Source of the DNA: Pseudomonas sessilinigenes
GTDB lineage: Bacteria > Pseudomonadota > Gammaproteobacteria > Pseudomonadales > Pseudomonadaceae
DNA: 64,000 nucleotides
Direction of reading: 5' to 3'
NCBI RefSeq assembly: GCF_003850565.1
Contig: NZ_CP027706.1
Location: 3,348,001 to 3,412,000, forward strand
Under the pieces are notes generated by a model. It did no database searches. It saw only the letters and a list, made by a program, of their open reading frames with translations, and was not told the DNA's origin. Each line of letters starts with the position of its first letter. Within the stretch, counting starts at the first letter, position 1. Shown piece after piece: positions 1-64,000 of the stretch. Made by a program: the position numbers and the translations under genes.

Positions 1-44
1 CTAATGCGCTGAATCAGCTGTTCGGCGAGGGTGTTCTCAGCTTC
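1..44 (+). repeat. 44-bp perfect repeat, left copy (inverted partner at 24580-24623)
   Basis: These 44 bases are found again, exactly and in reverse complement, at 24580-24623. The match stops at base 45, and its left limit cannot be seen because the window starts here. Each copy reads in the same sense toward the gene that follows it: here the broken gene starting at 115, there the first gene of the conjugation operon. A shared leader, promoter or operator therefore explains the pair as well as a recombination site does. The repeat holds a small palindrome (gctga-a-tcagc). No promoter hexamers stand out. Confidence 0.9.
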
Positions 45-114
45 ACCGCCCAGCCCAGCACCTGCTGGGCAGCTGCAGATGAATTCCCCCCTCTCAATAG
101 AAGGATCCCGCACC

Positions 115-641
115 ATGCGCGACTTCCTGAACAAGCCTGCCACCTACGACAGCCAAACCGTGATCCAGGCGGCCCGTCGCGAGATTGACCGGCGGGCCTG
201 GACCCGCAGCGAGGGCACGACCTCGCCCAACACCTGCGTGCGGCGCGTGACGAGCTGACCGCGTACCTGGCCAATCTCGACAAGCGCAACCAGATCAGCG
301 GCGCTGTATTCAGCTACCTGAGCAGCGCGGTAGCCGTGGAACTGGAGTACGTGCAGAAAGCGGCCGAAGCGGCCGATGCCGACGGCGTGTCGACGCGCCA
401 TCAGCCCCGCCCTGGGCTGGGTCTGGAGCGGGCGGTGGGCATTGATATTGATCCGGGTTGCGTGGAGCTGGTGCAGCGCTTTCAAACCATCGACCGCCAG
501 GTGCATGACCTGGTGTTTGGTCCGTCTGGCTACGATCACTCGGTGCTGGAGGCGCTGGAAACTGAGCTCGCTAATGTGGTTAATCAGGTGATGTTTCAAC
601 TGAGTGTGGCGCTGCGCGGGTGCGGCTACCTGCACGACTGA
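115..641 (+). pseudogene. Hypothetical protein, broken by a one-base frameshift
   Basis: A reading frame opens at ATG 115 behind a good ribosome site (agaagga) and runs MRDFLNKPATYDSQTV... to about base 212. It then continues naturally only in another frame (GHDLAQHLRAARDELTAYL...) to the stop at 641. Restoring one g in the g-run near 211-215 joins both halves into a protein of about 175 residues. The second half is rich in helix-forming residues (EYVQKAAEAADAD; LEALETELANVVNQV). I do not recognise the family. Either the gene is inactivated or this is a sequencing error. The left 44-bp repeat lies 70 bp upstream. Confidence 0.6.
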
Positions 642-665
642 AAAGCCCCCGCCACCGACACGGCG

Positions 666-713
666 CACAACATTTAGTACCTATGAGCAGCTGATTGAAC
701 AGAACATCTTGTG
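666..713 (+). promoter_or_regulatory. Leader repeat with half-sites cacaacat and atcttgtg
   Basis: cacaacat (666-673) and atcttgtg (706-713) flank a cagctgatt core just upstream of the gene at 730. The same two half-sites and core occur in swapped order at 1296-1331, upstream of the gene at 1353. Sharing between two adjacent gene leaders suggests a common operator or RNA leader. Function unknown. Confidence 0.4.
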
Positions 714-729
714 TTTAAAGGGAGAGTTT

Positions 730-1227
730 ATGCCTAGAACGATGACTATGGTCATGACCAAGACCAACAACGGCGACGGCAATTTGCCAGGGCGATTCGT
801 GCCTGGGGCCGGCGCCGGTCGAGGATGGTTTCAGCTCAAGCCTTGTGGGGCTGGCTATCCAGCGCACGATATTTTGTCCCACTCGCTTTGGATGTGGGAC
901 CGAGACAGCATGCTCATGGACTATGACGCTGAAATCGGCAGTGGCCGATTTGTGATTGTGGACGGTAATGCCCCAGCACCTGGAACAGAGATCGAGCTGG
1001 AGGACACCATCACTCCCTGCGAGGGGGCATCGCTGACGCTGACACTAGGTGCTGAAGGGATTGCCGCTCTCCAAAGCTACGCTCAGGCCCGTGAACAGCT
1101 AAAGGCCACCGGACCCAGCAACCTACAAGAATGGTCCCGCTGCCTTGAGCACTCTCAGCGAGAAGGCGCGCAGCTTGCTGCATGGGTACTCAAGGCATCG
1201 CAGATGACCCAAAGCCCACATGTCTAG
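730..1227 (+). CDS. Hypothetical protein, 165 aa
   Basis: The start at ATG 730 is chosen because of the strong ribosome site agggagag just before it; an upstream extension of the frame overlaps the previous gene and lacks such a site. The product has no signal peptide or membrane segment. Its N-terminal half is rich in Gly and aromatic residues (GAGAGRGWFQL, SHSLWMWDRDS). Its C-terminal half looks helical (AALQSYAQAREQL, LEHSQREGAQLAAWVLKA). I do not recognise the family. It sits between two small accessory genes on the same strand and shares a leader repeat with the next one. A hairpin (cccagc / gctggg, 1261-1278) follows the stop. Confidence 0.65.
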   Translation: MPRTMTMVMTKTNNGDGNLPGRFVPGAGAGRGWFQLKPCGAGYPAHDILSHSLWMWDRDSMLMDYDAEIGSGRFVIVDGNAPAPGTEIELEDTITPCEGASLTLTLGAEGIAALQSYAQAREQLKATGPSNLQEWSRCLEHSQREGAQLAAWVLKASQMTQSPHV

Positions 1228-1295
1228 GAAATCGTTTCTCGCATGCGAGAGATGCCCAAGCCCAGCCCCTGCGCTGGGCCGAGGTAGTAGACCCC

Positions 1296-1331
1296 ATCTT
1301 GTGTCGCTGACCAGCTGATCAAACACAACAT
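1296..1331 (+). promoter_or_regulatory. Leader repeat, second copy, half-sites swapped
   Basis: atcttgtg (1296-1303) and cacaacat (1324-1331) flank ccagctgatc. They can pair as an imperfect stem (catcttgtgt with acacaacatg, 9 of 10). The element lies 22 bp before the GTG start at 1353 and mirrors the one at 666-713. Confidence 0.4.
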
Positions 1332-1352
1332 GTAGTGGTAGAGGGTTGAACC

Positions 1353-1823
1353 GTGAGTAAGAACAAATGCAGCGTAATCTTGCTAACCGGTCGCACAGGG
1401 GTTGGGAAGTCCACTCTTCTTGATCGGTTTGTGAAAAAGCACAAGGGTTCCGTACAGCTCTTTCGGCCCGTGAACCTCAGCGGTGATGTGTTCGACCTGT
1501 CTGCTGTTGACTGGGCGAACCATGCTGCCGTTGTAGTTGATGAGGTCGGTAACTGGGATCGAGCTTCGATCTGTTCCGCAATTCAAGCCCTTGAGGCCGA
1601 GTCGTTTACGAACGGGAAAAAGCTGGTTCTGGTCAGCATGTTTCCTGCAGACATGGATCATTACGGTATCGGCTTAGCTCGCAAGCACTTGGTTTCCGAG
1701 TTGGGAAAACCCAATAACGTTTCCAGCTTGCCATTCAGCTTCGACGGCACCCACGTTCAGTTCAAAGATGATGCTTGCACAGAACAGTTTTCGACAGGCA
1801 TCGCCGCCAAGGTCGCAAGTTAA
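1353..1823 (+). CDS. Small P-loop NTPase, function unknown
   Basis: A 156-residue protein with a clear Walker A motif, GRTGVGKST, at about residues 13-21. A hydrophobic strand ending in acidic residues, AAVVVDEVGNWD (about 58-69), fits Walker B. A second strand, KLVLVSMFPAD, follows. The start is GTG 1353, with gagggttg upstream. This is a minimal ATP- or GTP-binding domain without an obvious partner domain, so the substrate cannot be named. The overall shape recalls small DNA-processing or packaging ATPases, but I would not assign a role. It belongs to the same plus-strand run of accessory genes as 730-1227. Confidence 0.7.
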   Translation: MSKNKCSVILLTGRTGVGKSTLLDRFVKKHKGSVQLFRPVNLSGDVFDLSAVDWANHAAVVVDEVGNWDRASICSAIQALEAESFTNGKKLVLVSMFPADMDHYGIGLARKHLVSELGKPNNVSSLPFSFDGTHVQFKDDACTEQFSTGIAAKVAS

Positions 1824-1861
1824 GGGAATTCGCCCAGGTACACCCAATAACGGAATTCGTG

Positions 1862-2044
1862 ATGGCAAAAGCACTGATGTATCTGATGTTCGGCTGTGTC
1901 GTCCTGGCCCTTGCACTTGGGGTTATGCACCTTTTCGGCCTCAGCCTTGACCTGCCACTTGGTGCAAATGGCGCCGTTTACCTCGGTGTTGTGTTGGGTA
2001 GTGCCCTGTCACTTCATCGAATCTGCGAAAGCCCGAACAAGTAG
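1862..2044 (+). CDS. Small membrane protein, 60 aa
   Basis: ATG 1862 opens a 60-residue frame with two hydrophobic stretches (MYLMFGCVVLALALGVMHL, then GAVYLGVVLGSALSLHRI). This suggests two membrane helices with a short polar C-terminus (CESPNK). The frame can be extended upstream into the previous gene, but that extension lacks a ribosome site. The site for ATG 1862 is itself weak (cggaattcg). It probably forms a unit with the P-loop gene before it. No family recognised. Confidence 0.5.
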   Translation: MAKALMYLMFGCVVLALALGVMHLFGLSLDLPLGANGAVYLGVVLGSALSLHRICESPNK

Positions 2045-2064
2045 GAGTTCGCCGCCGATCAAAA

Positions 2065-2081
2065 GCCCGCCATGCGCGGGC
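2065..2081 (+). terminator. GC-rich hairpin after the accessory genes
   Basis: gcccgc (2065-2070) pairs with gcgggc (2076-2081) around a 5-base loop, 20 bp after the stop of the membrane-protein gene. There is no U-run after it, so it is only a possible terminator. It separates the plus-strand genes from the convergent toxin gene. Confidence 0.4.
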
Positions 2082-2170
2082 CTTGTCGGTAGGAACAGGC
2101 CGCTTTGGCCTACAGGATCGAGCAGGAAAAAATTATAAACAACCTCAAAACACACTCGCCCAGCTCGATT

Positions 2171-2536
2171 TTAGGGCTTCTGCAGGTAGCCCAAGTGTCG
2201 TGTGAGCTCCATTGCGTCATGCAAGACTCTCACGACCTCAACGACCTGATCCTCATTGGAGCGGTAGAACACGATGTGCCTGGGCCTTACCACTCGGCCT
2301 TCGGTATTCTCCGATCGGCAGAAGAACAGGTGCAGGCTTCGCAGGCCTGGCGAGATCTCCTCGCGAGTGACGCTGCCCAACCTCTCAGGCTCCTCTCCAA
2401 GGGATCGAAAAGTGTTCTGCAGGAGACTCTGGTACCGACGACGGGCACCCTCGCCAAACCTCACTTCTGTGTACCGTAGGATGTCTATGACGTCAGTTCG
2501 GGCCTGCTTCGAAATGTGTACCTGGAGCTGGCTCAT
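2171..2536 (-). CDS. parE: ParE/RelE-superfamily toxin
   Basis: The 121-residue product has the layout of ParE toxins: an N-terminal helical part (VHISKQARTDVIDILRYTEVRFGEGAR), a helix with LGEEPERLGS, and C-terminal strands ending RPRHIVFYRSNEDQVVEVVRVLHDAMEL, the core signature of the family. Known ParE toxins poison DNA gyrase, while RelE relatives cleave mRNA; sequence alone does not decide which applies. It overlaps the upstream antitoxin gene by 4 bp (ATGA), the usual antitoxin-first translational coupling. It probably stabilises the element by killing cells that lose it. Confidence 0.88.
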   Translation of the reverse strand: MSQLQVHISKQARTDVIDILRYTEVRFGEGARRRYQSLLQNTFRSLGEEPERLGSVTREEISPGLRSLHLFFCRSENTEGRVVRPRHIVFYRSNEDQVVEVVRVLHDAMELTRHLGYLQKP

Positions 2537-2811
2537 TCTTTTTCGCTTGCCAGCTGGCCCAGGTTCTCGAAGTAAGCCTCCAGATCCTCAACAGCTACAG
2601 CATCAAACTGCCCAGACTCAAGCTCCATGATGCCGATCGATGTAGCGTTGCGCAGGGCTTCGAGCCTGGCGGACTCCGATGCTTCATGCTCGAGCAGCAT
2701 TCGAAGGCCGGCGCGCACGACCTCGCTGAAGTTCTGGTAGCGGCCATCCCTTACCAGCTGGTCGATTGACTGTTCCATGGGGTTGGGGACTATGACGTTG
2801 TGTGTGGCCAT
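2533..2811 (-). CDS. parD: ParD-family antitoxin
   Basis: A 92-residue protein with an N-terminal ribbon-helix-helix pattern (HNVIVPNPMEQSIDQLVRDG) and the family signature YQNFSEVVRAGLRMLLEHEA at about residues 26-45. An acidic C-terminal tail (VAVEDLEAYFENLGQLASEKE) would wrap the toxin. Known ParD proteins dimerise, bind their own promoter and neutralise the gyrase toxin. Here it is the first gene of a two-gene operon, with the toxin start inside its last codons. A palindrome 25 bp upstream (2836-2854) is the likely autoregulatory operator. Confidence 0.88.
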   Translation of the reverse strand: MATHNVIVPNPMEQSIDQLVRDGRYQNFSEVVRAGLRMLLEHEASESARLEALRNATSIGIMELESGQFDAVAVEDLEAYFENLGQLASEKE

Positions 2812-2835
2812 GAGAGTGTCCTACGTGATGGGTGG

Positions 2836-2854
2836 CATGGCATTTTACGCCATG
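2836..2854. promoter_or_regulatory. Palindrome upstream of the ParDE pair, likely operator
   Basis: catggc (2836-2841) and gccatg (2849-2854) form a perfect dyad around a 7-base AT-rich centre, between the divergent antitoxin gene and the gene at 2926. The position and form fit an operator bound by the ribbon-helix-helix antitoxin. Confidence 0.55.
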
Positions 2855-2925
2855 TCCCTTGCTAAAACATCAAAGGTGTCGTATACCTGAAAATATGGTG
2901 TTCTTACGGACTCGAGACATAGATC

Positions 2926-3276
2926 ATGACAGCAGCAGCCACTACAACCTTTGCTCATCGCCTCGGTAGCGCACTGGGGACTGCGGCACGATTCTGTCTG
3001 CATGATCGCAACCCAATGGTCCGTTGGATCAAGCGCGCAATCGTTCTTGTAGTCTTGGGCGCTGTCCTGGTGAACTCATTCAGTTGGATCCTTTCTGCTC
3101 TTCTGACGACAATCTCTTTGGGCATCGGTCTGTACGCTTTTTCGAAGATTGATACCGATAACGTGGATTTCTTTAAAGAAGATAAAGCTACTTCTGAGAG
3201 TGAAGATCAGCAATATAGAGCGCCTTTTTACGGTGAATATGAGCACCCTGATTACTACTTATATTTCAATGATTGA
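2926..3276 (+). CDS. Small membrane protein, possibly DUF3742-like
   Basis: A 116-residue protein. After a polar start (about 1-33, with HRLGSALGTAARFCLHDRNPMVRWIKR), residues about 34-70 are hydrophobic (AIVLVVLGAVLVNSF... ILSALLTTISLGIGLYAF), giving one or two membrane helices. The tail is acidic and Tyr-rich (GEYEHPDYYLYFND). This layout, and the place just beyond the end of the conjugation operon, resemble the DUF3742 proteins of this element family, but the match is from memory and loose. It converges on the TraG-like gene and shares its terminator. Confidence 0.6.
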   Translation: MTAAATTTFAHRLGSALGTAARFCLHDRNPMVRWIKRAIVLVVLGAVLVNSFSWILSALLTTISLGIGLYAFSKIDTDNVDFFKEDKATSESEDQQYRAPFYGEYEHPDYYLYFND

Positions 3277-3293
3277 GTTTTCCTCAAAATAAT

Positions 3294-3318
3294 AAAGGCC
3301 AGCTATCTGCTGGCCTTT
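3294..3318. terminator. Bidirectional terminator between convergent genes
   Basis: aaaggccagc (3294-3303) and gctggccttt (3309-3318) form a perfect 10-bp stem with a 5-base loop, flanked by A-rich and T-rich ends. It lies 17 bp after the stop of the plus-strand gene and 3 bp after that of the minus-strand TraG-like gene, so it can end transcription from both sides. Confidence 0.88.
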
Positions 3319-3321
3319 GAT

Positions 3322-4848
3322 TTATCTTGAAGCGGTTTTTATTGCATCTCCTGCAAGTTTTCCTCCGTCCTTTCCTGCGGCTTGAGCATCTTTGGTTCCA
3401 GCAGAGAGCCCGCCAATGATATTTCCTGTTTTTACCCCTGCCCAAGCTAGAGCTACAACCCAGAACGTCGGCAAGATGATGAACATGGCCCCCATGACGA
3501 AGTTAAGGATTGCATCCTGAGTTGTAGTGTTTAGCCCCATCACCGGGTCAAACGAAAGATGCGGTGAGCCTGAGCCGTAAAGTACATCGATGATGGTGCT
3601 ATCTACCCAACGTGCCAGCTGGAACCAAAAGTCGACAAAAATCAGTGCGAAGAACACCACTGACATGGTCATCGCAACATTCAGTTGGTAGGCACCAATA
3701 ATCAGTACCAGGGGCAGGCAGATCACCATTGCCATCTTGAGGAAGGCCATCACCATCGGCAGCGCCTGACGAACGATATCCATCCCCGGAAAGTACGCCA
3801 GTGAGCCCACCCCAACTCCGAGTGTTCCACCGGCGCGAGCTAGCCCATTCCACATTGTCCCGCCGATCTGGCCACCATAGTCGGAGTACACGTCTCCATT
3901 GACCTGGCTGGACGGTGAGACGACCTGTCGAATCATCGAGTCCGTGACTTCGTCTTTAGACAGCCATTTCGCCCAGCCAAGAAACTTGTTCATCAGGGTG
4001 GGATCGACCTGCGCCTGCAGGCGATCTCGTAGCCCAATACTGCCGTCCGACCACCATTGCTTGCATGTCGGATAGCCTCCACCTCCGGTGACCTGGGGCA
4101 GCCCATCGTCTCGTTTAGCGTCATATGGCCATGCTGTGCGAGGAGTCTTGGAGTAGTCCGTGTCGTAATAGCCAGATGTGTTCAGCAGGAAGCGTGAACC
4201 GATCCAGTTGAGGTCCTGCAGGGTTTTGGGGTCCTTTGTGATAGAGCCGAGATCCGGCTGACGCATGAAGAGGCGCGCCCGGGAAGGGCCGAAGCAGTCG
4301 TGTGTGAAGTCAGCCACCTCTTGAGCAAGCAAGGGGTTATCAATCCGGATCGCGTCGACGTCCATCCGCATCTGCCTAAGATCGGTACCGCAGGGGATCG
4401 CCGCTACCGCTCCGCTGTTCAGGCCCTTGCTCAGCGAGTGCATTACAGCCCACCAGATCGGGATCCTTGCGCTCTTGCCGGTCAGCGAACTGAAGGTGGT
4501 ATTCCATCCGGTATCGCTTGGGGCCGGCAGCAGCACTTGGCATTGCTTAGCCCTGGTCTGGTCGAACTGGAGGGTATCGAAGCCCACACTCATCACGGGG
4601 ATGGCGCACAGAGAAACAACCACGTAACCGATGTACAGCTGGGTCTCAATCCTAGCCAGCGACAAGACCCCCTTGTTGCCTTCATCTGCACCTTCCTGGC
4701 GAACCTTGATCCATTCCCTCACGACGATGATCAAGAAGGGGAGAGCGAACAGGCCGGTGTCAGAGATCATGTCCCAGATACCGTTGTTGATCAGCCAGCC
4801 GACAAGTGTCAGGTAGAACTCCAGGTAGTCGTTCGTGTAGAGGGTCAT
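3322..4848 (-). CDS. TraG N-terminal-like conjugation membrane protein
   Basis: This 508-residue protein has hydrophobic segments near the N-terminus (LFALPFLIIVVREW; YIGYVVVSLCAIPVMSVGF), then a long periplasmic-type middle, and a C-terminal cluster of helices (VMAFLKMAMVICLPLVLIIG; MTMSVVFFALIFVDFW; FVMGAMFIILPTFWVVAL). This is the pattern of TraG_N proteins, which act in pilus assembly and mating-pair stabilisation. It is the last gene of the secretion operon and overlaps the preceding 119-aa gene by 4 bp. The tail (GTKDAQAAGKDGGKLAGDA) is small-residue-rich. It is shorter than F-plasmid TraG and lacks the long C-terminal domain, as usual in this element family. Confidence 0.85.
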   Translation of the reverse strand: MTLYTNDYLEFYLTLVGWLINNGIWDMISDTGLFALPFLIIVVREWIKVRQEGADEGNKGVLSLARIETQLYIGYVVVSLCAIPVMSVGFDTLQFDQTRAKQCQVLLPAPSDTGWNTTFSSLTGKSARIPIWWAVMHSLSKGLNSGAVAAIPCGTDLRQMRMDVDAIRIDNPLLAQEVADFTHDCFGPSRARLFMRQPDLGSITKDPKTLQDLNWIGSRFLLNTSGYYDTDYSKTPRTAWPYDAKRDDGLPQVTGGGGYPTCKQWWSDGSIGLRDRLQAQVDPTLMNKFLGWAKWLSKDEVTDSMIRQVVSPSSQVNGDVYSDYGGQIGGTMWNGLARAGGTLGVGVGSLAYFPGMDIVRQALPMVMAFLKMAMVICLPLVLIIGAYQLNVAMTMSVVFFALIFVDFWFQLARWVDSTIIDVLYGSGSPHLSFDPVMGLNTTTQDAILNFVMGAMFIILPTFWVVALAWAGVKTGNIIGGLSAGTKDAQAAGKDGGKLAGDAIKTASR

Positions 4849-5204
4849 AGAACTTCCTCCCAGGGGATCGGCGCCTTACTGACCTCTAGCACCAGGAACA
4901 ACATGAGAACGAGCCCTTCGACTCGTATGAGGCGTTTTTGGGCTTGAGCAGAGGGTGGGAGTAGCTGTCGCTTCAAACGCAGCCAGACGAAGACGATGAG
5001 GCTGTAGAGGAACAGCCTCCACAGCGCCATTGTGAGGTAGTTATTGCTTCGCCATGTCGACCAGGTCTCCATGGCACCTAGATTGTTGAGTGCAATCAGG
5101 CTGATCACAACGCACACAATCATTAAAAACACACACAGGGCTAGGCCACCCGCCAGGCGCCTGAGTACCGTGGGCTTCTTCGCGAGGTCCTCTGGCAGGC
5201 TCAT
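4845..5204 (-). CDS. Three-helix membrane protein of the conjugation operon
   Basis: A 119-residue protein with three hydrophobic stretches: LAGGLALCVFLMIVCVVISLIAL, ALWRLFLYSLIVFVWL and VEGLVLMLFLVLEV, separated by short polar loops. I know proteins of this size and shape at this operon position in related elements, only as uncharacterised conjugation proteins. It starts 3 bp after the stop of the PFL_4711-type gene and overlaps the TraG-like gene by 4 bp, so it is translationally coupled and probably acts in the inner membrane with them. Confidence 0.75.
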   Translation of the reverse strand: MSLPEDLAKKPTVLRRLAGGLALCVFLMIVCVVISLIALNNLGAMETWSTWRSNNYLTMALWRLFLYSLIVFVWLRLKRQLLPPSAQAQKRLIRVEGLVLMLFLVLEVSKAPIPWEEVL

Positions 5205-5207
5205 GAG

Positions 5208-6563
5208 TTACTCCCTGCCTGCAGGTTTCTGCAGCTGTTGCAGACGATCGCTTTCGGGAGCAGCTTGGTAGATCGTCCGAGAGTTCTCAGCGCGAGTCTT
5301 GCCGCGCTCAATGATCGCCATCGGTGAGTTGTTCGCCAGGTCGCGCCGAAGATCCAGCTCCATCTTGAGATTGTCGATTTCCTTCTGCAGAACCTCGGAT
5401 TGGGTAGTTGTCTGTTCCACGGCCAGATTGTTCGCGGCGACGTTCGATTCTCGAGATCCTGTTATCAGCATGCGATTCAACATCAGCGCTTTGCCGAGAA
5501 TGTCCGAGAGCGCCACTTCGGATGCCAAACGCTGTGCCAGCACTGCTTGATCGCGCTCATCCCTCAGTGCGTTGATCACACCGCGGGTAATTGGCAGAGA
5601 GTCGCTACTGGCCTCTCTTAGTTTTTCTGATGTGATGTGCGTACCAGGTTTCAGCAGATCCTGGATGGCTGTCAGTTTTTTATCGTAGGTTTCCTGGATC
5701 AGTGGCGTGAGCCCCACGCCGGGCGTCGAGGCACTGGAGCAGCCTTCGCAGGTTTTGATTTCTTGCTCGCCCAGGACCCGGTTCGCAAACTGCGCGGCTT
5801 CGGTAGGAGACTCCCAGTAACCACACACCAGGCCGTTCGAGCAGTTCGATTGTTGAACGCGGGAGGTCTCAGTAGCCGAGCGGCCATTGAGTAGGTTGTA
5901 GCCGGCTTTGACGACGTCGCTCACAACCTTGATGGGTTTTTGTCCTGAGCCGCCTGCTTGCTCACCTCCTACCCATGTAACCCCGGAGTTACCTGGGCCG
6001 TTTTCAACTTTGTCCACCACGGCAACAGCGTCATTCCCCGAGGACAAGGCCTGTCCCATTTTTTGTCCTTCTGCGACCTTCCCCCAGCCGGCCTGGCCAC
6101 CCGCGATGTCGGCCATGCGCTCGGCCATTGCCCTGCAGGTACCCTTCGATCGATCGTAATCGAGGCGCGCCTGCAGGATGCCGTTAGTCAGCAGGTTGTA
6201 CAGTGCGGGGTTTGCTCTTTGCAGAATCAATGCCGGCAGCGACATCACCGCGCCTGTAGCACTCTGGATGACGTTGCTCATGATGTTTTGAAAGCCCTGC
6301 GTGGCGCCGTTTAGCTGGTTCTCCAGGGTATGGCTCAAGTCCATGTTTCCGCAGATCAGGTTGTTCTGCCATCCAGCTCCGACGGTGATGCTTTCCATCT
6401 GCCCGGCGCTACCCATGCTCACAGCACTGCCCCCGCCGATGCTGTACAGCACGTCGTCGCCAATCACGCTGCCCTGAGACTCAACCTTGATTGGGTCAGC
6501 CGCAAAAGCCACGGTACCGCTCAAGCTGATGGCTAATCCGATAGCCTGGGTCATCTTCTTCAT
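5208..6563 (-). CDS. Conjugation protein, PFL_4711 (TIGR03755) family
   Basis: A 451-residue exported protein with a signal peptide (MKKMTQAIGLAISLSGTVAFAA, cleavage near residue 22). The mature part has a Cys pattern including CEGCSS and SNCSNGLVCGYW, which fits a disulfide-bonded periplasmic protein. The C-terminus is rich in charged helix (EVLQKEIDNLKMELDLRRDLANN). It matches the TIGR03755 integrating-conjugative-element family by sequence feel and by operon position, just after the TraU-like gene. Those proteins are thought to act in pilus or mating-channel assembly together with TraU and TraG; the exact role is unknown. Confidence 0.85.
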   Translation of the reverse strand: MKKMTQAIGLAISLSGTVAFAADPIKVESQGSVIGDDVLYSIGGGSAVSMGSAGQMESITVGAGWQNNLICGNMDLSHTLENQLNGATQGFQNIMSNVIQSATGAVMSLPALILQRANPALYNLLTNGILQARLDYDRSKGTCRAMAERMADIAGGQAGWGKVAEGQKMGQALSSGNDAVAVVDKVENGPGNSGVTWVGGEQAGGSGQKPIKVVSDVVKAGYNLLNGRSATETSRVQQSNCSNGLVCGYWESPTEAAQFANRVLGEQEIKTCEGCSSASTPGVGLTPLIQETYDKKLTAIQDLLKPGTHITSEKLREASSDSLPITRGVINALRDERDQAVLAQRLASEVALSDILGKALMLNRMLITGSRESNVAANNLAVEQTTTQSEVLQKEIDNLKMELDLRRDLANNSPMAIIERGKTRAENSRTIYQAAPESDRLQQLQKPAGRE

Positions 6564-6583
6564 TCTTCACGTCCGTCGCTGAG

Positions 6584-7522
6584 TTATTGAAAGTCGGTGC
6601 TGCCGAGGAAAATTTGCCCGCGCCGTTGGCAGCACGAGTAGGGGCGCCAGAGAGCCCAGGCATAAGCGCCATTGGCCGCTTCCATATCTGTGCCTATTCC
6701 CCACCCGCTGGTAGGAAATGTTGCGCAGGTAAGGCTCAGGGAAGGCGTGAGTTGCTGCCACTTCCCGGTCGAGTAGTCGTCCTCGAGGAGTTCGCCGGCG
6801 GGCCAGTAGCCAGGCATTGGAAAGGTCCGCATTGGCACGTAGACGTGCGGTTGGCCCACACGTGTTGTGATATCGCCGGCACGTTGAGCGATCACCGCTG
6901 CTGCTTTGAAGTCGTCACTCTGGTGAATGAATCCGCTGCGCGGGTAGATGCTTCCCCACATGTTCGCGGACAGGAGGCCGCCAACCTCCCTCAGACCAGG
7001 TATCAGGGCCTCTGGATAGACGACCTCGGGGAGCCCATGGCGCCATGCAAGGGTGTCGAGGGTACTGAGCATGTATGGAACGAAGGGGAGGGTGGCACCT
7101 GGGCATGCGTAGCCCGAAGCGGCGGCAAACTTGCTGAAAACAGCCCCACCTGGGTGCCCGATTACGTCAGCGTTTTTGAACTTCGAGATGTTGTTTTCGG
7201 CGTTGTGGTTCGTTGTTCCGTTGTTCCCGGCTTGCGCTGTGGGATTCGGCATGCCCATTGGGCTGACTTCCACCCATGGGTTTTCGCCGGTATTGGCGTA
7301 GGCCGACACAACGGCGTCGGGCACGTAGTGACGGACCTTGACCGAGGTCTTGACCTTGCAACCGAAGGGCGTACACAGCAGCCAGTAGCAGATCCCTACA
7401 ACCCGATAATCCAGGCAGGTCGGGGAGGCAGTAGACGCCACGATTGCCGCCGTGTTGATCGCGGCCGATGCTGAAAATGAAGTGAGCGCAGTCAGCGCAA
7501 ATGCCAACGTGCGAGATCTCAT
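6584..7522 (-). CDS. TraU-like conjugation protein, PFL_4710 (TIGR03756) family
   Basis: A 312-residue exported protein with signal peptide MRSRTLAFALTALTSFSASA. It is followed by the Cys-rich block CLDYRVVGICYWLLCTPFGC and the basic strand KVKTSVKVRHYVPDAVVSAY, both hallmarks of the TraU-like family. F-plasmid TraU is periplasmic, needs disulfide formation, and works in mating-pair formation. The DsbA-like thioredoxin encoded upstream in this operon is a plausible helper for its many cysteines. It overlaps the 142-aa gene before it by 4 bp. Confidence 0.88.
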   Translation of the reverse strand: MRSRTLAFALTALTSFSASAAINTAAIVASTASPTCLDYRVVGICYWLLCTPFGCKVKTSVKVRHYVPDAVVSAYANTGENPWVEVSPMGMPNPTAQAGNNGTTNHNAENNISKFKNADVIGHPGGAVFSKFAAASGYACPGATLPFVPYMLSTLDTLAWRHGLPEVVYPEALIPGLREVGGLLSANMWGSIYPRSGFIHQSDDFKAAAVIAQRAGDITTRVGQPHVYVPMRTFPMPGYWPAGELLEDDYSTGKWQQLTPSLSLTCATFPTSGWGIGTDMEAANGAYAWALWRPYSCCQRRGQIFLGSTDFQ

Positions 7523-7947
7523 TGCTGCCTCCTTGAGCGCTCGATAACTTTCAAGGCAACTGCAACGTCAGGTTGGCCGTAGACAACGTACTTTCGGTCG
7601 ACTACTACAGCCGGGATCTTCTCAATGCCGGCACTCCAGGCATCAGTCAGCCCCTGCTGCGCTTTGGCCAACTCCCCGATTAGGCGGATGCCCTCTGCGC
7701 TCTTCATCATTCGTTGAGCAGCGATTGTGGCCTGCTGGGGATTGGGGGGAAGGTTACGTGATAGCTGGTTTTCCAGGCGCTCCTGGTCATCCAGCAAAAT
7801 GACGCGAACCTGAACGCCTGCAGGAATCACCAGTGGATGCATGGAGTCGGTGACTGCCCATGCCTCAGCGTGAGCGTTTCCGAGTGCTAGTGAACCTAAG
7901 ATGATGGTGGCGGCTTGCAGCCTGGCCAGAAGTGGGACGTTGAGCAT
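7519..7947 (-). CDS. Thioredoxin-fold-like TrbC/TraW-type protein, PFL_4709 (TIGR03757) family
   Basis: A 142-residue protein with a cleavable signal (MLNVPLLARLQAATIILGSLALGNAHA). The remainder ends with the strand-turn KIPAVVVDRKYVVYGQPDVAVALKVIE, typical of TrbC_Ftype proteins, which have a degenerate thioredoxin fold without a CxxC pair. The F-type relatives bind TraU and TraW in the periplasm during pilus assembly. It overlaps the TraU-like gene by 4 bp. A 214-bp gap separates it from the upstream DsbA-like gene, so it may begin a sub-operon. Confidence 0.82.
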   Translation of the reverse strand: MLNVPLLARLQAATIILGSLALGNAHAEAWAVTDSMHPLVIPAGVQVRVILLDDQERLENQLSRNLPPNPQQATIAAQRMMKSAEGIRLIGELAKAQQGLTDAWSAGIEKIPAVVVDRKYVVYGQPDVAVALKVIERSRRQQ

Positions 7948-8161
7948 GGGTCTGCACCTGGTCGTAATTTGACCGGTACAGCCTGGGTTTACTCACATCA
8001 GTGTGCAGCAGGAAATGGATATTCAGGGCGTTGGGTTTTTTTGCGTCCCTCCAGATATTAAGGGCAGGCCTCCAAAGAACAATGCCCCGATCCAAGACAG
8101 GTTGTTCTAGACCGAGGCAATGTACCGTCTGCCTGTTCGGCAGTGGGCTGTAGCAACTCTT
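7948..8161. other. 214-bp gap inside the conjugation operon
   Basis: No credible gene is found here. A short hairpin (ctgcc / ggcag) lies close to the end of the DsbA-like gene. This is the largest break between 3.3 and 16.8 kb, so an internal minus-strand promoter for the TIGR03757-to-TraG genes may lie here, but no convincing hexamers are visible. Confidence 0.4.
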
Positions 8162-8839
8162 TTAGCTACCCTTGGGGCCACCTATCGGTTGGAATGCCAA
8201 ACTGTCCATTGCCGAAAGTATCGATACTTCGTCAATAGGGCCTTCAAGTCGGACAGAACGTCCTGTTTGGGTATCAGTAATCTCTATTGTCGGTGTTGCT
8301 GCTACTCCAGCCTGCTGTGCCAACTGCAGTTGCCGATCGACCTCTTGAGCGACCTCTGTATCGAGAGCCGCACATCTATCAAGCTCTGCTATGTCGATAC
8401 CCGACAGGACAATAGGCGTGACCAGTCCCTGGCCATCGCCCCGCGTGTGCTGCAGGACCTGCTCTATCGCATTCCAGAATGCCTTACCCCCTCCAAGTTT
8501 GCCGGCACATTGCACCATGCGCGCCTCTTTAAGCGCTGCAGCTCCATGCATCTGCAGTGGAAAATGGTGCCAGACGAGGTTGACGTCTGTTTGCCCATCG
8601 ATCCACTGCATGAGTTGTGGGGTGTAAGTCCTGCAGTACGGACACTCGAGGTCGGCATACTCGGTGATGGTCCACCTGGCATCCGGTTTACCATAGAGCC
8701 AGGAACTCTCTTGCCCCTTGTTCGAGCCACCTGGTGGTTTGCTTTTCGACAGGTACACCACAGGAATCGCGACAAACGTGATTAATGCGACGGCCGCGAT
8801 GATCGCAAAAAGGACTATGTCCTTACGCTTTGCGTTCAT
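8162..8839 (-). CDS. Membrane-anchored DsbA/DsbG-like thiol-disulfide protein
   Basis: This 225-residue protein starts with one membrane anchor (IVLFAIIAAVALITFVAIPVVYL). A DsbA-like domain follows: the active site CPYC lies in EYADLECPYCRTYTPQLM, and a cis-proline region appears at GVAATPTIEI. The helical insert between them is intact. It most likely forms or reshuffles disulfides in the Cys-rich secretion proteins encoded just downstream (TraU-like and PFL_4711-like). It overlaps the 101-aa gene by 4 bp. A thioredoxin-fold protein at this place is normal for the element family. Confidence 0.88.
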   Translation of the reverse strand: MNAKRKDIVLFAIIAAVALITFVAIPVVYLSKSKPPGGSNKGQESSWLYGKPDARWTITEYADLECPYCRTYTPQLMQWIDGQTDVNLVWHHFPLQMHGAAALKEARMVQCAGKLGGGKAFWNAIEQVLQHTRGDGQGLVTPIVLSGIDIAELDRCAALDTEVAQEVDRQLQLAQQAGVAATPTIEITDTQTGRSVRLEGPIDEVSILSAMDSLAFQPIGGPKGS

Positions 8840-9141
8840 GTCTTAGGTTCCTCGGTGGCCTTAGAGATCTCTGCCAGTAGCTTTTGTCGTTCCAGGGCCG
8901 CTAGAAGGTCCTTCAAGGCGTCTTCCTGTTGTGGGTGTCGCTGTAACCACTCGTTCAGTGCTGACTGAATCCGTGGCATCACTTCGCGTCGATCAAGAGC
9001 ATTACTTTTGATCTGTTGCAGCTCTTCGATCAGTACAGGGGCACACACCTCGAGCGCCTGCAGGGCATCCTCGCCCGGGCTTTTAAGCAGCTGGGTCAGG
9101 CTCTCGATTAAATTCTGGGTCAAGGTATTGAGGACTCTCAT
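8836..9141 (-). CDS. Small helical protein of the conjugation operon
   Basis: A 101-residue, almost wholly helical protein (NLIESLTQLLKSPGEDALQALEV, IQSALNEWLQRH, LKDLLAALERQKLLAEISKA) with no signal peptide or membrane helix. It lies between the VirB4-like ATPase gene and the DsbA-like gene and overlaps both by 4 bp, so it is tightly coupled to them. I do not recognise a named family. A cytoplasmic partner of the ATPase is a reasonable guess only. Confidence 0.7.
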   Translation of the reverse strand: MRVLNTLTQNLIESLTQLLKSPGEDALQALEVCAPVLIEELQQIKSNALDRREVMPRIQSALNEWLQRHPQQEDALKDLLAALERQKLLAEISKATEEPKT

Positions 9142-12062
9142 GCCTGGTGCTCCATGGCCTTGTTTTCAGGAAATTTGATGGGGAACGATGCGATACCGCG
9201 CTGCCGATCGAGATCCGCGGCTACTTGAAGTGCTGCATGAAGCTCATCGCATCCCAGCTCCTGCATGATCTTGAAGCGCTGGGCCTTTTCTTCACTTTCG
9301 GTCATGGCAAGGGCGAGATATAGGCTCGGTGGTACTACACGGAAGAGGAACTCTTTGCCTTTGCCCAGAAGCACACCTTCGGTGAATTTCCCGCTCTCCT
9401 TACTTGCAGAAAGGATCATTTTTTTCTGTGCTGACGTGAGCTCTCGGAAATTTGCAATTTTTTCGACCTCATCGGGCGGCATATTGAGGCACATCCACCA
9501 CTCAATCATGTTGAGCATAGGGGCACCGGAGGCTGGGATATCATCGATGTTTTGTGTTGCTAGCCAGAACCAAGCACCGAGCTTTCGCCACATTTTCGTG
9601 ATCTTCATGGCGTAAGGGAGCAGCAGGGGGTGCTTAGTGATGATGTGGCCTTCGTCAGTGATTTTGACGATCGGGCGCCCTTTGTACTGATCGCGTTCGG
9701 CGATGTTGTTCACTGTGTTGAGCATTGAGATGTAGGCGATCGCAAGCTGGGCCGCATAGCCTTCGCGAGCGTATGTTGCGAAATCAACGACAGTCAGGTC
9801 CGCCTCCGGCCATGGGGTGCCTTCGCGGTTGAACATCTCGCCGTCCGCACCCATGGTGAACATGTCCATCGCCTCAGCCATTTCCGAAAGCCGGTTTCGC
9901 CTAGTTTCGGGGGTTCCTTCGTTACGAGAGGCCTCGTACAGGGCATCACGCACATCCTGGGTCAACACCACGCGCCCCGCCTTCACGCAGGTATTGGCAG
10001 CGGCAAGAATGGCTTGTCGGATGGCGCTTCGGTCGGCCCTGGTCATGCGTTCATCTTCTTTTTCTTCGCCGCCAGTGATCATCAAACGAGCAATGATCTC
10101 CATTTCGCCGAGGATGTCCCGCTGCTCATCTTCCATCTCTGCGCGCTGGGAAGTGGCGTCGGAGGCCTCGATGTCGTCCGCATCGAGGACTTTGACCATA
10201 TTTGGGGTCTGGACCAGTTTGATGGCATCTGCAAAGGGGGCAAGACTCACGCCGGAACCCGGCGCTAGGCGTACTCTATGCACCGACAGCCCCAAGTTCT
10301 GTGCGAACTGTGCCAGTAAGCCGAAGCTGTTACCGGCCTCGGCGACGTACATCCGAGGACCGTAAATCGCAAGCATCTGGCAGATCACGTTTGTCAGGGA
10401 TGCGGACTTGCCCGATCCGGTTGGGCCGAAAATAAAGCCATGGGCATTCATTTGCCGGTCAAGCCGGTTGAAGGGATCGAATGTGAGGGGCGCACCGCCG
10501 CGGTTGAAAAATGTGAATCCTGGGTGGCCGGTTCCTGTCGAGCGCCCCCAGATCGGGGCCAGATTCGCAATATGCTGAACGAACATCAACTGGACGTACC
10601 AGTCCATGGCTCGACGTTCGTTCGGATCGAAGTTGCAAGGCAACCAGCGCAGATAGCTGTTGAGAGGTGCGACTTCATCTTGCGGCATCACTGGATGCAT
10701 GCCGGCAGCTTGCAGTACGTTGCAGAGCTGGGTTGATCGCTGATCCAGCTCGAACCTGTCTTTGCCGCTCAGAAAGAAGGCCACGCTGGCGCGATAAAGT
10801 TTGTGCTTGCGACCAAGGATGGTGCGAGCAGTTTCAACGTCTTGCCGCGTGTGCAGCGAGGCCTGAGTATCGCCAACCGCTTTCTTTGACAGCTGCTCGA
10901 GGTGCCCCTCGAGGAGGTCCTGGGGTGTCGGCACCATGGTGATGCAAAGTGTTGTGTTCTCAGGTAGACGGTCAAATAGGGCGTTGAGCGCATCTGCTTG
11001 TCTAATTTCACCCGTTAGATGACCGGTCTTAGGCGGGTTTTTCAACCGGTCGAGCATCACTACTCGATGGGGTCTGCCATCGAAAACCCACAGGCCTTTA
11101 TCAACGTCTGACAGCGGCTCTCTGAAAAAAAGGTTCTGCGAAAAATCAGTGCCGCTGGCTAGGGGAAGCTCACCGTCCTCGAGGTCACGGGGCGGCTCAC
11201 ATACTTGTTCGTAGAACCGTCGAATGTCCTGGTCACTGTCGCCTAGATGATCAGGGTATGGATTGAACCAACGGATCAACCAATTTTGGATTCCCGTTTC
11301 GTCTAGGCGTTTTGCAACCACGCCGGCATTTGCCAGGGCGCCGATGAGTCGCTCGCAGATCAGTTTCAGGTAGGAGCCAGGATCTTGGCCGCGCACGTTG
11401 AGATCCTGTTTTTTCACCCGACGATATACGACCAGGCGAACCTTACGGTTCTGACCCCGCCATGGCAGCTTGCTGACCGTCGTATCTTCGAAAAGTCCAC
11501 CAGGTTTTGAAATCGCGTCCAGGTGACGCTGAAAGAGGGCCAGGTAGAGCTTGGTGAACTCACTCCCCTGTACTCGAGGGTGCACGTATTTGTTCAGATT
11601 TTCCCGGTACTCGTCCCAGCGTGTTTCGTCTTGGGCATAGAGTTGTAGCACCCAGGGCGAGCTTTCCAGCTCATCCAAGCTGTCCTGCAGAGCATTTTCA
11701 AGTGCGTCCCTGGCAAGATGTAGCCATTCGGCTTCTCGACCCTCGGTCCCGATCGGTACAAGCTCAAAGAAAGCCGCGCGCGATACCCCGTCCTCGAGCA
11801 GCATGGCCTGCTCCTCAGGTAAGTATTCGACCCAGGGCAATAGGTCCACAATCGACGGAGCAACTTCGTAGAGCTTCGATACATCCCTCTTTTTGGCCGG
11901 TTGCGACCCTTCACTTGGAGTGGGGATTCCCAGCGCCTGCAGGCGCTCCAGGTAGCGCTCCCGCGCTTGTTCTAGATCAGGGTGAACAGGTTCACTTGTT
12001 AGTTGTTCATCAGACTCAACCGCGAGGTTGAGTTTGTCGCGCAGGCGCTCGAAGAATCCCAT
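9138..12062 (-). CDS. TraC/VirB4-type conjugative transfer ATPase, PFL_4706 (TIGR03744) family
   Basis: A 974-residue ATPase that powers pilus assembly and DNA transfer at the cytoplasmic face of the channel. Walker A is FGPTGSGKSASL at about residue 540. A VirB4-type C-terminal ATPase domain follows, with EGHIITKHPLLLPYAMKI as the likely Walker B-region helix and WLATQNIDDIPASGAPML as the sensor region. The start at MGFFERLRDKLNL (12062) is preferred over an upstream in-frame ATG because it follows the lipoprotein stop by one base and has gagga upstream; the upstream stretch would overlap the lipoprotein gene. Length is normal for the family. Confidence 0.92.
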   Translation of the reverse strand: MGFFERLRDKLNLAVESDEQLTSEPVHPDLEQARERYLERLQALGIPTPSEGSQPAKKRDVSKLYEVAPSIVDLLPWVEYLPEEQAMLLEDGVSRAAFFELVPIGTEGREAEWLHLARDALENALQDSLDELESSPWVLQLYAQDETRWDEYRENLNKYVHPRVQGSEFTKLYLALFQRHLDAISKPGGLFEDTTVSKLPWRGQNRKVRLVVYRRVKKQDLNVRGQDPGSYLKLICERLIGALANAGVVAKRLDETGIQNWLIRWFNPYPDHLGDSDQDIRRFYEQVCEPPRDLEDGELPLASGTDFSQNLFFREPLSDVDKGLWVFDGRPHRVVMLDRLKNPPKTGHLTGEIRQADALNALFDRLPENTTLCITMVPTPQDLLEGHLEQLSKKAVGDTQASLHTRQDVETARTILGRKHKLYRASVAFFLSGKDRFELDQRSTQLCNVLQAAGMHPVMPQDEVAPLNSYLRWLPCNFDPNERRAMDWYVQLMFVQHIANLAPIWGRSTGTGHPGFTFFNRGGAPLTFDPFNRLDRQMNAHGFIFGPTGSGKSASLTNVICQMLAIYGPRMYVAEAGNSFGLLAQFAQNLGLSVHRVRLAPGSGVSLAPFADAIKLVQTPNMVKVLDADDIEASDATSQRAEMEDEQRDILGEMEIIARLMITGGEEKEDERMTRADRSAIRQAILAAANTCVKAGRVVLTQDVRDALYEASRNEGTPETRRNRLSEMAEAMDMFTMGADGEMFNREGTPWPEADLTVVDFATYAREGYAAQLAIAYISMLNTVNNIAERDQYKGRPIVKITDEGHIITKHPLLLPYAMKITKMWRKLGAWFWLATQNIDDIPASGAPMLNMIEWWMCLNMPPDEVEKIANFRELTSAQKKMILSASKESGKFTEGVLLGKGKEFLFRVVPPSLYLALAMTESEEKAQRFKIMQELGCDELHAALQVAADLDRQRGIASFPIKFPENKAMEHQA

Positions 12063-12063
12063 C

Positions 12064-12501
12064 TCAATAGTCCTCTGTCCGCTCGCCTGGCATTGCGTAC
12101 TGCACACGCTGATAGAGCGGAAAAACGGTGGTGTATCCGGGAACAGGCACTGGGTCAGATCCAGCCAGATGCGGGAACACGTACATGACCAGGTCAGGAT
12201 TCGGCAGGCGTTTAAATTGGCTGTAGATCTCGTTCTGTGCGGTGCGTGCAAAGTCGTCTGCTGTGGCGCGCTGATTCGTCATCTGCTGCTCATCGAGGGG
12301 ACGTCTCAGTTGTAACCGTGCATCGAGCACTTGTCGGCTGCTTGAGCTGCTTGCCCCTCCTGGGGCTCCCTGTTGCCAAACATCCATCATGGTTTCTTCT
12401 CCGTGCGGGAGCAGTTTGTCTTTGTTTGTTGTGCAACCTGCAAGGAGTGCAATTGCCATGACTGCAAGTGGGAGAGCATTAATCGAGCGCGGCTGGGACA
12501 T
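12064..12501 (-). CDS. Conjugative transfer lipoprotein, TIGR03751 family
   Basis: A 145-residue lipoprotein: signal MSQPRSINALPLAVMAIALLAGC with lipobox LAGC, so Cys23 would be lipidated. The mature part has ARLQLRRPLDEQQ and the end pattern PGYTTVFPLYQRVQYAMPGE, which I associate with the TIGR03751 family. It would be the outer-membrane lipoprotein of the channel (TraV/VirB7 role), partnering the VirB9- and VirB10-like proteins encoded upstream. It overlaps the PFL_4705 gene by 23 bp and ends one base before the ATPase start. Confidence 0.88.
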   Translation of the reverse strand: MSQPRSINALPLAVMAIALLAGCTTNKDKLLPHGEETMMDVWQQGAPGGASSSSSRQVLDARLQLRRPLDEQQMTNQRATADDFARTAQNEIYSQFKRLPNPDLVMYVFPHLAGSDPVPVPGYTTVFPLYQRVQYAMPGERTEDY

Positions 12502-13981
12502 TATTCGCTCCGGAGTGGTAGTCGACTTTGCGACCCTTCAGTTCATAGTCGATCGCCAGTTGCTGATCGAGGTGTACGGCGACCTTCGCGCCAGGCTGTA
12601 CATACACAGCAGCAAATGCCTCGCCATAGAGCTTGTTCATCCAGGAGCGGATATCACTTACGCCTCCGGACAAGATCGATCCGATCGCAGAATTTCCGGA
12701 TGAGCCGGTGGTGCCGAAAGAGGTGCCGTTCCCGCTAAACATCGTTGTGTTGTTGCTCTCGTCGGCTTTAAGCAGCTTCGCAACGCCGGCACCGGCGGCA
12801 GTAACAAGCGACTGATTAGTCAAATACTCGGCCGCGTTGGAGCGCCGATCGCCCGAAATACATGGAATACCGTAGGAGTCGCTGATCCAGCCCAGGCCAC
12901 CCTGAATGGTCTTCCCATCTGTACTGCTGGCCTGGTTGTTGTTCTGGTTGCCGTCCGCGTCTTCAGCCGGCGCCGGGAAGGTCCTGACAGTGCCGTCGTT
13001 GAAGACAAACGTCAGGCTGCGGATCTGCCCTCTTACACACGAGAGTGTCCAGTCGCCACTGGCGGTGCCTGTTGCGACTGCACCAGCTACGTTGGGGAGC
13101 TCGATGCCATTCGCAGTCAGGTTGTCTGGGCCAATCAGGATCTTGAAAGGAAACGGGTCGTTGACGGTTCCATCAATAGGCACCCGGCCGATCAGGGCAG
13201 ACATGGCCACTGATCCCATCAGCGTGGAGTTCTGGGGCAGGGTGTAGGTCTTGCGCACAAACTTCCTGGTTTCACGGTCGACCTGTTGATTTCCAGGACG
13301 CAGGCCTTGATCGATCTGTTCCAGTGCATTCTGGCCTCTGTTGGCTGCCGGGCCGAAACTGGTAGGAAAGTTGAACCCGCTTGCAGCCTGACTAGAACCG
13401 AGGGGCAGGGGTTTACCGTTCGCATCCACAGCAGTGGCATCGCGTGGTTCAATCCAGACAAGGCCGTCCTTCGTTGTAGGAGACTGTTCGAAGCCTTTGC
13501 CGTCACCTGGCTGCACACCAAACCCAATTGGAAGGTCGCCCCCAGTTGCGTTAGGTTGGTTGCTGAGGTTGTTGAGTTGAGTTTGCAGAGAGTCGATCAG
13601 CCCCTGGCTCTTGTTCTGAACCTCGTCCTCTAGTTCTTTTTTCGCATTGTCTAGACGGCTCTCAACTTTTGAGTCTATGTCCTTCAGCTGCTTCTGAAGC
13701 TCTTCGTTCTGAGACTTCTGATCGTTGTTGATCTTTAGCAGATCAGCCACCTGTTTCCGAAGCTCCTTGCTTTCTGTGACTACGGTCCGAAGCGTGTCAC
13801 CTGGTGTGTCGCCATCCACACCTAGTTTTTGTGCTTCACCGGAACCGATGGCCACGACGTTGTTTTCCTGGTGATCCACCTGCCCCTTCTTCGTTGCGGT
13901 AAAGAACATCACCACAGCGAAGACAAGAAAGGGCACTGCAAGCCACTTCAGGAGGGGGTTACTTTGAATGTTCACGTTCAC
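12479..13981 (-). CDS. VirB10/TraB-like channel protein, PFL_4705 (TIGR03752) family
   Basis: About 500 residues. An N-terminal inner-membrane helix (LLKWLAVPFLVFAVVMFF) is followed by a coiled coil (about 65-130: LRKQVADLLKINNDQKSQNE and onward) and a large C-terminal domain with the TraB/VirB10-type core (KTYTLPQNSTLMGSVAMSALIGRVPI; VYVQPGAKVAVHLDQQLAIDY). It would span both membranes and link inner-membrane energy to the outer-membrane pore. The start is uncertain: GTG 13981 or GTG 13975, the latter better spaced from a ggggg run. Both overlap the VirB9-like gene by about 20 bp. No ATG fits. Confidence 0.88.
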   Translation of the reverse strand: MNVNIQSNPLLKWLAVPFLVFAVVMFFTATKKGQVDHQENNVVAIGSGEAQKLGVDGDTPGDTLRTVVTESKELRKQVADLLKINNDQKSQNEELQKQLKDIDSKVESRLDNAKKELEDEVQNKSQGLIDSLQTQLNNLSNQPNATGGDLPIGFGVQPGDGKGFEQSPTTKDGLVWIEPRDATAVDANGKPLPLGSSQAASGFNFPTSFGPAANRGQNALEQIDQGLRPGNQQVDRETRKFVRKTYTLPQNSTLMGSVAMSALIGRVPIDGTVNDPFPFKILIGPDNLTANGIELPNVAGAVATGTASGDWTLSCVRGQIRSLTFVFNDGTVRTFPAPAEDADGNQNNNQASSTDGKTIQGGLGWISDSYGIPCISGDRRSNAAEYLTNQSLVTAAGAGVAKLLKADESNNTTMFSGNGTSFGTTGSSGNSAIGSILSGGVSDIRSWMNKLYGEAFAAVYVQPGAKVAVHLDQQLAIDYELKGRKVDYHSGANNVPAALD

Positions 13982-14870
13982 CCCCCATCTTCGGATCAAT
14001 CTGGTTTACCGAACTTGGAAGCAACGAATGTTTGAGCCCTTTGCCCTGGGTGACCAGGTACAGAGTTGTGGTATCAGAAGGGTTTCCCCGGGGCCCGAGG
14101 TAGGGGTGTTGGTATGTGGCTGTTGCAAAGCTGCCTAGGAGGTCCCTTGGATTTAGGGTCAGTTGTTCGGGGCTCAAGTTGCGCAGCTTGATTGCCGTCA
14201 CAAATGTGTTGTCGAGCTGCCAGGCTCCTATGGCCACAGCTTCAACAGGCAGAGTTGGAAGCAAAGTGCTCAGATCCATTTTACGATCCACCCGTACCGG
14301 CTGGATTCCGGCTACTGGCTCAACAGTGCGCAGAGGTGCATACAGCATTTGGGCTGCATATCGTGTTAGCGCGACGGGAGAAGGTGTCTCATGACGAGGC
14401 TCTTCCTCTGCCTCCTCCTCATCGGGGGAAGGTGTTTGAGCTCGAGCTGAACCAGGAGTGCTTGTTTTGGAGGTTTGGCCATAACGCGCCGCAGCAATGC
14501 TGTCACCCGCGATAATCTTTGCTGGCTCAAGTGAGGCTTGGCCAGGTTTAGGCGCCGTTGCCGCAATGTCTACGAGCATGATTTCGCCCGTAGCGACATT
14601 TTGCAGTTGGAGCCGTGTAGGCGGAATTTCTTCGCTTGCTCGAAAGTAGATTGCCCCGCCAACGCTTTGTACACGAAGGCTGCCGGCGATGCTTGGAGGG
14701 ATGCCGACGCGAACGTTTTGGTCGACAAACACGATCCTTTCCTCACCAACGTGGAGGGGAACGGGAAGAGGTATACGCTCCCACTGCATGATCTCAACCG
14801 CCTGCGCGCTGGTCGTTACCAGGAGAGCAGTGCCAGCTAACCACAGACCTAACCGCAGACGTAGGTTCAT
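13959..14870 (-). CDS. TraK/VirB9-like protein, PFL_4704 (TIGR03749) family
   Basis: A 303-residue exported protein (signal MNLRLRLGLWLAGTALLVTTSAQA). The N-terminal strand-rich part (WERIPLPVPLHVGEERIVFVDQNVRVG) is the TIGR03749 signature and resembles TraK. A flexible acidic linker (SPDEEEAEEEPRHETPSP) leads to a C-terminal beta domain (AIGAWQLDNTFVTAIKLRNL) and PRDLLGSFATATYQHPYLGPRG. It should form the outer-membrane core complex with the lipoprotein and the VirB10-like protein. It overlaps the genes on both sides. Confidence 0.87.
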   Translation of the reverse strand: MNLRLRLGLWLAGTALLVTTSAQAVEIMQWERIPLPVPLHVGEERIVFVDQNVRVGIPPSIAGSLRVQSVGGAIYFRASEEIPPTRLQLQNVATGEIMLVDIAATAPKPGQASLEPAKIIAGDSIAAARYGQTSKTSTPGSARAQTPSPDEEEAEEEPRHETPSPVALTRYAAQMLYAPLRTVEPVAGIQPVRVDRKMDLSTLLPTLPVEAVAIGAWQLDNTFVTAIKLRNLSPEQLTLNPRDLLGSFATATYQHPYLGPRGNPSDTTTLYLVTQGKGLKHSLLPSSVNQIDPKMGGEREHSK

Positions 14871-15511
14871 GGTTTATCTCCTGCCGGGGAGACTTCGATG
14901 CGTTGAGGATCGCCCGCGTAGCAGTTCCACAAGAGGCCAAACGGGTTTTTCTCGGGGTCGGTATCAGATCGAATGATGTGTAGAGGGTATCTTGCGAGTG
15001 CCCGCTTAACCCGTTCCCCAGCCACCGATTCGTCAGCGATCAGATCGAGATTAACAATCCAGTCGTTTATGCTCTTGACGCTGGTGTGTTCACCGCTCTG
15101 ATCGTTGATCCCGCGTCCAGGAATCTCCGACACGCTGCGTTCGCGTTTTCGGAGTTCTCCAGCATTCAGCCTTAGCTCGTAGTCTTTTTTCAGATAGTCA
15201 CGGCAACTGGGGGTCAGGTAGCCGTCCAGCCTGCTGATATTCGCTAAATAGTCTTCTTCACCGTCGCGCGGCCATCTCTGCATCTGCTGAAAAATGTAGA
15301 AGCCGAAGGCGTAGACGCTCTCAGGAGGGACGTCCCACCACTTTCGCGTGCTGCCACTACGCAGATCTGGCGGGACGTGGATGGTCAGATCACTAGGCGC
15401 AGTTTTCCAACCGTAGGCCATATAGGCGGCAATTATCGTCATCAAAAGTAGCGCAATGCGCAGACTAAGGATGTGCGCCTCTTGAGCGTTCACTTTTTTA
15501 CGAAAACTCAT
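14867..15511 (-). CDS. TraE/VirB8-like protein, PFL_4703 (TIGR03746) family
   Basis: A 214-residue inner-membrane protein: short cytoplasmic tail, one helix (LRIALLLMTIIAAYMAYGW), then a periplasmic domain with PESVYAFGFYIFQQMQRWPRDGEEDYLANI. It corresponds to VirB8/TraE, which nucleates channel assembly. The start MSFRKKVNAQEAH at 15511 is chosen for its ribosome site (aagga) and for lying 13 bp inside the end of the TraL-like gene; an earlier in-frame start would overlap far more. It overlaps the VirB9-like gene by 4 bp. Confidence 0.86.
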   Translation of the reverse strand: MSFRKKVNAQEAHILSLRIALLLMTIIAAYMAYGWKTAPSDLTIHVPPDLRSGSTRKWWDVPPESVYAFGFYIFQQMQRWPRDGEEDYLANISRLDGYLTPSCRDYLKKDYELRLNAGELRKRERSVSEIPGRGINDQSGEHTSVKSINDWIVNLDLIADESVAGERVKRALARYPLHIIRSDTDPEKNPFGLLWNCYAGDPQRIEVSPAGDKP

Positions 15512-15896
15512 GGAGGTTCCTTTTGTCACGGCGGCAGGTCCATGCACCTGATCGCGTGATCAGGCTGCTGTTGCCGAATGGAAGGTGAGCTTGGGCAATG
15601 GCCACTTGTATGTGGCGATAAAACCAAGTGTCAGGGCGTCCCCGTTTCATGCGGCGAATGATCCTGCTTGCAACAGACAACCCGAGCACTCCCCCAACCA
15701 ATGCTCCAGCGATGAGGAGCGACCAGTTTCCGAAGAGGATCGATGCCGGCACACCAAGGACAAACCCAACGGCACCGCTGACGGAAATCGTTGCCCACAT
15801 CTCGTCTGCTGTAAGTCCACCCATGATTACGGGCTGTCGGTTCAGGTTATTGGGTAGGAACTGGAGGGTTCTGTCGTCGTGTTTGTCGTCAGCCAT
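15498..15896 (-). CDS. TraL/VirB3-like membrane protein, TIGR03750 family
   Basis: A 132-residue protein starting with a polar segment (QFLPNNLNRQPVIMGGLTADEM). Two membrane helices follow (MWATISVSGAVGFVLGVPASIL; LLIAGALVGGVLGLSVASRII), then a basic amphipathic part ending in GRPDTWFYRHIQVAIAQAHLPFG. The motif RGRPDTWFYR is characteristic of TIGR03750/TraL proteins, small inner-membrane subunits associated with the ATPase. The C-terminal 25 residues overlap the TraE-like gene. Confidence 0.86.
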   Translation of the reverse strand: MADDKHDDRTLQFLPNNLNRQPVIMGGLTADEMWATISVSGAVGFVLGVPASILFGNWSLLIAGALVGGVLGLSVASRIIRRMKRGRPDTWFYRHIQVAIAQAHLPFGNSSLITRSGAWTCRRDKRNLHEFS

Positions 15897-15911
15897 GGGC
15901 GCTCACTACCA

Positions 15912-16250
15912 TCAAAGAATGCTGGTGGCCTTGGTGACCATGAAGATTGCGATGCCAACCAGGCAGACGCCAACGACAGCAGTCGAGCCGAGATCCCGCC
16001 ACTTCTTCTTACCTTCATGGATGTCGTGGTACACCCCGAAGGCATGCACAGCTACCCCGATGATCATGGTGCCAAGAGCTATCAGACCCAGCAGCATGAA
16101 TGCGTCATAACCGTAGTTTTGAAATGTCTGTAACCAATTCTTCCCTTCGCCGCGGGAGGGAGCCTGTGCCTGAGGCAGGGCCGCGTTCGCTGCCTGGATG
16201 ACAGATGCAGCGGCAAGCAATGCGATTAGCTGAATTTTGGGGGTGGGCAT
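15912..16250 (-). CDS. Pilin-like membrane protein, PFL_4702 (TIGR03745) family
   Basis: A 112-residue protein: cleavable signal (MPTPKIQLIALLAAASVIQAANAAL), a short linker, then two hydrophobic helices (YDAFMLLGLIALGTMIIGVAVHAF; STAVVGVCLVGIAIFMVTKATSIL) joined by the charged turn HDIHEGKKKWRDLG. This is a VirB2/TraA-like layout, so it is one of two candidates for the conjugative pilin (the other is 16265-16504). The start ATG 16250 has aggag 6 bp upstream; the frame is open further upstream but without a site. Confidence 0.84.
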   Translation of the reverse strand: MPTPKIQLIALLAAASVIQAANAALPQAQAPSRGEGKNWLQTFQNYGYDAFMLLGLIALGTMIIGVAVHAFGVYHDIHEGKKKWRDLGSTAVVGVCLVGIAIFMVTKATSIL

Positions 16251-16264
16251 GATTGCTCCTTTGA

Positions 16265-16504
16265 TCAACTGAGAACGATGAAGGACAGGACCATCAGAAG
16301 CAGCAGCACTCGGATGGCAGATGAACTGGCGATTGAACGATCGATATTTTTGGTGGCCCAGCCACGGTAGATGCTGTACAGCGCCCATGCCGCCCAGAGC
16401 ATTGCGACGGCCATCACTGCCCCGACGATTAGGTTGGTACTTGCCTGGGCGGTCGCACCACTTGCTGCGTTGAAGGCGGCAGTTTGCGCAGAGCTCATAC
16501 TCAT
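16265..16504 (-). CDS. Small two-helix conjugation protein, PFL_4701 (TIGR03758) family
   Basis: A 79-residue protein with a small-residue-rich start (MSSAQTAAFNAASGATAQAS) and two hydrophobic helices (LIVGAVMAVAMLWAAWALYSIY; IRVLLLLMVLSFIVLS). A short basic loop with GWATKNIDRS lies between them. The length and layout are those of the TIGR03758 family, which sits next to the TIGR03745 protein in these operons and may be a pilin or channel subunit. It overlaps the RAQPRD gene by 4 bp. Confidence 0.84.
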   Translation of the reverse strand: MSMSSAQTAAFNAASGATAQASTNLIVGAVMAVAMLWAAWALYSIYRGWATKNIDRSIASSSAIRVLLLLMVLSFIVLS

Positions 16505-16854
16505 TGCCTCTTCCCTCCGGTGGTGTACTGACCGGAGAGGTCTGCGGCGTCTCGAGGTTGGGCGCGACTCGGGGTGAGATAAGCCTGAAGGCCTTGGCGG
16601 ATCCGCTGGATGTCTGCAGCCAGGCGGTCATAGTCGAAGTAGTAGCGTTGCCCTGGTTCACCTGCGATGGCGCTACTACGCCGCGCAGAGTCCTCAAGGG
16701 CATTAAGCTGCCTGATCATGACCTCGATGTTGGTTTGCTCAGATGCTGTAGCGGCTTCCACCACCGGACTGACTGCAATGCCGCCAGCAACGATCATGGC
16801 CAGCGCTGTCATCGATGAGCGGCGTGTAGATGTCGAAAGTAGATGGCGGTTCAC
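16501..16854 (-). CDS. RAQPRD-family conjugation protein (TIGR01690)
   Basis: A 117-residue exported protein (signal ends near VSPVVEAATA). It contains the family-defining motif RAQPRD at about residues 98-103, in TPSRAQPRDAADLSGQY. The middle has MIRQLNALEDSARRS and RYYFDYDRLAADIQRIRQGL, both usual for the family. Function is unknown beyond its fixed place at the head of the pilin-channel gene block in these elements. The next gene upstream is 218 bp away, so a promoter for this block may lie in that gap. Confidence 0.92.
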   Translation of the reverse strand: MNRHLLSTSTRRSSMTALAMIVAGGIAVSPVVEAATASEQTNIEVMIRQLNALEDSARRSSAIAGEPGQRYYFDYDRLAADIQRIRQGLQAYLTPSRAQPRDAADLSGQYTTGGKRQ

Positions 16855-17072
16855 GGGTGGCGGGACTCTGGCAAGACTGTTGCCAAAGCATGCCGCTAGA
16901 GGTTTGTAGTGCGCCTCAAGAAATGGTTAACCAGGAACCTTTCATTTTTTTGCACAGAGAGTTCAACCCTATTGTTAGCCACGGGATGAATGTGAAAGCT
17001 CGCCGATAGCGGGCTTTCGATATGGCCAGGCCGGCTGGCTTTACCAGCCAGGTGATGTTTACAAAGGACGGA

Positions 17073-17375
17073 TCAACATTCGCGCTTGAGAAACAGCAGG
17101 TAGCCGATAGGCATTGGAAATCCGTAGGCCCAGGCTTGCATATTTTGGTTGCCAACCTTGATTTCCCCCCTGCAGACCGCTTGAACGGCGACTAGCTCCC
17201 AACCTGCTTTCCCAAGCTTATCCAGTTCGGCCCTGAAACTTTCGTTCTGCAGTAGGGCAGGTAGATCTGGCTCAAGTGTCGACTCCTCTGTTTTGAACAT
17301 CAACGTACCGCGTTGTTGAGTTCGGAAGGGGATTGGCAAGTGTTCAATGCGATGCTCGAAGCGTTTTTCCGACAT
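17073..17375 (-). CDS. DUF4177-like small protein
   Basis: A 100-residue protein with the core KLGKAGWELVAVQAV at about residues 54-68 and a hydrophobic strand near the end (YGFPMPIGYLLFLKREC). GWELVAV inside a strand-helix-strand fold is the signature of DUF4177 proteins, whose function is not known. It lies 15 bp after the UvrD-like helicase gene in the same direction, so the two likely form a pair. A hairpin (ggctgg / ccagcc, near 17033-17049) follows its stop. Together the pair interrupts the usual order of secretion genes. Confidence 0.65.
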   Translation of the reverse strand: MSEKRFEHRIEHLPIPFRTQQRGTLMFKTEESTLEPDLPALLQNESFRAELDKLGKAGWELVAVQAVCRGEIKVGNQNMQAWAYGFPMPIGYLLFLKREC

Positions 17376-17390
17376 CTGTCGCTCCTCTAG

Positions 17391-18851
17391 TCAGGCCGGC
17401 ACCCTGTTGGCCGCCACGTATCTAGCCATGATGGATAGCACCAGGCTGTTGATTGCGAGGATCTTCATGGCTCGAGTCACACCCACATAGATGAGGTTGA
17501 GCTCGTCGTCGCGGCGCCCTGGATCAAGGTCCGGCGACAGAGGATCCGCAGTAAAGTCGTCGTACAGGCAGACATAGTCCCATTCCAGGCCTTTGGCCTT
17601 GTGCCCGGTCGTAAGCGTGATCGTTGCGTCAAGCTCGTCTTCGGTGGTGAGTTTGCGCAGCTCGAGGATTCTTGAGGGCAGGTCGGGATAGGCCGAGATG
17701 ATCTTGATCGATCTCAGCATTTCGCTGTCCTGGCTTACCTCCGCAATTTCTGTGTACTGCTGGTAGTCTCGGTAGTCGCGCAAGAGTTTCTTATTTTGCA
17801 CCTGAGCGGTCTGGTCGCGACTGAAATAGTAAAGGTCCTCGAGGTCGCGCAATGAATAGCTGTCTATTCCTCCTACCCAATAGAACTTTGGCTGCGACTG
17901 GCACCGTACCAGCTGCAGGGCGTTCTCGATGACGCCAATCACTGTCCGATGAATGAAGGCTCGATGGGGAAGATCCTCTGGTAGCGCTTTCTTGACCAGG
18001 GTTTGTGCGCCGAGTCCTTGCAGCTTTCGGGTTTCTCCCTTGTAAGAAAGGATGATGTTCGCGACATGAGCGATCGCTGGGCCGAACCGCCAACTTTGGG
18101 TCAAGTAATGCTCCTCGGCGCCGGCCATCCAGTCACTATCCAATGTGTCCTCTGCACCCCTAAACCGGTACAGCTGCTGATGTGGGTCACCAACCAGGAT
18201 CTTTTGGATGCGTTGTAGACGAACGATATCTGCAATGACGGGGTTGATGTCTTGGCCTTCGTCCAGGAGCACGCTGTCGAATCGTTGGCTTAGGTCAGGC
18301 TTACTCAGCTGATACAGCTTCAGGTATCCGTCGTGGGGGATCAGAACGCTTGAGTCATCCACGTCGATGGCCCGTTGCCAGAATCTGCGAGCGGTACCAA
18401 TGCTCTGTTGAACGAAGCGTTCCTGAGCCGTTGTGATGTGAGGTTTATCGCGGAAACGAGGATAGTGCTGTCGATCGATCTCGCTATCCGCGCTGGCCAT
18501 GAAGTTGTTGAGGGTCGTCATGACATCCCGGACAAGCTCCCAGTCTTGGGAGTCGATCGCTCGCGCAATCTCTGTAAGCCTCAAGTTTTTGGTCTGTTTG
18601 TGGCTGTACTGAGTACCGAATACGGGATAAGCCAAGCCGTGGGCTGTCTTATTGATCACGTTACGTGGAAATCTTCCTCGCGCCGCGATCTCGACGGATT
18701 TGTTGTAGCAGAGGTAAAGAATTCTTAGTTGAGGATTCGCTTTTGCGAAGCCAACCAAGGTTGTCGTCTTACCGGTGCCGGCGAAGGCCTTGACAACAAT
18801 TTCGGAGGCTTTCGAGCCAATGATGGGGAGTTGTTCTTGGGTCCATTGCAT
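17391..18851 (-). CDS. UvrD/Rep-like superfamily 1 helicase
   Basis: A 486-residue helicase with the SF1 motifs in order: Q-region MQWTQEQLPIIG, Walker A AFAGTGKTTTL (about 23-33), motif Ia-like LYLCYNKSVEIAA, motif II LLDEGQDINPV, motif III DPHQQLYRFRGAED, motif IV LTQSWRFG, motif V TGHKAKGLEWDYVCLYDDF and motif VI NLIYVGVTRAMK. It is much shorter than UvrD (about 720 aa), so the 1B/2B insertions are reduced. It lies inside the conjugation operon, 9 bp after the TIGR03747 gene. It may help transferred DNA to be unwound or repaired, or be a defence/anti-defence insertion. Confidence 0.85.
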   Translation of the reverse strand: MQWTQEQLPIIGSKASEIVVKAFAGTGKTTTLVGFAKANPQLRILYLCYNKSVEIAARGRFPRNVINKTAHGLAYPVFGTQYSHKQTKNLRLTEIARAIDSQDWELVRDVMTTLNNFMASADSEIDRQHYPRFRDKPHITTAQERFVQQSIGTARRFWQRAIDVDDSSVLIPHDGYLKLYQLSKPDLSQRFDSVLLDEGQDINPVIADIVRLQRIQKILVGDPHQQLYRFRGAEDTLDSDWMAGAEEHYLTQSWRFGPAIAHVANIILSYKGETRKLQGLGAQTLVKKALPEDLPHRAFIHRTVIGVIENALQLVRCQSQPKFYWVGGIDSYSLRDLEDLYYFSRDQTAQVQNKKLLRDYRDYQQYTEIAEVSQDSEMLRSIKIISAYPDLPSRILELRKLTTEDELDATITLTTGHKAKGLEWDYVCLYDDFTADPLSPDLDPGRRDDELNLIYVGVTRAMKILAINSLVLSIMARYVAANRVPA

Positions 18852-18860
18852 CGTTGATCC

Positions 18861-19610
18861 TCAAAGATATTTCTTGAAGCTGGCAGCAGTGATACTCACT
18901 GCGACGCCGAGCAGCGCCGCACACGGGAGTAGGACCATGAGGGGGCTGATGCTGATCGGAAGCGCCAGGTAGAAGGTCCACGGGAGAATGGCCAGCGGAA
19001 TGAGCGTTCCCCTTGCCTTGTGATAGAGGTAGCTGGACTCGCGCCCAGCACCGAACTTGCGGAGATCTCGTCGGACCAGGCCGTCGACCAGGCCTGTGAG
19101 TGCAGCCATAGCGAACAGCGGTATGGTCATCAACAACACAACGAGACGAACACAGAACACCAGGACGGTGAACAGCGCTGCAAGGGCATAGTTCTGCACC
19201 GTCGTGACGCTTTGTGCTGCCATGTATCGAATGTCCAGGTCGTTGCGTGGGCCGGCATGCGCTATCGACTCCATCCCCTGGACCCAGCTGAGCATCCCAG
19301 TCTTCACGATCAGCCAGTCATAGGCCCCTGTAACGAGCCAGGTTGCTGTGCGCCCGGGTTCTTGCACAACGGCACTGTGTACCAGCCCCTGGGATAGCCA
19401 ACTGAGCTCATTTGTTAGCATTTGCTGCCCATGCCTCCAGCCGGCTTCTGGCCAGAAAAAATAGAGGCATACCCAGTCGACCAGGATCGCGACTATGAGA
19501 GAGCCGAACATCACCCCGAGGAAGTTGAAGGGGAACCAGAAAATCTTGCTGATCAGCGACTCTGGTCGCTCCTGTTGCTGTTGAGCCTTCTTTGATACGT
19601 CATCTGCCAT
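18861..19610 (-). CDS. Conjugation membrane protein, PFL_4697 (TIGR03747) family
   Basis: A 249-residue inner-membrane protein with a polar N-terminus (DVSKKAQQQQERPESLISKI) and about four to five hydrophobic helices (FLGVMFGSLIVAILVDWVCLYFF; NYALAALFTVLVFCVRLVVLL; MTIPLFAMAALTGLVDGLV; LAILPWTFYLALPIS; LMVLLPCAALLGVAVSI). The motif FWPEAGWRHGQQML and the run GLVRRDLRKFGAGRESSYLYH are typical of TIGR03747. It follows traD by 3 bp and is a likely inner-membrane partner of the coupling protein. Confidence 0.87.
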   Translation of the reverse strand: MADDVSKKAQQQQERPESLISKIFWFPFNFLGVMFGSLIVAILVDWVCLYFFWPEAGWRHGQQMLTNELSWLSQGLVHSAVVQEPGRTATWLVTGAYDWLIVKTGMLSWVQGMESIAHAGPRNDLDIRYMAAQSVTTVQNYALAALFTVLVFCVRLVVLLMTIPLFAMAALTGLVDGLVRRDLRKFGAGRESSYLYHKARGTLIPLAILPWTFYLALPISISPLMVLLPCAALLGVAVSITAASFKKYL

Positions 19611-19613
19611 GCA

Positions 19614-21827
19614 CTACTCCTCGTCATCGGTGGCGGCCTGGCGAAAGTCTTCGACCAGGTCATCAGGCAGTGCGCTTTTCAGTTCTTGATAGCCCGGGGC
19701 TTCCCACCATTCCGATCCAGCCGATGATTGCCGCATGCCGGCAGCGAGTTCCTGCAGGTTGCCTGGCATGACATCGTCGGGGTCGTTGGCCGGCAGCGGC
19801 ATTCGGATCTTCCAGAGGTTTCCACCTTCGAGCAGCGCGAAAGCCTGCCCCTTAGGCAATCCAACTACATGAGCTGGCTCAATCATCGGCACGCTCGTCG
19901 CCTGCAATTGGTCGTGTGAGCTCGAGGTGAATGCTGTCTTACCGTTGAGTGAGTCGTTCGCACTGCTCGCCGGGGTGCTGTTGTAGATCTGCACCTTGGG
20001 TAGCTGATTGGTCAGAAGTTCTGCCGTCGCGGTCTCCCGAACTCGTAGCATGAACAGGTTGTTGAAGTTACCGATGACCTGGCCGGCTTTGGCTTTCGAA
20101 CCAATCTTCGCTTCGATATCGCTCATGGTTTGCGTATAAGCAGTGACCTGCATACCGGCGCCGCCAGCCTTGTTTACCATCGGGATAAACTCGTCCCCGA
20201 TCAGTTCGTTGAACTCATCTGCGTGGAGGTTGATGCGGACCTTACCCCCGGCCATGTTTCCAGGCAGTCCGTCGTCGATGCCGTGTTTGTAGATGTGGCC
20301 GGCAACAGATACCAGATCGCTGAACATCGAGTTGCCCACGGCCGCGGCGACTTCGGTATCCGAGAGTGCATCGAGGCCGATGTAAACAACGGCACGTTTT
20401 CGGATGACTTGCATCCAGTCAAAAATGGGGCGCTGATCCGAAAGATCCAGGTAGTCCGGGGCGAGTAACTCTGCAATCCGGCCCGTGGTGAGTTTCTCAA
20501 GGAGAGGCAGCAGGGATGCGACGATCTTGTCGAAGTAGGTCTTGTCATAGCGCACTGCGCTGCGCAGGCCATCCATCACAGAGTCGTTGATGCGTTTCTG
20601 GGTCAAGTACATGTCGACGGCTACCACGCGCAGCGGGCGGTCTTTCATCGCGAACGAGAGATTCTTGCGATCGATCTTCGCTTCCAGCGCAACAATGGTC
20701 TCCCAGGCCTTCGGATCGTGTTCAGCGAAGTATTTTTGCGCGTACTCAATGAACAGCTCGTCGATGTTGATCACGTGCCGGCGGATCTGCTCGTAGTCTG
20801 GGCGCCGACCTAGGGCGACCAGCGACTGAGCGATGATGTTGACGAACCGCCATGCGAACTCCCTGAACGCAGCTGAGTTGCCTTCTCCAGACAGCTGGCC
20901 GGCGATACGGGTTGCGACCTCGCTTATCCGGCCGAAGCGACCTATGGCGTTGTAGCGTGCGGAGATGTCGGGCCACCCCAGGTGGAACACGTAAAACTCA
21001 TCGAGACGCCCTGCTCGCTTGCACTCGACGTACATGCGCTTGAGCAGATCAGCGTCGCCCTTGGGGTCGAAGACAATCACGACCTCATGATCAGGTCGTT
21101 GTTCTGGTCGCCCACGCCGGCTCCAGCGATGTGGGGTTTGGCTTCTTCTGCCCATGCGTCGTGATGATCCACGGCGATGTGTTCGGCGAATATCTTGTGT
21201 GATGAAAACCTCAGCCAGTCGTGTCTTCCCGACGCGGGTGGTTCCCAGCACAAGAGAGTGTCCTACCCGCTCGCCGAGTGGCTGGCTGACGTTCTGCTCA
21301 TCTGGCTCTATCCCATGCAACCTCGGTAGACCTCCCACGGGTGGAAGAGGACGGGCGGGGTTCAGGCTGGAGTCCCAACTGGTGAGCTTCGTGATCGCCT
21401 TCAGAGGGAAGGGGGCAAACTCCAGACGCTCCTCCAGCCAGCGCGCCCCCTCATACAGCCTGGTCGGTTCGACGTATCTGGAGTATTGGGGCAGGTAGGT
21501 ATCAGTTAAGCGTTGGGTGTGTTTCTGCGTCCAGCGAAATCCCCTGCCGATGAATAGACGCTCGTTGCTGATCGGCATTTCAGCGCTAGTCATTGTGTAA
21601 TGGGGAAGTCGTCTAAGGTTGGCCTGGTAACGCAGCACCCTGCGTGCCTGCAGTAATCGAACTGTGCCCAGGTAGGCGAAGCCCAGTGCTGCGACTATTC
21701 CGAACAGAGGTGTCAGTGCGAACGCCCATGGAGCTTGAACGCAGAGTGCCGCCGCGACGTAGCAGACAGCCGTGGTGAACAGCTCCACCGGAGGGCGTAG
21801 AAGTGACTCAAGTGAATAGGTGGTCAT
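19614..21827 (-). CDS. traD: Conjugative coupling factor TraD, SXT/TOL type
   Basis: A 737-residue coupling ATPase that delivers relaxase-bound DNA to the channel. After two N-terminal membrane helices (FTTAVCYVAAALCVQ; ALTPLFGIVAALGFAYLG) comes Walker A LGTTRVGKTRLAEVF. The Walker B region VRINLHADEFNELIGDEFI and the sensor VTAYTQTMSDIEAKIG follow. Start 21827 (MTTYSLESLLRPPVE) has agaggaac upstream. Oddity: between ITQDIRR and EVVIVFDPKGDADLL lies an Arg-rich stretch of about 32 residues (encoded near 21087-21185) that I do not expect in the family. Confidence 0.92.
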   Translation of the reverse strand: MTTYSLESLLRPPVELFTTAVCYVAAALCVQAPWAFALTPLFGIVAALGFAYLGTVRLLQARRVLRYQANLRRLPHYTMTSAEMPISNERLFIGRGFRWTQKHTQRLTDTYLPQYSRYVEPTRLYEGARWLEERLEFAPFPLKAITKLTSWDSSLNPARPLPPVGGLPRLHGIEPDEQNVSQPLGERVGHSLVLGTTRVGKTRLAEVFITQDIRRTHRRGSSRRMGRRSQTPHRWSRRGRPEQRPDHEVVIVFDPKGDADLLKRMYVECKRAGRLDEFYVFHLGWPDISARYNAIGRFGRISEVATRIAGQLSGEGNSAAFREFAWRFVNIIAQSLVALGRRPDYEQIRRHVINIDELFIEYAQKYFAEHDPKAWETIVALEAKIDRKNLSFAMKDRPLRVVAVDMYLTQKRINDSVMDGLRSAVRYDKTYFDKIVASLLPLLEKLTTGRIAELLAPDYLDLSDQRPIFDWMQVIRKRAVVYIGLDALSDTEVAAAVGNSMFSDLVSVAGHIYKHGIDDGLPGNMAGGKVRINLHADEFNELIGDEFIPMVNKAGGAGMQVTAYTQTMSDIEAKIGSKAKAGQVIGNFNNLFMLRVRETATAELLTNQLPKVQIYNSTPASSANDSLNGKTAFTSSSHDQLQATSVPMIEPAHVVGLPKGQAFALLEGGNLWKIRMPLPANDPDDVMPGNLQELAAGMRQSSAGSEWWEAPGYQELKSALPDDLVEDFRQAATDDEE

Positions 21828-22065
21828 GCTCGTTCCTCTTGTGCGTGAACGCTGTTGCTTCCCTACGGGCCTGTTCAACGTCTTCATCGGGTAACCGTTC
21901 GGCTAGCCGGAGTGCAAATGCGTGTTCATTGATCTGTGAAACGCCAGTGACCTTGCCCCCGTATAGCTCGCTCACATGCCTGACCTGGGCAATCAGCTCT
22001 TCTCTGCCTGGCCGACTAAGGGGGTGGCTGATGACTACCGTGAAGACTGCTGACGGTCCCTGCAT
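21808..22065 (-). CDS. Small hypothetical protein before traD
   Basis: An 85-residue protein with a ferredoxin-like strand-helix-strand look (AVFTVVISHPLSRPGREELIAQVRHVSELYGGKVTGVSQI) and a charged helical tail. It has no signal peptide or membrane segment. Its end overlaps the traD start by 20 bp, and it begins 10 bp after the PFL_4695 gene, so it is co-translated with both. I do not recognise the family. Cytoplasmic location and coupling to traD are inferences. Confidence 0.65.
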   Translation of the reverse strand: MQGPSAVFTVVISHPLSRPGREELIAQVRHVSELYGGKVTGVSQINEHAFALRLAERLPDEDVEQARREATAFTHKRNEHDHLFT

Positions 22066-22075
22066 GCACCACCTC

Positions 22076-22582
22076 TTACTGCTGTTGAATGGTTGTTGAG
22101 GTGATCAGTACCGGGTAATGCTTCAGCCCTAGCCGGTTGGCGATATCGCTTGCAGGTGTTGGCTCAAGTTGCAATCCGGGCGCCAAACGCCTGATCTCGT
22201 CGAACCGAGCGGCGGAGGTGACGTTGACTACTAGCCCCACTGCTTGCAGTTGCTGCAGCTGCTGCAGGTGCTGTGTCAGCCATGTTCGTGACATCGGGTC
22301 GTCACCGATGAGAAAAAGCGGTTGCAGGCCAGGGGCATTGATTGTCCTGCCTACTACCGACCCTGGCGTCATCTCTGGAGTTTTGACGGGATAGGCTCCA
22401 CCGCTTAGGAGTCCTTTGAGTGGTGGGGGACCCGACTCTGGTACCAGGTTGAGGTCCTGGTAGTAGGGCAGGGCTGAAACCCCACCGTTGTCCTGGACAA
22501 CTATGAGTTTGGAACTGGCTTGCACCGTGCCTGCTGCAAGCATTGCAAGCAGGACCGGAGCTGCCTTCAGAAAACTCGTCAT
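22076..22582 (-). CDS. Conjugation protein, PFL_4695 (TIGR03765) family
   Basis: A 168-residue exported protein (signal MTSFLKAAPVLLAMLAAGTVQA). The mature part has the recognisable blocks LIVVQDNGGVSALPYYQDLN and GGAYPVKTPEMTPGSV, then a Gln-rich helix (LTQHLQQLQQLQAVGLVVNV) and an end KHYPVLITSTTIQQQ. These agree with TIGR03765. The C-terminal half resembles a degenerate thioredoxin-like fold. Its role is unknown; its place between the transglycosylase and traD is conserved in these elements. It overlaps the transglycosylase gene by 4 bp. Confidence 0.86.
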   Translation of the reverse strand: MTSFLKAAPVLLAMLAAGTVQASSKLIVVQDNGGVSALPYYQDLNLVPESGPPPLKGLLSGGAYPVKTPEMTPGSVVGRTINAPGLQPLFLIGDDPMSRTWLTQHLQQLQQLQAVGLVVNVTSAARFDEIRRLAPGLQLEPTPASDIANRLGLKHYPVLITSTTIQQQ

Positions 22583-23115
22583 GGATTGTTCACCAAGAAG
22601 TTTATGCCTGTGACACGGCTGAGGTGCCGAGCGAAATCTGCTCTGTATTTGGCTGCAGGCGCGCCACCGGCAGGGCGGTGGTAGCGACCCGCTGCGTCAA
22701 ACCAGTTGCCACCCTTGGCTTTGTGTTCAGCCAGAATCTCTGCGGTGACATTCAGGTTCTTGTAAGGGTCGAGCCCTTCGCAGGGGGAGCTATAGCGATG
22801 GCCGTTAGCGTGGATGTTCGTCTGACCAAGGCCTACGTCGACTCTCGACGGACCAGCAGTTGCGATAGCAATATTCAGCGCCCTGCACGCATCGATCCTG
22901 GTAGCGAATCGGTAGCCGGTACCGGCCACATTCAGCGTCCAAGGCCAAGGCACAATCTGTCCTCGAAGTTTGGTACCGCTCTCTTGCAGCGCAACGGAAT
23001 ACAGCACCACGGCTGGTACTCCATGGGCGATCGCAATCGCCTTGTAAGCTGGGGGAGGATCCTCAGCGGCCATTGCCTGGCTGCACAGCAGCACCAGGAT
23101 CCAGCAGGCCCTCAT
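22579..23115 (-). CDS. Lytic transglycosylase of the conjugation operon
   Basis: A 178-residue exported SLT-type enzyme (signal MRACWILVLLCSQAMA). The catalytic glutamate lies in VVLYSVALQESG, the usual ES motif. The later blocks VDVGLGQTNIHANGH (GLGQ-type motif) and PYKNLNVTAEILAEH match family motifs II and III. It cuts peptidoglycan to make room for the secretion channel. The start 23115 is preferred because its ATG overlaps the stop of the preceding gene (ATGA); an in-frame ATG lies 15 bp earlier. Confidence 0.9.
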   Translation of the reverse strand: MRACWILVLLCSQAMAAEDPPPAYKAIAIAHGVPAVVLYSVALQESGTKLRGQIVPWPWTLNVAGTGYRFATRIDACRALNIAIATAGPSRVDVGLGQTNIHANGHRYSSPCEGLDPYKNLNVTAEILAEHKAKGGNWFDAAGRYHRPAGGAPAAKYRADFARHLSRVTGINFLVNNP

Positions 23116-23858
23116 TGCTGACGGCGCCATTGGCCATTCACCTGTTTTACTGCCGCTGGTAGTTCACCGCCCAGGCCAAGGCCGAGCCAGCGACCTTGGT
23201 CATGGTTGAGGGTGATTCGTCGGCTCTTGACGTTGACCGGGTCGACGCCAGCGAGAATTGCCCATCGCCGGATGCGCTCGTCATCGCCCTGGCTGCCGAC
23301 GAAGTAGAGGTCGAAAGGTGCCTGCGATGCTTGTAGCTTCTTCACTTCGTCGATGCACGCAACGCAGTTGTCTTTCACGAAGATCGCCAGGCGACCGTCT
23401 CCCTGCAGCAACGGTGAGCTGTTTGCTGTTGGATTGGTCAGGGTTGCCGAGGAGATCTCGATCGCTTTCTCGCTTGGGTACAGCCTCCTGTACGCTTCAT
23501 CGTATGCGCGCTGATACGACAACTCTTTTTCTACACGCTGCCTCTCGGTCTTTACTTGCAGCTCCGCATAGCGCCGGCGCTCCTCATCAGAGCGTGCTTC
23601 GATACCCAGGGCAGTCAGTGGGTCCAGCCCCGGCGAGTACACCCCCCGCGGCCCCTGCATCACATCTTGGTACCGCTCGTACTCTTGGGTGGATATCCCC
23701 CATGCATTTGCTGCCTTGTCCTGGAGCCTTCTCTGTGATGATTCGCCTTCGGCGGTGAAGTGGAGCTGTGATGCCTGGCCTGCAGATACCGGTGCTGCTG
23801 CGGCGTAAGCCGTGGGGATCAGGTAGCAGGCGAGGGTGCAGAGAATCTTTAGATTCAT
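23112..23858 (-). CDS. Conjugation protein, PFL_4693 (TIGR03759) family
   Basis: A 248-residue exported protein (signal MNLKILCTLACYLIPTAYAAA). It carries the block WGISTQEYERYQDVMQGPRGVYSPGLDPLTALGIEA (given here only as position about 53-88), the hallmark of TIGR03759. A charged helix follows (EERRRYAELQVKTERQRVEKEL), then a thioredoxin-like domain with CVACIDEVKKL and YFVGSQGDDERIRRWA. The CxxC pair suggests redox activity or a structural disulfide. It is among the first genes of the conjugation operon. Confidence 0.84.
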   Translation of the reverse strand: MNLKILCTLACYLIPTAYAAAAPVSAGQASQLHFTAEGESSQRRLQDKAANAWGISTQEYERYQDVMQGPRGVYSPGLDPLTALGIEARSDEERRRYAELQVKTERQRVEKELSYQRAYDEAYRRLYPSEKAIEISSATLTNPTANSSPLLQGDGRLAIFVKDNCVACIDEVKKLQASQAPFDLYFVGSQGDDERIRRWAILAGVDPVNVKSRRITLNHDQGRWLGLGLGGELPAAVKQVNGQWRRQQ

Positions 23859-23871
23859 GGGTAGTTAATTC

Positions 23872-24567
23872 CTATGGCTGAAGGCTCAATGTTCTTGTTG
23901 ATCCGGATGCGTCGAATGTCGCAGTTATTTCGTTGAGCGCCTTCAGCCGCCATTGAGTTCCCGCAACAACGTCTCCAGGTCGAACCAGGTAAATCTGGCT
24001 CAGCCGTGTACTTCCTGAAGGAGCAATAGATAGGAACTTCTCTCCCCCCCTGTACTCGATGCCGAACATCTGGAAGGGAGGGGGCTCAGGTGGGGCGGGA
24101 GGTGCCTTGGCTTTAGCGGCCGGTTTGGGCTTAGCAGGCTTGGATGGGGAGGGTGTCGCGGATGATTTCTCAGGCTTGCTCAGTCGTTGGACTGTTCCAC
24201 TCAATGACTCCACATCGGCCTTGATCACCAGGAGCTCGCTGGAGTTTGCAGCTGAATGGGCGACATCAGTGGCAAGGTCGTGCGCACGCTTTGCGTAGTC
24301 TTGTACAACGTCGACCCGGTTTGAGATCGCCTTCTGCGCTGCAGAGAAGTCTTCTTGCGTGACTAACGGTTTACCCGCGATAGCGTCCAGGCGATCATCA
24401 CTTGCACTCATTCTCGAGAGCAGCGCATCGAGCTTGGCTTTCTCCGCAGCCCCTTCCAGGGAGCCTCGCAATATCGAGAGTTGATACTGTTGAACGCCCA
24501 AGGCTATGAGCAGGGCGATGGCCCCCAGGCTAGTGAGCAGTGTTTTCTTTGTCAGGCGCAGTTTCAT
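23872..24567 (-). CDS. Membrane-anchored coiled-coil protein, first gene of the conjugation operon
   Basis: A 231-residue protein with one N-terminal helix (LLTSLGAIALLIALGVQQY) and a helical coiled-coil stretch (about 35-130). A Pro/Ala/Lys-rich linker (PSKPAKPKPAAKAKAPPAPPEPP) leads to a small C-terminal beta domain (FGIEYRGGEKFLSIAP... VVAGTQWRLKAL) that resembles PilP-type periplasmic domains. I infer an inner-membrane protein reaching through the periplasm. The ribosome site agagga precedes ATG 24567, and the right copy of the 44-bp repeat ends 12 bp upstream, so this leader is probably the start of the operon transcript. Confidence 0.75.
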   Translation of the reverse strand: MKLRLTKKTLLTSLGAIALLIALGVQQYQLSILRGSLEGAAEKAKLDALLSRMSASDDRLDAIAGKPLVTQEDFSAAQKAISNRVDVVQDYAKRAHDLATDVAHSAANSSELLVIKADVESLSGTVQRLSKPEKSSATPSPSKPAKPKPAAKAKAPPAPPEPPPFQMFGIEYRGGEKFLSIAPSGSTRLSQIYLVRPGDVVAGTQWRLKALNEITATFDASGSTRTLSLQP

Positions 24568-24579
24568 GGGAGTCCTCTC

Positions 24580-24623
24580 GAAGCTGAGAACACCCTCGCC
24601 GAACAGCTGATTCAGCGCATTAG
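24580..24623 (-). repeat. 44-bp perfect repeat, right copy (inverted partner at 1-44)
   Basis: Exact reverse complement of bases 1-44. Read on the minus strand it runs straight into the ribosome site of the first conjugation gene. The pair brackets the whole 24.6-kb conjugation block, so inversion of the block by homologous or site-specific recombination is possible. A duplicated leader or operator is the simpler alternative. Confidence 0.9.
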
Positions 24624-25369
24624 AAAATGATTAGTTGAATGGGCTCTCATTTTTAAAGGTCGACGGGTGGACGGCTTCAATGACAGTGAAGCGTCCAGAG
24701 TTGCTCTAGTCGTGTGGTGTAGCTGCGGCTCATCGTCTCTCTGCGCATGCCCCAGGCAGGTTCTGCTGGAAGGTTGGCCGATCAGATGGGAGCGCAGTCC
24801 CATCGAGCGTCAATTTGATCCTGAGCCTTCATTGTCCGGGTTGCGTCACCGGTTGCAGCATTGCTGAAAGGATATCGGGGGACTCGCCCAGTCGGCATCG
24901 AGCAAAATCCGTACTTGAAACCTGGCCCTGAATATCTGCTCCGGGAGATATATCGCGCTTCCCGTGTCGGCAAATACCAATCGTCGGTGGGATAGGGCCA
25001 TGGTCATTTCAGGCGCGTTTATAAAAGCTAATTACAATAATGCCATTAGGTGATTTGGAATAAAGGGGCTGAGAGTTATAGCTAAATAAATTTATAATAT
25101 ATTTTTGACAGCTTCTTTGGCTTTGACTTAACTGAGTCTGCGTGAGACTTATAGTCTGTCGTGAAGAGTTGTTTTAGTTGGTTGATATGCGTTTTTTGCA
25201 GTTGTGTGACTGTGGGGGTTAAATAGACTTGGCACTTCTCATAGGTTTAAAAAGCGCGATTCTTTATCGCTAAAAACCCTTAGTTCTCGCCTCCTCTCAT
25301 TGGTGAAAGCTTTATAAGGTGGAGTTTTTGGTGGGTTGATGACATTAAATGGAATTTTGGAGATAGCAC
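24624..25369. other. 746-bp divergent intergenic region before cargo 1
   Basis: No convincing gene is seen. The first 400 bp have backbone-like composition; from about 25010 the DNA turns visibly AT-rich, marking the edge of the cargo. A ttgaca box at 25105-25110 with a weak -10 candidate 17 bp on, and a small dyad (agtct-gcgtg-agact, near 25135-25149), may belong to the promoter of the NRPS-like gene. The conjugation operon promoter should also lie here, on the minus strand. Confidence 0.45.
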
Positions 25370-28300
25370 ATGGAAAAGGCAAAAGGTATCACTATCGTCG
25401 ATATGTTTGAGAGTCAGGCGAAGCTAAGGTCAAGTAAAACTGCCTTGTTGCATCGCTCTGATAGTATAACTTACGGTCTGCTAAATGAGAAAATAAATCA
25501 GTTGGCAAGGCACTTGATTGAACGCGGTGTTGAGAGTGGAGATATTGTTGCGGTATGTGTTGAGCAGTCAATAAGCCGTGTTGTGTTTATGATGGCGATA
25601 GTGAAAGTCGGTGCCGTCTATTTACCTCTTGATCCTGATTACCCCACTGCTAGGTTTGATTTTATTCTTGAAGATACACAAACGGAATTGGTGATAACCT
25701 CAAAAGCATATGAGCATAAATTTTCCGAATTTCGAGGGGCTTTAATTATTCCTGATAGTGATCAGGAGAAGGCTCTAGTTGAAAAGCAATCAAGCGATAA
25801 TGTTTTAAAAGAAATTCCGTTATCCAGTTTGATGTATGTGATCTATACGTCTGGAAGTACCGGGGTTCCGAAAGGAGTAGCCGTTCAACATAGTGCAATA
25901 GCGAGCTTTATTGAAAATGTTCAACCGGTGCTCAATGTTTCATCGGAAAATACCGCTATACAGATTCTTTCTTATACATTCGATGCTTCGTTTGTTGATA
26001 CATGGATGCCACTCCTGATTGGTGCGACATTGTATCTTTATCCAGATAATAAGTTGTTGGGTGAAGCATTGTTGAACTACATTAGGGAGAATCGTATTGA
26101 TACTATCCCAATGATTACTCCGACTATTCTCGCTACATTTCCGACCGGGCAGCCAATAGGAGAGCTTAAAAGTATTGTCGTAGGTGGTGAGGCCTGCGCG
26201 GATAATGTATTTCTGTACTGGGCCGATAGACTTCAAATGTACAATCTTTATGGCCCAACTGAAGCGACAGTTGCTGTAACTTGCCATAAGTATGTGGCTG
26301 GGCAAAGCGTTAAGAATATCGGGAGTCCTTTAGCTGGTGTTGATTTTTATGTATTAGATGAAGAGCTTAAGCCTTCACCTTTAGGGGGGGCAGGTGAGCT
26401 TTTTATTGGTGGTGCGCAACTTGCTCAGGGGTACTTAAATAGGCCGGAGCTGACAAAAGAAAAATTTGTATATATTGATGTGGCTGATCCAAAAACTGGA
26501 AAGCTTGAAAGTAAGAGGCTTTATAGGACTGGCGATATTGTAATGCTATTACCGAACGGAAATATTGAATATATAGGGAGAAACGATACGCAGCTCAAGG
26601 TTCGAGGATTTCGCATTGAATCTGGCGAGATTGAGAACTCAATAAACAGAATAAAAAATATCCGAGAGTCTGCGGTTGTAATAGTGAGTAAGGAACTGGG
26701 ACAGCCAGTGCTAGCGGCTTTTGTTACTCTGTCGAATTATCACGCTAAAGATGAGGTAAAAATAAAGGCGGAGATTAGGAAGGCTCTGCAAAATACTCTT
26801 CCTTCCTACATGGTTCCCGATAAGATTTTTATTTTGGACTATTTTCCGCAGACGGTTAGTGGGAAAATCGATCGAAAAGCACTTCAGTCCTTAATGAAGG
26901 AGGAGGAGCTTTCGTTAGATGATATTGTGGAAGGTGATATTGAGGGGACACTTGTTGCAATATGGAAGCACGTTTTGCAGGCGGACGATATTAAAGCTCA
27001 GGACAATGTTCTTGAAGTAGGAGGGAATTCAGTTGCCATTGTGCGTGTGTTCACCAGTTTGCCAGAGTCTATAAGAAATAAACTGACATTGGTTGATCTT
27101 TATACCTACCCCTGTATTGAGCAGTTGGCGCGAGAGATAAAGCTTCGAGAAAATAAGCGCCCGCTCACGTTTGAAGAGAAAATGCATGAGTCTAAGAAGA
27201 CTCTACTTGGTGATATCAAGCTTGCGGCGGACTATGAATTTCCATCGGATATTGATCCTGGTGTTCTAGCTAATCCAGAAAATATACTATTGACTGGTGC
27301 GACAGGTTTTGTTGGAGTGCACTTGTTGTTGGAGTTGCTAGATAAAACGTCGGCAAAAATATATTGCCTAGTCAGAGCGGAAAGTGCGAAGCATGCTATT
27401 GAGAGGATAAAGTTTACCTTAAGAAAATATAGACTTTCCTGGCCCGAAGAGCAATCTAGTCGAATCCTTCCTATCTTGGGGGACTTTACTCGACCACAAC
27501 TCGGGATGTCGGATTCAGATTTCGATGATACATCAAAAAATATTCAAATTGTCTATCATACCGGTGGAAATGTTAACTATGTAAAGCCATACGCCGAAAT
27601 GAAAGCGGTCAATGTAAATGGGATTCAGGAAATAATTCGCTTTGCGACAACGTCAAAGTTGAAGTATTTGGTTGCCTGTTCCACCATTGCCGTTTTTAGC
27701 TGGGGATATCTGACTACAGGTAAAACATGGATGTGTGAAGATGATGATATCCATCAGAATCTGTCCGTGGTTTGTAGGGATACTAACTATGTCAGAAGCA
27801 AATGGGTTATGGAAAATATCTTGGAGGAAGCAAAAAAGAAAGGGCTGCCTGTTATTGGCATTCGACTAGGATTCGTCATGTGCCAGAATGATAGCGGTGC
27901 TACAGAAATGAACCAGTGGTGGGGAAGTTTCGTACGCTGCTGTGTAGCTCTCGGAACCTATCCCATGATCATGGGGCTTAAGGATCAATTGGTGACTGTG
28001 GACTTTGTAGCAAAAGCCATTGTACATATCTCTCAGAATAAAGAGGCTCCTGGTAAATTCTTTCACCTCGTTCCTGAGCCAGTGCATGACATATCTGTGC
28101 CGGAGTTTTTTGAGAAATTAAATGAGTATTTCGGAATTAAACTCCGGCCTATCCATTATCGTGAGTGGTTAAGTAAATGGAAGGATAATGAACATAGCCC
28201 ACTATATAGCTTGTTAAGCCTATTCACCGAGGAGATCGTTCCAGGAAAATCTCTGGTCGAATCATATGAAATGACTTATTACTTTGATAGGAAGAATACT

Positions 28301-28405
28301 TCTGAGTTCCTTAAAGGAAGTGGAATAGAAACACCTCCAATCGATAAGTCGCTTCTTTCGAGGTATTTGGGCTTTATGGGTATATCTGCACATAGTCCTC
28401 AGTAG
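25370..28405 (+). CDS. NRPS-like adenylation-carrier-reductase enzyme (A-T-R)
   Basis: A 1011-residue, one-module enzyme. The adenylation domain (about 10-510) has YTSGSTGVPKGV (from about 159), NLYGPTEATVAV, RLYRTGD, GRNDTQLKVRGFRIESGEIE and the A10 lysine in VSGKIDRKAL. The pocket region FDASF keeps the Asp that binds an amino group, so an amino acid substrate is likely, but which one is unclear. The carrier motif EVGGNS has Ser554 for phosphopantetheine. The reductase domain begins at NILLTGATGFVG (638-649), with Tyr807 and Lys811 in the short-chain-dehydrogenase spacing. It should release an amino aldehyde or alcohol using NAD(P)H. There is no condensation domain. The ribosome site is ggag. 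Confidence 0.93.
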   Translation: MEKAKGITIVDMFESQAKLRSSKTALLHRSDSITYGLLNEKINQLARHLIERGVESGDIVAVCVEQSISRVVFMMAIVKVGAVYLPLDPDYPTARFDFILEDTQTELVITSKAYEHKFSEFRGALIIPDSDQEKALVEKQSSDNVLKEIPLSSLMYVIYTSGSTGVPKGVAVQHSAIASFIENVQPVLNVSSENTAIQILSYTFDASFVDTWMPLLIGATLYLYPDNKLLGEALLNYIRENRIDTIPMITPTILATFPTGQPIGELKSIVVGGEACADNVFLYWADRLQMYNLYGPTEATVAVTCHKYVAGQSVKNIGSPLAGVDFYVLDEELKPSPLGGAGELFIGGAQLAQGYLNRPELTKEKFVYIDVADPKTGKLESKRLYRTGDIVMLLPNGNIEYIGRNDTQLKVRGFRIESGEIENSINRIKNIRESAVVIVSKELGQPVLAAFVTLSNYHAKDEVKIKAEIRKALQNTLPSYMVPDKIFILDYFPQTVSGKIDRKALQSLMKEEELSLDDIVEGDIEGTLVAIWKHVLQADDIKAQDNVLEVGGNSVAIVRVFTSLPESIRNKLTLVDLYTYPCIEQLAREIKLRENKRPLTFEEKMHESKKTLLGDIKLAADYEFPSDIDPGVLANPENILLTGATGFVGVHLLLELLDKTSAKIYCLVRAESAKHAIERIKFTLRKYRLSWPEEQSSRILPILGDFTRPQLGMSDSDFDDTSKNIQIVYHTGGNVNYVKPYAEMKAVNVNGIQEIIRFATTSKLKYLVACSTIAVFSWGYLTTGKTWMCEDDDIHQNLSVVCRDTNYVRSKWVMENILEEAKKKGLPVIGIRLGFVMCQNDSGATEMNQWWGSFVRCCVALGTYPMIMGLKDQLVTVDFVAKAIVHISQNKEAPGKFFHLVPEPVHDISVPEFFEKLNEYFGIKLRPIHYREWLSKWKDNEHSPLYSLLSLFTEEIVPGKSLVESYEMTYYFDRKNTSEFLKGSGIETPPIDKSLLSRYLGFMGISAHSPQ

Positions 28406-28413
28406 CTCTTGAT

Positions 28414-28447
28414 AGCAGTGCGTCACTGCGTGATGCACTGCTTTTTT
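28414..28447 (+). terminator. Terminator-like hairpin between the NRPS-like and thioesterase genes
   Basis: agcagtgc (28414-28421) pairs perfectly with gcactgct (28435-28442), with a further partial inner stem, followed by six T. This is a classic intrinsic terminator, yet the thioesterase gene begins only 14 bp later in the same direction. It probably works as a partial terminator that lowers thioesterase expression. Confidence 0.75.
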
Positions 28448-28460
28448 AATTAGAGAACCT

Positions 28461-29159
28461 ATGCTTATGAAGAAGCCACAAATATTTACTTTACATTTTG
28501 CGGGTGGAAACTGTTACTCATACCAGTTTATGAAACCGGCGTTGCTTGATTTTGATGTTGTCTCGGTAGAGTTGCCTGGAAGAGGAAGGAGAATGGCTGA
28601 GCCACTTATCCGAGGCTTCGAGGCCGCTGCTAAAGACATGTTTCAGCAAATTGTATCACAGCTTACTGGGAGTTCTTTTATTTTATATGGACATAGTATG
28701 GGGGCAATACTCGGTTTGAAGGTCGCGCGAATGCTAGAGGACTATGAGAAAAAACCATCAGCTCTTATTTTTACCGGACATGCAGGTCCAAAATTAGTTA
28801 AATATAAGAATACTGCTTTTCTTGAGACTCAGGAGCTAAAGCAGGTGTTACTTGATCTTGGCGGCTTGCCTGACAGTGTCATACATAATTCGGAGTTGTT
28901 TTCATTTTTTGAACCTGTTATCAGAGCTGATTTTGAAGTGGCTGAGCGTGCAGACAGCTATGAATTTGAACCGGTTGATATTCCACTTCATGTAGTGATG
29001 GGGACCGAAGAGGACTTCTCAGACAAAATCGGTTTGTGGGAAAAGTATACAACATCTAGTTTTAGTAAGGGTCTACTTAGTGGTGATCACTTTTTTATTC
29101 ATAATCATATTTGTGAAATAGCTGCTATTGCAAAGTCAATGTTGTCAAAAGAAGGCTAG
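28461..29159 (+). CDS. Type II thioesterase (GrsT/RifR family)
   Basis: A 232-residue alpha/beta hydrolase. The family start FTLHFAGGNCYSYQFM gives the oxyanion region. ELPGRGRRM follows, then the nucleophile elbow YGHSMGA with Ser79. The acid is expected after VMGTEEDF, and the catalytic His lies in SGDHFFIHNH. Such stand-alone thioesterases clean misloaded acyl groups from carrier domains, here presumably that of the neighbouring A-T-R enzyme. A second ATG lies two codons in and could be used. AT-rich composition matches the NRPS-like gene and differs from the flanks. Confidence 0.92.
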   Translation: MLMKKPQIFTLHFAGGNCYSYQFMKPALLDFDVVSVELPGRGRRMAEPLIRGFEAAAKDMFQQIVSQLTGSSFILYGHSMGAILGLKVARMLEDYEKKPSALIFTGHAGPKLVKYKNTAFLETQELKQVLLDLGGLPDSVIHNSELFSFFEPVIRADFEVAERADSYEFEPVDIPLHVVMGTEEDFSDKIGLWEKYTTSSFSKGLLSGDHFFIHNHICEIAAIAKSMLSKEG

Positions 29160-29424
29160 AGCCCGCTGAGGAGTAAACCTAGGAATTACTTTGTAGGTGA
29201 GGCTTTCTGCTCTATCTTCAAGGAATTTCGCCTAGTGGTTTGGTTGAGTTCTTCGGTGCTCAATACGTAGCCGGCATACCTAAAACGAAGCTCAGGCTAG
29301 TAAGTATTTTTATATGCTAGTGTTACCAAAATCAAAGTAATTTTATACGGCTGAGGCACGGTAGCTTATTAGTTTATAATCTTTTAGTTAATTTTGATGT
29401 TGAAGGTTGTTAGTTTTATAAAAG

Positions 29425-29442
29425 GGCCACCCAAAGGTGGCC
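29425..29442 (-). terminator. Terminator after the SNF2 helicase gene
   Basis: ggccacc (29425-29431) and ggtggcc (29436-29442) form a perfect 7-bp stem with a 4-base loop. On the minus strand it lies 6 bp after the helicase stop and is followed by cctttta, so it likely ends the long minus-strand maintenance operon. Confidence 0.75.
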
Positions 29443-29447
29443 GTGAG

Positions 29448-31691
29448 TTATGCAGCAATGAGTTGTCTGGCCAGTGCCATTTCAACCGAGTCTCCATCTT
29501 GGTTCAGAGAGTCCAATCCTGACTCCGGCACATCTCCTGACGTGCTTTGAGCTACTGCGATCTTCTTGGCCATAAGCTGCAGGCAGGTAATCTGCGAGCT
29601 GCCGGCATAGCCAAAAAAAATTACACGCACTGGATGTTTCTGCCCGATACGCCAGGACCGTCGTGCTGCTTGCTGCAGGGTGTAAACGTTGTACCCCGTC
29701 TGCAGAAACACGATGGTTGGAAAATCAAGCAGGTCCAGCCCGGTCTTGACCAGCTCCGGATTGGTGATCAGCACATCGATGCCACGGTCGACCTGATCGA
29801 GGATCCAGTCTTCACGGCGAGAGGTGTCAACGCTGGCCCGCAGTACCGCCACCTTGAGACCGGCCTGCTCGAGGACCTTCTTCAGCCTGGACGTTGTGTC
29901 GCGTGTCCCGCTGTAGACGGTGTAGGCGAGGACCTTGCGGCCTTTCGCTTTCTCCTCGATGCAAAGGCTTAACAAAGCCTGCTCCTTGGGCATCAGCTGC
30001 TCGTCGTTGAAAATCGCCGGCACGAAGGCCAGGGTATCGCGAGTGCGTGGGTGCTTGACCATCTCCGATCGGAAGCAGCAGTCTGGCCAGGCCAGCAGCA
30101 CATTGAGGACAACGCCCAGAAGGGTGGTGTCTCGCCGTGCAAGGGCTTGTCTAAGCTCCGCTGTCAGCTTGGAGGCCAGGCTCTGGTAGGCGGATGCCTG
30201 ACCAGGTGCCATTGGTACGTCGATAAACTCCTCGTTGTAGGTAGGTAGGATGTTCCCGCCGATGTCTTTCAGCTTGAGGAACACGGTGAAGGGCAGTACG
30301 AAGCGGTGGATGCCTTTCGGGCCGAAGCCCGGGGCTTTCACTGTTCGAACTGAGAGCTTCTTGCCTTTGGCTGTCTTGTGCGAATCTCCATCGCGCTCGG
30401 TATAGATGTCTTTCAGGACCCCGTGATCGCGCATGAACGCCATGGCCGCGGGCGCCATGCTGCCACGTGCGTTAGGCCGATAGCCGTCCTCGATCATTCG
30501 GCGGGTCAGAATACGGAACAGAAGGTAGAACAGGTCGTCGGCGTAGCCGCCCATAAGCGTCCCGGTCAACAGCACGGTTTTGCGTGCCTTTGCCGCGAGA
30601 ACACCCATAGCTTGGCCCTGGGCCGATCCGCTGTTCTTGTACTCATGCCCCTCATCAACAACCAGTAGGTCGAAGAACCCATCCGGTAGGTAGCGCTTGA
30701 TGAACTCTGTTGGTTGATAGCCGCCTTCGCCGAACCCGAATTCGATGTTGGCCATCGCTCGCTCCATACGCTTGGCTTGGCGATCGCTGAAGATGAAGTT
30801 GCCCTTGGTGTCCATTAGGTTGATGAACTCGGAAACGTTGTCCACCAACATCGAGGCCAGAAAGTCTTCGCCAAAGTCGTTGAGTAGCCGCTCTGCCCGG
30901 ACTGGGCCGATCGTGGGTATACGGCACATCGATTTCAAAATCGTAGAGCGCCGGTCGCCGCCATCTGCTTTACCAGGGCGCATGAGTGTCCAGAGAGCCG
31001 CATTGCAGGCGTTGCAGTTGCGGCGGCGATCACCACGTTCGAACTCGTCCACGGTAACCAGGTTGCCCTCCAGGTCCTCGAGGACCTGGCCGCAATCTGG
31101 GCAAGCTGCGAGTCGTTGTCCGCCGGCGGCGCGCCTTTTAGAGCAGGCGAGCCGCCAGTGAAACCCCATGCGCATCCGCACACGACCGAGGATGAAGAAC
31201 TCCTGGCGACCGTCATAGGTTTGCCCCAACTGATCACGCAGCTTGAGCAGCTTGATCAGCGTATCGGGGCCATTCAATACCCACACACGGGCATCTGGGA
31301 TGGTCTCTAGGATCTCACGGCGCCATTTGTAGACCAGGTGAGGTGGGGAAATGACGAGAGTTCGACGATAGCCTGCTGAGTGCATAACGGCAGCAACAGC
31401 GATGGCCATCATCGTTTTCCCGGTACCCATCTCGGCGTTGATGATCGCGGCCTGCTCATTGCGATCGAGTAGCAGTGCTGCAATGGCTTGGACGACATCA
31501 GCCTGGGCCGCAAACGGCTTGCGCTTGAGGTTGTCCATTACTGCCTGGCGCTGTTCGTGAGCAATCCCGGTGTAAACAGGAGGGTTGGAGCGGTTCAACG
31601 ACTCAAGGAGTTCATCACCAAATTCATCGATGAAATCGGTGAGGTTGATGTTCAGGGGGGAAGTAGCCAGTGGCTGAGTTAAAGCGTTCAT
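29448..31691 (-). CDS. SNF2-type DEAD/DEAH helicase with zinc-finger insert
   Basis: A 747-residue helicase. Walker A is NAEMGTGKTMMAIAVA at about 85-100, motif Ia LVISPPHLVYKWRREI, motif II DEGHEY, motif III VLLTGTLMGG. The second RecA lobe has VLITNPELVKTGLDL and the SNF2 arginine-finger region QQAARRSWRIGQ. An insert with CPDCGQ ... CNACNA probably binds zinc. The start MNALTQPL (31691) is preferred over an ATG two codons earlier because the ggag site is properly spaced only for it. Related elements carry such a helicase next to a DUF6094 gene. Its function is unproven, and DNA remodelling in maintenance or defence is possible. Confidence 0.88.
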   Translation of the reverse strand: MNALTQPLATSPLNINLTDFIDEFGDELLESLNRSNPPVYTGIAHEQRQAVMDNLKRKPFAAQADVVQAIAALLLDRNEQAAIINAEMGTGKTMMAIAVAAVMHSAGYRRTLVISPPHLVYKWRREILETIPDARVWVLNGPDTLIKLLKLRDQLGQTYDGRQEFFILGRVRMRMGFHWRLACSKRRAAGGQRLAACPDCGQVLEDLEGNLVTVDEFERGDRRRNCNACNAALWTLMRPGKADGGDRRSTILKSMCRIPTIGPVRAERLLNDFGEDFLASMLVDNVSEFINLMDTKGNFIFSDRQAKRMERAMANIEFGFGEGGYQPTEFIKRYLPDGFFDLLVVDEGHEYKNSGSAQGQAMGVLAAKARKTVLLTGTLMGGYADDLFYLLFRILTRRMIEDGYRPNARGSMAPAAMAFMRDHGVLKDIYTERDGDSHKTAKGKKLSVRTVKAPGFGPKGIHRFVLPFTVFLKLKDIGGNILPTYNEEFIDVPMAPGQASAYQSLASKLTAELRQALARRDTTLLGVVLNVLLAWPDCCFRSEMVKHPRTRDTLAFVPAIFNDEQLMPKEQALLSLCIEEKAKGRKVLAYTVYSGTRDTTSRLKKVLEQAGLKVAVLRASVDTSRREDWILDQVDRGIDVLITNPELVKTGLDLLDFPTIVFLQTGYNVYTLQQAARRSWRIGQKHPVRVIFFGYAGSSQITCLQLMAKKIAVAQSTSGDVPESGLDSLNQDGDSVEMALARQLIAA

Positions 31692-31714
31692 GTGCATCTC
31701 CTGCAGGTGGAAAG

Positions 31715-31753
31715 CAGGGCATGCACGACCCCTACGGGTATTGGCATACCCTG
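31715..31753 (-). promoter_or_regulatory. Leader hairpin before the SNF2 helicase gene
   Basis: cagggcatgc (31715-31724) pairs with gcataccctg (31744-31753) with one mismatch, and an inner accc/gggt stem fits in its loop. In the transcript it lies about 25 nt before the helicase start codon. It is one of a series of such leaders. Confidence 0.65.
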
Positions 31754-31782
31754 CGGGTTGGTTTGGGAGTTATGGACGGGGT

Positions 31783-33222
31783 TTAGTAATCGCTGGGGAG
31801 CAGCAAAGTTGTGTAACTGCGATCCGCTTCGGTGATGATCCAGAGCTTGGTTTCACCGCCGGCATCGATGTCATAGCTGGAGAACAGCCTGTCACCGTGT
31901 ATCAGCGCGTTCTTGTTCGAAGCCCGGTCGTCATCGCATTGTTCCCCCCAGTCGCCGGACAGATGACGCCTGAGGAATTGGGTAGGGTCGAGGTGTTCAG
32001 TTTCAACCAGGTGGCTGAGAGTGGAGGTCATTACGATCCGGCCCGGATTGAAGAGCGGTCCTGCTGCTCGTTCCTCAGGCACAGATGCTTCGTCATTGGT
32101 CCCTGCCGAAGAGCTGATGGTCAGCACTCGGCCAAGATTCACTGACGAAGGCGTCATGTCCCACGCTCGGATGATTGGGATAAATCGATCGGTGAGGATC
32201 CTGACCTCTGTGACGTTGCCTTTCTCATCCTCGGTGAATTCGGTCTTGCGCACCTTGTCCTTGTAGGTGTCACCCTTCACGACCAAGGTACGCCCAGACT
32301 TCGAGCGTACAACGCCTGAGATTGCGCCGGCCGCTAGGGCTAGTGCCAGGTGCCAGCGCGAGAGTTCACGGACTGGCGGCCTGAGTTGTAGGCCGATTTG
32401 CCCGAAGTGCAGGTTGAAATCAGGCCAAAGGCCTCGCAGTCGCTGTATCTCGGATGCGAACTGCGTAGGCTCCAAGGTGACACGGTAGAAGTGTTCCAGC
32501 TCGTTTGCAGCTGATGGGATCAGGTACGGTTCCCATGGCCATGAGGCCGGTATTAGTTCCGCCTGTTCCTGACCTGCGCCGATTGCCTGCAGTTGAGACT
32601 TCACCTGGTTAACGTGAGTTCTGGCCAGGTCCTGCCGGCGCACTCGGATGCCGAAGATCACTACCTGCTTGAATGTGGGGTCCGCAGCGCTGTAAATGCG
32701 CAGGCTGGCAAAGTGGTTGCTGAGCCATCCTGATAGTTCGTCGTCAAGCACATAGTGCGGAACGATCAACACCATCACCCCACCGTACTGCAGGAGGGGA
32801 AGGCAGCGCTGGTAGAACGCTTTTTCCAGACGCCGCCGGCCGCTGCCCTGGTACTGCGAGGCACCGGAGTGATCCGCGACCAGGTCGCCGTAGGGTGGGT
32901 TGAGCCAGAGCAAGCCGAACGACTGCCGGCTGATCAGGGTGTCGAAGAGATCGCTGTGCAGCACTCGATCGAGAAGGCCTCGAGCATGGTCTGCGCGCTC
33001 GGCATCGTATTCGACGGCGAATGCGTGGACCTGGTCGCGACCGAGCAGGTGAGCTGCTTCAGCCAGCGCTACACCTTCACCGCCACAGGGGTCGAAGATC
33101 CTCATTTTTCCGGATTGAGCTTGAACGAGCGCCTGCAGAGAGCGCTCGAGGGTGACTTCGTCGGTTGGATAGTAGCCATTGCGAGCAAAGTTTCGTGCAA
33201 GGCGGGGAAACATTAGGGCCAT
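31783..33222 (-). CDS. DUF6094 protein, probable adenine-type DNA methyltransferase fold
   Basis: A 479-residue protein. MFPRLARNFARNGYYPTD precedes motif I, FDPCGGEGVALAEAA (SAM binding), an acidic motif VEYDAERADHA, and motif IV LLWLNPPYGD, the NPPY of N6-adenine methyltransferases. KQVVIFGIRVRRQDLA follows. The second half (about 250-479), with WHLALALAAGAISGVV and GRTLVVKGDTYK, is family-specific. DNA methylation of the element, perhaps against host restriction, is a fair inference but has not been shown for the family to my knowledge. It lies between the SNF2 helicase gene and a 200-aa unknown. Ribosome site aagga precedes ATG 33222. Confidence 0.85.
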   Translation of the reverse strand: MALMFPRLARNFARNGYYPTDEVTLERSLQALVQAQSGKMRIFDPCGGEGVALAEAAHLLGRDQVHAFAVEYDAERADHARGLLDRVLHSDLFDTLISRQSFGLLWLNPPYGDLVADHSGASQYQGSGRRRLEKAFYQRCLPLLQYGGVMVLIVPHYVLDDELSGWLSNHFASLRIYSAADPTFKQVVIFGIRVRRQDLARTHVNQVKSQLQAIGAGQEQAELIPASWPWEPYLIPSAANELEHFYRVTLEPTQFASEIQRLRGLWPDFNLHFGQIGLQLRPPVRELSRWHLALALAAGAISGVVRSKSGRTLVVKGDTYKDKVRKTEFTEDEKGNVTEVRILTDRFIPIIRAWDMTPSSVNLGRVLTISSSAGTNDEASVPEERAAGPLFNPGRIVMTSTLSHLVETEHLDPTQFLRRHLSGDWGEQCDDDRASNKNALIHGDRLFSSYDIDAGGETKLWIITEADRSYTTLLLPSDY

Positions 33223-33245
33223 GATGGTTCCTTGAGTGAGAGAGC

Positions 33246-33848
33246 TCAGGCCTGCGCCTGAGCTTCGGTTGTTAAGTGACCTTGGCGAATGAGGTCGCCA
33301 AGTTGCGGCTCGAGGACGTCGAGCTGGAGAGCAAGCCGCCAGGCGCTGACGTTGCCGATCGAGCCAGGTAGAGCCGTCAGCATCTGCTGCTGGGTGAGGA
33401 CGTCCATCACCGGCTCACGCCAGTGTGGGAGTAGGGGAAGCGGGCATGTCTCCATGACCAGCGGCCACAGCCGAAGCAGGGGATCCTGGTCACGCTCCAG
33501 GAGCGCAAAGGCAAAGTGATTGGCCTGGTCGGGCGCCGAGGCGCGTCGATCGAAAAGCCAGAGGTGCAACATGCCGCCGAATAAGGTCCCGCGGAACTGC
33601 CGCGTTGTGCGCTTTTCAAGCATGTCCTGGTTGGGAAATACGGGAATGCTTCGACCGTCCATGAGGATGTGAAACTGGTCGAGACCATTTTCATCCCGTC
33701 CGAGCGTGAGCCTGGCCAGGAACTCCTGCAGTGCGGTGTCGCGGCCCCAGGCCGACATGAAGACTAGATTACGCTGCTCATCGCAGACGCAAGCATCGAC
33801 ATACAGGTCAGGGCATTCCTCAATCTGATACAGCGGAGTGGAACGCAT
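33246..33848 (-). CDS. Hypothetical protein, 200 aa
   Basis: A soluble protein of 200 residues with no signal peptide. It has strand-like parts (DLYVDACVCDEQRNLVFMSAWG; FHILMDGRSIPVFP) and a helical end (QQQMLTALPGSIGNVSAWRLALQLDVLEPQLGD). I do not recognise a named family. Genes of this size next to DUF6094 are familiar in related elements. The start is set by ggagg before ATG 33848. A strong leader hairpin lies upstream, and the DUF6094 gene follows 24 bp after its stop. Confidence 0.7.
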   Translation of the reverse strand: MRSTPLYQIEECPDLYVDACVCDEQRNLVFMSAWGRDTALQEFLARLTLGRDENGLDQFHILMDGRSIPVFPNQDMLEKRTTRQFRGTLFGGMLHLWLFDRRASAPDQANHFAFALLERDQDPLLRLWPLVMETCPLPLLPHWREPVMDVLTQQQMLTALPGSIGNVSAWRLALQLDVLEPQLGDLIRQGHLTTEAQAQA

Positions 33849-33879
33849 GTTTGCCTCCAGAGAGGAGGCGCACTCCCAA

Positions 33880-33895
33880 GGGGCGTGAACGCCCC
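33880..33895 (-). promoter_or_regulatory. Leader hairpin before the 200-aa gene
   Basis: ggggcgt (33880-33886) pairs perfectly with acgcccc (33889-33895). The stem can extend imperfectly through the flanking ccc and tggg. It ends about 31 nt before the start codon. Confidence 0.65.
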
Positions 33896-33918
33896 CTGGG
33901 GTGAGTGGTGGTAGAGGT

Positions 33919-34173
33919 TTACCGGAATGTTCCGGTGCTTGGGTCGAACGCGGTTGCAGTTGTCTGTCGAAGCGGTCCTTGACCCTGATGAAAAATCTGA
34001 ATCAGGTATTGGCTACGCAGCTCTACAGCAGCTTCGGCCTGTTCTAAGGACAAGCCGAGTTCTTCGATGAAAAAGTCGACCAATTCCTCTTTTGTTGCCG
34101 AGTCGTTGTTGGACAACTCTTCTTCAACATTTGAAAGGGTTTGTTCGCTCAGATTGCTGAACAGTGGGTTCAT
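33919..34173 (-). CDS. Small acidic hypothetical protein, 84 aa
   Basis: An acidic helical N-terminal two thirds (NLSEQTLSNVEEELSNNDSAT, EELVDFFIEELGLSLEQAEAAVELR) suggests a small helical bundle. The tail is Gln/Thr-rich. The start MNPLFSNL is set by aggag. The first residues resemble those of the next gene product (MNPIFNH), hinting that the two are distant relatives. No family recognised. Confidence 0.6.
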   Translation of the reverse strand: MNPLFSNLSEQTLSNVEEELSNNDSATKEELVDFFIEELGLSLEQAEAAVELRSQYLIQIFHQGQGPLRQTTATAFDPSTGTFR

Positions 34174-34194
34174 TGGGTTGCTCCTGGTTGAAAT

Positions 34195-34223
34195 GAGGAG
34201 CCCCCTGAGGAGGCTCCTCAGGG
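34195..34223 (-). promoter_or_regulatory. Leader with two mutually exclusive hairpins
   Basis: gaggagcc (34195-34202) pairs with ggctcctc (34212-34219). Alternatively, ccctgagg (34203-34210) pairs with cctcaggg (34216-34223). Both stems are perfect 8-mers and share bases, so only one can form. It lies about 22 nt before ATG 34173 and is followed by tttcaacc and the ribosome site. Confidence 0.65.
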
Positions 34224-34239
34224 TGTGGTTGAACAGCGA

Positions 34240-34527
34240 TTAAAGGCAGATACGGTTGAGCTGGATGTTGCGATCGAGCCGCTGCAGTAGCCGAAGTGTT
34301 GTTTCTTGAGCAAAAACTGAGTCTTGGTATTCCTGCCTCACAGCCCCCTCAGGAGAAGATCTGTGTACACGCTGGCGAAGTGCTTCAATGGCTGGTTCGA
34401 CCAACGAGCGGTCGAGCAATGAAGCTTTGAAGAGATCAGCAATATCGTCGATCTCGACCTCTCGAAGAGCACAGGTAATGGTCAAAAGGAGACCACTGAA
34501 CTCGGGGTGGTTGAAGATTGGATTCAT
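34240..34527 (-). CDS. Small hypothetical protein, 95 aa
   Basis: The start is MNPIFNHPEFSG at 34527 (aggaa upstream, and overlapping the stop of the DUF3275 gene by 4 bp); the frame is open further upstream inside the previous gene but without a site. The product is helical (LLLTITCALREVEIDDIADLFKASLL, EPAIEALRQRVHR, TTLRLLQRLDRNIQ). No signal peptide or known motif. Translational coupling to the DUF3275 gene is clear. Confidence 0.62.
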   Translation of the reverse strand: MNPIFNHPEFSGLLLTITCALREVEIDDIADLFKASLLDRSLVEPAIEALRQRVHRSSPEGAVRQEYQDSVFAQETTLRLLQRLDRNIQLNRICL

Positions 34528-35129
34528 GCTGCTTTCCTGTTCCAGGTTTGGGTTTTGAAATCCATGGAGTAACCGAGCTGTTCCATGCGGGAGCATTGGG
34601 CTCGCAGACGCTTTCGGTCGACAGTGGTGTCGAGCTTCACTGTTTCTGTCAGTGGCCAAACAGTGCCGAACAACTCCGCATCGGCTGCTGTGTCGATTGT
34701 TGCCGCTGGAGTTTTGGGCTCCATTCCGAATGGTTCATCCGACGCGAGAGCGCTGTTGGACGTTTTTTGAGTCGCGGGCTCAGAAACCGGTGGGGACGCA
34801 AGGGGTGTCGCCGTTTCCTCCTCCAACGGATCGGGAACGTTCGTCGACAGTTGCTCCTCATCTTCTTCGCTGAGTGTCGTTACTTCATCGAGGGTCATCC
34901 CTTCGAGTTCGGCCCTGATCTCCACGACCAGCCGCCCACCATGTGAGTAGTACGAAGGGCGGATCTGCTTGATAGCAAAATCGCCCTGGTACTTACCCTC
35001 CTGGTATTGATCAAGCAGGGCATCCTTGATGGTGAACTCACCGATTGACGTAGCAAGACGCCCAACGTTGAAGAGGCCAAGCCGGCCGGAGACAGTACGA
35101 ATGGCCAGTTGGCCTTTGATAGTGATCAT
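34524..35129 (-). CDS. DUF3275 family protein
   Basis: A 201-residue protein. The N-terminal domain (ITIKGQLAIRTVSGRLGLFNVGRLATSIGEF, GKYQGDFAIKQIRPSYY, GGRLVVEIRAELEGM) has the beta-rich pattern of DUF3275, a family confined to these elements. A long acidic, Pro/Thr-rich linker (about 82-145) leads to a basic C-terminal helix with DRKRLRAQCSRMEQLGYSMDFKTQTW. The first part looks like a nucleic-acid or small-ligand binding barrel, but the function is unknown. It belongs to the maintenance gene series. Confidence 0.82.
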   Translation of the reverse strand: MITIKGQLAIRTVSGRLGLFNVGRLATSIGEFTIKDALLDQYQEGKYQGDFAIKQIRPSYYSHGGRLVVEIRAELEGMTLDEVTTLSEEDEEQLSTNVPDPLEEETATPLASPPVSEPATQKTSNSALASDEPFGMEPKTPAATIDTAADAELFGTVWPLTETVKLDTTVDRKRLRAQCSRMEQLGYSMDFKTQTWNRKAA

Positions 35130-35152
35130 AGAGGCTCCCCGAAATGCCAGAG

Positions 35153-35174
35153 GAGCACCTGCGGGTGCTCCCGC
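35153..35174 (-). promoter_or_regulatory. Leader with alternative hairpins before DUF3275
   Basis: gagcacc (35153-35159) pairs with ggtgctc (35164-35170). Alternatively, gcggg (35161-35165) pairs with cccgc (35170-35174). The two stems exclude each other. Position: about 24 nt before the start codon. Confidence 0.62.
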
Positions 35175-35216
35175 GAGGGTGGTTAGAGAAAAGAACCTAG
35201 AAGACCGGCAATCCTT

Positions 35217-35909
35217 CTAATCGGCAGCCGTTGGGGTCGATGATCGGACTCGAACATCAGCTTGCCCTGCCAAAGTGAGTACACGAATGAACTCCTCGGG
35301 AAAACCTTCTTCTGCCTGTCGGGCCTGCAGAGTTGAAAGATCGAAACCCAAAATTGCATTCAGGTGTTTGTCCGTCCAGGGAGTGCCGATTAGTTTGAAG
35401 CCAACAGCATCGCTATCTGGAAGGGCAAAGCACTCGAACATGAGTTGAGTCGTATCTGCGTGTTCTACCAGGTGTTGAAGTTCATCCCATTCCTCATCAG
35501 GCAAATGGGCAGATGTAACCTCGAAAACGCGGCTGTAAAACCCGGTTTCGAAGGACAACTGGTTGATCAGTACCTGTGCAACTTCAGCAGATCCCAAATC
35601 ACAGATCTGCTGTGAGGTGCCATTGTTTTCTCCGTGCAATGAGTAAACCACGGTATGGATAAAGCCCTGGTTCGTCAGGGCTTCGGTTTCGGGTGAGGAC
35701 GGGCCGTTAATGGCAGCAGCATGAGTATCGTTGTACACGCACTCTTTACCGATAAGTTGCCAGTCTTGGAGCGATTCCTGATGGCTGATGAGTGATCGAT
35801 AACAAGGCTCATAGACCTCGCCAGCTACGTCAGGGGTGATCATCAGTTCACGGGTAAGGAGGAAGTTTTGGTAACCACGGAAGAAGGGGTTTGATCGGGA
35901 GTGGGTCAT
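35217..35909 (-). CDS. Hypothetical protein, 230 aa
   Basis: The start MTHSRSNPFFRGY at 35909 has agaggat upstream. The product is soluble, acidic and mixed in secondary structure (LLTRELMITPDVAGEVYEPCYRS; WQLIGKECVYNDTHAAAINGP; GFIHTVVYSLHGENN; FDLSTLQARQAEEGFPEEFIRVL). No signal peptide, membrane segment or catalytic motif that I recognise. It is one of the series of unnamed maintenance-module genes, each behind its own leader hairpin. Confidence 0.68.
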   Translation of the reverse strand: MTHSRSNPFFRGYQNFLLTRELMITPDVAGEVYEPCYRSLISHQESLQDWQLIGKECVYNDTHAAAINGPSSPETEALTNQGFIHTVVYSLHGENNGTSQQICDLGSAEVAQVLINQLSFETGFYSRVFEVTSAHLPDEEWDELQHLVEHADTTQLMFECFALPDSDAVGFKLIGTPWTDKHLNAILGFDLSTLQARQAEEGFPEEFIRVLTLAGQADVRVRSSTPTAAD

Positions 35910-35933
35910 GAGACATCCTCTAAGGGAGGAGTC

Positions 35934-35956
35934 GCCCAGAGGGCGGCCCCTCTGGG
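35934..35956 (-). promoter_or_regulatory. Leader with alternative hairpins before the 230-aa gene
   Basis: cccagagg (35935-35942) pairs perfectly with cctctggg (35949-35956). A shorter stem, cgccc (35934-35938) with gggcg (35941-35945), competes for the same bases. It ends about 25 nt before ATG 35909. Confidence 0.65.
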
Positions 35957-35985
35957 TGGTGTGAAGTGAAAGGCAAGCTGTTGGT

Positions 35986-36294
35986 TCAGACTTGCTGGAG
36001 CTCGATTGAGATGTATGGCGACTCCCCTGCTGGGAAGTTGACTTGCAGCGAAAGCGGGATCCAGTCGCGTGTGCGTCCAGAACTCCGTTTTGCATAAACC
36101 CCGAATGAGATCGGAGAGGTGTGCTGGTGCAGCTTTAGCTCTTGCCACGCAGCTTGAACAACGCTTGCTAGGCGCTGGCTCATTTCAGCAACCCGTAATG
36201 GGTTTTTTAGGTAAACCGCACGCATCCAAGCGGCGTTGTCCAGTATTACTGGGTAGGTGTGATAGGCGACTGGTGATGCAGTGGAAGGTGACAT
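35986..36294 (-). CDS. Small hypothetical protein, 102 aa
   Basis: The start MSPSTASPVAYHTYPVILD at 36294 is the first ATG compatible with the leader hairpin; earlier in-frame codons run back through it. The product has a helical centre (AEMSQRLASVVQAAWQELKLHQ) and a strand-rich end (PISFGVYAKRSSGRTRDWIPLSLQVNFP). No recognisable motif. It is followed 29 bp later by the next leader hairpin and gene. Confidence 0.6.
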   Translation of the reverse strand: MSPSTASPVAYHTYPVILDNAAWMRAVYLKNPLRVAEMSQRLASVVQAAWQELKLHQHTSPISFGVYAKRSSGRTRDWIPLSLQVNFPAGESPYISIELQQV

Positions 36295-36311
36295 GCGAGG
36301 TCTCCATGGAG

Positions 36312-36343
36312 CGAGGCCTCGTCCGCGAGGATGAGATCCTCGC
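36312..36343 (-). promoter_or_regulatory. Leader with alternative hairpins before the 102-aa gene
   Basis: gcgaggat (36325-36332) pairs perfectly with atcctcgc (36336-36343). Alternatively, cctcg (36317-36321) pairs with cgagg (36326-36330). Further dyads fill the rest of the 255-bp gap: ggagcc/ggctcc (36441-36461) and cgctgtcg/cgacagcg (36470-36486). Confidence 0.62.
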
Positions 36344-36549
36344 AGGTAGGTGAAGTTGAAACACTCCATCGACCAACTGGCCGATGCGATCGCGCTACCG
36401 AGTGCTATGCGATCTTTGGTTTGGGTTAACGCAGTGCGCCGGAGCCTTAAACCCTGGCTCCTTTGGAGGCGCTGTCGACGACAGCGAACCAATCCGGAAT
36501 GGGTGGCGCGACGAGATCGTCGTGCCAGGTGACGCGATGATGCAGAGGA

Positions 36550-36867
36550 TCAGTCATGGATGGGGTGCGGTTCGATTGGGGGAGTAATATCGTCTGGGTC
36601 CACTCTGGACCAGCCTCCACCGTTAATAGCTGCCACTGTTCCAGCCATCCAGGCCTTGTTAAGTGCAGGTACGTTTTTGAACAATGCAGGAGTACTTGGT
36701 TTATTTGAGAGCTGAGCTTCTTTACCAGCTATATGTGCTTCGATCTCAGCTTGGTAACTGGATATTGCATCACCAGTAATCTCAGCCTTTTCATAATCGG
36801 TACGAATGTCGAGTATCCGCATGAGTTGGGTGCCAAAGTCCATCGCTGATGAATGAGAAAATGACAT
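36550..36867 (-). CDS. Small hypothetical protein, 105 aa
   Basis: MSFSHSSAMDFGTQLM starts at 36867. A charged helix follows (ILDIRTDYEKAEITGDAISSYQAEIEAHIAGKEAQL), then a Pro-rich region and GTVAAINGGGWSRVDPDDI. No signal peptide or catalytic motif. A 12-bp leader hairpin sits about 30 nt upstream of the start. An unnamed member of the maintenance series. Confidence 0.6.
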   Translation of the reverse strand: MSFSHSSAMDFGTQLMRILDIRTDYEKAEITGDAISSYQAEIEAHIAGKEAQLSNKPSTPALFKNVPALNKAWMAGTVAAINGGGWSRVDPDDITPPIEPHPIHD

Positions 36868-36897
36868 GCGTAGCCTCCATCTGGCAGCGGCTGAGGG

Positions 36898-36925
36898 CAG
36901 CTCTTGAGGATTACCTCAAGAGCTG
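36898..36925 (-). promoter_or_regulatory. 12-bp leader hairpin before the 105-aa gene
   Basis: cagctcttgagg (36898-36909) and cctcaagagctg (36914-36925) form a perfect 12-bp stem with a 4-base loop, the longest in the series. It also lies just after the stop of the preceding gene only in the sense of the next transcript segment, so it may act as an RNA processing or stability element. Confidence 0.68.
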
Positions 36926-36949
36926 ATATTGGAATAGTGAGAGTTAGCG

Positions 36950-37294
36950 TCAGAACGGCATGCCTTCGTAAATATTGTCCATCAAGGCAAGAGCGGCCTT
37001 TTTTGCAAGGAGGTGGTGCTGGTTGTCCAGCTTGATACCTTGCTGTGCAGCTACTCGCTTGAACAACTCGTCATGAGGGAACTGATAGGACGCCACTTGC
37101 TTATACAATGAGTTGAGCAGGTGAGCCTCGTATATTTCGAAGTACAGGCCACAAGCATGCATTGCCTCTTCTTGAAGTTCCTCAACCTGCTCGGCAAATC
37201 GCTGCTCGAGGATGTCGAGACGCAGGAAGGAACTCGAGACAAATGGGTTAGTGACGAAAACTTGACCGGCGAAGATCTGAGTGGCTTGAGGCAT
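36950..37294 (-). CDS. Hypothetical protein, 114 aa
   Basis: The start MPQATQIFAGQVFVTNPF at 37294 has an aggag site. The product begins with a strand region and continues as long helices (LDILEQRFAEQVEELQEEAMHACGLYFEIYEAHLLNSLY; LFKRVAAQQGIKLDNQHHLLAKKAALALMDNIY). No signal peptide or motif known to me. It is coupled to its neighbours only through the shared transcript; leader hairpins flank it on both sides. Confidence 0.62.
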   Translation of the reverse strand: MPQATQIFAGQVFVTNPFVSSSFLRLDILEQRFAEQVEELQEEAMHACGLYFEIYEAHLLNSLYKQVASYQFPHDELFKRVAAQQGIKLDNQHHLLAKKAALALMDNIYEGMPF

Positions 37295-37323
37295 GGTGAT
37301 TCTCCTGAGAAAGAGGGTCACCA

Positions 37324-37345
37324 GCCCAACGGGCGATGAGCCCGT
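37324..37345 (-). promoter_or_regulatory. Leader with alternative hairpins before the 114-aa gene
   Basis: acgggc (37329-37334) pairs with gcccgt (37340-37345), or gccc (37324-37327) pairs with gggc (37331-37334). The two pairings compete. It ends about 30 nt before ATG 37294. Confidence 0.55.
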
Positions 37346-37407
37346 AGAGGGTATTGATAAGTTAACCGGCCAGCGTATAACCGACCTTGGGAGGTACCGA
37401 GGTTGTC

Positions 37408-37656
37408 CTACCGCGTTGGAAGCACATAGTTCAGACCATCGCGCAAGCAGAGAGCCCGGTCCTCGTAACGGTTGGAGCGTTGCAGAACTTGTCCGCAAGC
37501 GTCGGTGAGCTGCCAATAGCATTCGCCCGATTCTAGTTCGTCTATCAATATTGCAAGCAGTTGGGGGCCAACCACCAAAAGCTCAAGTTTTTGAGTGCCA
37601 ACTTGCACGCTGTAAGACAGCTCAAAGCCATCTAACTCGTTCTCGTCGATACACAT
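37408..37656 (-). CDS. Small hypothetical protein, 82 aa
   Basis: The start MCIDENELDGFELSY at 37656 is preferred to an ATG two codons earlier because aagga is well placed only for it. The product is a compact alpha/beta type (LSYSVQVGTQKLELLVVGPQLLAILIDEL, CYWQLTDACGQVL) ending in basic LCLRDGLNYVLPTR. Four cysteines are present. No known family. It is part of the maintenance gene series. Confidence 0.58.
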   Translation of the reverse strand: MCIDENELDGFELSYSVQVGTQKLELLVVGPQLLAILIDELESGECYWQLTDACGQVLQRSNRYEDRALCLRDGLNYVLPTR

Positions 37657-37712
37657 GGGCATTTCCTTGATTAAATAGCGGTGCTTCGATTAGGGGAAGT
37701 AGGAGCTAAGAA

Positions 37713-37862
37713 TTAAGCGATAAACGAATGCTCTTGTGTCTCGTTTTTATTGTGAAAGTAATGACCTACAAGGCCAATCAGGGAGAAGCTCATCAGCACC
37801 AGGTCTCCGAGAACTACGCTGGCGGCGAATGCGATGAGGTTTAACTTGAGCATTGTGTTCAT
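37713..37862 (-). CDS. Single-helix membrane protein, 49 aa
   Basis: MNTMLKLNLIAFAASVVLGDLVLMSF starts at 37862, behind aggaatt. One hydrophobic helix spans roughly residues 8-38, followed by a polar tail (HNKNETQEHS). The frame is open upstream, but the leader hairpin at 37886-37907 and the ribosome site fix this start. It resembles the other tiny membrane proteins in this region (38742-38867, 38869-39045). Function unknown. Confidence 0.6.
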   Translation of the reverse strand: MNTMLKLNLIAFAASVVLGDLVLMSFSLIGLVGHYFHNKNETQEHSFIA

Positions 37863-37885
37863 GGACAATTCCTTTTGTAAGAACA

Positions 37886-37907
37886 AAGGCGCCTGAGGCG
37901 GCGCCTT
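37886..37907 (-). promoter_or_regulatory. Leader with alternative hairpins before the 49-aa gene
   Basis: aaggcgcc (37886-37893) pairs perfectly with ggcgcctt (37900-37907). A competing stem is cgcc (37890-37893) with ggcg (37897-37900). On the minus strand a T-run (tttgttctt) follows, so it could also end the DUF3577 transcript. Confidence 0.62.
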
Positions 37908-37926
37908 GATTTGAAGTTGCCGAAAG

Positions 37927-38403
37927 TTATGCGGCGTTTTGTTGAGCATCTCCAGAGACATCGGAATCAGCAGCGTCTTTGGGTTCGGCTTCGTGGACGG
38001 TTTCACTATCGTCTTTGGGTTTGGCTTCGTAAACGGTTTCACCGTCGACTTTGATCCAACCCAAAAAGAGCAACCGGCCTTTGAGGCTTGCACCAGACTG
38101 ACCCTTTTTTTCACCTTTATCGTAAGTGAACGAGTCTGCCCAGATATCACCGATGCGGAAAGACACAAGGACTTTCTTACCAGCCTCGACCGCTTCTATG
38201 CAGCGGCGGACGAGTTTGGTTGCTTCGGTACCAACGACATTGCAGTCGATGTAAGAATACTCGACAGCATCGCTGGCTCCATGAAGAGCGGCGATGGTTG
38301 TAGCGATGAAGGGGTTGCCTTTGCGTGGCGTTACTTCGCGGATACGGTTCAGGTAGCCGATGCCAGTGGTGTGCAGGTCAAAGTATTTAGTGTCATTGCT
38401 CAT
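37927..38403 (-). CDS. DUF3577 protein (STY4534 family, element replication protein)
   Basis: A 158-residue protein that I recognise as the STY4534/DUF3577 family from the motifs YFDLHTTGIGYLNRIREVTP, VEYSYIDCNVVGTEATKLVRR, CIEAVEAGKKVLVSFRIGD and KGRLLFLGWIKVDG. These give a single-strand-binding-like beta barrel. An acidic repeat tail (KPKDDSETVHEAEPKDAADSD) follows, like the tail of SSB. The family is annotated as an ICE replication protein. The start 38403 (MSNDTKYF) has ggaga upstream. It is the first gene after the promoter/leader module at 38.4-38.7 kb. Confidence 0.87.
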   Translation of the reverse strand: MSNDTKYFDLHTTGIGYLNRIREVTPRKGNPFIATTIAALHGASDAVEYSYIDCNVVGTEATKLVRRCIEAVEAGKKVLVSFRIGDIWADSFTYDKGEKKGQSGASLKGRLLFLGWIKVDGETVYEAKPKDDSETVHEAEPKDAADSDVSGDAQQNAA

Positions 38404-38428
38404 GGTGAATCTCCAATTTCGGTTGAAA

Positions 38429-38468
38429 GCGGAGAAACACTTCGCCCATGGGGGAAAGTATTCCCCGC
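38429..38468 (-). promoter_or_regulatory. 40-nt conserved leader element, copy R1
   Basis: First of three 40-bp elements (others at 39480-39519 and 39551-39590) sharing gcRgagaaacact on one side and a hairpin on the other. Here the outer arms are gcgg/ccgc and the inner stem is ggggaa-agta-ttcccc (38451-38466). On the minus strand it reads hairpin, then agtgtttctccgc, then tttcaacc before the DUF3577 start. The 338-bp gap also holds the dyad atcaatca/tgattgat (38525-38548). Confidence 0.65.
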
Positions 38469-38637
38469 GAGGGTTAGAGCTCGGGATGGTGGGTATGCTG
38501 ATGTAGCTTAGTTTGGCTGCTTCCATCAATCATTGCTGACTGATTGATCGCGCTTCCGGAAGCTTGGCGATCTTGGGTTAATCAACACCTGTGAAGGTGG
38601 GCAGTCTTTCAGATTATGACTGCTCGGGCTTGGGTTA

Positions 38638-38694
38638 CTGACGACGTCAGCAGCACACGCCTACAAGAATGGAAACGGACTATTCGCTTGTCAA
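38638..38694 (-). promoter_or_regulatory. Putative promoter/operator module P1
   Basis: On the minus strand a ttgaca box (38689-38694) lies 38 bp before the 13-bp dyad ctgacgacgtcag (38638-38650). The same pair, 37 bp apart, recurs at 39670-39725, and the sequence between is partly conserved. It follows directly after the terminator at 38701-38730 and would drive the DUF3577-to-SNF2 gene series. The -10 box is not clear. Confidence 0.55.
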
Positions 38695-38700
38695 GCCCCC

Positions 38701-38730
38701 AGAAAGAAAAAGCCCTCTGGGTGGAGGGCT
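38701..38730 (-). terminator. Terminator after the two tiny membrane-protein genes
   Basis: On the minus strand, agccctc and gagggct (38711-38717 / 38724-38730) form a 7-bp stem, followed by tttttctttct. It lies 12 bp after the 41-aa gene and just before promoter module P1, so it separates two transcripts. Confidence 0.8.
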
Positions 38731-38741
38731 TGGTCTGAGAA

Positions 38742-38867
38742 TTAATGGGCACGAAGTAATTTTTGGCACTTACGTTTTACGTTCGGCCAGTCGGCCCACA
38801 CAGCCATGCTTACGCAAACAAGCAGCAGGCCAGTCAGCATGATGAGGCCAAAAGTTGTCTGGCTCAT
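38742..38867 (-). CDS. Tiny membrane protein, 41 aa
   Basis: A 41-codon frame starting MSQTTFGLIMLTGLLLVCVS. One hydrophobic helix (about 6-24) is followed by WADWPNVKRKCQKLLRAH, a basic tail predicted to stay in the cytoplasm. The ATG has a perfect ggagg site 5 bp upstream, which lies inside the last codons of the 58-aa gene, one base before its stop. The coupling and the terminator right after it make it a credible gene despite its size. Function unknown. Confidence 0.65.
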   Translation of the reverse strand: MSQTTFGLIMLTGLLLVCVSMAVWADWPNVKRKCQKLLRAH

Positions 38868-38868
38868 G

Positions 38869-39045
38869 TCAGTCCTCCGGAGTGAGGCAAATGCCTGTGA
38901 TCCAGATTACAACACCTACAACAAGCGCGAAAGCCGTTAGCAGGCGATGATCACTGAGGAAGATACCTACGATGCCAGCGGCGACGGAGGTGGTGCCGAT
39001 CTTGCGAAGGTCATCTGCAATCACAGCTCTTTTTTTGTTGACCAT
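38869..39045 (-). CDS. Small membrane protein, 58 aa
   Basis: A 58-codon frame starting MVNKKRAVIADDLRKIGTT with a charged N-terminus. Two hydrophobic stretches follow (SVAAGIVGIFL; LLTAFALVVGVVIWITGICL), then an acidic end (TPED). The ribosome site aaggaa lies 6 bp upstream of ATG 39045. It ends one base before the start of the 41-aa gene and presumably works with it. A leader hairpin (39061-39095) precedes it, as for its neighbours. Confidence 0.65.
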   Translation of the reverse strand: MVNKKRAVIADDLRKIGTTSVAAGIVGIFLSDHRLLTAFALVVGVVIWITGICLTPED

Positions 39046-39060
39046 AGCTTTCCTTAGATC

Positions 39061-39095
39061 GCCAGGCCTTCACCCCGCCAGGTGAGGTGCCTGGC
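39061..39095 (-). promoter_or_regulatory. Leader hairpin before the 58-aa gene
   Basis: gccaggc (39061-39067) pairs with gcctggc (39089-39095), with an inner tcacc/ggtga stem. Alternatively, gccagg (39078-39083 region) pairs with cctggc (39090-39095). It ends 16 nt before ATG 39045. Confidence 0.6.
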
Positions 39096-39111
39096 ATGAG
39101 GGGGAGTGGAT

Positions 39112-39456
39112 TTACAGCGGTGCTACTGGGGCTATGAGTTCATCCAGGGAGCCAAGGAGCGGCTTTTTAGGTTTCGCCGGTTTACGTGTACGACGTTTCG
39201 CCGGGGCAGCAGGCTTGGTATTGCTATCAAACCACTGATTTAGGTCCACGCCGCGGCGAGCGAGCGTAGGCACACGACTGAGCTCCTCCCAGTCATTGCG
39301 AGTATCAAATGCAGCTGCCACGACGGTAGCTGTGGGTATGGCGTGGACAACTTCAGCGTGTGAGGGACGTTTCAGCGCACTAAGGAACACTCTGGTGAGA
39401 GTGCCGAGCGCATAGCCAATACGGAAGTAAGACGACGGTGAAGGCATATCATTCAT
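39112..39456 (-). CDS. Hypothetical protein with basic C-terminus, 114 aa
   Basis: The N-terminal part is mildly hydrophobic (YFRIGYALGTLTRVFLSALKR). A mixed middle (VVHAIPTATVVAAAFDTRNDWEEL) leads to a strongly basic, Pro/Ala-rich segment (KPAAPAKRRTRKPAKPKKP), then SLDELIAPVAPL. The basic segment suggests DNA or RNA contact. The start 39456 has aggagaag just upstream and lies 23 bp from leader copy R2. It would be the first gene of the transcript from module P2. Family not recognised. Confidence 0.65.
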   Translation of the reverse strand: MNDMPSPSSYFRIGYALGTLTRVFLSALKRPSHAEVVHAIPTATVVAAAFDTRNDWEELSRVPTLARRGVDLNQWFDSNTKPAAPAKRRTRKPAKPKKPLLGSLDELIAPVAPL

Positions 39457-39479
39457 AGTGCTTCTCCTGCGGTTGAAAT

Positions 39480-39590
39480 GCGGAGAAACACTGACCCTGA
39501 TGGGAAGTGAATTCCCCGCTGGGTGTGTTTTGAATGGGCTGTAAGAAAAGGCAGAGAAACACTACGCCCGGCAGGGACGTGGTTCCCTGC
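39480..39590 (-). promoter_or_regulatory. Two 40-nt conserved leader elements, copies R2 and R3
   Basis: R2 is 39480-39519 and R3 is 39551-39590. Each is exactly 40 bp, like R1. R2 has gcgg/ccgc outer arms and gggaa/ttccc inside. R3 has gcag/ctgc, a paired change that keeps the stem, and a perfect gcaggga/tccctgc hairpin (39571-39590). Such compensated change points to function as RNA. Confidence 0.65.
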
Positions 39591-39669
39591 AGGATTTGCG
39601 GAAGGGGCTTCTATCGACTGCGGTCGATTGATCGTACTACCAGAAGCTGAACGACCTTTGGGCATGTTG

Positions 39670-39725
39670 CTGACGACGTCAGCAGATCACGTCCTAATAA
39701 TCGGAGGGGGAGCAGGTTGTGTCAA
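39670..39725 (-). promoter_or_regulatory. Putative promoter/operator module P2
   Basis: A minus-strand ttgaca box (39720-39725) and the dyad ctgacgacgtcag (39670-39682) are arranged as in P1. Between them, attattaggacgtg here parallels attcttgtaggcgtg in P1. It would drive the 39456 gene and the two tiny membrane-protein genes. Confidence 0.55.
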
Positions 39726-39987
39726 GCGGGGGGAGATATGGAGGGCTGATGGGGGAAAGGGGAAGGCCGGCTAGAGCCGCCGTTGGAGGCAGGTCCAGCC
39801 GTGTCTAGAAAAAAGGTTGAAGGAGCCACCTGTGTTGGAATCGTCGATCCCTGGGCATTGATCGCCTCGATTCTCTCCACCTGACCATTTTCGTGGCTTT
39901 GGCCAGCAAACGTGGGGCACGCATCCGCGCACAAAAGGAGCCCAGCTTTTCGCCGGCGGGCCACCGGCAGTGAAGAACTACACCCAA

Positions 39988-40273
39988 TTGGGTAGCCTCA
40001 TCACCCTGAAGCAAGGCAATGAGGCTACCCAAATAGGGGAAAAAAGGATGGGCCACTTTACCAAAGTGGCCCTTCGATTAGATATGCACCGAACCCTTTC
40101 AAACTCTATGTGCCTGTGAACTCGATCACGAGTTAGACGGCTGCGCGACTAGGAGAGCAGGGAGACACAGGGAGAGTTACAGGATCCACACGTCCTTCCC
40201 GGAGCTAAACGTGCTTAGGTTTGGTGTTGAAGCGAACCGCAACACCTGGGCGCTACTGATGACCGTCAGTAGC
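39988..40273. other. Non-coding region dense in inverted repeats
   Basis: No credible gene lies between 39726 and 40360. Five clear dyads lie in 286 bp: a 14-bp stem (39988-40001 / 40019-40032), gggccacttt/aaagtggccc (40050-40072, with a minus-strand T-run after it, so terminator-like), aactcg/cgagtt (40119-40134), ggtgttg/caacacc (40223-40246) and gctactga/tcagtagc (40252-40273). Options are an origin of transfer or replication, a structured RNA, or clustered terminators downstream of pilM. Confidence 0.6.
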
Positions 40274-40360
40274 CAGCGGGGTTAAACCAATATTGATGTC
40301 ATTATGTTGTCGGACTTACGCATATGCAAGCCAGGGGCCACCTGTTTCACACGATTGTAG

Positions 40361-40801
40361 TCAATTGACCGCCACTACTGCTCCCTCGGGAACTGCTGAG
40401 GGAATGGTAATCGACGTTTGTCCGGACGATGGTGAAATCAGGAGGCCGGCACGGTTCACCCCTACGGCTGTCGACTGGGTGCGTTCAAAAAGCGCTGCAG
40501 GAAGCCCAACTGGTGCAGAAACTGCAATGAACGTGTAACTCTGGCCCATGGCCAGATAGGCACTGACACCTGAAGGCTTCACAAACCATGATGGCAGGTT
40601 CAGCACCCCATCTTGAGGGATGCCGGAGTATCCGGGGTTATTTTTGGCATACTCGGCTGCAGCGGACCGATAAACGAGCATATTCCGGCTCAAAGAGTCC
40701 AAGTCCGCCTGGTCTGAAAGCGCTGTTGAGTCATTTTGGTACTGTACAGACAGACTGGTGACCAGCAGAAGCACTGTGAAAACCGCCCAGTAAAACCACA
40801 T
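40361..40801 (-). CDS. pilM: PilM-like thin-pilus protein
   Basis: A 146-residue protein with an N-terminal membrane helix (MWFYWAVFTVLLLVTSLSV) and a periplasmic domain (LDSLSRNMLVYRSAAAEYAKNNPGYSG; FVKPSGVSAYLAMGQSYTFIAV). Length and layout match the PilM proteins of R64 and PAPI-1 thin pili (about 145 aa). The start 40801 is the ATG just before the membrane helix, with gagga 9 bp upstream. In PAPI-1, pilM also lies at the far end of the pil cluster after pilV. Here the shufflon and recombinase genes separate the two. Confidence 0.8.
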   Translation of the reverse strand: MWFYWAVFTVLLLVTSLSVQYQNDSTALSDQADLDSLSRNMLVYRSAAAEYAKNNPGYSGIPQDGVLNLPSWFVKPSGVSAYLAMGQSYTFIAVSAPVGLPAALFERTQSTAVGVNRAGLLISPSSGQTSITIPSAVPEGAVVAVN

Positions 40802-40895
40802 GATTTGATCCTCAGTTAGCAATCCCAAGAGTGTGTTCGACCCAAGCTTGGTCGTCCTTGAGAAACTGAAAGCCTACACATCCGTGAATTTCTCT

Positions 40896-40960
40896 GCGGA
40901 CTATAGTCCGCTGACGACAATAGTCACGCCTTCCAGAATTCGACCTTTCTACGAAGGTCG
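40896..40960. promoter_or_regulatory. 16-bp palindrome and ribosome-site hairpin before the XRE gene
   Basis: gcggactatagtccgc (40896-40911) is a perfect 16-bp palindrome between the divergent pilM and XRE genes, a likely operator for the XRE regulator. Just before the XRE start, cgacctt (40941-40947) pairs with aaggtcg (40954-40960), burying the gaagg ribosome site in the right arm. Confidence 0.65.
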
Positions 40961-40963
40961 ACA

Positions 40964-41224
40964 ATGAACAACGAACCTATGACTGAGCGAGGCCACAACG
41001 CTGCATTTGGCAGTGTGTTGGCTCAGTTGCGTAAGGGCCGAGGCCTGTCACAAGAAAGGCTGGGGTTTGAAAGCGGCTTCGACCGTTCATACATCAGTCT
41101 GCTTGAGCGTGGGCTGCGTTCACCGACCCTCGACACACTATTCAGCCTCAGTCATGCACTGGAGGTTTCGTTCGTCCAGCTGGCCATGCAGATCGAGGCC
41201 AAGCTGGAAGACATGAGTGAGTGA
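40964..41224 (+). CDS. XRE-family transcriptional regulator
   Basis: An 86-residue protein that is little more than a Cro/C1-type helix-turn-helix: FGSVLAQLRKGRGLSQERLGFESGFDRSYISLLERGLRSPTLDTLFSLSHAL. The rest is a short helix with AMQIEAKLEDMSE. The size and the spacing SYISLLERG...SPTLDTL are those of small phage-type or controller repressors. It overlaps the recombinase gene by 8 bp and starts right after a perfect palindrome, so it probably controls its own operon and thus how often the shufflon inverts. It may also affect pilM, which is divergent from the same region. Confidence 0.9.
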   Translation: MNNEPMTERGHNAAFGSVLAQLRKGRGLSQERLGFESGFDRSYISLLERGLRSPTLDTLFSLSHALEVSFVQLAMQIEAKLEDMSE

Positions 41225-42377
41225 GTTGACCCTGGCCGAAGGCCTGCAGCGATATCAAGAAAAGGTGTCCGTACTCAAAAAGGGGTACGTGCAGGAGACT
41301 TATCGGCTCGCACAGCTGAAGCGATCGGCATTGGCTGCAAAGACCATGCGCGAGATTAAAAGTCCGGATATTGCAGAGTATCGGGATTTACGCTTAGGGC
41401 AGACGAACCCACGTACTGGACGGTTAATTTCAAGCTCGACTGTGCGACTTGAAATGTCATTGCTCTCGAATGTGTTCGATGTCGGACGGATCGAGTGGGG
41501 GGTATGCGAAAGCAATCCCGTGGAGAAGGTTCGCAAGCCTAAGGCTCCACCAGGTCGTGATCGGCGCCTAACACCTCGAGAGGAGCGGCGGATCCTGCGC
41601 TACTGCCATGGCCATCCAACTCATGAGCTTTATTCGATAGTCTTGTTGGCTATCGAGTCCGCGATGCGTCAGGGTGAGCTGCTCAACCTGCGTTGGGAGC
41701 ATGTAAACCTTCGAAGCCGCATCGCGCATTTGCCCGACACTAAGAATGGTTCGAAGCGAGATGTTCCCCTGAGCATCAAAGCGCGTGATGCACTGATACG
41801 TCTTGGTGTCAAAACCAGCGGGCGAATTTTCAACTACACAAACAATGGGTTGAAGTCTGCTTGGCGGATCATGGTGTTGAGACTCGAGATCCCGGACCTT
41901 CATTTTCATGACTTGCGCCATGAAGCATGCTCCCGGCTATTCGAGCTAGGAACCCTCGACGTGATGGAGATCGCTGCGATCAGCGGGCACAAGAGCCTAG
42001 CGATGTTGAAGCGGTATACCCACTTGAAGGCCACCAACCTGGTTAAAAAGCTGGAGGGCAATAAGCATCGAGGTCAGCAGGTAGTTTTAAACCACCTCGT
42101 TCCCTATCCAGCAGTGGCTCAGAAAACGTCCTCAGGGGTCACCATACGGGTCTTGGACTTCGATAGCGTCGAGGGGCAAGGTGCAACGCCTGAAGATGCG
42201 CTCAGAAGCGCTCAGGATGCATTGCTCAGGCATCTAATGCTCGCGTTGAGGGACCGGCGCCCCATCCCAGCTCCTGACCAGTACCTTGAGCAGGTACGTG
42301 AAGCTGACATCATCATGTTGGATCCGCTTTGCCTGCCGCAAAATCTGGCCTATTCAGCACCTCACACATTTTTTTAG
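41217..42377 (+). CDS. rci: Shufflon-type tyrosine recombinase (Rci-like) with HicB-like tail
   Basis: A 386-residue tyrosine recombinase with the catalytic set in place: Arg151 (IESAMRQGELLNLRW), Lys176 (DTKNGSKRDVP), HxxR as His231-Asp-Leu-Arg234 (HFHDLRHEACS), His258 (SGHKS) and nucleophile Tyr267 (LKRYTHL). It starts at GTG 41217, overlapping the XRE gene. After the catalytic domain come about 90 extra residues (VTIRVLDFDSVEGQGATPED, ALRSAQDALLRHL, RRPIPAPDQ) that look like a HicB-type domain. R64 Rci is of similar length (384 aa) and acts on 19-bp sfx sites; three near-identical sites lie right downstream. Confidence 0.92.
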   Translation: MSELTLAEGLQRYQEKVSVLKKGYVQETYRLAQLKRSALAAKTMREIKSPDIAEYRDLRLGQTNPRTGRLISSSTVRLEMSLLSNVFDVGRIEWGVCESNPVEKVRKPKAPPGRDRRLTPREERRILRYCHGHPTHELYSIVLLAIESAMRQGELLNLRWEHVNLRSRIAHLPDTKNGSKRDVPLSIKARDALIRLGVKTSGRIFNYTNNGLKSAWRIMVLRLEIPDLHFHDLRHEACSRLFELGTLDVMEIAAISGHKSLAMLKRYTHLKATNLVKKLEGNKHRGQQVVLNHLVPYPAVAQKTSSGVTIRVLDFDSVEGQGATPEDALRSAQDALLRHLMLALRDRRPIPAPDQYLEQVREADIIMLDPLCLPQNLAYSAPHTFF

Positions 42378-42426
42378 TGGATCGGTGAGTCTCGGTTAGC
42401 TCGACCTATCGCCAGATGATCCAACC

Positions 42427-42445
42427 TTGCCAATCCGGCGTGTGG
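42427..42445 (+). repeat. Shufflon recombination site sfx1
   Basis: ttgccaatccggcgtgtgg, almost the R64 sfx consensus GTGCCAATCCGGTNNNTGG as I recall it. Same orientation as sfx2, opposite to sfx3. It encodes CQSGVW when fused to pilV. Inversion between sfx1 and sfx3 would bring tail A next to pilV. Confidence 0.9.
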
Positions 42446-42619
42446 AAAAAAACCGGATCGGACGGGCGATATGGCGGAATGTATGTCCGGGACTACGGCG
42501 GGGGCAACTGTGGTTCCGTTAACCCTCTAACTGGTTCCTGTAGCTGCCCGCCTGGGCATTCCGTTGCCGCGTTCTGGGGATGGGGCAACGCAACGGCGTT
42601 TCACTGTTTTAGTCCATGA
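42427..42619 (+). other. Silent pilV C-terminal cassette A
   Basis: An open frame without its own start, beginning in the sfx1 site (CQSGVWKKTGSDGRYGG) and ending at a stop at 42617-42619, right against sfx2. Its Cys pattern and the block NPLTGSCSCPPGH, then TAFHCFSP, are those of alternative PilV tips. It is silent here because it points away from pilV and would need inversion of 42427-43079 to be expressed. Confidence 0.85.
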
Positions 42620-42638
42620 TTGCCAATCCGGCGTGTGG
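42620..42638 (+). repeat. Shufflon recombination site sfx2
   Basis: ttgccaatccggcgtgtgg, identical to sfx1 and in the same orientation, starting on the base after the stop codon of cassette A. It is inverted relative to sfx3, so the 42620-43079 segment can flip. Confidence 0.9.
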
Positions 42639-42809
42639 AAGCTGGTAACTCACACCTATGTACAAATGCCCTATGACGGTTCGATCGACTTCGGTGGCGG
42701 TGCTTGGAGTTCTATCGGTTGCGTGGGTCAATACTCAAGCTATAGCTATTGTATTAACGTCGTTTACGACCGGCCGCGAACCATCCGTAACTGCGTATTG
42801 GTTCAATAA
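42620..42809 (+). other. Silent pilV C-terminal cassette B
   Basis: The open frame from sfx2 (CQSGVWKLVTHTYVQMPY) continues with FGGGAWSSIGCVGQYSSYSYC and ends RPRTIRNCVLVQ at a stop at about 42807-42809. It lies back to back with the currently fused cassette C, whose end is at 42875. Flipping sfx2-sfx3 would exchange C for B on PilV, in frame through the sfx-coded residues. Confidence 0.85.
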
Positions 42810-42874
42810 CTGAACCTTGCGCAGCCTCTTATGCTGGTGCGTTTTATCGTCTCGAGCTCCGTTCCTGTTGCTTA

Positions 42875-44077
42875 TCACGGCTTATAGCAACCGTATGAAA
42901 CGCAGGGCTGGCCCCGCCAATCGCGATCGCGAATTGAGATCTTGGCAAATACCCCGATGGGCAACTGCAGGCACCCGTGTATGGGTTCGCACCAGGGCAT
43001 CCGCCAGCAGTATGAGTAGCAGTCCAAACGACCCACCCAACGGTCTCCAACCTGTGTCTTCCACACACCGGATTGGCAAGATAGTGTGAGGCCGGCTGAG
43101 TTCTTAGCTATGAGCTTGTTGTCGCTGCAGGCATCACCCTCATTAGCAAGTCCCCCGATCGACAGGTATTCGTTTGTTGCGAGCCGGCCGCTCGCTGTAA
43201 TCGTGCTCGAGGAGGTGACCTTGCCAGCGGCTACTTCACCTCCAGTGGTGAGTCCCTTGTCGTTGAAAATGCGCACATAGTCAGCGTCAGACTGGTAGAT
43301 GCCACCTCCCCATTTTTCGCTGTACCAGCCGGTATCTCCGCGGGTCCTGAACCAGCCTCCTGTGTAGGTTTCTCCGGACACGTTCGCCGTTGTTGCATTG
43401 AGCGTGCCCGTGTTGTTGATGTCGTTGCCGCCCATGTCGATGTGGGTATTCATCCTGTTGAGCTCAGGTCGGTTGGGTACTGCATTTCGATACAAGTAGT
43501 CGTTGGCCAGGTCACCGTCCATTAAAAATAGCGCGCTCGCTGTATGGCCTGGACCAGGGTTGATGGCGTAGTTGCTCAGTGCGAGCTGCCAGCCACCCCT
43601 AACCCCTTGGATGACATTCGGCGAGGTCGAGGAGATAAAACCGCCAGGGCCGCCCAGATGCTCAGCTATGCTCCGGATCCCGAGCTCTGGAATTGCCTGG
43701 CCACCGATTGATAGTGCGATGACTTCCAGCTGGTTGGGGTTTGGCTTGCGAGCCAGCCCGACAATGGTCTGGCCGAAGCTATTCGAATCAGTGAACCCCG
43801 CAGGCAAGTATTTTGTATTGATGAGCATCGGGACGGTGATTTGCACCGGAGCTGTCGCCGTCGCGTTGGCCAGGACGGTGCTGTAGTTGTCTTTGACGTA
43901 TTTGCTGAGGGCTTCGGCGATGGTTTTCTGCTTATTTGCAGCAATTTCATAATCTTGCGAATCCTGCTGCCTGATGATCAAACCTGTCGCAAGTGTCGTC
44001 ATCAGCGCTAGCACCGCCAGCGCCATCACTGCATCAATGGTCAACATCCCTACTTGTTTGCGTTTACTACTGGTCAT
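42875..44077 (-). CDS. pilV: PilV minor pilin / pilus-tip adhesin, currently with cassette C
   Basis: A 400-residue prepilin-like protein. The N-terminus has KQVGMLTIDAVMALAVLALMTTL, a type IVb processing site (G before M) and hydrophobic stem. The constant part (to about residue 332) includes GGPGGFISSTSPN and NTHIDMGGNDINNTGTLNA, typical of PilV. Residues about 333-339 are encoded by sfx3. The last 60 residues are cassette C and end SYGCYKP. In R64 the C-terminal variants choose the recipient by binding lipopolysaccharide. It overlaps the pilT-like gene by 11 bp. The cassette C frame looks disturbed inside: the conserved NPYTGACSCPSG block is in another frame. Confidence 0.9.
   Translation of the reverse strand: MTSSKRKQVGMLTIDAVMALAVLALMTTLATGLIIRQQDSQDYEIAANKQKTIAEALSKYVKDNYSTVLANATATAPVQITVPMLINTKYLPAGFTDSNSFGQTIVGLARKPNPNQLEVIALSIGGQAIPELGIRSIAEHLGGPGGFISSTSPNVIQGVRGGWQLALSNYAINPGPGHTASALFLMDGDLANDYLYRNAVPNRPELNRMNTHIDMGGNDINNTGTLNATTANVSGETYTGGWFRTRGDTGWYSEKWGGGIYQSDADYVRIFNDKGLTTGGEVAAGKVTSSSTITASGRLATNEYLSIGGLANEGDACSDNKLIAKNSAGLTLSCQSGVWKTQVGDRWVGRLDCYSYCWRMPWCEPIHGCLQLPIGVFAKISIRDRDWRGQPCVSYGCYKP
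43061..43079 (-). repeat. Shufflon recombination site sfx3 (inside pilV)
   Basis: On the minus strand ttgccaatccggtgtgtgg, one base different from sfx1 and sfx2 and inverted to both. It marks the junction between the constant part of pilV and the exchangeable C-terminus. Confidence 0.92.
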
Positions 44078-45008
44078 TCCAGAGGCTCCTCGCAGCCTGG
44101 CTCGCTATGTCTTGCTCGAGCATCTGCATCTTGTCTGATCGGATCTTTTCTCTAATCCCGTTACTTTCGCTGGAGGCCAAGGAGAGACACTGCAGCTTGA
44201 GACGTTTGAATCCACTGCCGTCTTTCAGCAGCGTTTGATGAATGACGGCGATGAGCCCTTGAGCAAGTATCTGGAGTGCGTTCGGCAACACTGGTTGGGC
44301 CAGCACGGCGAGACGCTCTATCCCTTGAATCACAGAGCCTGAATGCCCTGTGCAGATGATGAAGTGCCCGTTGATCGATGCCTGCACAACCTGTGCAGCT
44401 GTAGGGGTGTCTCGAACCTCACCGACAAGGATCATCTCGGCCCTGGTGCGAAGAGCCCGGATGAGTGCCTCCTCATAACCACCCTGGCGGCGCGAAACCG
44501 GAACCTGCACACACCTGCCTTCTCCATGCACGCCGTGCAACAGAGGCTCTGGAGGATCCTCGATCGTGAGAGCCATACCACCCCATTTTTCGAGACGTGC
44601 TTTGACCAGAGAAGCGGCACTTGAGGTCTTGCCCGATCCCATCTCTCCGCAGATGAAAATGAGCCCCCTAAGCGCTTGGCTTAGGAGCGTGTCGTGGAGC
44701 TCATCGGACAGCCCCAGATCATCCAGTGGAAGAATCTTTACGGCTGACTTACTCAACACAAAGAGGGACTTGTTGTTGAGGTCCGATAGCTGGGTAACGC
44801 GGAAAACAACACCCTCATGAATCAGCGAAAATTCTGGTTCCTGGGTTGCGGTGTAGTGTTTATGGCAGCGTTCACGTAGCACCTGGATCTCCTCTAGCCA
44901 CTCTCCTGGAGCAGGTGCCCGAGGAGGGTGGTCAGGAAGTCCCTTCACGTCAGCGAAGCCGTCTCCGAGATAGAGGTCGACGAAGGTGGCCTCAGAGATC
45001 GTGCTCAT
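44067..45008 (-). CDS. pilT: PilT-like pilus ATPase
   Basis: A 313-residue secretion-type ATPase: Walker A FICGEMGSGKTSSAASLV at about 120-137, Asp box LTIEDPPEPLL, Walker B AEMILVGEVRDTPTAAQ, His box GHFIICTGHSGS. The motif set and size fit the PilT2-type retraction ATPases of PAPI-1-like thin pili. It is distinct from the lytic transglycosylase called PilT in R64. The start 45008 (MSTISEATF) has aagga 6 bp upstream; a GTG five codons earlier is less likely. It follows pilS by 20 bp and overlaps pilV. Confidence 0.86.
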   Translation of the reverse strand: MSTISEATFVDLYLGDGFADVKGLPDHPPRAPAPGEWLEEIQVLRERCHKHYTATQEPEFSLIHEGVVFRVTQLSDLNNKSLFVLSKSAVKILPLDDLGLSDELHDTLLSQALRGLIFICGEMGSGKTSSAASLVKARLEKWGGMALTIEDPPEPLLHGVHGEGRCVQVPVSRRQGGYEEALIRALRTRAEMILVGEVRDTPTAAQVVQASINGHFIICTGHSGSVIQGIERLAVLAQPVLPNALQILAQGLIAVIHQTLLKDGSGFKRLKLQCLSLASSESNGIREKIRSDKMQMLEQDIASQAARSLWNDQ

Positions 45009-45028
45009 ACGGTGGTCCTTCACCTTGA

Positions 45029-45544
45029 TTAGAAGAAGGTCCAGGCAATGGTATTGGTGTCGCTCGAGCAGCTCGTTGAAGCTGTCATCCCGAGGATCTC
45101 ACCGGTAGTGGCAGAGCCTCCGTTGATTGCCGTCGTGGTCTTCTGGTCTTTTGCGACCTTTGTGGCAAGCACGATGCAAGCGCTCTTCGGCAGGTTGGAT
45201 TCGGTGATGGTGAAGGTCATGCCATTGCTCACGACGGTCACAGATCCGTTCCACTGGTTGACCAGGGTATTGCCATTCTTGCCCATGGTACCGGTGCCCT
45301 CGAGGTTGATGAGGGATGGAACCATATTGGCTCCGGACGTCCCGTAGCCGGCTGAGCCTTTGAGTTTTTTAGTGTTCGCGACCATGGTGCTGATGTTGCT
45401 CTGCTCGATCGCTGTGTCTGAGTTGCCGAGCATTGCCCAGGCGATTACGAGAATGAAGCCGAGTGCAACGGCGATCAGCATGAGCCAGAAAACGCCGTCA
45501 ATCGAAAGAAAACCGCCTTGTTTTTTCGGGGAACGAATAGCCAT
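45029..45544 (-). CDS. pilS: PilS major thin-pilus prepilin (type IVb)
   Basis: A 171-residue prepilin. The leader MAIRSPKKQGG is cut before FLSIDGVFWLMLIAVALGFILVI, the hydrophobic stem that drives pilus assembly. Four Cys are present, two near the end (ACIVLATK ... STSCSSD), for the D-region disulfide. It is small and Gly/Thr-rich like R64 PilS. No prepilin peptidase (pilU) gene is present in the operon, so processing must rely on a host PilD-like enzyme. The start 45544 has aagg upstream. Confidence 0.88.
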   Translation of the reverse strand: MAIRSPKKQGGFLSIDGVFWLMLIAVALGFILVIAWAMLGNSDTAIEQSNISTMVANTKKLKGSAGYGTSGANMVPSLINLEGTGTMGKNGNTLVNQWNGSVTVVSNGMTFTITESNLPKSACIVLATKVAKDQKTTTAINGGSATTGEILGMTASTSCSSDTNTIAWTFF

Positions 45545-45565
45545 GTCATTTACCTTTTTGACTGC

Positions 45566-46732
45566 TTAGAAATTTGCTGAGTCCATTACGCCACGGGCCA
45601 TCTGGAAGATCCCGACTACGACCAGGATCATCAAAACGCCCATGCATACCGATGAAAATGCGATAAGGAACTTGGAGGTTGCCTCAACCTTTCGAAGGGT
45701 CTGCTCAAGCCAGCGGGATGCGAAACGCTCCATGGATTCGGCAAAGCCTTTGCGCACGGCCAGCACTTCCAGGTAATGAATGGCCATAGCGTCAGGAAAT
45801 TTATGACCAGCAAGTTTCAGCGCTTGACCGAAGTTCTTGCCGGAGCGAACACCGTAGTGAATGGCGTCTAAGCGCTCTCGTAGCCATGGGGGAGCCCCCC
45901 GCTTGAGGATGGTCAGAGCGTCGAGCTGGTTGATGCCGCTGCGCAGCATCACTGACATGTTCATCAGAAAGATCGACCCATGAAGGACTTTGTAGATGCT
46001 CCATGGCGGTGCCGACTCCAGGTTCAGCCGCGCTTTCTGCAAGATCCTGCTCAACTGAATCTTCCAAGTAGGACTGGTTGGCTCGAGCGCAAGGCCGCAA
46101 AAGACAGGCAGTGTCAGGGTCGCAGTGAGAATGACGATCACCACCGAACCCAGGATGAAGAAGCCGTAATGGCTCACCAGATTTGAAAGGTGGTAGAGAA
46201 GCGCTGGTACTCCGGTCCAGGCATCTGGGTCTGAGCGTTTCGTCATCGACGGCACCATCCATAGTGCAATCACGTAAAGCAGTGCCCACATCAGACTCCA
46301 GGTCAAAGAAGGCATAGCAACCACCGACTGTATGAGTCGGGCAATTCGCTGACGTATCTCGATAATCCGCACACAGTCCCGGAATGCCTGAACCAGCTTG
46401 CCGGTCTCCTCACCGGTCTCAATGAGCGAGACTTCCTCGTAAGGCAGCCGGCGCCGGCAGGATTGGGCCAGGGACTTCCCTCCACGAACGGACATCGCGA
46501 TCTCGGAGCAAACGATTGAAACTGGATGCAGTTCTTTACCGTCATTGCTGAAGGCCTTTTGCACTGTTTCAAGTGCTACCTCGATCGAAATACCGTCCTC
46601 GAGCACGCCCATCAGGCTCTCGTAGAACTGAATACGCTCCTTTTTTCCAAACTGGGCAGCGTAGAACCTGGCCACCCAGTCGCGTGTGGCCTCTTTGAGA
46701 CCAGCGCTTAGATCCTGTAGTTGATCAAGCAT
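45566..46732 (-). CDS. pilR: PilR inner-membrane pilus assembly protein (GspF family)
   Basis: A 388-residue protein with two repeats of the GspF/PilC fold, each a helical cytoplasmic domain (ESLMGVLEDGISIEVALETVQ; MSVMLRSGINQLDALTILKRG) followed by membrane helices (LTWSLMWALLYVIALWMVP; YGFFILGSVVIVILTATL; FSSVCMGVLMILVVVGIFQM). It forms the inner-membrane platform for pilus extension with PilQ. The start 46732 (MLDQLQDLS) overlaps the pilQ stop by 8 bp; an in-frame codon upstream would overlap pilQ further. Confidence 0.9.
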   Translation of the reverse strand: MLDQLQDLSAGLKEATRDWVARFYAAQFGKKERIQFYESLMGVLEDGISIEVALETVQKAFSNDGKELHPVSIVCSEIAMSVRGGKSLAQSCRRRLPYEEVSLIETGEETGKLVQAFRDCVRIIEIRQRIARLIQSVVAMPSLTWSLMWALLYVIALWMVPSMTKRSDPDAWTGVPALLYHLSNLVSHYGFFILGSVVIVILTATLTLPVFCGLALEPTSPTWKIQLSRILQKARLNLESAPPWSIYKVLHGSIFLMNMSVMLRSGINQLDALTILKRGAPPWLRERLDAIHYGVRSGKNFGQALKLAGHKFPDAMAIHYLEVLAVRKGFAESMERFASRWLEQTLRKVEATSKFLIAFSSVCMGVLMILVVVGIFQMARGVMDSANF

Positions 46733-48257
46733 GGCTGAGCTCCACCAACTGGCGGTCAAAGTCCAGTGGGCCAATCAGTGTTTCAGCATGTCGCGGATCC
46801 ACTGTGCCGGCCTTGATCTTTCTAATGGCGTGATCGATCTTGGTGATGCCGCCCATCTCCTTGACCCAGTGCCGGCGAGCAGCACTCGCTCCCTTCTCGG
46901 AGAAGATCTTCATGAAAAGCAGGTCTGTCATAAGGATCTCGGCCACTACGGTGCGGCCTGCCACCCCTAGATTTTTGCAATCAGGACACCCTGGGCCGAC
47001 CAGGTTCACCTGGTCGATGATCTGGAGTTGCTCCAGTCGTTCAAGTAAGCCTTGGCTTACGCTATCGAGATGATCTCGCAGGGGCACGCAGCAGGACTGG
47101 CACAGCATAGGGAGAAGCGACTGATTGATGAGCCCCGTTGTCAGCGCTGGATCGGTCACCAGGTAATCTGGTACACCCATGTCGATAAGGCGCTGGAGTG
47201 ACGCAACGGCGTTGTTGGTATGCAGCGTGCTCCAGACCAGGTGGCCAGTCATTCCGCCACTGTAAGCGGCTTGTGCGGACTCGAGATCACGAATCTCACC
47301 GTACATGAGCACGTCTGGATCAAGCCGTACCGAGTTTTTGATCCCTGCTTGCCAGCTTTCACTAGGTCCCAGCGGGGACTGGTTGGCTTTGAGTGGGTAT
47401 TCGGGAGGGTCCTCGATCGTGAGGATGTGGCGCGTGCCCTCGGTTTCTTCGAAGAGGAGATTCAGGTTGATCTGCAGCGACTTCGATTTACCGGATCCGG
47501 TAGGGCCGGTGATCAGATTGACGCCGTAGGGGAGGCTGCGCAGGCGTGCATACTGAGCAATCTGTTCAGGTAGAAAACCGAGATCCTCAAGCGATGCCTT
47601 CGACTCATCGTCGTAGAGCAGACGCATCACCATCAGCGGTCCATCGACTAACGGCCGGGTCGAAAGGCGAGCACCAAATAAACCGAGGGTTTCTACAAAG
47701 CTGCGGGCAACACGGGCATCTTGTGGGATGGTCGGCTGAAAGTGATCTTTGGTGACGTCGCACATGCTGTTGTACAGCGCAGAACACAGCTCCAGTCCCA
47801 CGCCGCTTTTTTCCTGGGCTGCCTCCCACAGCAAGCCGTGGATACGATAAAAGATCTTGGTGATCTCATATCCGACCACGATGTGGATGTCGCTTGCTCC
47901 TCGCTTGTGTGCGTCCGCCAAGATCCTTAGTGCATGCGCTTGGCGGACAGTATCGACTTGATCTGAGCCGATGGTCTGGCTTGATGCTTGATAGATCGAC
48001 TTGATATCGGTCATCGAGCAAGGCTTGATCACGTACTCGAACTGCTCATGCTCGAGCTTATCCATGAAGGCCATGACATGCGGGTCGGCCTGGTGCTGCG
48101 CTGAAATATGCAGTGTTCCGTCTTCGGTCAGGGCGCAGATCTGTCGCTGGTCGGGTTTGAGCTCGAAGCGTTCTCCCTCCGCGGTTAGCACAAGACCAGA
48201 GAACTCGGAGGAGGCCGATATCGAACTCGTCAGTGGTGGGCTTTCTAAGATCGTCAT
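46725..48257 (-). CDS. pilQ: PilQ pilus extension ATPase (GspE/PilB family)
   Basis: A 510-residue GspE-type ATPase that powers pilus assembly. Walker A is LITGPTGSGKSKSLQINL at about 262-279, Asp box LTIEDPPEYPL, Walker B DVLMYGEIRDLESAQ, His box TGHLVWSTLHTNNA. A zinc-binding tetracysteine lies near the end (MLCQSCCVPL ... GCPDCKNLG). The start 48257 (MTILES) overlaps the pilP stop by 4 bp (ATGA), which decides it against an earlier GTG. In this naming the ATPase is PilQ, as in R64; it is not the secretin called PilQ in type IVa pili. Confidence 0.92.
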   Translation of the reverse strand: MTILESPPLTSSISASSEFSGLVLTAEGERFELKPDQRQICALTEDGTLHISAQHQADPHVMAFMDKLEHEQFEYVIKPCSMTDIKSIYQASSQTIGSDQVDTVRQAHALRILADAHKRGASDIHIVVGYEITKIFYRIHGLLWEAAQEKSGVGLELCSALYNSMCDVTKDHFQPTIPQDARVARSFVETLGLFGARLSTRPLVDGPLMVMRLLYDDESKASLEDLGFLPEQIAQYARLRSLPYGVNLITGPTGSGKSKSLQINLNLLFEETEGTRHILTIEDPPEYPLKANQSPLGPSESWQAGIKNSVRLDPDVLMYGEIRDLESAQAAYSGGMTGHLVWSTLHTNNAVASLQRLIDMGVPDYLVTDPALTTGLINQSLLPMLCQSCCVPLRDHLDSVSQGLLERLEQLQIIDQVNLVGPGCPDCKNLGVAGRTVVAEILMTDLLFMKIFSEKGASAARRHWVKEMGGITKIDHAIRKIKAGTVDPRHAETLIGPLDFDRQLVELSHA

Positions 48258-48784
48258 GGACGCTGCTCCCACTGAGGTATGGCCTGGCCAGGTAGTGCTG
48301 TCGGGACCGCGGACACACCTGTTGGAGCTTGGTTGGAGAAGCCCAACTGGTAGCGCTTTCCTTTGCGCTCTACGGTTACTCCATCCAGGGAGACTTGGAC
48401 CACCCGGTACCCACCAGGGATTTCCCTGCCGGCCGTAGTATCGAGCTCAATGCCTCCAGCAAATAGCAACGTTGCCTGCAGCTTCTTGGACGATCCGGAA
48501 ATGGTCCGAACGACTGGTAGAGCTGGCTCGCCGGGCTCGCGAAGTATTGGCGTTGGCTGCGATGTCAGCCCTTCAAGCCCACCTACTGCAGTAGACGAGG
48601 TGGTCACAGCTGCGCCGATATCTCTTTCAGCTTTGGCACGCTCGGCCTGGGCTCTGTACAGAATCGTTTCGCTTTGTACCTTGCCGAGTTCACCCACGTT
48701 GATCCCAGAGAGATCGGGTGGAGATGCGGTCGCGTAAGAGCTGGCCAGGGCAAGCAAGCCAAGTAGCCATGAGTCATTTCGCAT
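48254..48784 (-). CDS. pilP: PilP thin-pilus periplasmic protein
   Basis: A 176-residue exported protein (signal MRNDSWLLGLLALASSYATA). A helical part (LSGINVGELGKVQSETILYRAQAERAKAERDI) is followed by a small beta domain (VRTISGSSKKLQATLLFAGG; VVQVSLDGVTVERKGKRYQLGF), the pattern of R64-type PilP. Such proteins link the inner-membrane platform to the secretin. The start 48784 overlaps the end of pilO by 11 bp and is the first ATG before the signal peptide. Confidence 0.86.
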   Translation of the reverse strand: MRNDSWLLGLLALASSYATASPPDLSGINVGELGKVQSETILYRAQAERAKAERDIGAAVTTSSTAVGGLEGLTSQPTPILREPGEPALPVVRTISGSSKKLQATLLFAGGIELDTTAGREIPGGYRVVQVSLDGVTVERKGKRYQLGFSNQAPTGVSAVPTALPGQAIPQWEQRP

Positions 48785-50108
48785 AGAGATCTCCTTTGAC
48801 AGACCATATGAGGTGGCCAGCTTTGTATTCGGTCTTGATTTCGCGCAGCCGTAGCCCCTGGCTGGGCGCATCTCCGAGTGCGTCGTATGGAAGAACGCCG
48901 CTCACAACATCAAGCTGAAATTGCTTCCACTGCGGAGGTGGTGGAGGAGGGGGAGCAGGCTGCCCTGGAAGCGTCGGTTGTTGAGGCACAACGACAGGCA
49001 CTTCTTTAAGCTTGGGTTCTTGTGAGAAGCGATGCAGCCAGGTTGAGAGGTCTGCAAGCGCGTCTATGGCGTCGATCAGAGGCTCATCGCCTGCAGCCGG
49101 CAGTGAAAGGCTGAACTGAAGGGTGGTTGAGTTACCTTCATCAAAGAACGCGGGGTGATCAGAGAAATATCCTTTGCTCGCATTGATGAGTTCTGCAGCG
49201 GTGCTGTTACCCGTCCGTTTGTAAGATGCTAGGACTTGATTCCCATCGCACTGGGCATCAGCGAAGGACCAGCCGGAGATGTTCAGCGGCAGTTGGTACA
49301 GCACTTCGCTGCAACCCTGGATGAACGTTGTGACGGACGGCAGTGTTGCCCAAGGGTGATCGAGGGCCTGAGCTGGCTGTTGCGTCCCAGTCTCGGCTTG
49401 GAGTTTCTCCAGATCTGCCAGACGACGCTTCTCTGCTTCGATCAGTGCTTCTTGAGCGATCCTTTGCTTGTGAGCATTCCACTGCAACCAGCCGATGAAG
49501 GCCCCGCCGATCAGCAGGCCGATAATGCTCAGTTGCACTATCTCTGCTTTGGAGAGGCCGAACACCAGTGGCCTGAGGCGATACTCGCGCTTGAGCTTTG
49601 AGGGGTGTAGTAACTCCTCGACGTCTAGAGGAGTACCACCCATGCCGAACTCTGTTGGCAGATACCAGGCTTCGAACTCAATGCCACGACTGCGTTGCTG
49701 AGAGACTCGCTTGCGAACTTCCGCCTCAGTACCCATGACGTCGCAACCCGGGATGACGCCTCCGTCATGCACCGCGACGACAGCGAAGCGATCATCCTCA
49801 TCTGACACACGCCAGGCTGCTACCCATGACTCGCCCAGCTGGCCTGCCAAGGTGGAGGCCAGTGAGTACATTCCTTTCGTCACACCATCGTTTCGGGAGA
49901 CGAAACCCGCTTGGATAGTCCGCGTAGATCGTCGAATGGTGACGATGTCGAGCTGGTTTTCCTTGCCGAATTGCCGGGCTTCTTTCATGTAGCCGGTGAC
50001 ACTATCTAGCGGCTGCCAGCGGAGTCCGGTCACGAATGTGTAGCCGCCGTGTGACAGCAGCTGTACTCGGGATCTGGTTGTCTTCGGCGCAGGGGCTTCT
50101 GAGCTCAT
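48774..50108 (-). CDS. pilO: PilO thin-pilus assembly protein
   Basis: A 444-residue protein, R64 PilO type: a cytoplasmic N-terminal domain (RVQLLSHGGYTFVTGLRWQPL; SWVAAWRVSDEDDRFAVVAVHDG), one membrane helix (IVQLSIIGLLIGGAFIGWLQW) at about 195-215, a coiled coil (AQEALIEAEKRRLADLEKLQ) and a periplasmic domain. The Pro-rich stretch QPAPPPPPPPQWKQF lies near the end. The start 50108 (MSSEAPAP) has aaggg upstream. It lies 10 bp after pilN and overlaps pilP. Confidence 0.88.
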   Translation of the reverse strand: MSSEAPAPKTTRSRVQLLSHGGYTFVTGLRWQPLDSVTGYMKEARQFGKENQLDIVTIRRSTRTIQAGFVSRNDGVTKGMYSLASTLAGQLGESWVAAWRVSDEDDRFAVVAVHDGGVIPGCDVMGTEAEVRKRVSQQRSRGIEFEAWYLPTEFGMGGTPLDVEELLHPSKLKREYRLRPLVFGLSKAEIVQLSIIGLLIGGAFIGWLQWNAHKQRIAQEALIEAEKRRLADLEKLQAETGTQQPAQALDHPWATLPSVTTFIQGCSEVLYQLPLNISGWSFADAQCDGNQVLASYKRTGNSTAAELINASKGYFSDHPAFFDEGNSTTLQFSLSLPAAGDEPLIDAIDALADLSTWLHRFSQEPKLKEVPVVVPQQPTLPGQPAPPPPPPPQWKQFQLDVVSGVLPYDALGDAPSQGLRLREIKTEYKAGHLIWSVKGDLYAK

Positions 50109-50118
50109 GATCAGGCCC

Positions 50119-51960
50119 TTACAACGTATGGCAGGCACGCATAGGAGGCCTGCAGAAGGTTGAGGGGACGGTATTGATAGCCTGAGCTGTGACAGGAACC
50201 GGTGAAGGCTGGCTTTGGGTACTGGCGCCTAAGTCGTCAGGCAGCACCACAGGTGTCACCAGGACAACGAGAGCCGAATGATCGCTACTGCGTGTGCGGC
50301 TGCCACCCAGGCCGAAGAAACTTGCATCACCAACCCCTGTTTTGTTGGCGTTCTCGGTGTTCTCTTCGAAGCCTGTGAGAACCAGCGTCTGACCTGAGCG
50401 CAGTAGGACCTTGGGCGCTGCGTTCTTGGTGTCGAAGTCAGCAGTTTGGACACTGGAACCATTGCTGGTGAACGTCGTGAACGTTGGCTTGCTGCTCATG
50501 CTGATGCTGATCATCAGCAACATGTTGTCTCGGTCGATGATCTTCGGCAGCAGCATCATGTTGAAGCCACTGGTGATTGTTGCAGGCGTGAGAGAGGTGC
50601 TGGATCCGACCGATGCCGTGGTGGTGGTAGAGCTGGAGGCCACGTAACTTTTTACGTTGCCAATTTGGATAGGCGCCGGCTGTAGATTCAGGGTGGTGAT
50701 GGAAGGCGAGCGAACGTCCGAGATCCGGCCCTGTTCTGAAAGGGCCTGGATTACGGCGCTGGAGCCGGCCCAAGGCGAACTGGACGTGTCGAGGATACTT
50801 ACAGAGCCGGAGATGGCATCGGTACTGATACCGGCGACCTTATTGGCGAGAGAGAGCCCCCACTTTCCTGAGACCGACTTGTAGACGGCTTTCCAGTTGA
50901 CAGCGGTCTGGTCGCGATCGGTGAAGTTGACTTCGAAGATCTTGACGTTGAACAGCACCTGCCTGGTGATGTTTCGGTTTGTACTCTGCAGGTAGCTTGC
51001 GATGCGGTTGAGGACCTCAGGACGGTCACTTACGGTCAGCGTACCAGTCGAGCGCGAGAGGAAAATCCGCCCAGCAGGCTGGGTGCTGAGCATGGCTTTG
51101 ATGTTGTTCTCGATGTCGCTGAGCAGCGATGTCTTGATCTGAACCGTTGTGCTTTGATTACTGCCGGAGTCTCCCGATGCTCCAGTGCCAGACGAAGTGC
51201 CACTGGATCCGTTAGACCCACTCCCTGTCGAGGTGATCAACCCGGACTTGACGACACTTTCGATGACCTGGTCGTCACCAAAGGCCCAGACGTCGAAGGT
51301 CCTGGTGTCGAAGTAGGTGATTCGAGCCCCCTGCAGCTGGGGGTCGTAGTGCCAGGAAAGGCCCAAGCGAGACGTGACCTGGTTCAACAGTGCTGAGACT
51401 AGGCCGGAGAACTTGATTCCACTGATCAGGCCAGGTGTACCCGATAGCAACTCACTCTCCAAGCTTCTTGCGCCGCTAGGAAGGCTGCCTGCCAGCCCGG
51501 TAGGCATCAGCGCAGCCAAGTTATCCGGATTGCTCATGTTGACGGCAGGAGGAGCCGCAGCGGCGCCGCTGTTGCCGGGGCGGGAGGACAAGATGGATGG
51601 GTTTAGTGCATCGGGTGCGACAACCACCGGCAGGCCGGTTTCTCGCGTGATGAACTGAGCGACTTCAGAGAGAGAAACCGCCGAAGCCGGTCGATAGGCA
51701 ATGTCCCTGTCGAGATTCAGAGGGAGACCACGCTTGGTCACCAGTGGTTGGGTCGACACCCAGGGTTTTTCACTGAAAATGACGGTATCTCGAGCGGGCT
51801 CGGGCTGCTGGTTTTGGAGGTAGCCGTTGTACTGGCGAGCGGTTGACGCCTCGTTCTCTGCGCGACTCGCGGAGTCGTTCACGCGCTGCACGGCGCAGCT
51901 GCTGATCAGGGGTAAGGTCACAAGGACCGCGGCCCAGCGAAACCGGAACAATGGAGTCAT
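50119..51960 (-). CDS. pilN: PilN outer-membrane secretin lipoprotein
   Basis: A 613-residue secretin. Signal MTPLFRFRWAAVLVTLPLISSC ends in a lipobox (LISSC), so it is a lipoprotein like R64 PilN. N-terminal domains (SLSEVAQFITRETGLPVVVAPDAL) are followed by a Gly/Ser-rich linker (about 240-265). The secretin domain comes next (VLFNVKIFEVNFTDRD; VRSPSITTLNLQPAPIQIG; MMLLPKIIDRDNMLLMISI; VLRSGQTLVLTGFE) and forms the pore through which the pilus exits. It overlaps pilL by 4 bp. Confidence 0.92.
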   Translation of the reverse strand: MTPLFRFRWAAVLVTLPLISSCAVQRVNDSASRAENEASTARQYNGYLQNQQPEPARDTVIFSEKPWVSTQPLVTKRGLPLNLDRDIAYRPASAVSLSEVAQFITRETGLPVVVAPDALNPSILSSRPGNSGAAAAPPAVNMSNPDNLAALMPTGLAGSLPSGARSLESELLSGTPGLISGIKFSGLVSALLNQVTSRLGLSWHYDPQLQGARITYFDTRTFDVWAFGDDQVIESVVKSGLITSTGSGSNGSSGTSSGTGASGDSGSNQSTTVQIKTSLLSDIENNIKAMLSTQPAGRIFLSRSTGTLTVSDRPEVLNRIASYLQSTNRNITRQVLFNVKIFEVNFTDRDQTAVNWKAVYKSVSGKWGLSLANKVAGISTDAISGSVSILDTSSSPWAGSSAVIQALSEQGRISDVRSPSITTLNLQPAPIQIGNVKSYVASSSTTTTASVGSSTSLTPATITSGFNMMLLPKIIDRDNMLLMISISMSSKPTFTTFTSNGSSVQTADFDTKNAAPKVLLRSGQTLVLTGFEENTENANKTGVGDASFFGLGGSRTRSSDHSALVVLVTPVVLPDDLGASTQSQPSPVPVTAQAINTVPSTFCRPPMRACHTL

Positions 51961-53102
51961 TTTTTCTTTCTCTCAGCGATATGTATGAGCCGCTGTGCAG
52001 CGCTGCCATCGACTACGAATGAGCGCGGCGCTTTGTCGTAGAGGGGGAACACCTGCTTGATTGCTTCTTCGAACGAGCCTTCAAAGCGCAATGGAGCAGC
52101 AATGGGGTAGTCCAGGTCCTCCGGCTCCCACAGCAACGTCCAGTTGGCCTTCTGTGCCCAGGCCTCAACGCTCTGGCGAAGAGTTGATCCGGTACTGGCC
52201 GTCCAGATCTCCGGCAGAGGCTTCGCTGGCACGGGTGCCGGCTTTGGGATGGGGGACTGTTGAGGCGCAGTGGTAACTGCAGGGGCGGCCTTCTTCGAAG
52301 CCTCTGCAGAGGAACTGGCGAGTGATGTAACTGGTGCAGCACTGGAGCTCGGAGCCGCGCTGGGCACCGCTTTAGGGATAGTAGGGCCGTCCTTGGCGGA
52401 TACCACTGGGGAAAGCGTTTGGGTGGTGGCGGATGATCCCTGCACATCCGTTGGCGTTACAGCTGTGATTGCCGAGGCGGAAGGCACGGCGGTTACAACA
52501 ACGGCACTGGCCTTGTCAGCAGATGGAGGCGCCGGGGGCAGTGTGGTTGGCGACTTAGCGGCATAGAGCTGCGCAGATGAGGCGACCGGATCTGGTAGCT
52601 GGTATCCCGGGCGCAGTACAAAGCAGACCTGCCGATTCACCTCATCGACTTTAACCTGCCAGGCAGGGCCGGCCAGAACCTGCAGCGTATTGCGCAAGGT
52701 CATAGGCCCAAGCTTGTACTGGGCCGCTGGAAGAGGGCGGGTGTACAGGATGTCGACGTGAGGCGTGCTCGGTGAGCAGAGCGTGTAACCCGACCGGTCC
52801 ACGACGTAGAGCATGGCATCTCGAATGCTTGGGCTCATCCCTGAGGGGATAGTCACGTCGATGATCTGGGCCATGAGGTCCCGTTGGCTGGAACCAGGTT
52901 CGGTACTGACCAGGGTGTAGCGGCCGTACCGAACAACGGGTTCTTTCGCTGGAACAGCACCATTGGGATACAGGTCCGGAGACAGCCACTCAGGATTGCG
53001 ACTGCTATCGAACGCGGATGTCGGCTTGGGTGATTCAGCCTTTTGGCTCGCACAGCCTGCGATGAGTGCGACAAGCGAGAGAGTGGTCAACTGCCTGATC
53101 AT
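51957..53102 (-). CDS. pilL: PilL thin-pilus lipoprotein with TcpQ-like C-terminus
   Basis: A 381-residue lipoprotein (signal MIRQLTTLSLVALIAGC, lipobox IAGC). The N-terminal PilL domain (PVVRYGRYTLVSTEPGSSQR, DLMAQIIDVTIPSGM, SIRDAMLYVVDRSGY) matches TIGR03748. A long Ala/Pro/Ser/Val-rich linker (about 175-300) leads to a TcpQ-type domain (STLRQSVEAWAQKANWTLLW; FEGSFEEAIKQVFPLYDKA). It probably guides the secretin PilN. It is the first gene of the pil operon; aaaggggg lies 5 bp before ATG 53102. Confidence 0.9.
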   Translation of the reverse strand: MIRQLTTLSLVALIAGCASQKAESPKPTSAFDSSRNPEWLSPDLYPNGAVPAKEPVVRYGRYTLVSTEPGSSQRDLMAQIIDVTIPSGMSPSIRDAMLYVVDRSGYTLCSPSTPHVDILYTRPLPAAQYKLGPMTLRNTLQVLAGPAWQVKVDEVNRQVCFVLRPGYQLPDPVASSAQLYAAKSPTTLPPAPPSADKASAVVVTAVPSASAITAVTPTDVQGSSATTQTLSPVVSAKDGPTIPKAVPSAAPSSSAAPVTSLASSSAEASKKAAPAVTTAPQQSPIPKPAPVPAKPLPEIWTASTGSTLRQSVEAWAQKANWTLLWEPEDLDYPIAAPLRFEGSFEEAIKQVFPLYDKAPRSFVVDGSAAQRLIHIAERKKK

Positions 53103-53240
53103 TTAGACCCCCTTTAATGATGGGGGCCACGATGACAGTCGAAAAACTATGGCGCAGTAGGAAATGATTTATGGAGTGGGCTGTGATTTTTTAGAGCTAG
53201 GTCGAGTGGCTTTGGAAGACAGTCTCCATGAGAACTTAGG

Positions 53241-53268
53241 TGACTCAGGATTATTAGTTTCTGAGTCA
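53241..53268. promoter_or_regulatory. Inverted repeat upstream of the pil operon
   Basis: tgactcag (53241-53248) and ctgagtca (53261-53268) form a perfect 8-bp dyad with a 12-bp AT-rich spacer, 139 bp before pilL and 68 bp past the end of the MFS gene. It could be the operator of the pil promoter or, less likely, a terminator for the MFS gene. Confidence 0.45.
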
Positions 53269-53335
53269 ATTCAATGCGCCTGGGGATGATCAGGACCACA
53301 TTCGGTATGTCTGAGATAAAAAGCTCAATATTTAA

Positions 53336-54556
53336 TTAAGTTGTTTGAGACTCTGTGTTTTCGAGACGCTTTGAGAAGTGTTGAAAATAGATGGCTATTA
53401 TTGTTGCGAATACCATTAATGCGGATGCTAAGATAAAAGGAGATGCTCGGCTGAATGATGAAATAAGTAAGCTCCCTAAAGCGGGGCCTAGCACAATGCA
53501 GAGCATCTGAAGGCTTCTGAATGATGCTGATATTCTTCCTAGTTTAGCTGCGGGGCAAAGATTTTGGAGTATGACATTGGACGATATCATCAACAATTCG
53601 TAACCGAATCCATTCACAAACCAAAAAATTATTAGATAAGAAGGGTGAATGACAGGGGCGAAGTATAAGGTAATACATGCTGCTAAAATAGCTAGGCTAA
53701 AAAGGGTTAGGCCAAGGGTTCGAAGCTTTATTTCATTAAGCTTTATAAGTTTTATCTTAACCCCGATGGCCGCGAATACAGCTCCAGCTGCTGTCGAAGA
53801 TACTACCAAAGAAAACACAACAGCTGGGAATTGAAGAGATGTTATGAGTGATGCAAGATGAGGGTCATAGCAAGCTAGAGCAAGTGATGTCAGTAACGAG
53901 TAGAAAAAACCTATTTTTAACTGGAAATCTAAAGAGCGAAATATCTTAGCTCCCTCTGAAAGGTCAATGAAAACAGCTTTAATAGTAAGCTTGTCGTTTG
54001 CTGGAGCTGGCTCTAATCTGGACCATATGTGTTTAAGAAAAGGTATGGTCGTGAGTAGTAGTACAGCTGAAACCAAAAAAATTGATTGCGTTGGAAGCCA
54101 AAGTGTGAGGACCCCAGCTAAAAGTGGGGTGGAGATTTTAGTGATCTGGTCAAGTAGGCTTGAATAACTAAAGAAATCCGTTCTAGAGTCTGCTGAGATC
54201 AATTGTTTTATTGATATTGAAATCGTTGGAAAATATAACATGTTAGAAAGGCCTTTGAGTATGGCCATTATTAAAAACCATTCGAAACTAGGTGCTAGAA
54301 AAAAACCTAATGTAGTGACGAATCGTAAAGAAATTCCTGCAAGCAAGCTGGTCTTAATATGTATGCGATCAAGAATAACACCGGCTATAGGTCCTAAAAA
54401 TAACGAGGCTGAACCTAATGAAAAAGCGAGAGTTGCTATTTCATATGGTTGAGAGTTCCATAAATAAATAGGGACCAAAAAAATAAGGAAGAAATCAATC
54501 CAGAGAGAGAGAGAGGAAAGGGCATTTATGGTTAGGAGTGCTCTCATGTTGTTCAT
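53336..54556 (-). CDS. MFS exporter of cargo 2
   Basis: A 406-residue major-facilitator protein with about 12 hydrophobic helices and the motif GPIAGVILDRIHIKTSLLAG (about 54-73), the loop 2-3 signature of drug/product exporters of the EntS/MefA type. The start 54556 is 2 bp after the carbamoyltransferase stop, so it is the last gene of that operon. It most likely exports the product of the peptide-SagB-carbamoyltransferase pathway and may give self-protection. AT-rich codon use matches the other cargo 2 genes and not the pil genes next door. Confidence 0.88.
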   Translation of the reverse strand: MNNMRALLTINALSSLSLWIDFFLIFLVPIYLWNSQPYEIATLAFSLGSASLFLGPIAGVILDRIHIKTSLLAGISLRFVTTLGFFLAPSFEWFLIMAILKGLSNMLYFPTISISIKQLISADSRTDFFSYSSLLDQITKISTPLLAGVLTLWLPTQSIFLVSAVLLLTTIPFLKHIWSRLEPAPANDKLTIKAVFIDLSEGAKIFRSLDFQLKIGFFYSLLTSLALACYDPHLASLITSLQFPAVVFSLVVSSTAAGAVFAAIGVKIKLIKLNEIKLRTLGLTLFSLAILAACITLYFAPVIHPSYLIIFWFVNGFGYELLMISSNVILQNLCPAAKLGRISASFRSLQMLCIVLGPALGSLLISSFSRASPFILASALMVFATIIAIYFQHFSKRLENTESQTT

Positions 54557-54558
54557 AT

Positions 54559-56166
54559 TTATGCTTCTGTCTTCAGATAAATATCGCTCTCGAATACGAA
54601 CCCATCTAGTTCATTTTGTATTGCAAAGGCTCTCAGGTCTGAAAGGCTATTTATAAATCCATAGCCGTTGAAATTAAGCGACGTGTTACATAGTACAGCT
54701 ATGCCTGTCTGTTCCTTAAAGGATTTTAAAAGCTCATACATCATTGGGTTTTGATGATGTGATACAGATTGAGGTCTGGCTGAACTGTCTGCATGAGTAA
54801 CAGCTGGAATTTCAGGAGAAATTACTTTCCTAAATTCAAGCATGTAAGGAGAAGGTGATGCTGGGCTGAAATATTTTTGCATATCATCTTCACAGCAGAC
54901 AGGGGCGATGGGTCTGAATTTCTCTCTCAGCTTTATTGCATTAAGTCTATCCAAGTTATCCCTAGGGTATGGAGCTGCAATAAGTGATCGGTTGCCAAGA
55001 GCTCGGGGGCCTAATTCATAGCGTCCTTGAATCCAACCAAATATTGACCCTTTACTGAGTAAAGAGGCTAAGCGAGAAGCGTTATAAGCCTCCCGAGTGA
55101 AACCTTCCACTTTTGTAATGTCCCGCAGAGGATTTTCTCCTGAATAGGGAGACCACTTTATTTTTGCATTTCCGCTAAAGAAGAATTGGGCGTCGATAGC
55201 TGTACCTATCGCCGAACCGCTGTCATTAGTGCAGGGGGGGATAAAGACGTCTGAAAATAATTTACTCTCTATCCACTTTGTATTCCAGTCACAATTAAGG
55301 CCGCACCCGCCAGAGATAAGTAGAGGAGCGCTGCTTCTTACGTTTTTTCTCACGAAGGAAAAGAATATCTCATATAGCGCATTTGAAAAGTGTGCGACGA
55401 GAGTTGCAAAGCGTGGGCTATCGACTCCGATGTTATAGTAGGGGCTGTCTTTGAATTTATCTTTTTTAATGCATGAAAAGTTTAATGATCCATCCAAGAG
55501 CGTATTTATAATCTGTTGGCCTTCAGGGTCGATAGGCCCTTTAGAGCTGTATGCAGTTAGAGCCATAAGTTTCCCGGCATCGCTCAGCCGTATTTGGCCT
55601 GCTCCAAGGTTGAACTGTGGATCGGCAATCGCATAAAGAAATGCGAATCTATTTCCTGGGTGGTCTAAGACTTTGCCAAGCTTGGTGATTTTGATATTTT
55701 CGTCAATATAATAAAATGAGCCAAAATGACCCTCCCATAATAGAGCATAACATGGTTGCCCCTGGGGGAATGGGGACATACCATATGCGCATAATAGATG
55801 TGAACGTTCATGGGAAGAGGAAAAAAAAGTTATTTCTTTACCCAGCGATTTTTGGGTTGTTATTTGTTGGTTACCAAGTCCAGAGTACCCAGCTCCGATT
55901 GGGCTCCCGTCAGGGCTAGCTCCTTTACTCCAGCCACTCATAGCGATCACATCTGGAGTTTCATCGCAAAGTTCTAATGCTTTAATAAAAGTACTAGGGG
56001 AGGCCCAGCCATACCGGTATCCATTATCTTTTTCTGCCTCTAAAGCAAATTCCAATTTTCCATTACTAATTAAAGCTATGCTCCCATCATGGCCTTCCTT
56101 CATGCTTAGGATTCTTAATCCAGCCTTATTGTAAATTCCTTTTTGAATTAGCTCAGCTGTTTTCAT
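54559..56166 (-). CDS. NodU/CmcH-type carbamoyltransferase
   Basis: A 535-residue enzyme that would move a carbamoyl group from carbamoyl phosphate (through carbamoyl-adenylate) to a hydroxyl or similar acceptor. The N-terminal Kae1-like domain shows EGHDGSIALISNGKLEF, the metal-binding SSHERSHLLCAYG (HxxxH) and LISGGCGLNCDWN. The C-terminal domain (about 380-535) has the signature GWIQGRYELGPRALGNRS and ends with LCNTSLNFNGYGFI. The start 56166 (MKTAELIQ) has gaagg upstream; a longer frame would run far into the SagB-like gene, which it overlaps by 14 bp. The acceptor is unknown. Confidence 0.9.
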   Translation of the reverse strand: MKTAELIQKGIYNKAGLRILSMKEGHDGSIALISNGKLEFALEAEKDNGYRYGWASPSTFIKALELCDETPDVIAMSGWSKGASPDGSPIGAGYSGLGNQQITTQKSLGKEITFFSSSHERSHLLCAYGMSPFPQGQPCYALLWEGHFGSFYYIDENIKITKLGKVLDHPGNRFAFLYAIADPQFNLGAGQIRLSDAGKLMALTAYSSKGPIDPEGQQIINTLLDGSLNFSCIKKDKFKDSPYYNIGVDSPRFATLVAHFSNALYEIFFSFVRKNVRSSAPLLISGGCGLNCDWNTKWIESKLFSDVFIPPCTNDSGSAIGTAIDAQFFFSGNAKIKWSPYSGENPLRDITKVEGFTREAYNASRLASLLSKGSIFGWIQGRYELGPRALGNRSLIAAPYPRDNLDRLNAIKLREKFRPIAPVCCEDDMQKYFSPASPSPYMLEFRKVISPEIPAVTHADSSARPQSVSHHQNPMMYELLKSFKEQTGIAVLCNTSLNFNGYGFINSLSDLRAFAIQNELDGFVFESDIYLKTEA

Positions 56167-57238
56167 CGAGTAACCTTCTAACAGTTCGATCATAACCACT
56201 GCCACTACCGTGCCCAGCCCCAACAACAAAGATTACTTGTTCCTTCGGTTCAGTTAATTTAAGTAGGTTATTGATTTCTTTGTCGTGAAAATAACCGGTC
56301 AACCATGTTTGCAGCCCTAAGGCTGTTGCTAGTAGCTGAAAAGTTTGAGATAGATGTCCTATGTCCATGAGCATAGGGCGATAAGCTCTAGAGTGAGGGT
56401 ACTTCCACCACATTACGTCAAATTTTGCTACAAAAAATATGGCGAAAGCTAAGTCATCGCACCAGTGCTGGTTGCATAAAAGCGTGGATAACGGATCAAT
56501 AGGTAGGGGGGATATCTCTTCTAAATAATGTTCGTCATTAACATAGTGATAAATGCCTGGAGTGATATCTTTGACTTTTCTCACCCATACATAACCTTCA
56601 GTAGCTTGGAGTCCTCCAGCTGAAGGTGAAGTACGTCTATATCCAAAACGTTGCACACCTACAGGTGAATCGTAATGCCCTCGATCTACTGCTCCGAGTG
56701 TGCCTCCAAGTATTGTTGAAAGTGATTCAATTGAAATGGTTTCATCATAAAAGTCTCGACAAGTTTGCCTTTTAACTAGAGTGTGCCATAGACTTGCATT
56801 GATTAATTCTTGATAGTTTGGAGTTGGTAATAAATTTTTTGTTCCTCCTTTTTTTATTAAAACCTGCGGAGAGGAGGCGTGGATTGATTGGCAAAAATCC
56901 AAATAGCTTTTAGCGTATTCAATATGTTGAGAAGGTTCATAGGGGGATGGCGCGTTTGGGTGTGATGTACCAATGTGATAGATCCTTGCTAAAAAATCCC
57001 AACCCCACTCCTCCTCATTAGAAGGACCATCGGTTAATATTCCAGCCTCCGTTATTGCTTGATCTACTTTATCTTGTTTGATCTTCGAGCCTTCAGCAAA
57101 TTCAGACAGCCTCGAAAAGTCTTCTGTAGATATTTCAAATTGACGATGGTTTCTAAAATCCCAAAGATATGGCTTTCCTTGTTTAAAAAATATAAATATA
57201 TCGCTCGAAAGCCATTTCTTTATTTCATTGGTTTCCAT
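56153..57238 (-). CDS. SagB/ThcOx-family FMN oxidoreductase
   Basis: A 361-residue nitroreductase-fold protein of the SagB type. KRQTCRDFYDETISIESLSTILG and the FMN-binding RRTSPSAGGLQATEGYVWVRKV (about 175-195) lead to PGIYHYV. SRAYRPMLMDIGHLSQTFQ and ALGLQTWLTGYFHD complete the fold. The N-terminal 130 residues may bind a peptide leader. In azole-forming RiPP pathways SagB dehydrogenases oxidise azolines, but no YcaO cyclase is present here, so another oxidation is likely (for example of a peptide side chain). It lies after the small peptide gene with a hairpin between. Confidence 0.87.
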   Translation of the reverse strand: METNEIKKWLSSDIFIFFKQGKPYLWDFRNHRQFEISTEDFSRLSEFAEGSKIKQDKVDQAITEAGILTDGPSNEEEWGWDFLARIYHIGTSHPNAPSPYEPSQHIEYAKSYLDFCQSIHASSPQVLIKKGGTKNLLPTPNYQELINASLWHTLVKRQTCRDFYDETISIESLSTILGGTLGAVDRGHYDSPVGVQRFGYRRTSPSAGGLQATEGYVWVRKVKDITPGIYHYVNDEHYLEEISPLPIDPLSTLLCNQHWCDDLAFAIFFVAKFDVMWWKYPHSRAYRPMLMDIGHLSQTFQLLATALGLQTWLTGYFHDKEINNLLKLTEPKEQVIFVVGAGHGSGSGYDRTVRRLLDENS

Positions 57239-57267
57239 GGTAATGACTCACCAAAAAAGTTATAAAG

Positions 57268-57296
57268 AGGCGCCTAGCAATTGCTGCTAAGCGCCT
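57268..57296 (-). terminator. Attenuator-like hairpin between peptide and SagB-like genes
   Basis: aggcgcctagca (57268-57279) and tgctaagcgcct (57285-57296) pair over 12 bp with one mismatch and a 5-base loop. On the minus strand it follows the peptide stop by 12 bp and is followed by ctctttataactttttt. A leaky terminator here would give much more peptide message than enzyme message, as in many precursor-peptide operons. Confidence 0.72.
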
Positions 57297-57308
57297 GCTC
57301 AAGGTTTG

Positions 57309-57473
57309 TCAATTGGATTTTACAGCCTGTCGGCTAATGAGCTTCGAGTTGATTTCAGAAGGAGGGGAGAACTGGAACTGCGGCACTCTAACTTTCACTA
57401 CGCTGAAAGATGGGTTCGTGTACGCACTGTTGGATTGGTTCAACAAGGTTGGCTCAATCTTAACTTCTTTCAT
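57309..57473 (-). CDS. 54-residue peptide, candidate precursor peptide
   Basis: Start MKEVKIEPTLLNQSNSAYTN at ATG 57473 with gagga 8 bp upstream; the longer upstream frame lacks a site. The peptide has an acidic/basic leader-like first third, a middle SNSAYTNPSFSVVKVRVPQF, and a Pro/Ser/Lys end (SPPSEINSKLISRQAVKSN). No Cys, no Trp, no double-Gly leader cut, and no resemblance to PqqA, MftA or lantibiotics. The order peptide, hairpin, oxidoreductase, transferase, exporter is that of a ribosomal peptide natural product operon. It could also be a small regulatory or scaffold protein. Confidence 0.6.
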   Translation of the reverse strand: MKEVKIEPTLLNQSNSAYTNPSFSVVKVRVPQFQFSPPSEINSKLISRQAVKSN

Positions 57474-57912
57474 TTTCTTTTCCTCAATTAAATTAACAAT
57501 TGTCGCTTCCAAACGACGCTGTCGAGCGTAGACCAAAAATCCATCAGGGCAAGAAAATGAAATAATTCTGATATACTTATTTGTTATATGTGCTGAAGTT
57601 TAGTGGTGCTAGCATAATGATGTCTTTGAGCCTGTATAAGCTTTATGCAAGTGTTTATGGTCTGCCATGTAGTCACCATAAAATATAAAAAAATCATGGT
57701 GTTACATTGCTTGCTGTTAATGCCGCTTACTCGCACATCATCTTAATCACTGCTCTCAAACTTCCGGATTCTAGTAGTCCAACGAGATCTAGCACCTATT
57801 TACGCTTAGGCGAAAATTTCCGGAAGATATAGATGGCTCATGGCCAGCCGAAGCAGATCAGAGGTGATGGTGATAATCCTCTATAAATTGAAAGTGAGTC
57901 CCCAACTGTTTT
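57474..57912. other. Intergenic region upstream of the peptide gene
   Basis: This stretch of about 440 bp is AT-rich up to about 57715 and then backbone-like. No further gene is evident. The promoter of the peptide operon must lie here on the minus strand; ttcagc followed 16 bp later by tatatc (near 57575-57600) is a weak candidate. The composition change near 57.72 kb probably marks the right edge of cargo 2. Confidence 0.4.
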
Positions 57913-59886
57913 CTAACTAACAGTACCGATTGTGGCTGCTAACATTTTTTTGGCCAGCGCCTCCTGCTGCCCCTCGGGTTCTATCAGCTCAAGGCTTACT
58001 TGACGTTTGGCTAACAGCAGGTCCCACAACTGTTGGTCGATGCTGGCCTCTATCAGCGGTATTTTGACAATGACCATGCGCAGCTGGCCATTGCGATAGG
58101 CCCGGTCTTCGGCCTGATCTTGTTGACCAGGAGTCCATGGCAGCCCCAGGAAGAACACATAGTTTGCTGCGGTGAGGTTGTTTCCAGTGCCGGCGGCCGA
58201 TGTGGTGCAGATGAACACGCGACAGTCTGGATCCTGCTGGAACCGGTCGATCGCCTTTTGGCGTTTCGCGGTTGAGTCGCTACCTACCAGAGTGACGTGT
58301 CCGATCCCTGCTTCTTCGCAGAGTGCTTTCAACGCGGCTACGGTTGGCTTGAATTCGCAGAACAGGATGACCTTGTCGTCTGGGTCCAGCTCGCTGAGCA
58401 GATCCATCGCGATGCGGATCTTCAACTGCTCGAGATAGAAGCGCAGCGCTCCAAGCCGGGCGAAAATCGGTTTGTCCTCAAGGCGGATGACATCATATTG
58501 GCGCCGCTCCTCATCGCTCATCGCAATCGCCAGGAGTTGTCGTTGCTTACCTTTCAGACCGGGTAAAACATCCTTGCGCCGGCGAAGCATCCAGTCCCCG
58601 AGTTGGGCTCGCAGGTTCTGGCGAAATTCTGGGCTGCCGGAGAATTGCTCACAGAAATCCTTGAGTGGTAACTGGCCGATCGGGTGCCCAGAAAGCCGCA
58701 ACAAGGTGTGCAGTTCGGTTTCTCTGTTGAGGATAGGAGTGCCGGTCAACAAGTAGCGGTTGGGGATCTTTGCTGCAATGTCGAAACCGTGACGTGTCCA
58801 TAGCGCGGTCGGTTCTTTCAGGCGGTGGGCCTCATCGATCACCATCACGGCATAGCGCTCAGCGACGGTCACGTAGTCTCCCAGGCGCTCGTAGTTAATG
58901 ATCATCCACTGCGCCTCAGGGGCGAACTTCTGCTGCGCGACCGTAGCAGCGGGGTATACGGCGTGGATTTCGCGTTCCCAGTTGATGAGCAATGACGAAA
59001 GGGTGACGACTAAGATGGGTTGGCCTGCGGCCCTGATGTGAGCAGCAATCACCGCTTGGCGGGTTTTACCCAACCCCATGTCGTCCGCCAGCAGCGCGCT
59101 TGTGCGCTGCAGCAGATGAGCAATACCGACAGGCTGATGGTCGAGTAGGGAATACCCCTCCAGGGCCTTGGAAATCGCCTGCGCAGAGTATTCGGTGCGC
59201 TCGATAGGCGACACGGCTGCCAGGTAGATCTCATTGGAGACCTCTTCGGTGCTGGTAGCCTCCGTAGCCTCTTGTGGAGGGCCTCCTAGGCTGATCCTCG
59301 GCATACCCTCTGCCGGCGCTACGGAACCATCGTCCAGAAGCTCCTGAACGATATCCAGGAGCTCGATTTGTTCTTCCGCGAGCCCCAGTTCCAGGATGAG
59401 GTTGCTTCGAACCAGCTCAGCGGAAGCATCGATGCGCCAGGACGTGGATTTTCCGAGGAACACCCCGCGCATTCGCCTGGCCACGGCCACGACGCCGGGA
59501 TGGTAGTCACCTGACAGCAGGACTCCCCTTCCAGCCAGCGGCGCAATTCGCAGTTGCATGCCCCAGATGAACGCATCGCGCTGAGGAGATGCTTGAGCCT
59601 GTTCCAGTTTCTCTTGAAAGCTCTGCCAGGACTCTGTGAACCGGTCTTGGCCCAGCTCGAGGAGTTCGTGGAACACCAGGTCGAGCTCGCTGTTGAGTTT
59701 GTTCTTGGGGATCCTCCAATGTCGGTTGAGCGGGTGCTCGCCACGGCGGATGAAGAATCCACCACGACGGAGTAGCACCTTGTTTGCCCCTTCGATGAAA
59801 GGCATCTGAATCCCGAAGTCATAGCCGTCAAACACGGCTTTCTCAATGAGTACGGGCTGTCTGTTCATCATGCGAGGGCGGCTCAT
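57913..59886 (-). CDS. SNF2-type helicase/ATPase
   Basis: A 657-residue SNF2 protein. The N-terminal quarter (to about 215) is element-specific, with IEKAVFDGYDFGIQMPFIEG and RRGGFFIRRGEH. The motor follows: Walker A ADDMGLGKTRQAVIAA, motif Ia LVVTLSSLLINWEREI, motif II MVIDEAHRLKEP, motif III YLLTGTPILNRETEL, motif V STAAGTGNNLTAANYVF-type block (as ICTTSAAGTGNNLTA) and motif VI DQAEDRAYRNGQ. It remodels DNA or protein-DNA complexes. It overlaps the PcfJ-like gene by 4 bp, so the two work together or are at least made together. Confidence 0.88.
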   Translation of the reverse strand: MSRPRMMNRQPVLIEKAVFDGYDFGIQMPFIEGANKVLLRRGGFFIRRGEHPLNRHWRIPKNKLNSELDLVFHELLELGQDRFTESWQSFQEKLEQAQASPQRDAFIWGMQLRIAPLAGRGVLLSGDYHPGVVAVARRMRGVFLGKSTSWRIDASAELVRSNLILELGLAEEQIELLDIVQELLDDGSVAPAEGMPRISLGGPPQEATEATSTEEVSNEIYLAAVSPIERTEYSAQAISKALEGYSLLDHQPVGIAHLLQRTSALLADDMGLGKTRQAVIAAHIRAAGQPILVVTLSSLLINWEREIHAVYPAATVAQQKFAPEAQWMIINYERLGDYVTVAERYAVMVIDEAHRLKEPTALWTRHGFDIAAKIPNRYLLTGTPILNRETELHTLLRLSGHPIGQLPLKDFCEQFSGSPEFRQNLRAQLGDWMLRRRKDVLPGLKGKQRQLLAIAMSDEERRQYDVIRLEDKPIFARLGALRFYLEQLKIRIAMDLLSELDPDDKVILFCEFKPTVAALKALCEEAGIGHVTLVGSDSTAKRQKAIDRFQQDPDCRVFICTTSAAGTGNNLTAANYVFFLGLPWTPGQQDQAEDRAYRNGQLRMVIVKIPLIEASIDQQLWDLLLAKRQVSLELIEPEGQQEALAKKMLAATIGTVS

Positions 59887-61763
59887 GCGCGGCCCACCAG
59901 GTGACGGTCAACCCAATTTGCGACCTCTTCCTCCAGCAACTCTTGTCTCGATGAGCGTGTATATCGAGCCATTCCTCGGGTCAGGTTCGGCCAGCTCAGA
60001 TTGGAAGTGATTGCTCCTGAATTCAGTTGAGTGAGAAACCAGTCAAAAGCTGTTTTCGCGGGAGTACCAGTTGAGACTGGTGCATTACGGTGGGCTCGTA
60101 ATTGTGCGCAGAGAACTCTGGGGTTTTTCGATGAGGATGTAGTCTTTTTATCAATGCGTAGTTCTGCTGTAGCAAGGGAGTTGCTGTTGTGGCGTAGAGA
60201 AATTATTCGGCAGTCTCCCCTGTATGTGGAGTAGTCATAACTTCCCACGCAATGACGCATCCTGAGTTCTTCTTCAAATAAGTCATTTGGACAGAGAAGT
60301 TCAATGATTTCAATTCCGTTGGGGCAGGTGATAGGACCGCTCAACAATAATGGGGGCCATTCGAAAAGTTCATCGGCTTCTTCCAGGGCTCCCAGTGCGT
60401 TATCAATCTGGGCGCGGATTCTGGGTAAGTCTTGGTGAAACAATTCAACCTTATTTGCAATCTCTGCATAATTGCTTCTAAGGAAGAAGTCACTGACTTT
60501 TTTTCTCGCATCCAGTTTCTTGTGTTCGAGATTTCTATAAATCTCGGTGTAGTCCTTGATGCCTGCAATTACATAGGGCCAAGTAGAGTCATTCCAGGAG
60601 GTCGGGCATCCTTTGAATAGTAGATTCAGATTTAACTTCTGCTGACTTACATGAAAGAGGATTTCATAAGGCAGTTGTTGGATAAGATCCAGAAACACTT
60701 TCCAGTCTGAGCGATTCCGGGGCCGTCTATTACCGGCAGTCGCGCCGAGTAATAGGTGATGCCATCCAGCATTGCGACCCTCACGCTGCAACTGCGATAG
60801 AGCACCGCCTATGTGTCCAGGGCGACAGGTGCCGAGAAAGCGGATTGATGATTTGGGGGCCTTGAATAGCCAGGACAGAACATCAGAAATTGATATCCCC
60901 TGGTCTGCGGCTGCGCCGATGAGGTTGGCTTCTGCACCTGGAGTTATTGTGCCGTGAGCAGGGGTCAACTCTTGTACTGTGGGCCAAGGTGGGGCTTCGT
61001 ACTTGAGTTCTCCTTGAGTTGGCCACAGGGGTAAATCGTCGCTGGAGTAGCTCAGGATGACTATCAGTGGAATCAAGACTGGTTGAGCTTTGATCGCCTG
61101 GAGACGTCTGGTCTGATCGCCAGCGGCCAGCCAGTTATAGACCCTGGGATCAGGGCATCGAGCAGATCGAAGCGCAAACAAAATCGCAGGGTCAAGATGT
61201 GAGCAGAAGGCTTTGATAGAGCTTCCAATCTGCTTCATGTAGAAGTTCGTGCGCGGCCGGGTGTAACGTCTGTGCGGCCCCCTCACTTCATCGCTCTGCA
61301 GCGTAACGCCTGCAAAAGTTTCACCAAGGTCCTCCTGGACAAGCTGCTGCCCCAAATGTCGAGCGCTCCTGCAGAACGAGGTCAAAACAGCACCGGCGCT
61401 TATCCTCCTCAAATTTTCAAGCCGCCCTGCCAAGCCCAGGGCTGCTCGGCTCGAAGGCGTACTCAGCGGGATCCGACTCTGCTTGGTAATGATTGCTGCC
61501 TTTATGGACCTACCGTCGAACCATTGCAGCATGCTACCGAGTCGACAGATCACCAGTGTTTGCCCCTGGTGCACAACCGATGTCGTCCAGCAGCGAGTTG
61601 AACTTGTAGAGCGCAGGTAGTCGCGCAAAAACTGGCGGCGTCGTGCTGCCGGGATGCAAAAGTGCTCGGCCCAGGTACTGGCTACCGCGACCTGCTTGGC
61701 CGAGTAGCACTTTAAGGTTGGGTCGGCTTCGAAAGGGTGGGTGGTGTCTTGCGGTGCTTCCAT
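59883..61763 (-). CDS. PcfJ-like protein
   Basis: A 626-residue protein. Its C-terminal quarter has the PcfJ signature EELRMRHCVGSYDYSTYRGDC followed by RIISLRHNSNSLATAELRI and VLCAQLRAHRNAP, a beta-rich domain seen in phage and conjugative-element proteins. The first 450 residues are helical and rich in Leu, Arg and Trp (SIRFLGTCRPGHIGGALSQL; YEILFHVSQQKLNLNLLF). The function of PcfJ proteins is not known to me. It starts 89 bp after the topoisomerase stop and is coupled to the SNF2 gene. Confidence 0.75.
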   Translation of the reverse strand: MEAPQDTTHPFEADPTLKCYSAKQVAVASTWAEHFCIPAARRRQFLRDYLRSTSSTRCWTTSVVHQGQTLVICRLGSMLQWFDGRSIKAAIITKQSRIPLSTPSSRAALGLAGRLENLRRISAGAVLTSFCRSARHLGQQLVQEDLGETFAGVTLQSDEVRGPHRRYTRPRTNFYMKQIGSSIKAFCSHLDPAILFALRSARCPDPRVYNWLAAGDQTRRLQAIKAQPVLIPLIVILSYSSDDLPLWPTQGELKYEAPPWPTVQELTPAHGTITPGAEANLIGAAADQGISISDVLSWLFKAPKSSIRFLGTCRPGHIGGALSQLQREGRNAGWHHLLLGATAGNRRPRNRSDWKVFLDLIQQLPYEILFHVSQQKLNLNLLFKGCPTSWNDSTWPYVIAGIKDYTEIYRNLEHKKLDARKKVSDFFLRSNYAEIANKVELFHQDLPRIRAQIDNALGALEEADELFEWPPLLLSGPITCPNGIEIIELLCPNDLFEEELRMRHCVGSYDYSTYRGDCRIISLRHNSNSLATAELRIDKKTTSSSKNPRVLCAQLRAHRNAPVSTGTPAKTAFDWFLTQLNSGAITSNLSWPNLTRGMARYTRSSRQELLEEEVANWVDRHLVGRA

Positions 61764-61852
61764 GGGCTCGCTCCTCGAGGAGCGAGCAGGTTCGCAGTCC
61801 GTATTGGACCCAAACAGCGGAAATGGATAACGGAAGGCCTGGGCATTCCTGG

Positions 61853-63769
61853 CTAGAGCCCTCTGGCCTTAGTCAGGTCGGGCTTTCCTTTGACCGATGG
61901 GTAGCTGACCTTGCACCCCGTATCCCGGTACCCGGAACACGCCCAGAAGTCATACCCGCCTTCACCTCGTTTCTGTCGTCTGACCAGGTGCTTGCCGCAT
62001 TTGCCGCACAGGTACTGATGTTCTGGCTCTGTCGTTGTTGAGGCGCTCGAGCGTGCTGATTGCATACGGAGTGAAGGAGCGTCTTTGAGCGATGACAGTT
62101 CCCTCTGCAGGTGTTCGTAAAACTTGGAAACCACGGCGTTGTAGGTACTCTGGCCGTCAGCAATCTTGTCCAAGGCCCGTTCCATGCTGCTGGTGAACTG
62201 GGTCTGCACGAAGCTAAACCGGCCTTCGAGTTGGGCAATGGTCTGCTCGCCGAGCGGGCCTGGTACAAGCTTTCGCGCCTCCTCAATCACTTGGGATCTG
62301 CTGGTGATGTTCTTGATGATCGATGCGAAAGTTCCCGGCCGCCCAATGCCCTGACGCTCGAGCTCCTTGACCAGGCTGGCTTTCGTGTAGCGCGGCGGTG
62401 CCTTGGTTTTCTGGTTCAGCACTTCGCCATTCAGCACCGGCAAGATCTGCTTTGGCTCCAGCTTTGGGATCTCGTTGTTGGCTGATTCAGCGCCCTCTTC
62501 ATCCGTGTCGTCTCCCGCCAGAAGCTGCATCCATCCGCGGTAAGCAACAGTCCTACAAGATCCACTGAAACGCAGAGGGCGTTGATCTGGGCCTTTCGCC
62601 AAGAGCTTCACAATCCTGGCGTCATAGATGGCATCTGCGAGCTGACTTGCCAGAGCTCGGATCCGGATGAGCTTGTACAACTGACGCTGCTCATCATCTT
62701 CCCCTGCAACCTCGTCCGCCCAGGTCGTTGGGGCGATCGCGGGGTGACCCAGTTGGGCTCCCTCCGCTGCCCTGAACTCCCTTCGCTTCTCAACCGCTGG
62801 TATACCAAGAGCTTGTGCAACAGCGCGGATGTCACCCATGACATCGTCACCGACGTTCGGGTTGTCTGTCCTGTGGTAGGTGATCACGCCCTGTTCATAC
62901 AGTCTCTGAGCGATCTGCATGGTCTTGTCAGGGTCCCACTTCAACGCAACGCTCGCCGCTTGTTGAAGGGTTGAGGATATGTAGGGAGGGTAGGGGGCTC
63001 GGCGTTCCTTGGAGTCTTCGCAGGACTCCACAATGACGTTCCTGACCCCGGCGACCTGTGCAGCCAGGGTGCCATCCAGCACATACGGGTGTTCCTTGGA
63101 GGCGAAGTCTGGAACGGTCACCCAGTCAGCCGTCCAGGAGCTACCAGTCGTTTGGTTCTGGAACTGCAGGCGAACGCCAAAGTGGTGAATGACCTTGAAG
63201 TCGCGGATCTCGCGCTCCCTCAACACCACCAGGTAAACGGCAACCGACTGCACCCTGCCTGCTGTTGTGGGCAGTCCAAGCACCCTTCGTAGCTCACCAG
63301 TCACCAGATAGCCAACGAGCCTATCAAGGACTCGCCGGCACTCCTGGGAAGCCACCAGCTGGGCGTCAATCTTGCGCGGATTGGCCAGCGCCTCCTTCAC
63401 CCTCGATTGGGTGACCTCGTTAAAGGCAATGCGTTTGTAGTCGCGGATCCGCAGTGTCTGCTGGATGTGCCAAGCGATACTTTCACCTTCCCGATCGGGG
63501 TCAGTTGCGATGTAGATTTCTGTTGCCCGGGCCAGAGCTTCGCGCATCGTCTTGATCCTGCCGGAACTCTTATCCCTGATCGTGTACACGGGGCGTAGGT
63601 CCTTGAGCACTCCGGCAGTGATCATCGTGTCGTCGTGTCCCTTCTCGGGAAGATCCCGTATGTGGCCGCCACTGGCGACCACCTCCCAATGCTCGCCCGG
63701 CCGTAGTTTCTTGAGCATCGGGGCCAGCTTTTTCAGCTTGCCCGGCGCTTCGATGATCATGAGCTTCAT
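61853..63769 (-). CDS. Type IA DNA topoisomerase of the element
   Basis: A 638-residue type IA topoisomerase. The Toprim domain has MKLMIIEAPGKLKKLAPML and YIATDPDREGESIAWHI (DxDxE-like acid residues). The core has HTTAGRVQSVAVY-type block (as LPTTAGRVQSVAVYLV). The active-site tyrosine is Tyr298 in GVITYHRTDN. YTKASLVKELERQGIGRPGT follows. The C-terminus has a zinc ribbon (YLCGKCGKHLVRRQ ... FWACSGYRDTGC). It would relax or decatenate element DNA during replication or transfer. Topoisomerases of this type are a standard part of PAPI-1-like elements. They are shorter than chromosomal TopA, as here. Confidence 0.93.
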   Translation of the reverse strand: MKLMIIEAPGKLKKLAPMLKKLRPGEHWEVVASGGHIRDLPEKGHDDTMITAGVLKDLRPVYTIRDKSSGRIKTMREALARATEIYIATDPDREGESIAWHIQQTLRIRDYKRIAFNEVTQSRVKEALANPRKIDAQLVASQECRRVLDRLVGYLVTGELRRVLGLPTTAGRVQSVAVYLVVLREREIRDFKVIHHFGVRLQFQNQTTGSSWTADWVTVPDFASKEHPYVLDGTLAAQVAGVRNVIVESCEDSKERRAPYPPYISSTLQQAASVALKWDPDKTMQIAQRLYEQGVITYHRTDNPNVGDDVMGDIRAVAQALGIPAVEKRREFRAAEGAQLGHPAIAPTTWADEVAGEDDEQRQLYKLIRIRALASQLADAIYDARIVKLLAKGPDQRPLRFSGSCRTVAYRGWMQLLAGDDTDEEGAESANNEIPKLEPKQILPVLNGEVLNQKTKAPPRYTKASLVKELERQGIGRPGTFASIIKNITSRSQVIEEARKLVPGPLGEQTIAQLEGRFSFVQTQFTSSMERALDKIADGQSTYNAVVSKFYEHLQRELSSLKDAPSLRMQSARSSASTTTEPEHQYLCGKCGKHLVRRQKRGEGGYDFWACSGYRDTGCKVSYPSVKGKPDLTKARGL

Positions 63770-63864
63770 GTACGTCCCCGTAGTCGTATTCAGGACGCAC
63801 TGTTGCCTGCAGGTGAACGGCCCACAACGTGAAAAGGGTTCTTGAGGAGGGCTTAATTTGTGGA

Positions 63865-64000
63865 TCAGCTAAACGCAAATGTCAGCTGCTGGGCGCGCTT
63901 GTACCCTTTCAACCAGGAGCTGAGCATGGCAGGGTGCTTGTAGGGGCAGGCATGGACAGGGAACCCTTTCTGCGCGGCTGCTGCTCCAGCGGCTTCAACA
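63865..64000 (-). CDS. RMF/CrpP-like protein, C-terminal part only
   Basis: The last 44 codons of a gene that runs off the window (frame from 63999 to the stop at 63865-63867): AAQKGFPVHACPYKHPAMLS followed by SWLKGYKRAQQLTFAFS. The spacing G...CPY...SSWLKGY-RA matches ribosome modulation factor, which dimerises ribosomes in stationary phase, and the plasmid protein CrpP, which shares this fold. Such genes are common on Pseudomonas elements. The start is outside, so its length cannot be given. Confidence 0.72.
   Translation of the reverse strand, partial: VEAAGAAAAQKGFPVHACPYKHPAMLSSWLKGYKRAQQLTFAFS

Follow-up and report, generated by a model that had tools for sequence, protein, structure and literature searches.

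The window analyzed in this study, a 64,000-nucleotide stretch of Pseudomonas sessilinigenes DNA, contains a four-gene operon that probably encodes a RiPP pathway of a SagB-centered, YcaO-independent family. SagB-type enzymes are generally interpreted as oxidizing azolines, acting after a YcaO enzyme. The SagB clade to which this operon belongs is common in Pseudomonas and tied to a tiny conserved peptide at 110/110 loci, and in some of the genomes that carry it no YcaO was found, which makes a direct and cheap test of SagB acting alone possible. The family also offers a single experimental system in which SagB can be studied in the presence or absence of a carbamoyltransferase, a methyltransferase and an AurF-like oxygenase. 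Its peptides of 21–25 aa are below the usual gene-calling limits, and the family is therefore easily missed.

Operon Layout and Genomic Setting

The features of the operon, all on the minus strand, are as follows.

57309..57473, minus strand: ORF of the candidate precursor peptide, 54 aa, type A (see below), MKEVKIEPTLLNQSNSAYTNPSFSVVKVRVPQFQFSPP followed by a variable hydrophilic tail
57239..57308, minus strand: hairpin between precursor and enzyme genes, from fold energy; presumed attenuator or processing site
56153..57238, minus strand: SagB-like FMN dehydrogenase, 361 aa, PF00881 and TIGR03605 above cut-off
about 57029-57220, minus strand: N-terminal RRE-like domain of SagB, residues about 7-70, from a structure model
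54559..56166, minus strand: carbamoyltransferase of the NodU/TobZ family, 535 aa from the ATG at 56166, PF02543 and PF16861
53336..54556, minus strand: MFS exporter, 406 aa, PF07690

The sagB and carbamoyltransferase genes overlap by 14 bp, the carbamoyltransferase and MFS genes are spaced by 2 bp and a hairpin follows the peptide gene, so that ORF coordinates and folding match exactly the four-gene operon of the preliminary description. Its AT-richness was confirmed as well, the GC content of 1-kb blocks being 39–44% in the operon and 57–61% in two blocks on each flank. On one side the operon is flanked by PilL2 (TIGR03748; a pilus protein of PFGI-1-class ICEs) and on the other by an SNF2 helicase. 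Given that it is AT-rich and lies between an ICE pilus gene and an SNF2 helicase gene, the operon looks like the cargo of an integrative element.

The hairpin after the peptide gene had a folding energy of -26.4 kcal/mol (z -4.0), and none of 200 shuffled sequences was equally stable. The equivalent intergenic stretches had z values of -3.3 in locus L002, -2.9 in L003 and -0.64, which is not significant, in L005. A terminator pattern scan did not list this hairpin among the terminators. The order of peptide, SagB, carbamoyltransferase and MFS genes was the same in P. kairouanensis, P. lactis, P. rhodesiae and P. lurida at a different chromosomal site, where the neighbor was in all four species a fructose-bisphosphate aldolase-like gene (identity by eye). 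Moreover, an MFS protein 45–47% identical to that of the window was found at the equivalent position in L002–L005. A megablast search for plasmid copies of the operon returned no match. PADLOC gave no hit for SagB, carbamoyltransferase or MFS, and a role in phage defense was rejected. Occurrence on viral contigs was rejected too, as none of the 102 stretches fitting a pattern was confirmed.

The Peptide-Linked SagB Clade in Pseudomonas

At E ≤ 1e-60, the SagB clade was found in 107 of 398 Pseudomonas genomes, that of the window counted. The 110 loci compared here consisted of 106 from this search and those of P. kairouanensis, P. lactis, P. rhodesiae and P. lurida; the window, duplicates fetched twice and the weaker SagB-like matches of the class and phylum searches were kept outside this set. 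Weaker matches occurred in 5 of 369 genomes of the class search, the window's counted, and in 15 of 398 of the phylum search, five of which were Pseudomonas; those outside the counts include G188, a second match in G083, G805, G824, G871, G1016 and G1130. Peptides were sought by script as ATG-initiated ORFs of 15–62 aa that begin with M-x-x-[IVA]-x-[LIM]-[EQ] and lie at most 420 nt upstream of the SagB match. Such a peptide was found at 109 of the 110 loci by script and at the remaining one, L005, whose sagB match is split, by reading. The same motif was met in 7 of 2200 shuffled sequences and with 1 of 362 other long ORFs. Thus, the possibility raised earlier that SagB homologs always occur without the peptide is refuted. 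At the weaker loci L129–L132 and L168, no peptide with this start was seen.

The lengths of the upstream peptides ranged from 21 to 58 aa over the 110 loci, which were divided by their neighboring genes into four layouts, apart from one locus with SagB at a contig end.

Type A, the layout of the window (4 of 110 loci): SagB, carbamoyltransferase, MFS
Type B (3 of 110 loci): SagB, TPR-methyltransferase, carbamoyltransferase, MFS
Type C (95 of 110 loci): SagB, AurF-like diiron protein (PF11583), MFS
Type D (7 of 110 loci): SagB, MFS, no tailoring gene

Their common denominator is peptide, SagB and MFS. Type C peptides were 21–25 aa long (e.g., MKAITLEANKIANLAFLVAPKAR) and all 95 contained AN[LFM], while those of type D were of the MNAIVLESKALAAFALIGMPK and MEKIKLEQAVSAGHHALLGTSK kinds. 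Where enough flanking sequence was available, type C loci lay between an rlmI-like and an ilvD-like gene (both recognized by eye) in 55 of 69 cases and type D loci in all 7, but none of the 3 type B loci did. Within Pseudomonas, the compared sequences display a peptide family strictly linked to the SagB clade, a set operon order and intact enzyme motifs. In the loci of P. rhodesiae and P. lurida, sagB carries frameshifts close to stretches of T (and C); its match was broken into two parts in L122 and L124, and an internal stop was present in the sagB of G122 and G342. The peptide-SagB system is therefore dispensable, or switched.

SagBs were also observed in Acidovorax, Variovorax, Ralstonia, Yersinia, Xenorhabdus and Burkholderia. 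At the plasmid loci L133, L134, L135, L136 and L169, peptides were noticed by eye upstream of SagB; none of the five had the M-x-x-[IVA]-x-[LIM]-[EQ] start, and they are therefore leads only. Plasmid locus L170 had a 113-aa ORF in place of the peptide.

The Peptide Is a Conserved Gene

With an alignment of five peptides as query, 22 clusters were retrieved (E 8e-15 to 7e-32), the window's own among them. When type B peptides were included in the alignment for a further search, another three type A sequences were obtained, along with three weak matches (E 0.002–0.04) to type B peptides of 33 aa. Among 26 type A sequences including that of the window, the mean pairwise identity was 75% for residues 1–37 and 35% for the tail, and E7, P8, L10, N12, Q13, S14, N15, A17, Y18, P21, F23 and P37 were invariant. 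Among the peptides of P. kairouanensis, P. lactis, P. rhodesiae and P. lurida, pS was 0.28–0.49 and pN 0.03–0.11; between the window and these four species pN was 0.32–0.36 and pS, near saturation, 0.87–1.0. Judged by these comparisons, the peptide is the product of a real conserved gene under purifying selection. A chance ORF was rejected in view of the homolog search, the recurrence of the motif relative to shuffled sequences and pN lower than pS. The conserved peptide frame that the preliminary description had looked to in homologous clusters is present, both in the homolog search and at the loci of the four species.

SagB and Its N-Terminal Domain

PF00881 and TIGR03605 were both matched above cut-off, which places the SagB of the window in the SagB/McbC family of FMN dehydrogenases. 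The WKY motif of ThcOx is kept. Its N-terminal domain was modeled with a pLDDT of 90, and the best structural neighbors of the model were mostly leader-binding domains of RiPP enzymes, the neighbors being TigE, MccB, lasso B1 proteins, the sactipeptide enzyme 5wgg, PbtF, TruD, PqqD and ThcOx. A Pfam scan of six SagB N-terminal domains found nothing significant; the N-terminal slice of L049, which contains a stop, was left out. From the model, the SagB N-terminus looks like a fused RRE-like domain. The operon had previously been described as lacking an RRE-like small protein, a claim that does not hold in so far as such a domain appears as part of SagB itself.

The Carbamoyltransferase and the SNxAY Block

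The carbamoyltransferase matched PF02543 with 83.8 bits and PF16861 with 173.3 bits, and the HExSH and GPRALGNRS motifs were invariant across five aligned carbamoyltransferases. With 252 bits against a cut-off of 1000 for the NodU equivalog NF041651, it is not NodU proper. Ten Pseudomonas genomes had a carbamoyltransferase match at E ≤ 1e-90, of which five were of type A and two of type B. In the other three (G088, G362 and G171), no SagB match was found within the 13.5-kb stretches fetched around the 44–50% carbamoyltransferase relatives. Thus, this enzyme family alone is no marker of the system. 

SNxAY was detected by script in 3 of 3 type A and 3 of 3 type B peptides, by reading in L005 and also in all 26 type A sequences. 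None of the 95 type C and 7 type D peptides had it. With the block confined to peptides of these two types, S14 or Y18 would be the likely site of carbamoylation, and SNxAY is probably where the carbamoyltransferase acts in both; alternatively, the pattern may stem from common descent. The SagBs of types A and B occupy one half of the SagB tree. The carbamoyltransferase tree, whose deep support is only 80/79 and from which L044 was omitted for its length, separates the two types, and their carbamoyltransferases might have been recruited separately.

Proposed Pathway and Alternative Readings

We infer the reactions, their sites and order, the export of a small product and the biological role. 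The 54-aa peptide would be the precursor and its N-terminus, MKxVxIE, the leader. Binding of this leader by the modeled RRE-like domain of SagB would position the conserved body (LxNQSNxAYxxPxF...) at the FMN site, and SagB would there take two hydrogens off the core, most likely by C-alpha/C-beta or backbone dehydrogenation, as in a cyclodipeptide oxidase. Dehydrogenation is preferred over azoline oxidation because the operon has no azoline-forming enzyme. Using carbamoyl phosphate and ATP, the NodU-like carbamoyltransferase would then carbamoylate a hydroxyl (or an amine) within SNxAY or close to it. A protease encoded outside the operon would trim the product, which the MFS protein would export.

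On balance, we lean towards a new RiPP class, in which an RRE-fused SagB acts alone on precursors of 21–58 aa that start with M-x-x-[IVA]-x-[LIM]-[EQ] and carries out a YcaO-independent dehydrogenation, combined with interchangeable tailoring modules (carbamoyltransferase, methyltransferase plus carbamoyltransferase, AurF-like diiron oxygenase, or none). In the branch of the window, the carbamoyl group would be either a stable O-carbamate on Ser14/Tyr18 or a leaving group for a dehydroamino acid. The view of the operon as a peptide natural product system stands as regards the conserved peptide and its linkage to SagB; it had missed the RRE-like domain, and the gene combination is not an isolated one.

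PQQ is made from PqqA. In a similar manner, it is possible, if less probable, that the peptide is a scaffold and that SagB and the carbamoyltransferase make a small molecule cut from the conserved stretch, e.g., around Y18, with a near-identical product across species. The highly conserved body and the type C peptides, alike across 95 loci, are what would be expected of a fixed small product and not of a diversified peptide antibiotic, and an MFS protein as exporter is consistent with it. However, neither a protease gene nor any additional catabolic one is apparent among the ORFs of the operon.

The peptide is unlikely to act as a regulatory leader (an attenuator uORF) or as a small subunit partnering SagB, with the enzymes modifying a free metabolite made elsewhere. 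The stable hairpin after the peptide gene would suit the former, and the latter would parallel the cyclodipeptide oxidases, which share the SagB fold and use a small partner subunit. Conservation is at the amino acid level, however, with many synonymous changes and no conserved run of regulatory codons, and a role as uORF or attenuator only was discounted for this reason. Moreover, the type C and D peptides of 21–25 aa are short for a folded subunit, and the modeled SagB domain resembles leader-binding ones.

Finally, the operon contains no YcaO or cyclodehydratase, as noted in the preliminary description and borne out by the ORF and domain scan; one stand-alone YcaO is encoded in the genome of the window, at a distance of about 1 Mb. 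That SagB oxidizes azolines formed by this distant enzyme is highly improbable and was already disfavored. In favor of it, the WKY motif is kept, 39 of 42 SagB-positive genomes tested had a YcaO and 51 of 95 type C peptides have Cys, Ser or Thr past residue 9. Against it, no YcaO was found in three of the 42 genomes (two of type C, G058 and G198, and one of type B, G250; all 99–100% complete). Past residue 9, Cys, Ser and Thr are all missing from 44 of the 95 type C peptides and from 2 of the 7 of type D, which therefore offer no azoline site there, and most YcaOs found share one length class (frames about 730–790 aa) across SagB types. The carbamoyltransferase frame of G250 was shortened.

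Comparison with Known Systems

In open PubMed Central, from which subscription papers are mostly missing, we found no description of this family, no paper combining SagB with AurF, none combining SagB, carbamoyltransferase, RiPP and Pseudomonas, and none printing any of four peptide fragments. The tiny-peptide SagB family is apparently undescribed and possibly a new RiPP class. The combination of genes, previously regarded as one that fits no known class, indeed has no earlier description that we found; however, it forms a branch within a larger family, and the std cluster described below is a precedent for a carbamoyltransferase acting on a RiPP.

McbC and ThcOx work after a cyclodehydratase, whereas none is present in the operon and YcaO was not found in three SagB-positive genomes. 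Similar to these enzymes, as far as the accessible part of the source goes, the SagB of the window has the FMN fold, the WKY motif and, in the model, an N-terminal domain that resembles the leader-binding type; residues 7–86 of ThcOx (5lq4) have the fold of the TruD leader domain (PMC5108345). The SagB is also related to TIGR04511, the "putative peptide maturation dehydrogenase" of NCBIfam, yet scored 143.5 bits, under the 240-bit family cut-off; its relatives reached up to 163 bits. The cyclodipeptide oxidase AlbAB (8uc3) acts, in the portion of the report available, on cyclic dipeptides (PMC11055893), different from the peptide substrate proposed here. At graspetide branch 6 loci, a SagB-like enzyme is predicted beside the precursor; according to the excerpt consulted, these loci carry ATP-grasp ligases (PMC8939145), of which the operon has none. 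In the accessible text of a 2025 paper, fusions of RREs with PF02543 carbamoyltransferases are noted, and PF00881 serves to mark RiPPs (PMC12710340).

Two other RiPPs involve a carbamoyltransferase. Similar to the operon, crocagin has one, CgnI, but in the available excerpt no SagB is named for crocagin and its precursor and core are unrelated (PMC10070186). In the std cluster of Streptomyces thermodiastaticus (2026), the accessible part of the report describes a NodU-like enzyme, StdF, that carbamoylates Lys of a ribosomal precursor and is fused to an S8/S53 peptidase, in a cluster that uses YcaO-TfuA and MNIO and from which SagB is absent (PMC13174530). No match to these std-type domains (S8/S53 peptidase, YcaO-TfuA, MNIO) was found in the proteins of the operon, and the 535-aa protein matched the two carbamoyltransferase domains only. 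Thus, as far as that partial text allows the comparison, the operon shares with std a NodU-like carbamoyltransferase, an MFS permease and a short conserved motif beginning with SN, but pairs a stand-alone carbamoyltransferase with SagB where std has the peptidase-fused StdF, YcaO-TfuA and MNIO.

SagB frameshifts in two related loci, and further regions of the window

The sagB genes of P. rhodesiae (L004) and P. lurida (L005/L164), whose loci share the gene order of the studied operon, were frameshifted close to a T run, and in L005 a C run was also found close to the frameshift. The peptide and carbamoyltransferase retained open frames in L004 and L005/L164. The frameshifts could reflect phase variation or decay.

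Besides the operon at 53336-57473, the window contained another AT-rich island, perhaps further natural-product cargo, as well as a helicase region:

Within 25370-29159: NRPS-like protein, 1011 aa, adenylation and reductase-like as read by eye
Within 25370-29159: thioesterase-like gene
Within 57913-61763: SNF2 helicase, matching ZorD/DpdE/DrmD-like proteins
Within 57913-61763: 626-aa protein adjoining the SNF2 helicase, PcfJ match below the cut-off

SagB-like genes on plasmids

SagB and MFS genes were paired on a Maritalea plasmid (L133) and a Priestia plasmid (L134), with upstream peptides of 25–26 aa (MKKVTRTFPNKEKLASFVLDVNGVC and MTVFKPCENEYKIRVNLEHGETSPSK, respectively) that lacked the Pseudomonas motif M-x-x-[IVA]-x-[LIM]-[EQ]. 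The arrangement of peptide, SagB and MFS may extend to other classes and phyla. On a Roseateles plasmid, a 36-aa peptide, MSTKVTKPIQSKPNLSVAPVKTNPNFVTPGMMYRAE, was immediately upstream of a SagB-like gene. Genes of a Streptomyces plasmid locus encoded a 33-aa peptide, a radical SAM protein, a methyltransferase, SagB and MFS. Its radical SAM protein was similar to RiPP maturases, and the C-terminal end of its peptide, LDLNGNC, resembled LDVNGVC of the Maritalea peptide.
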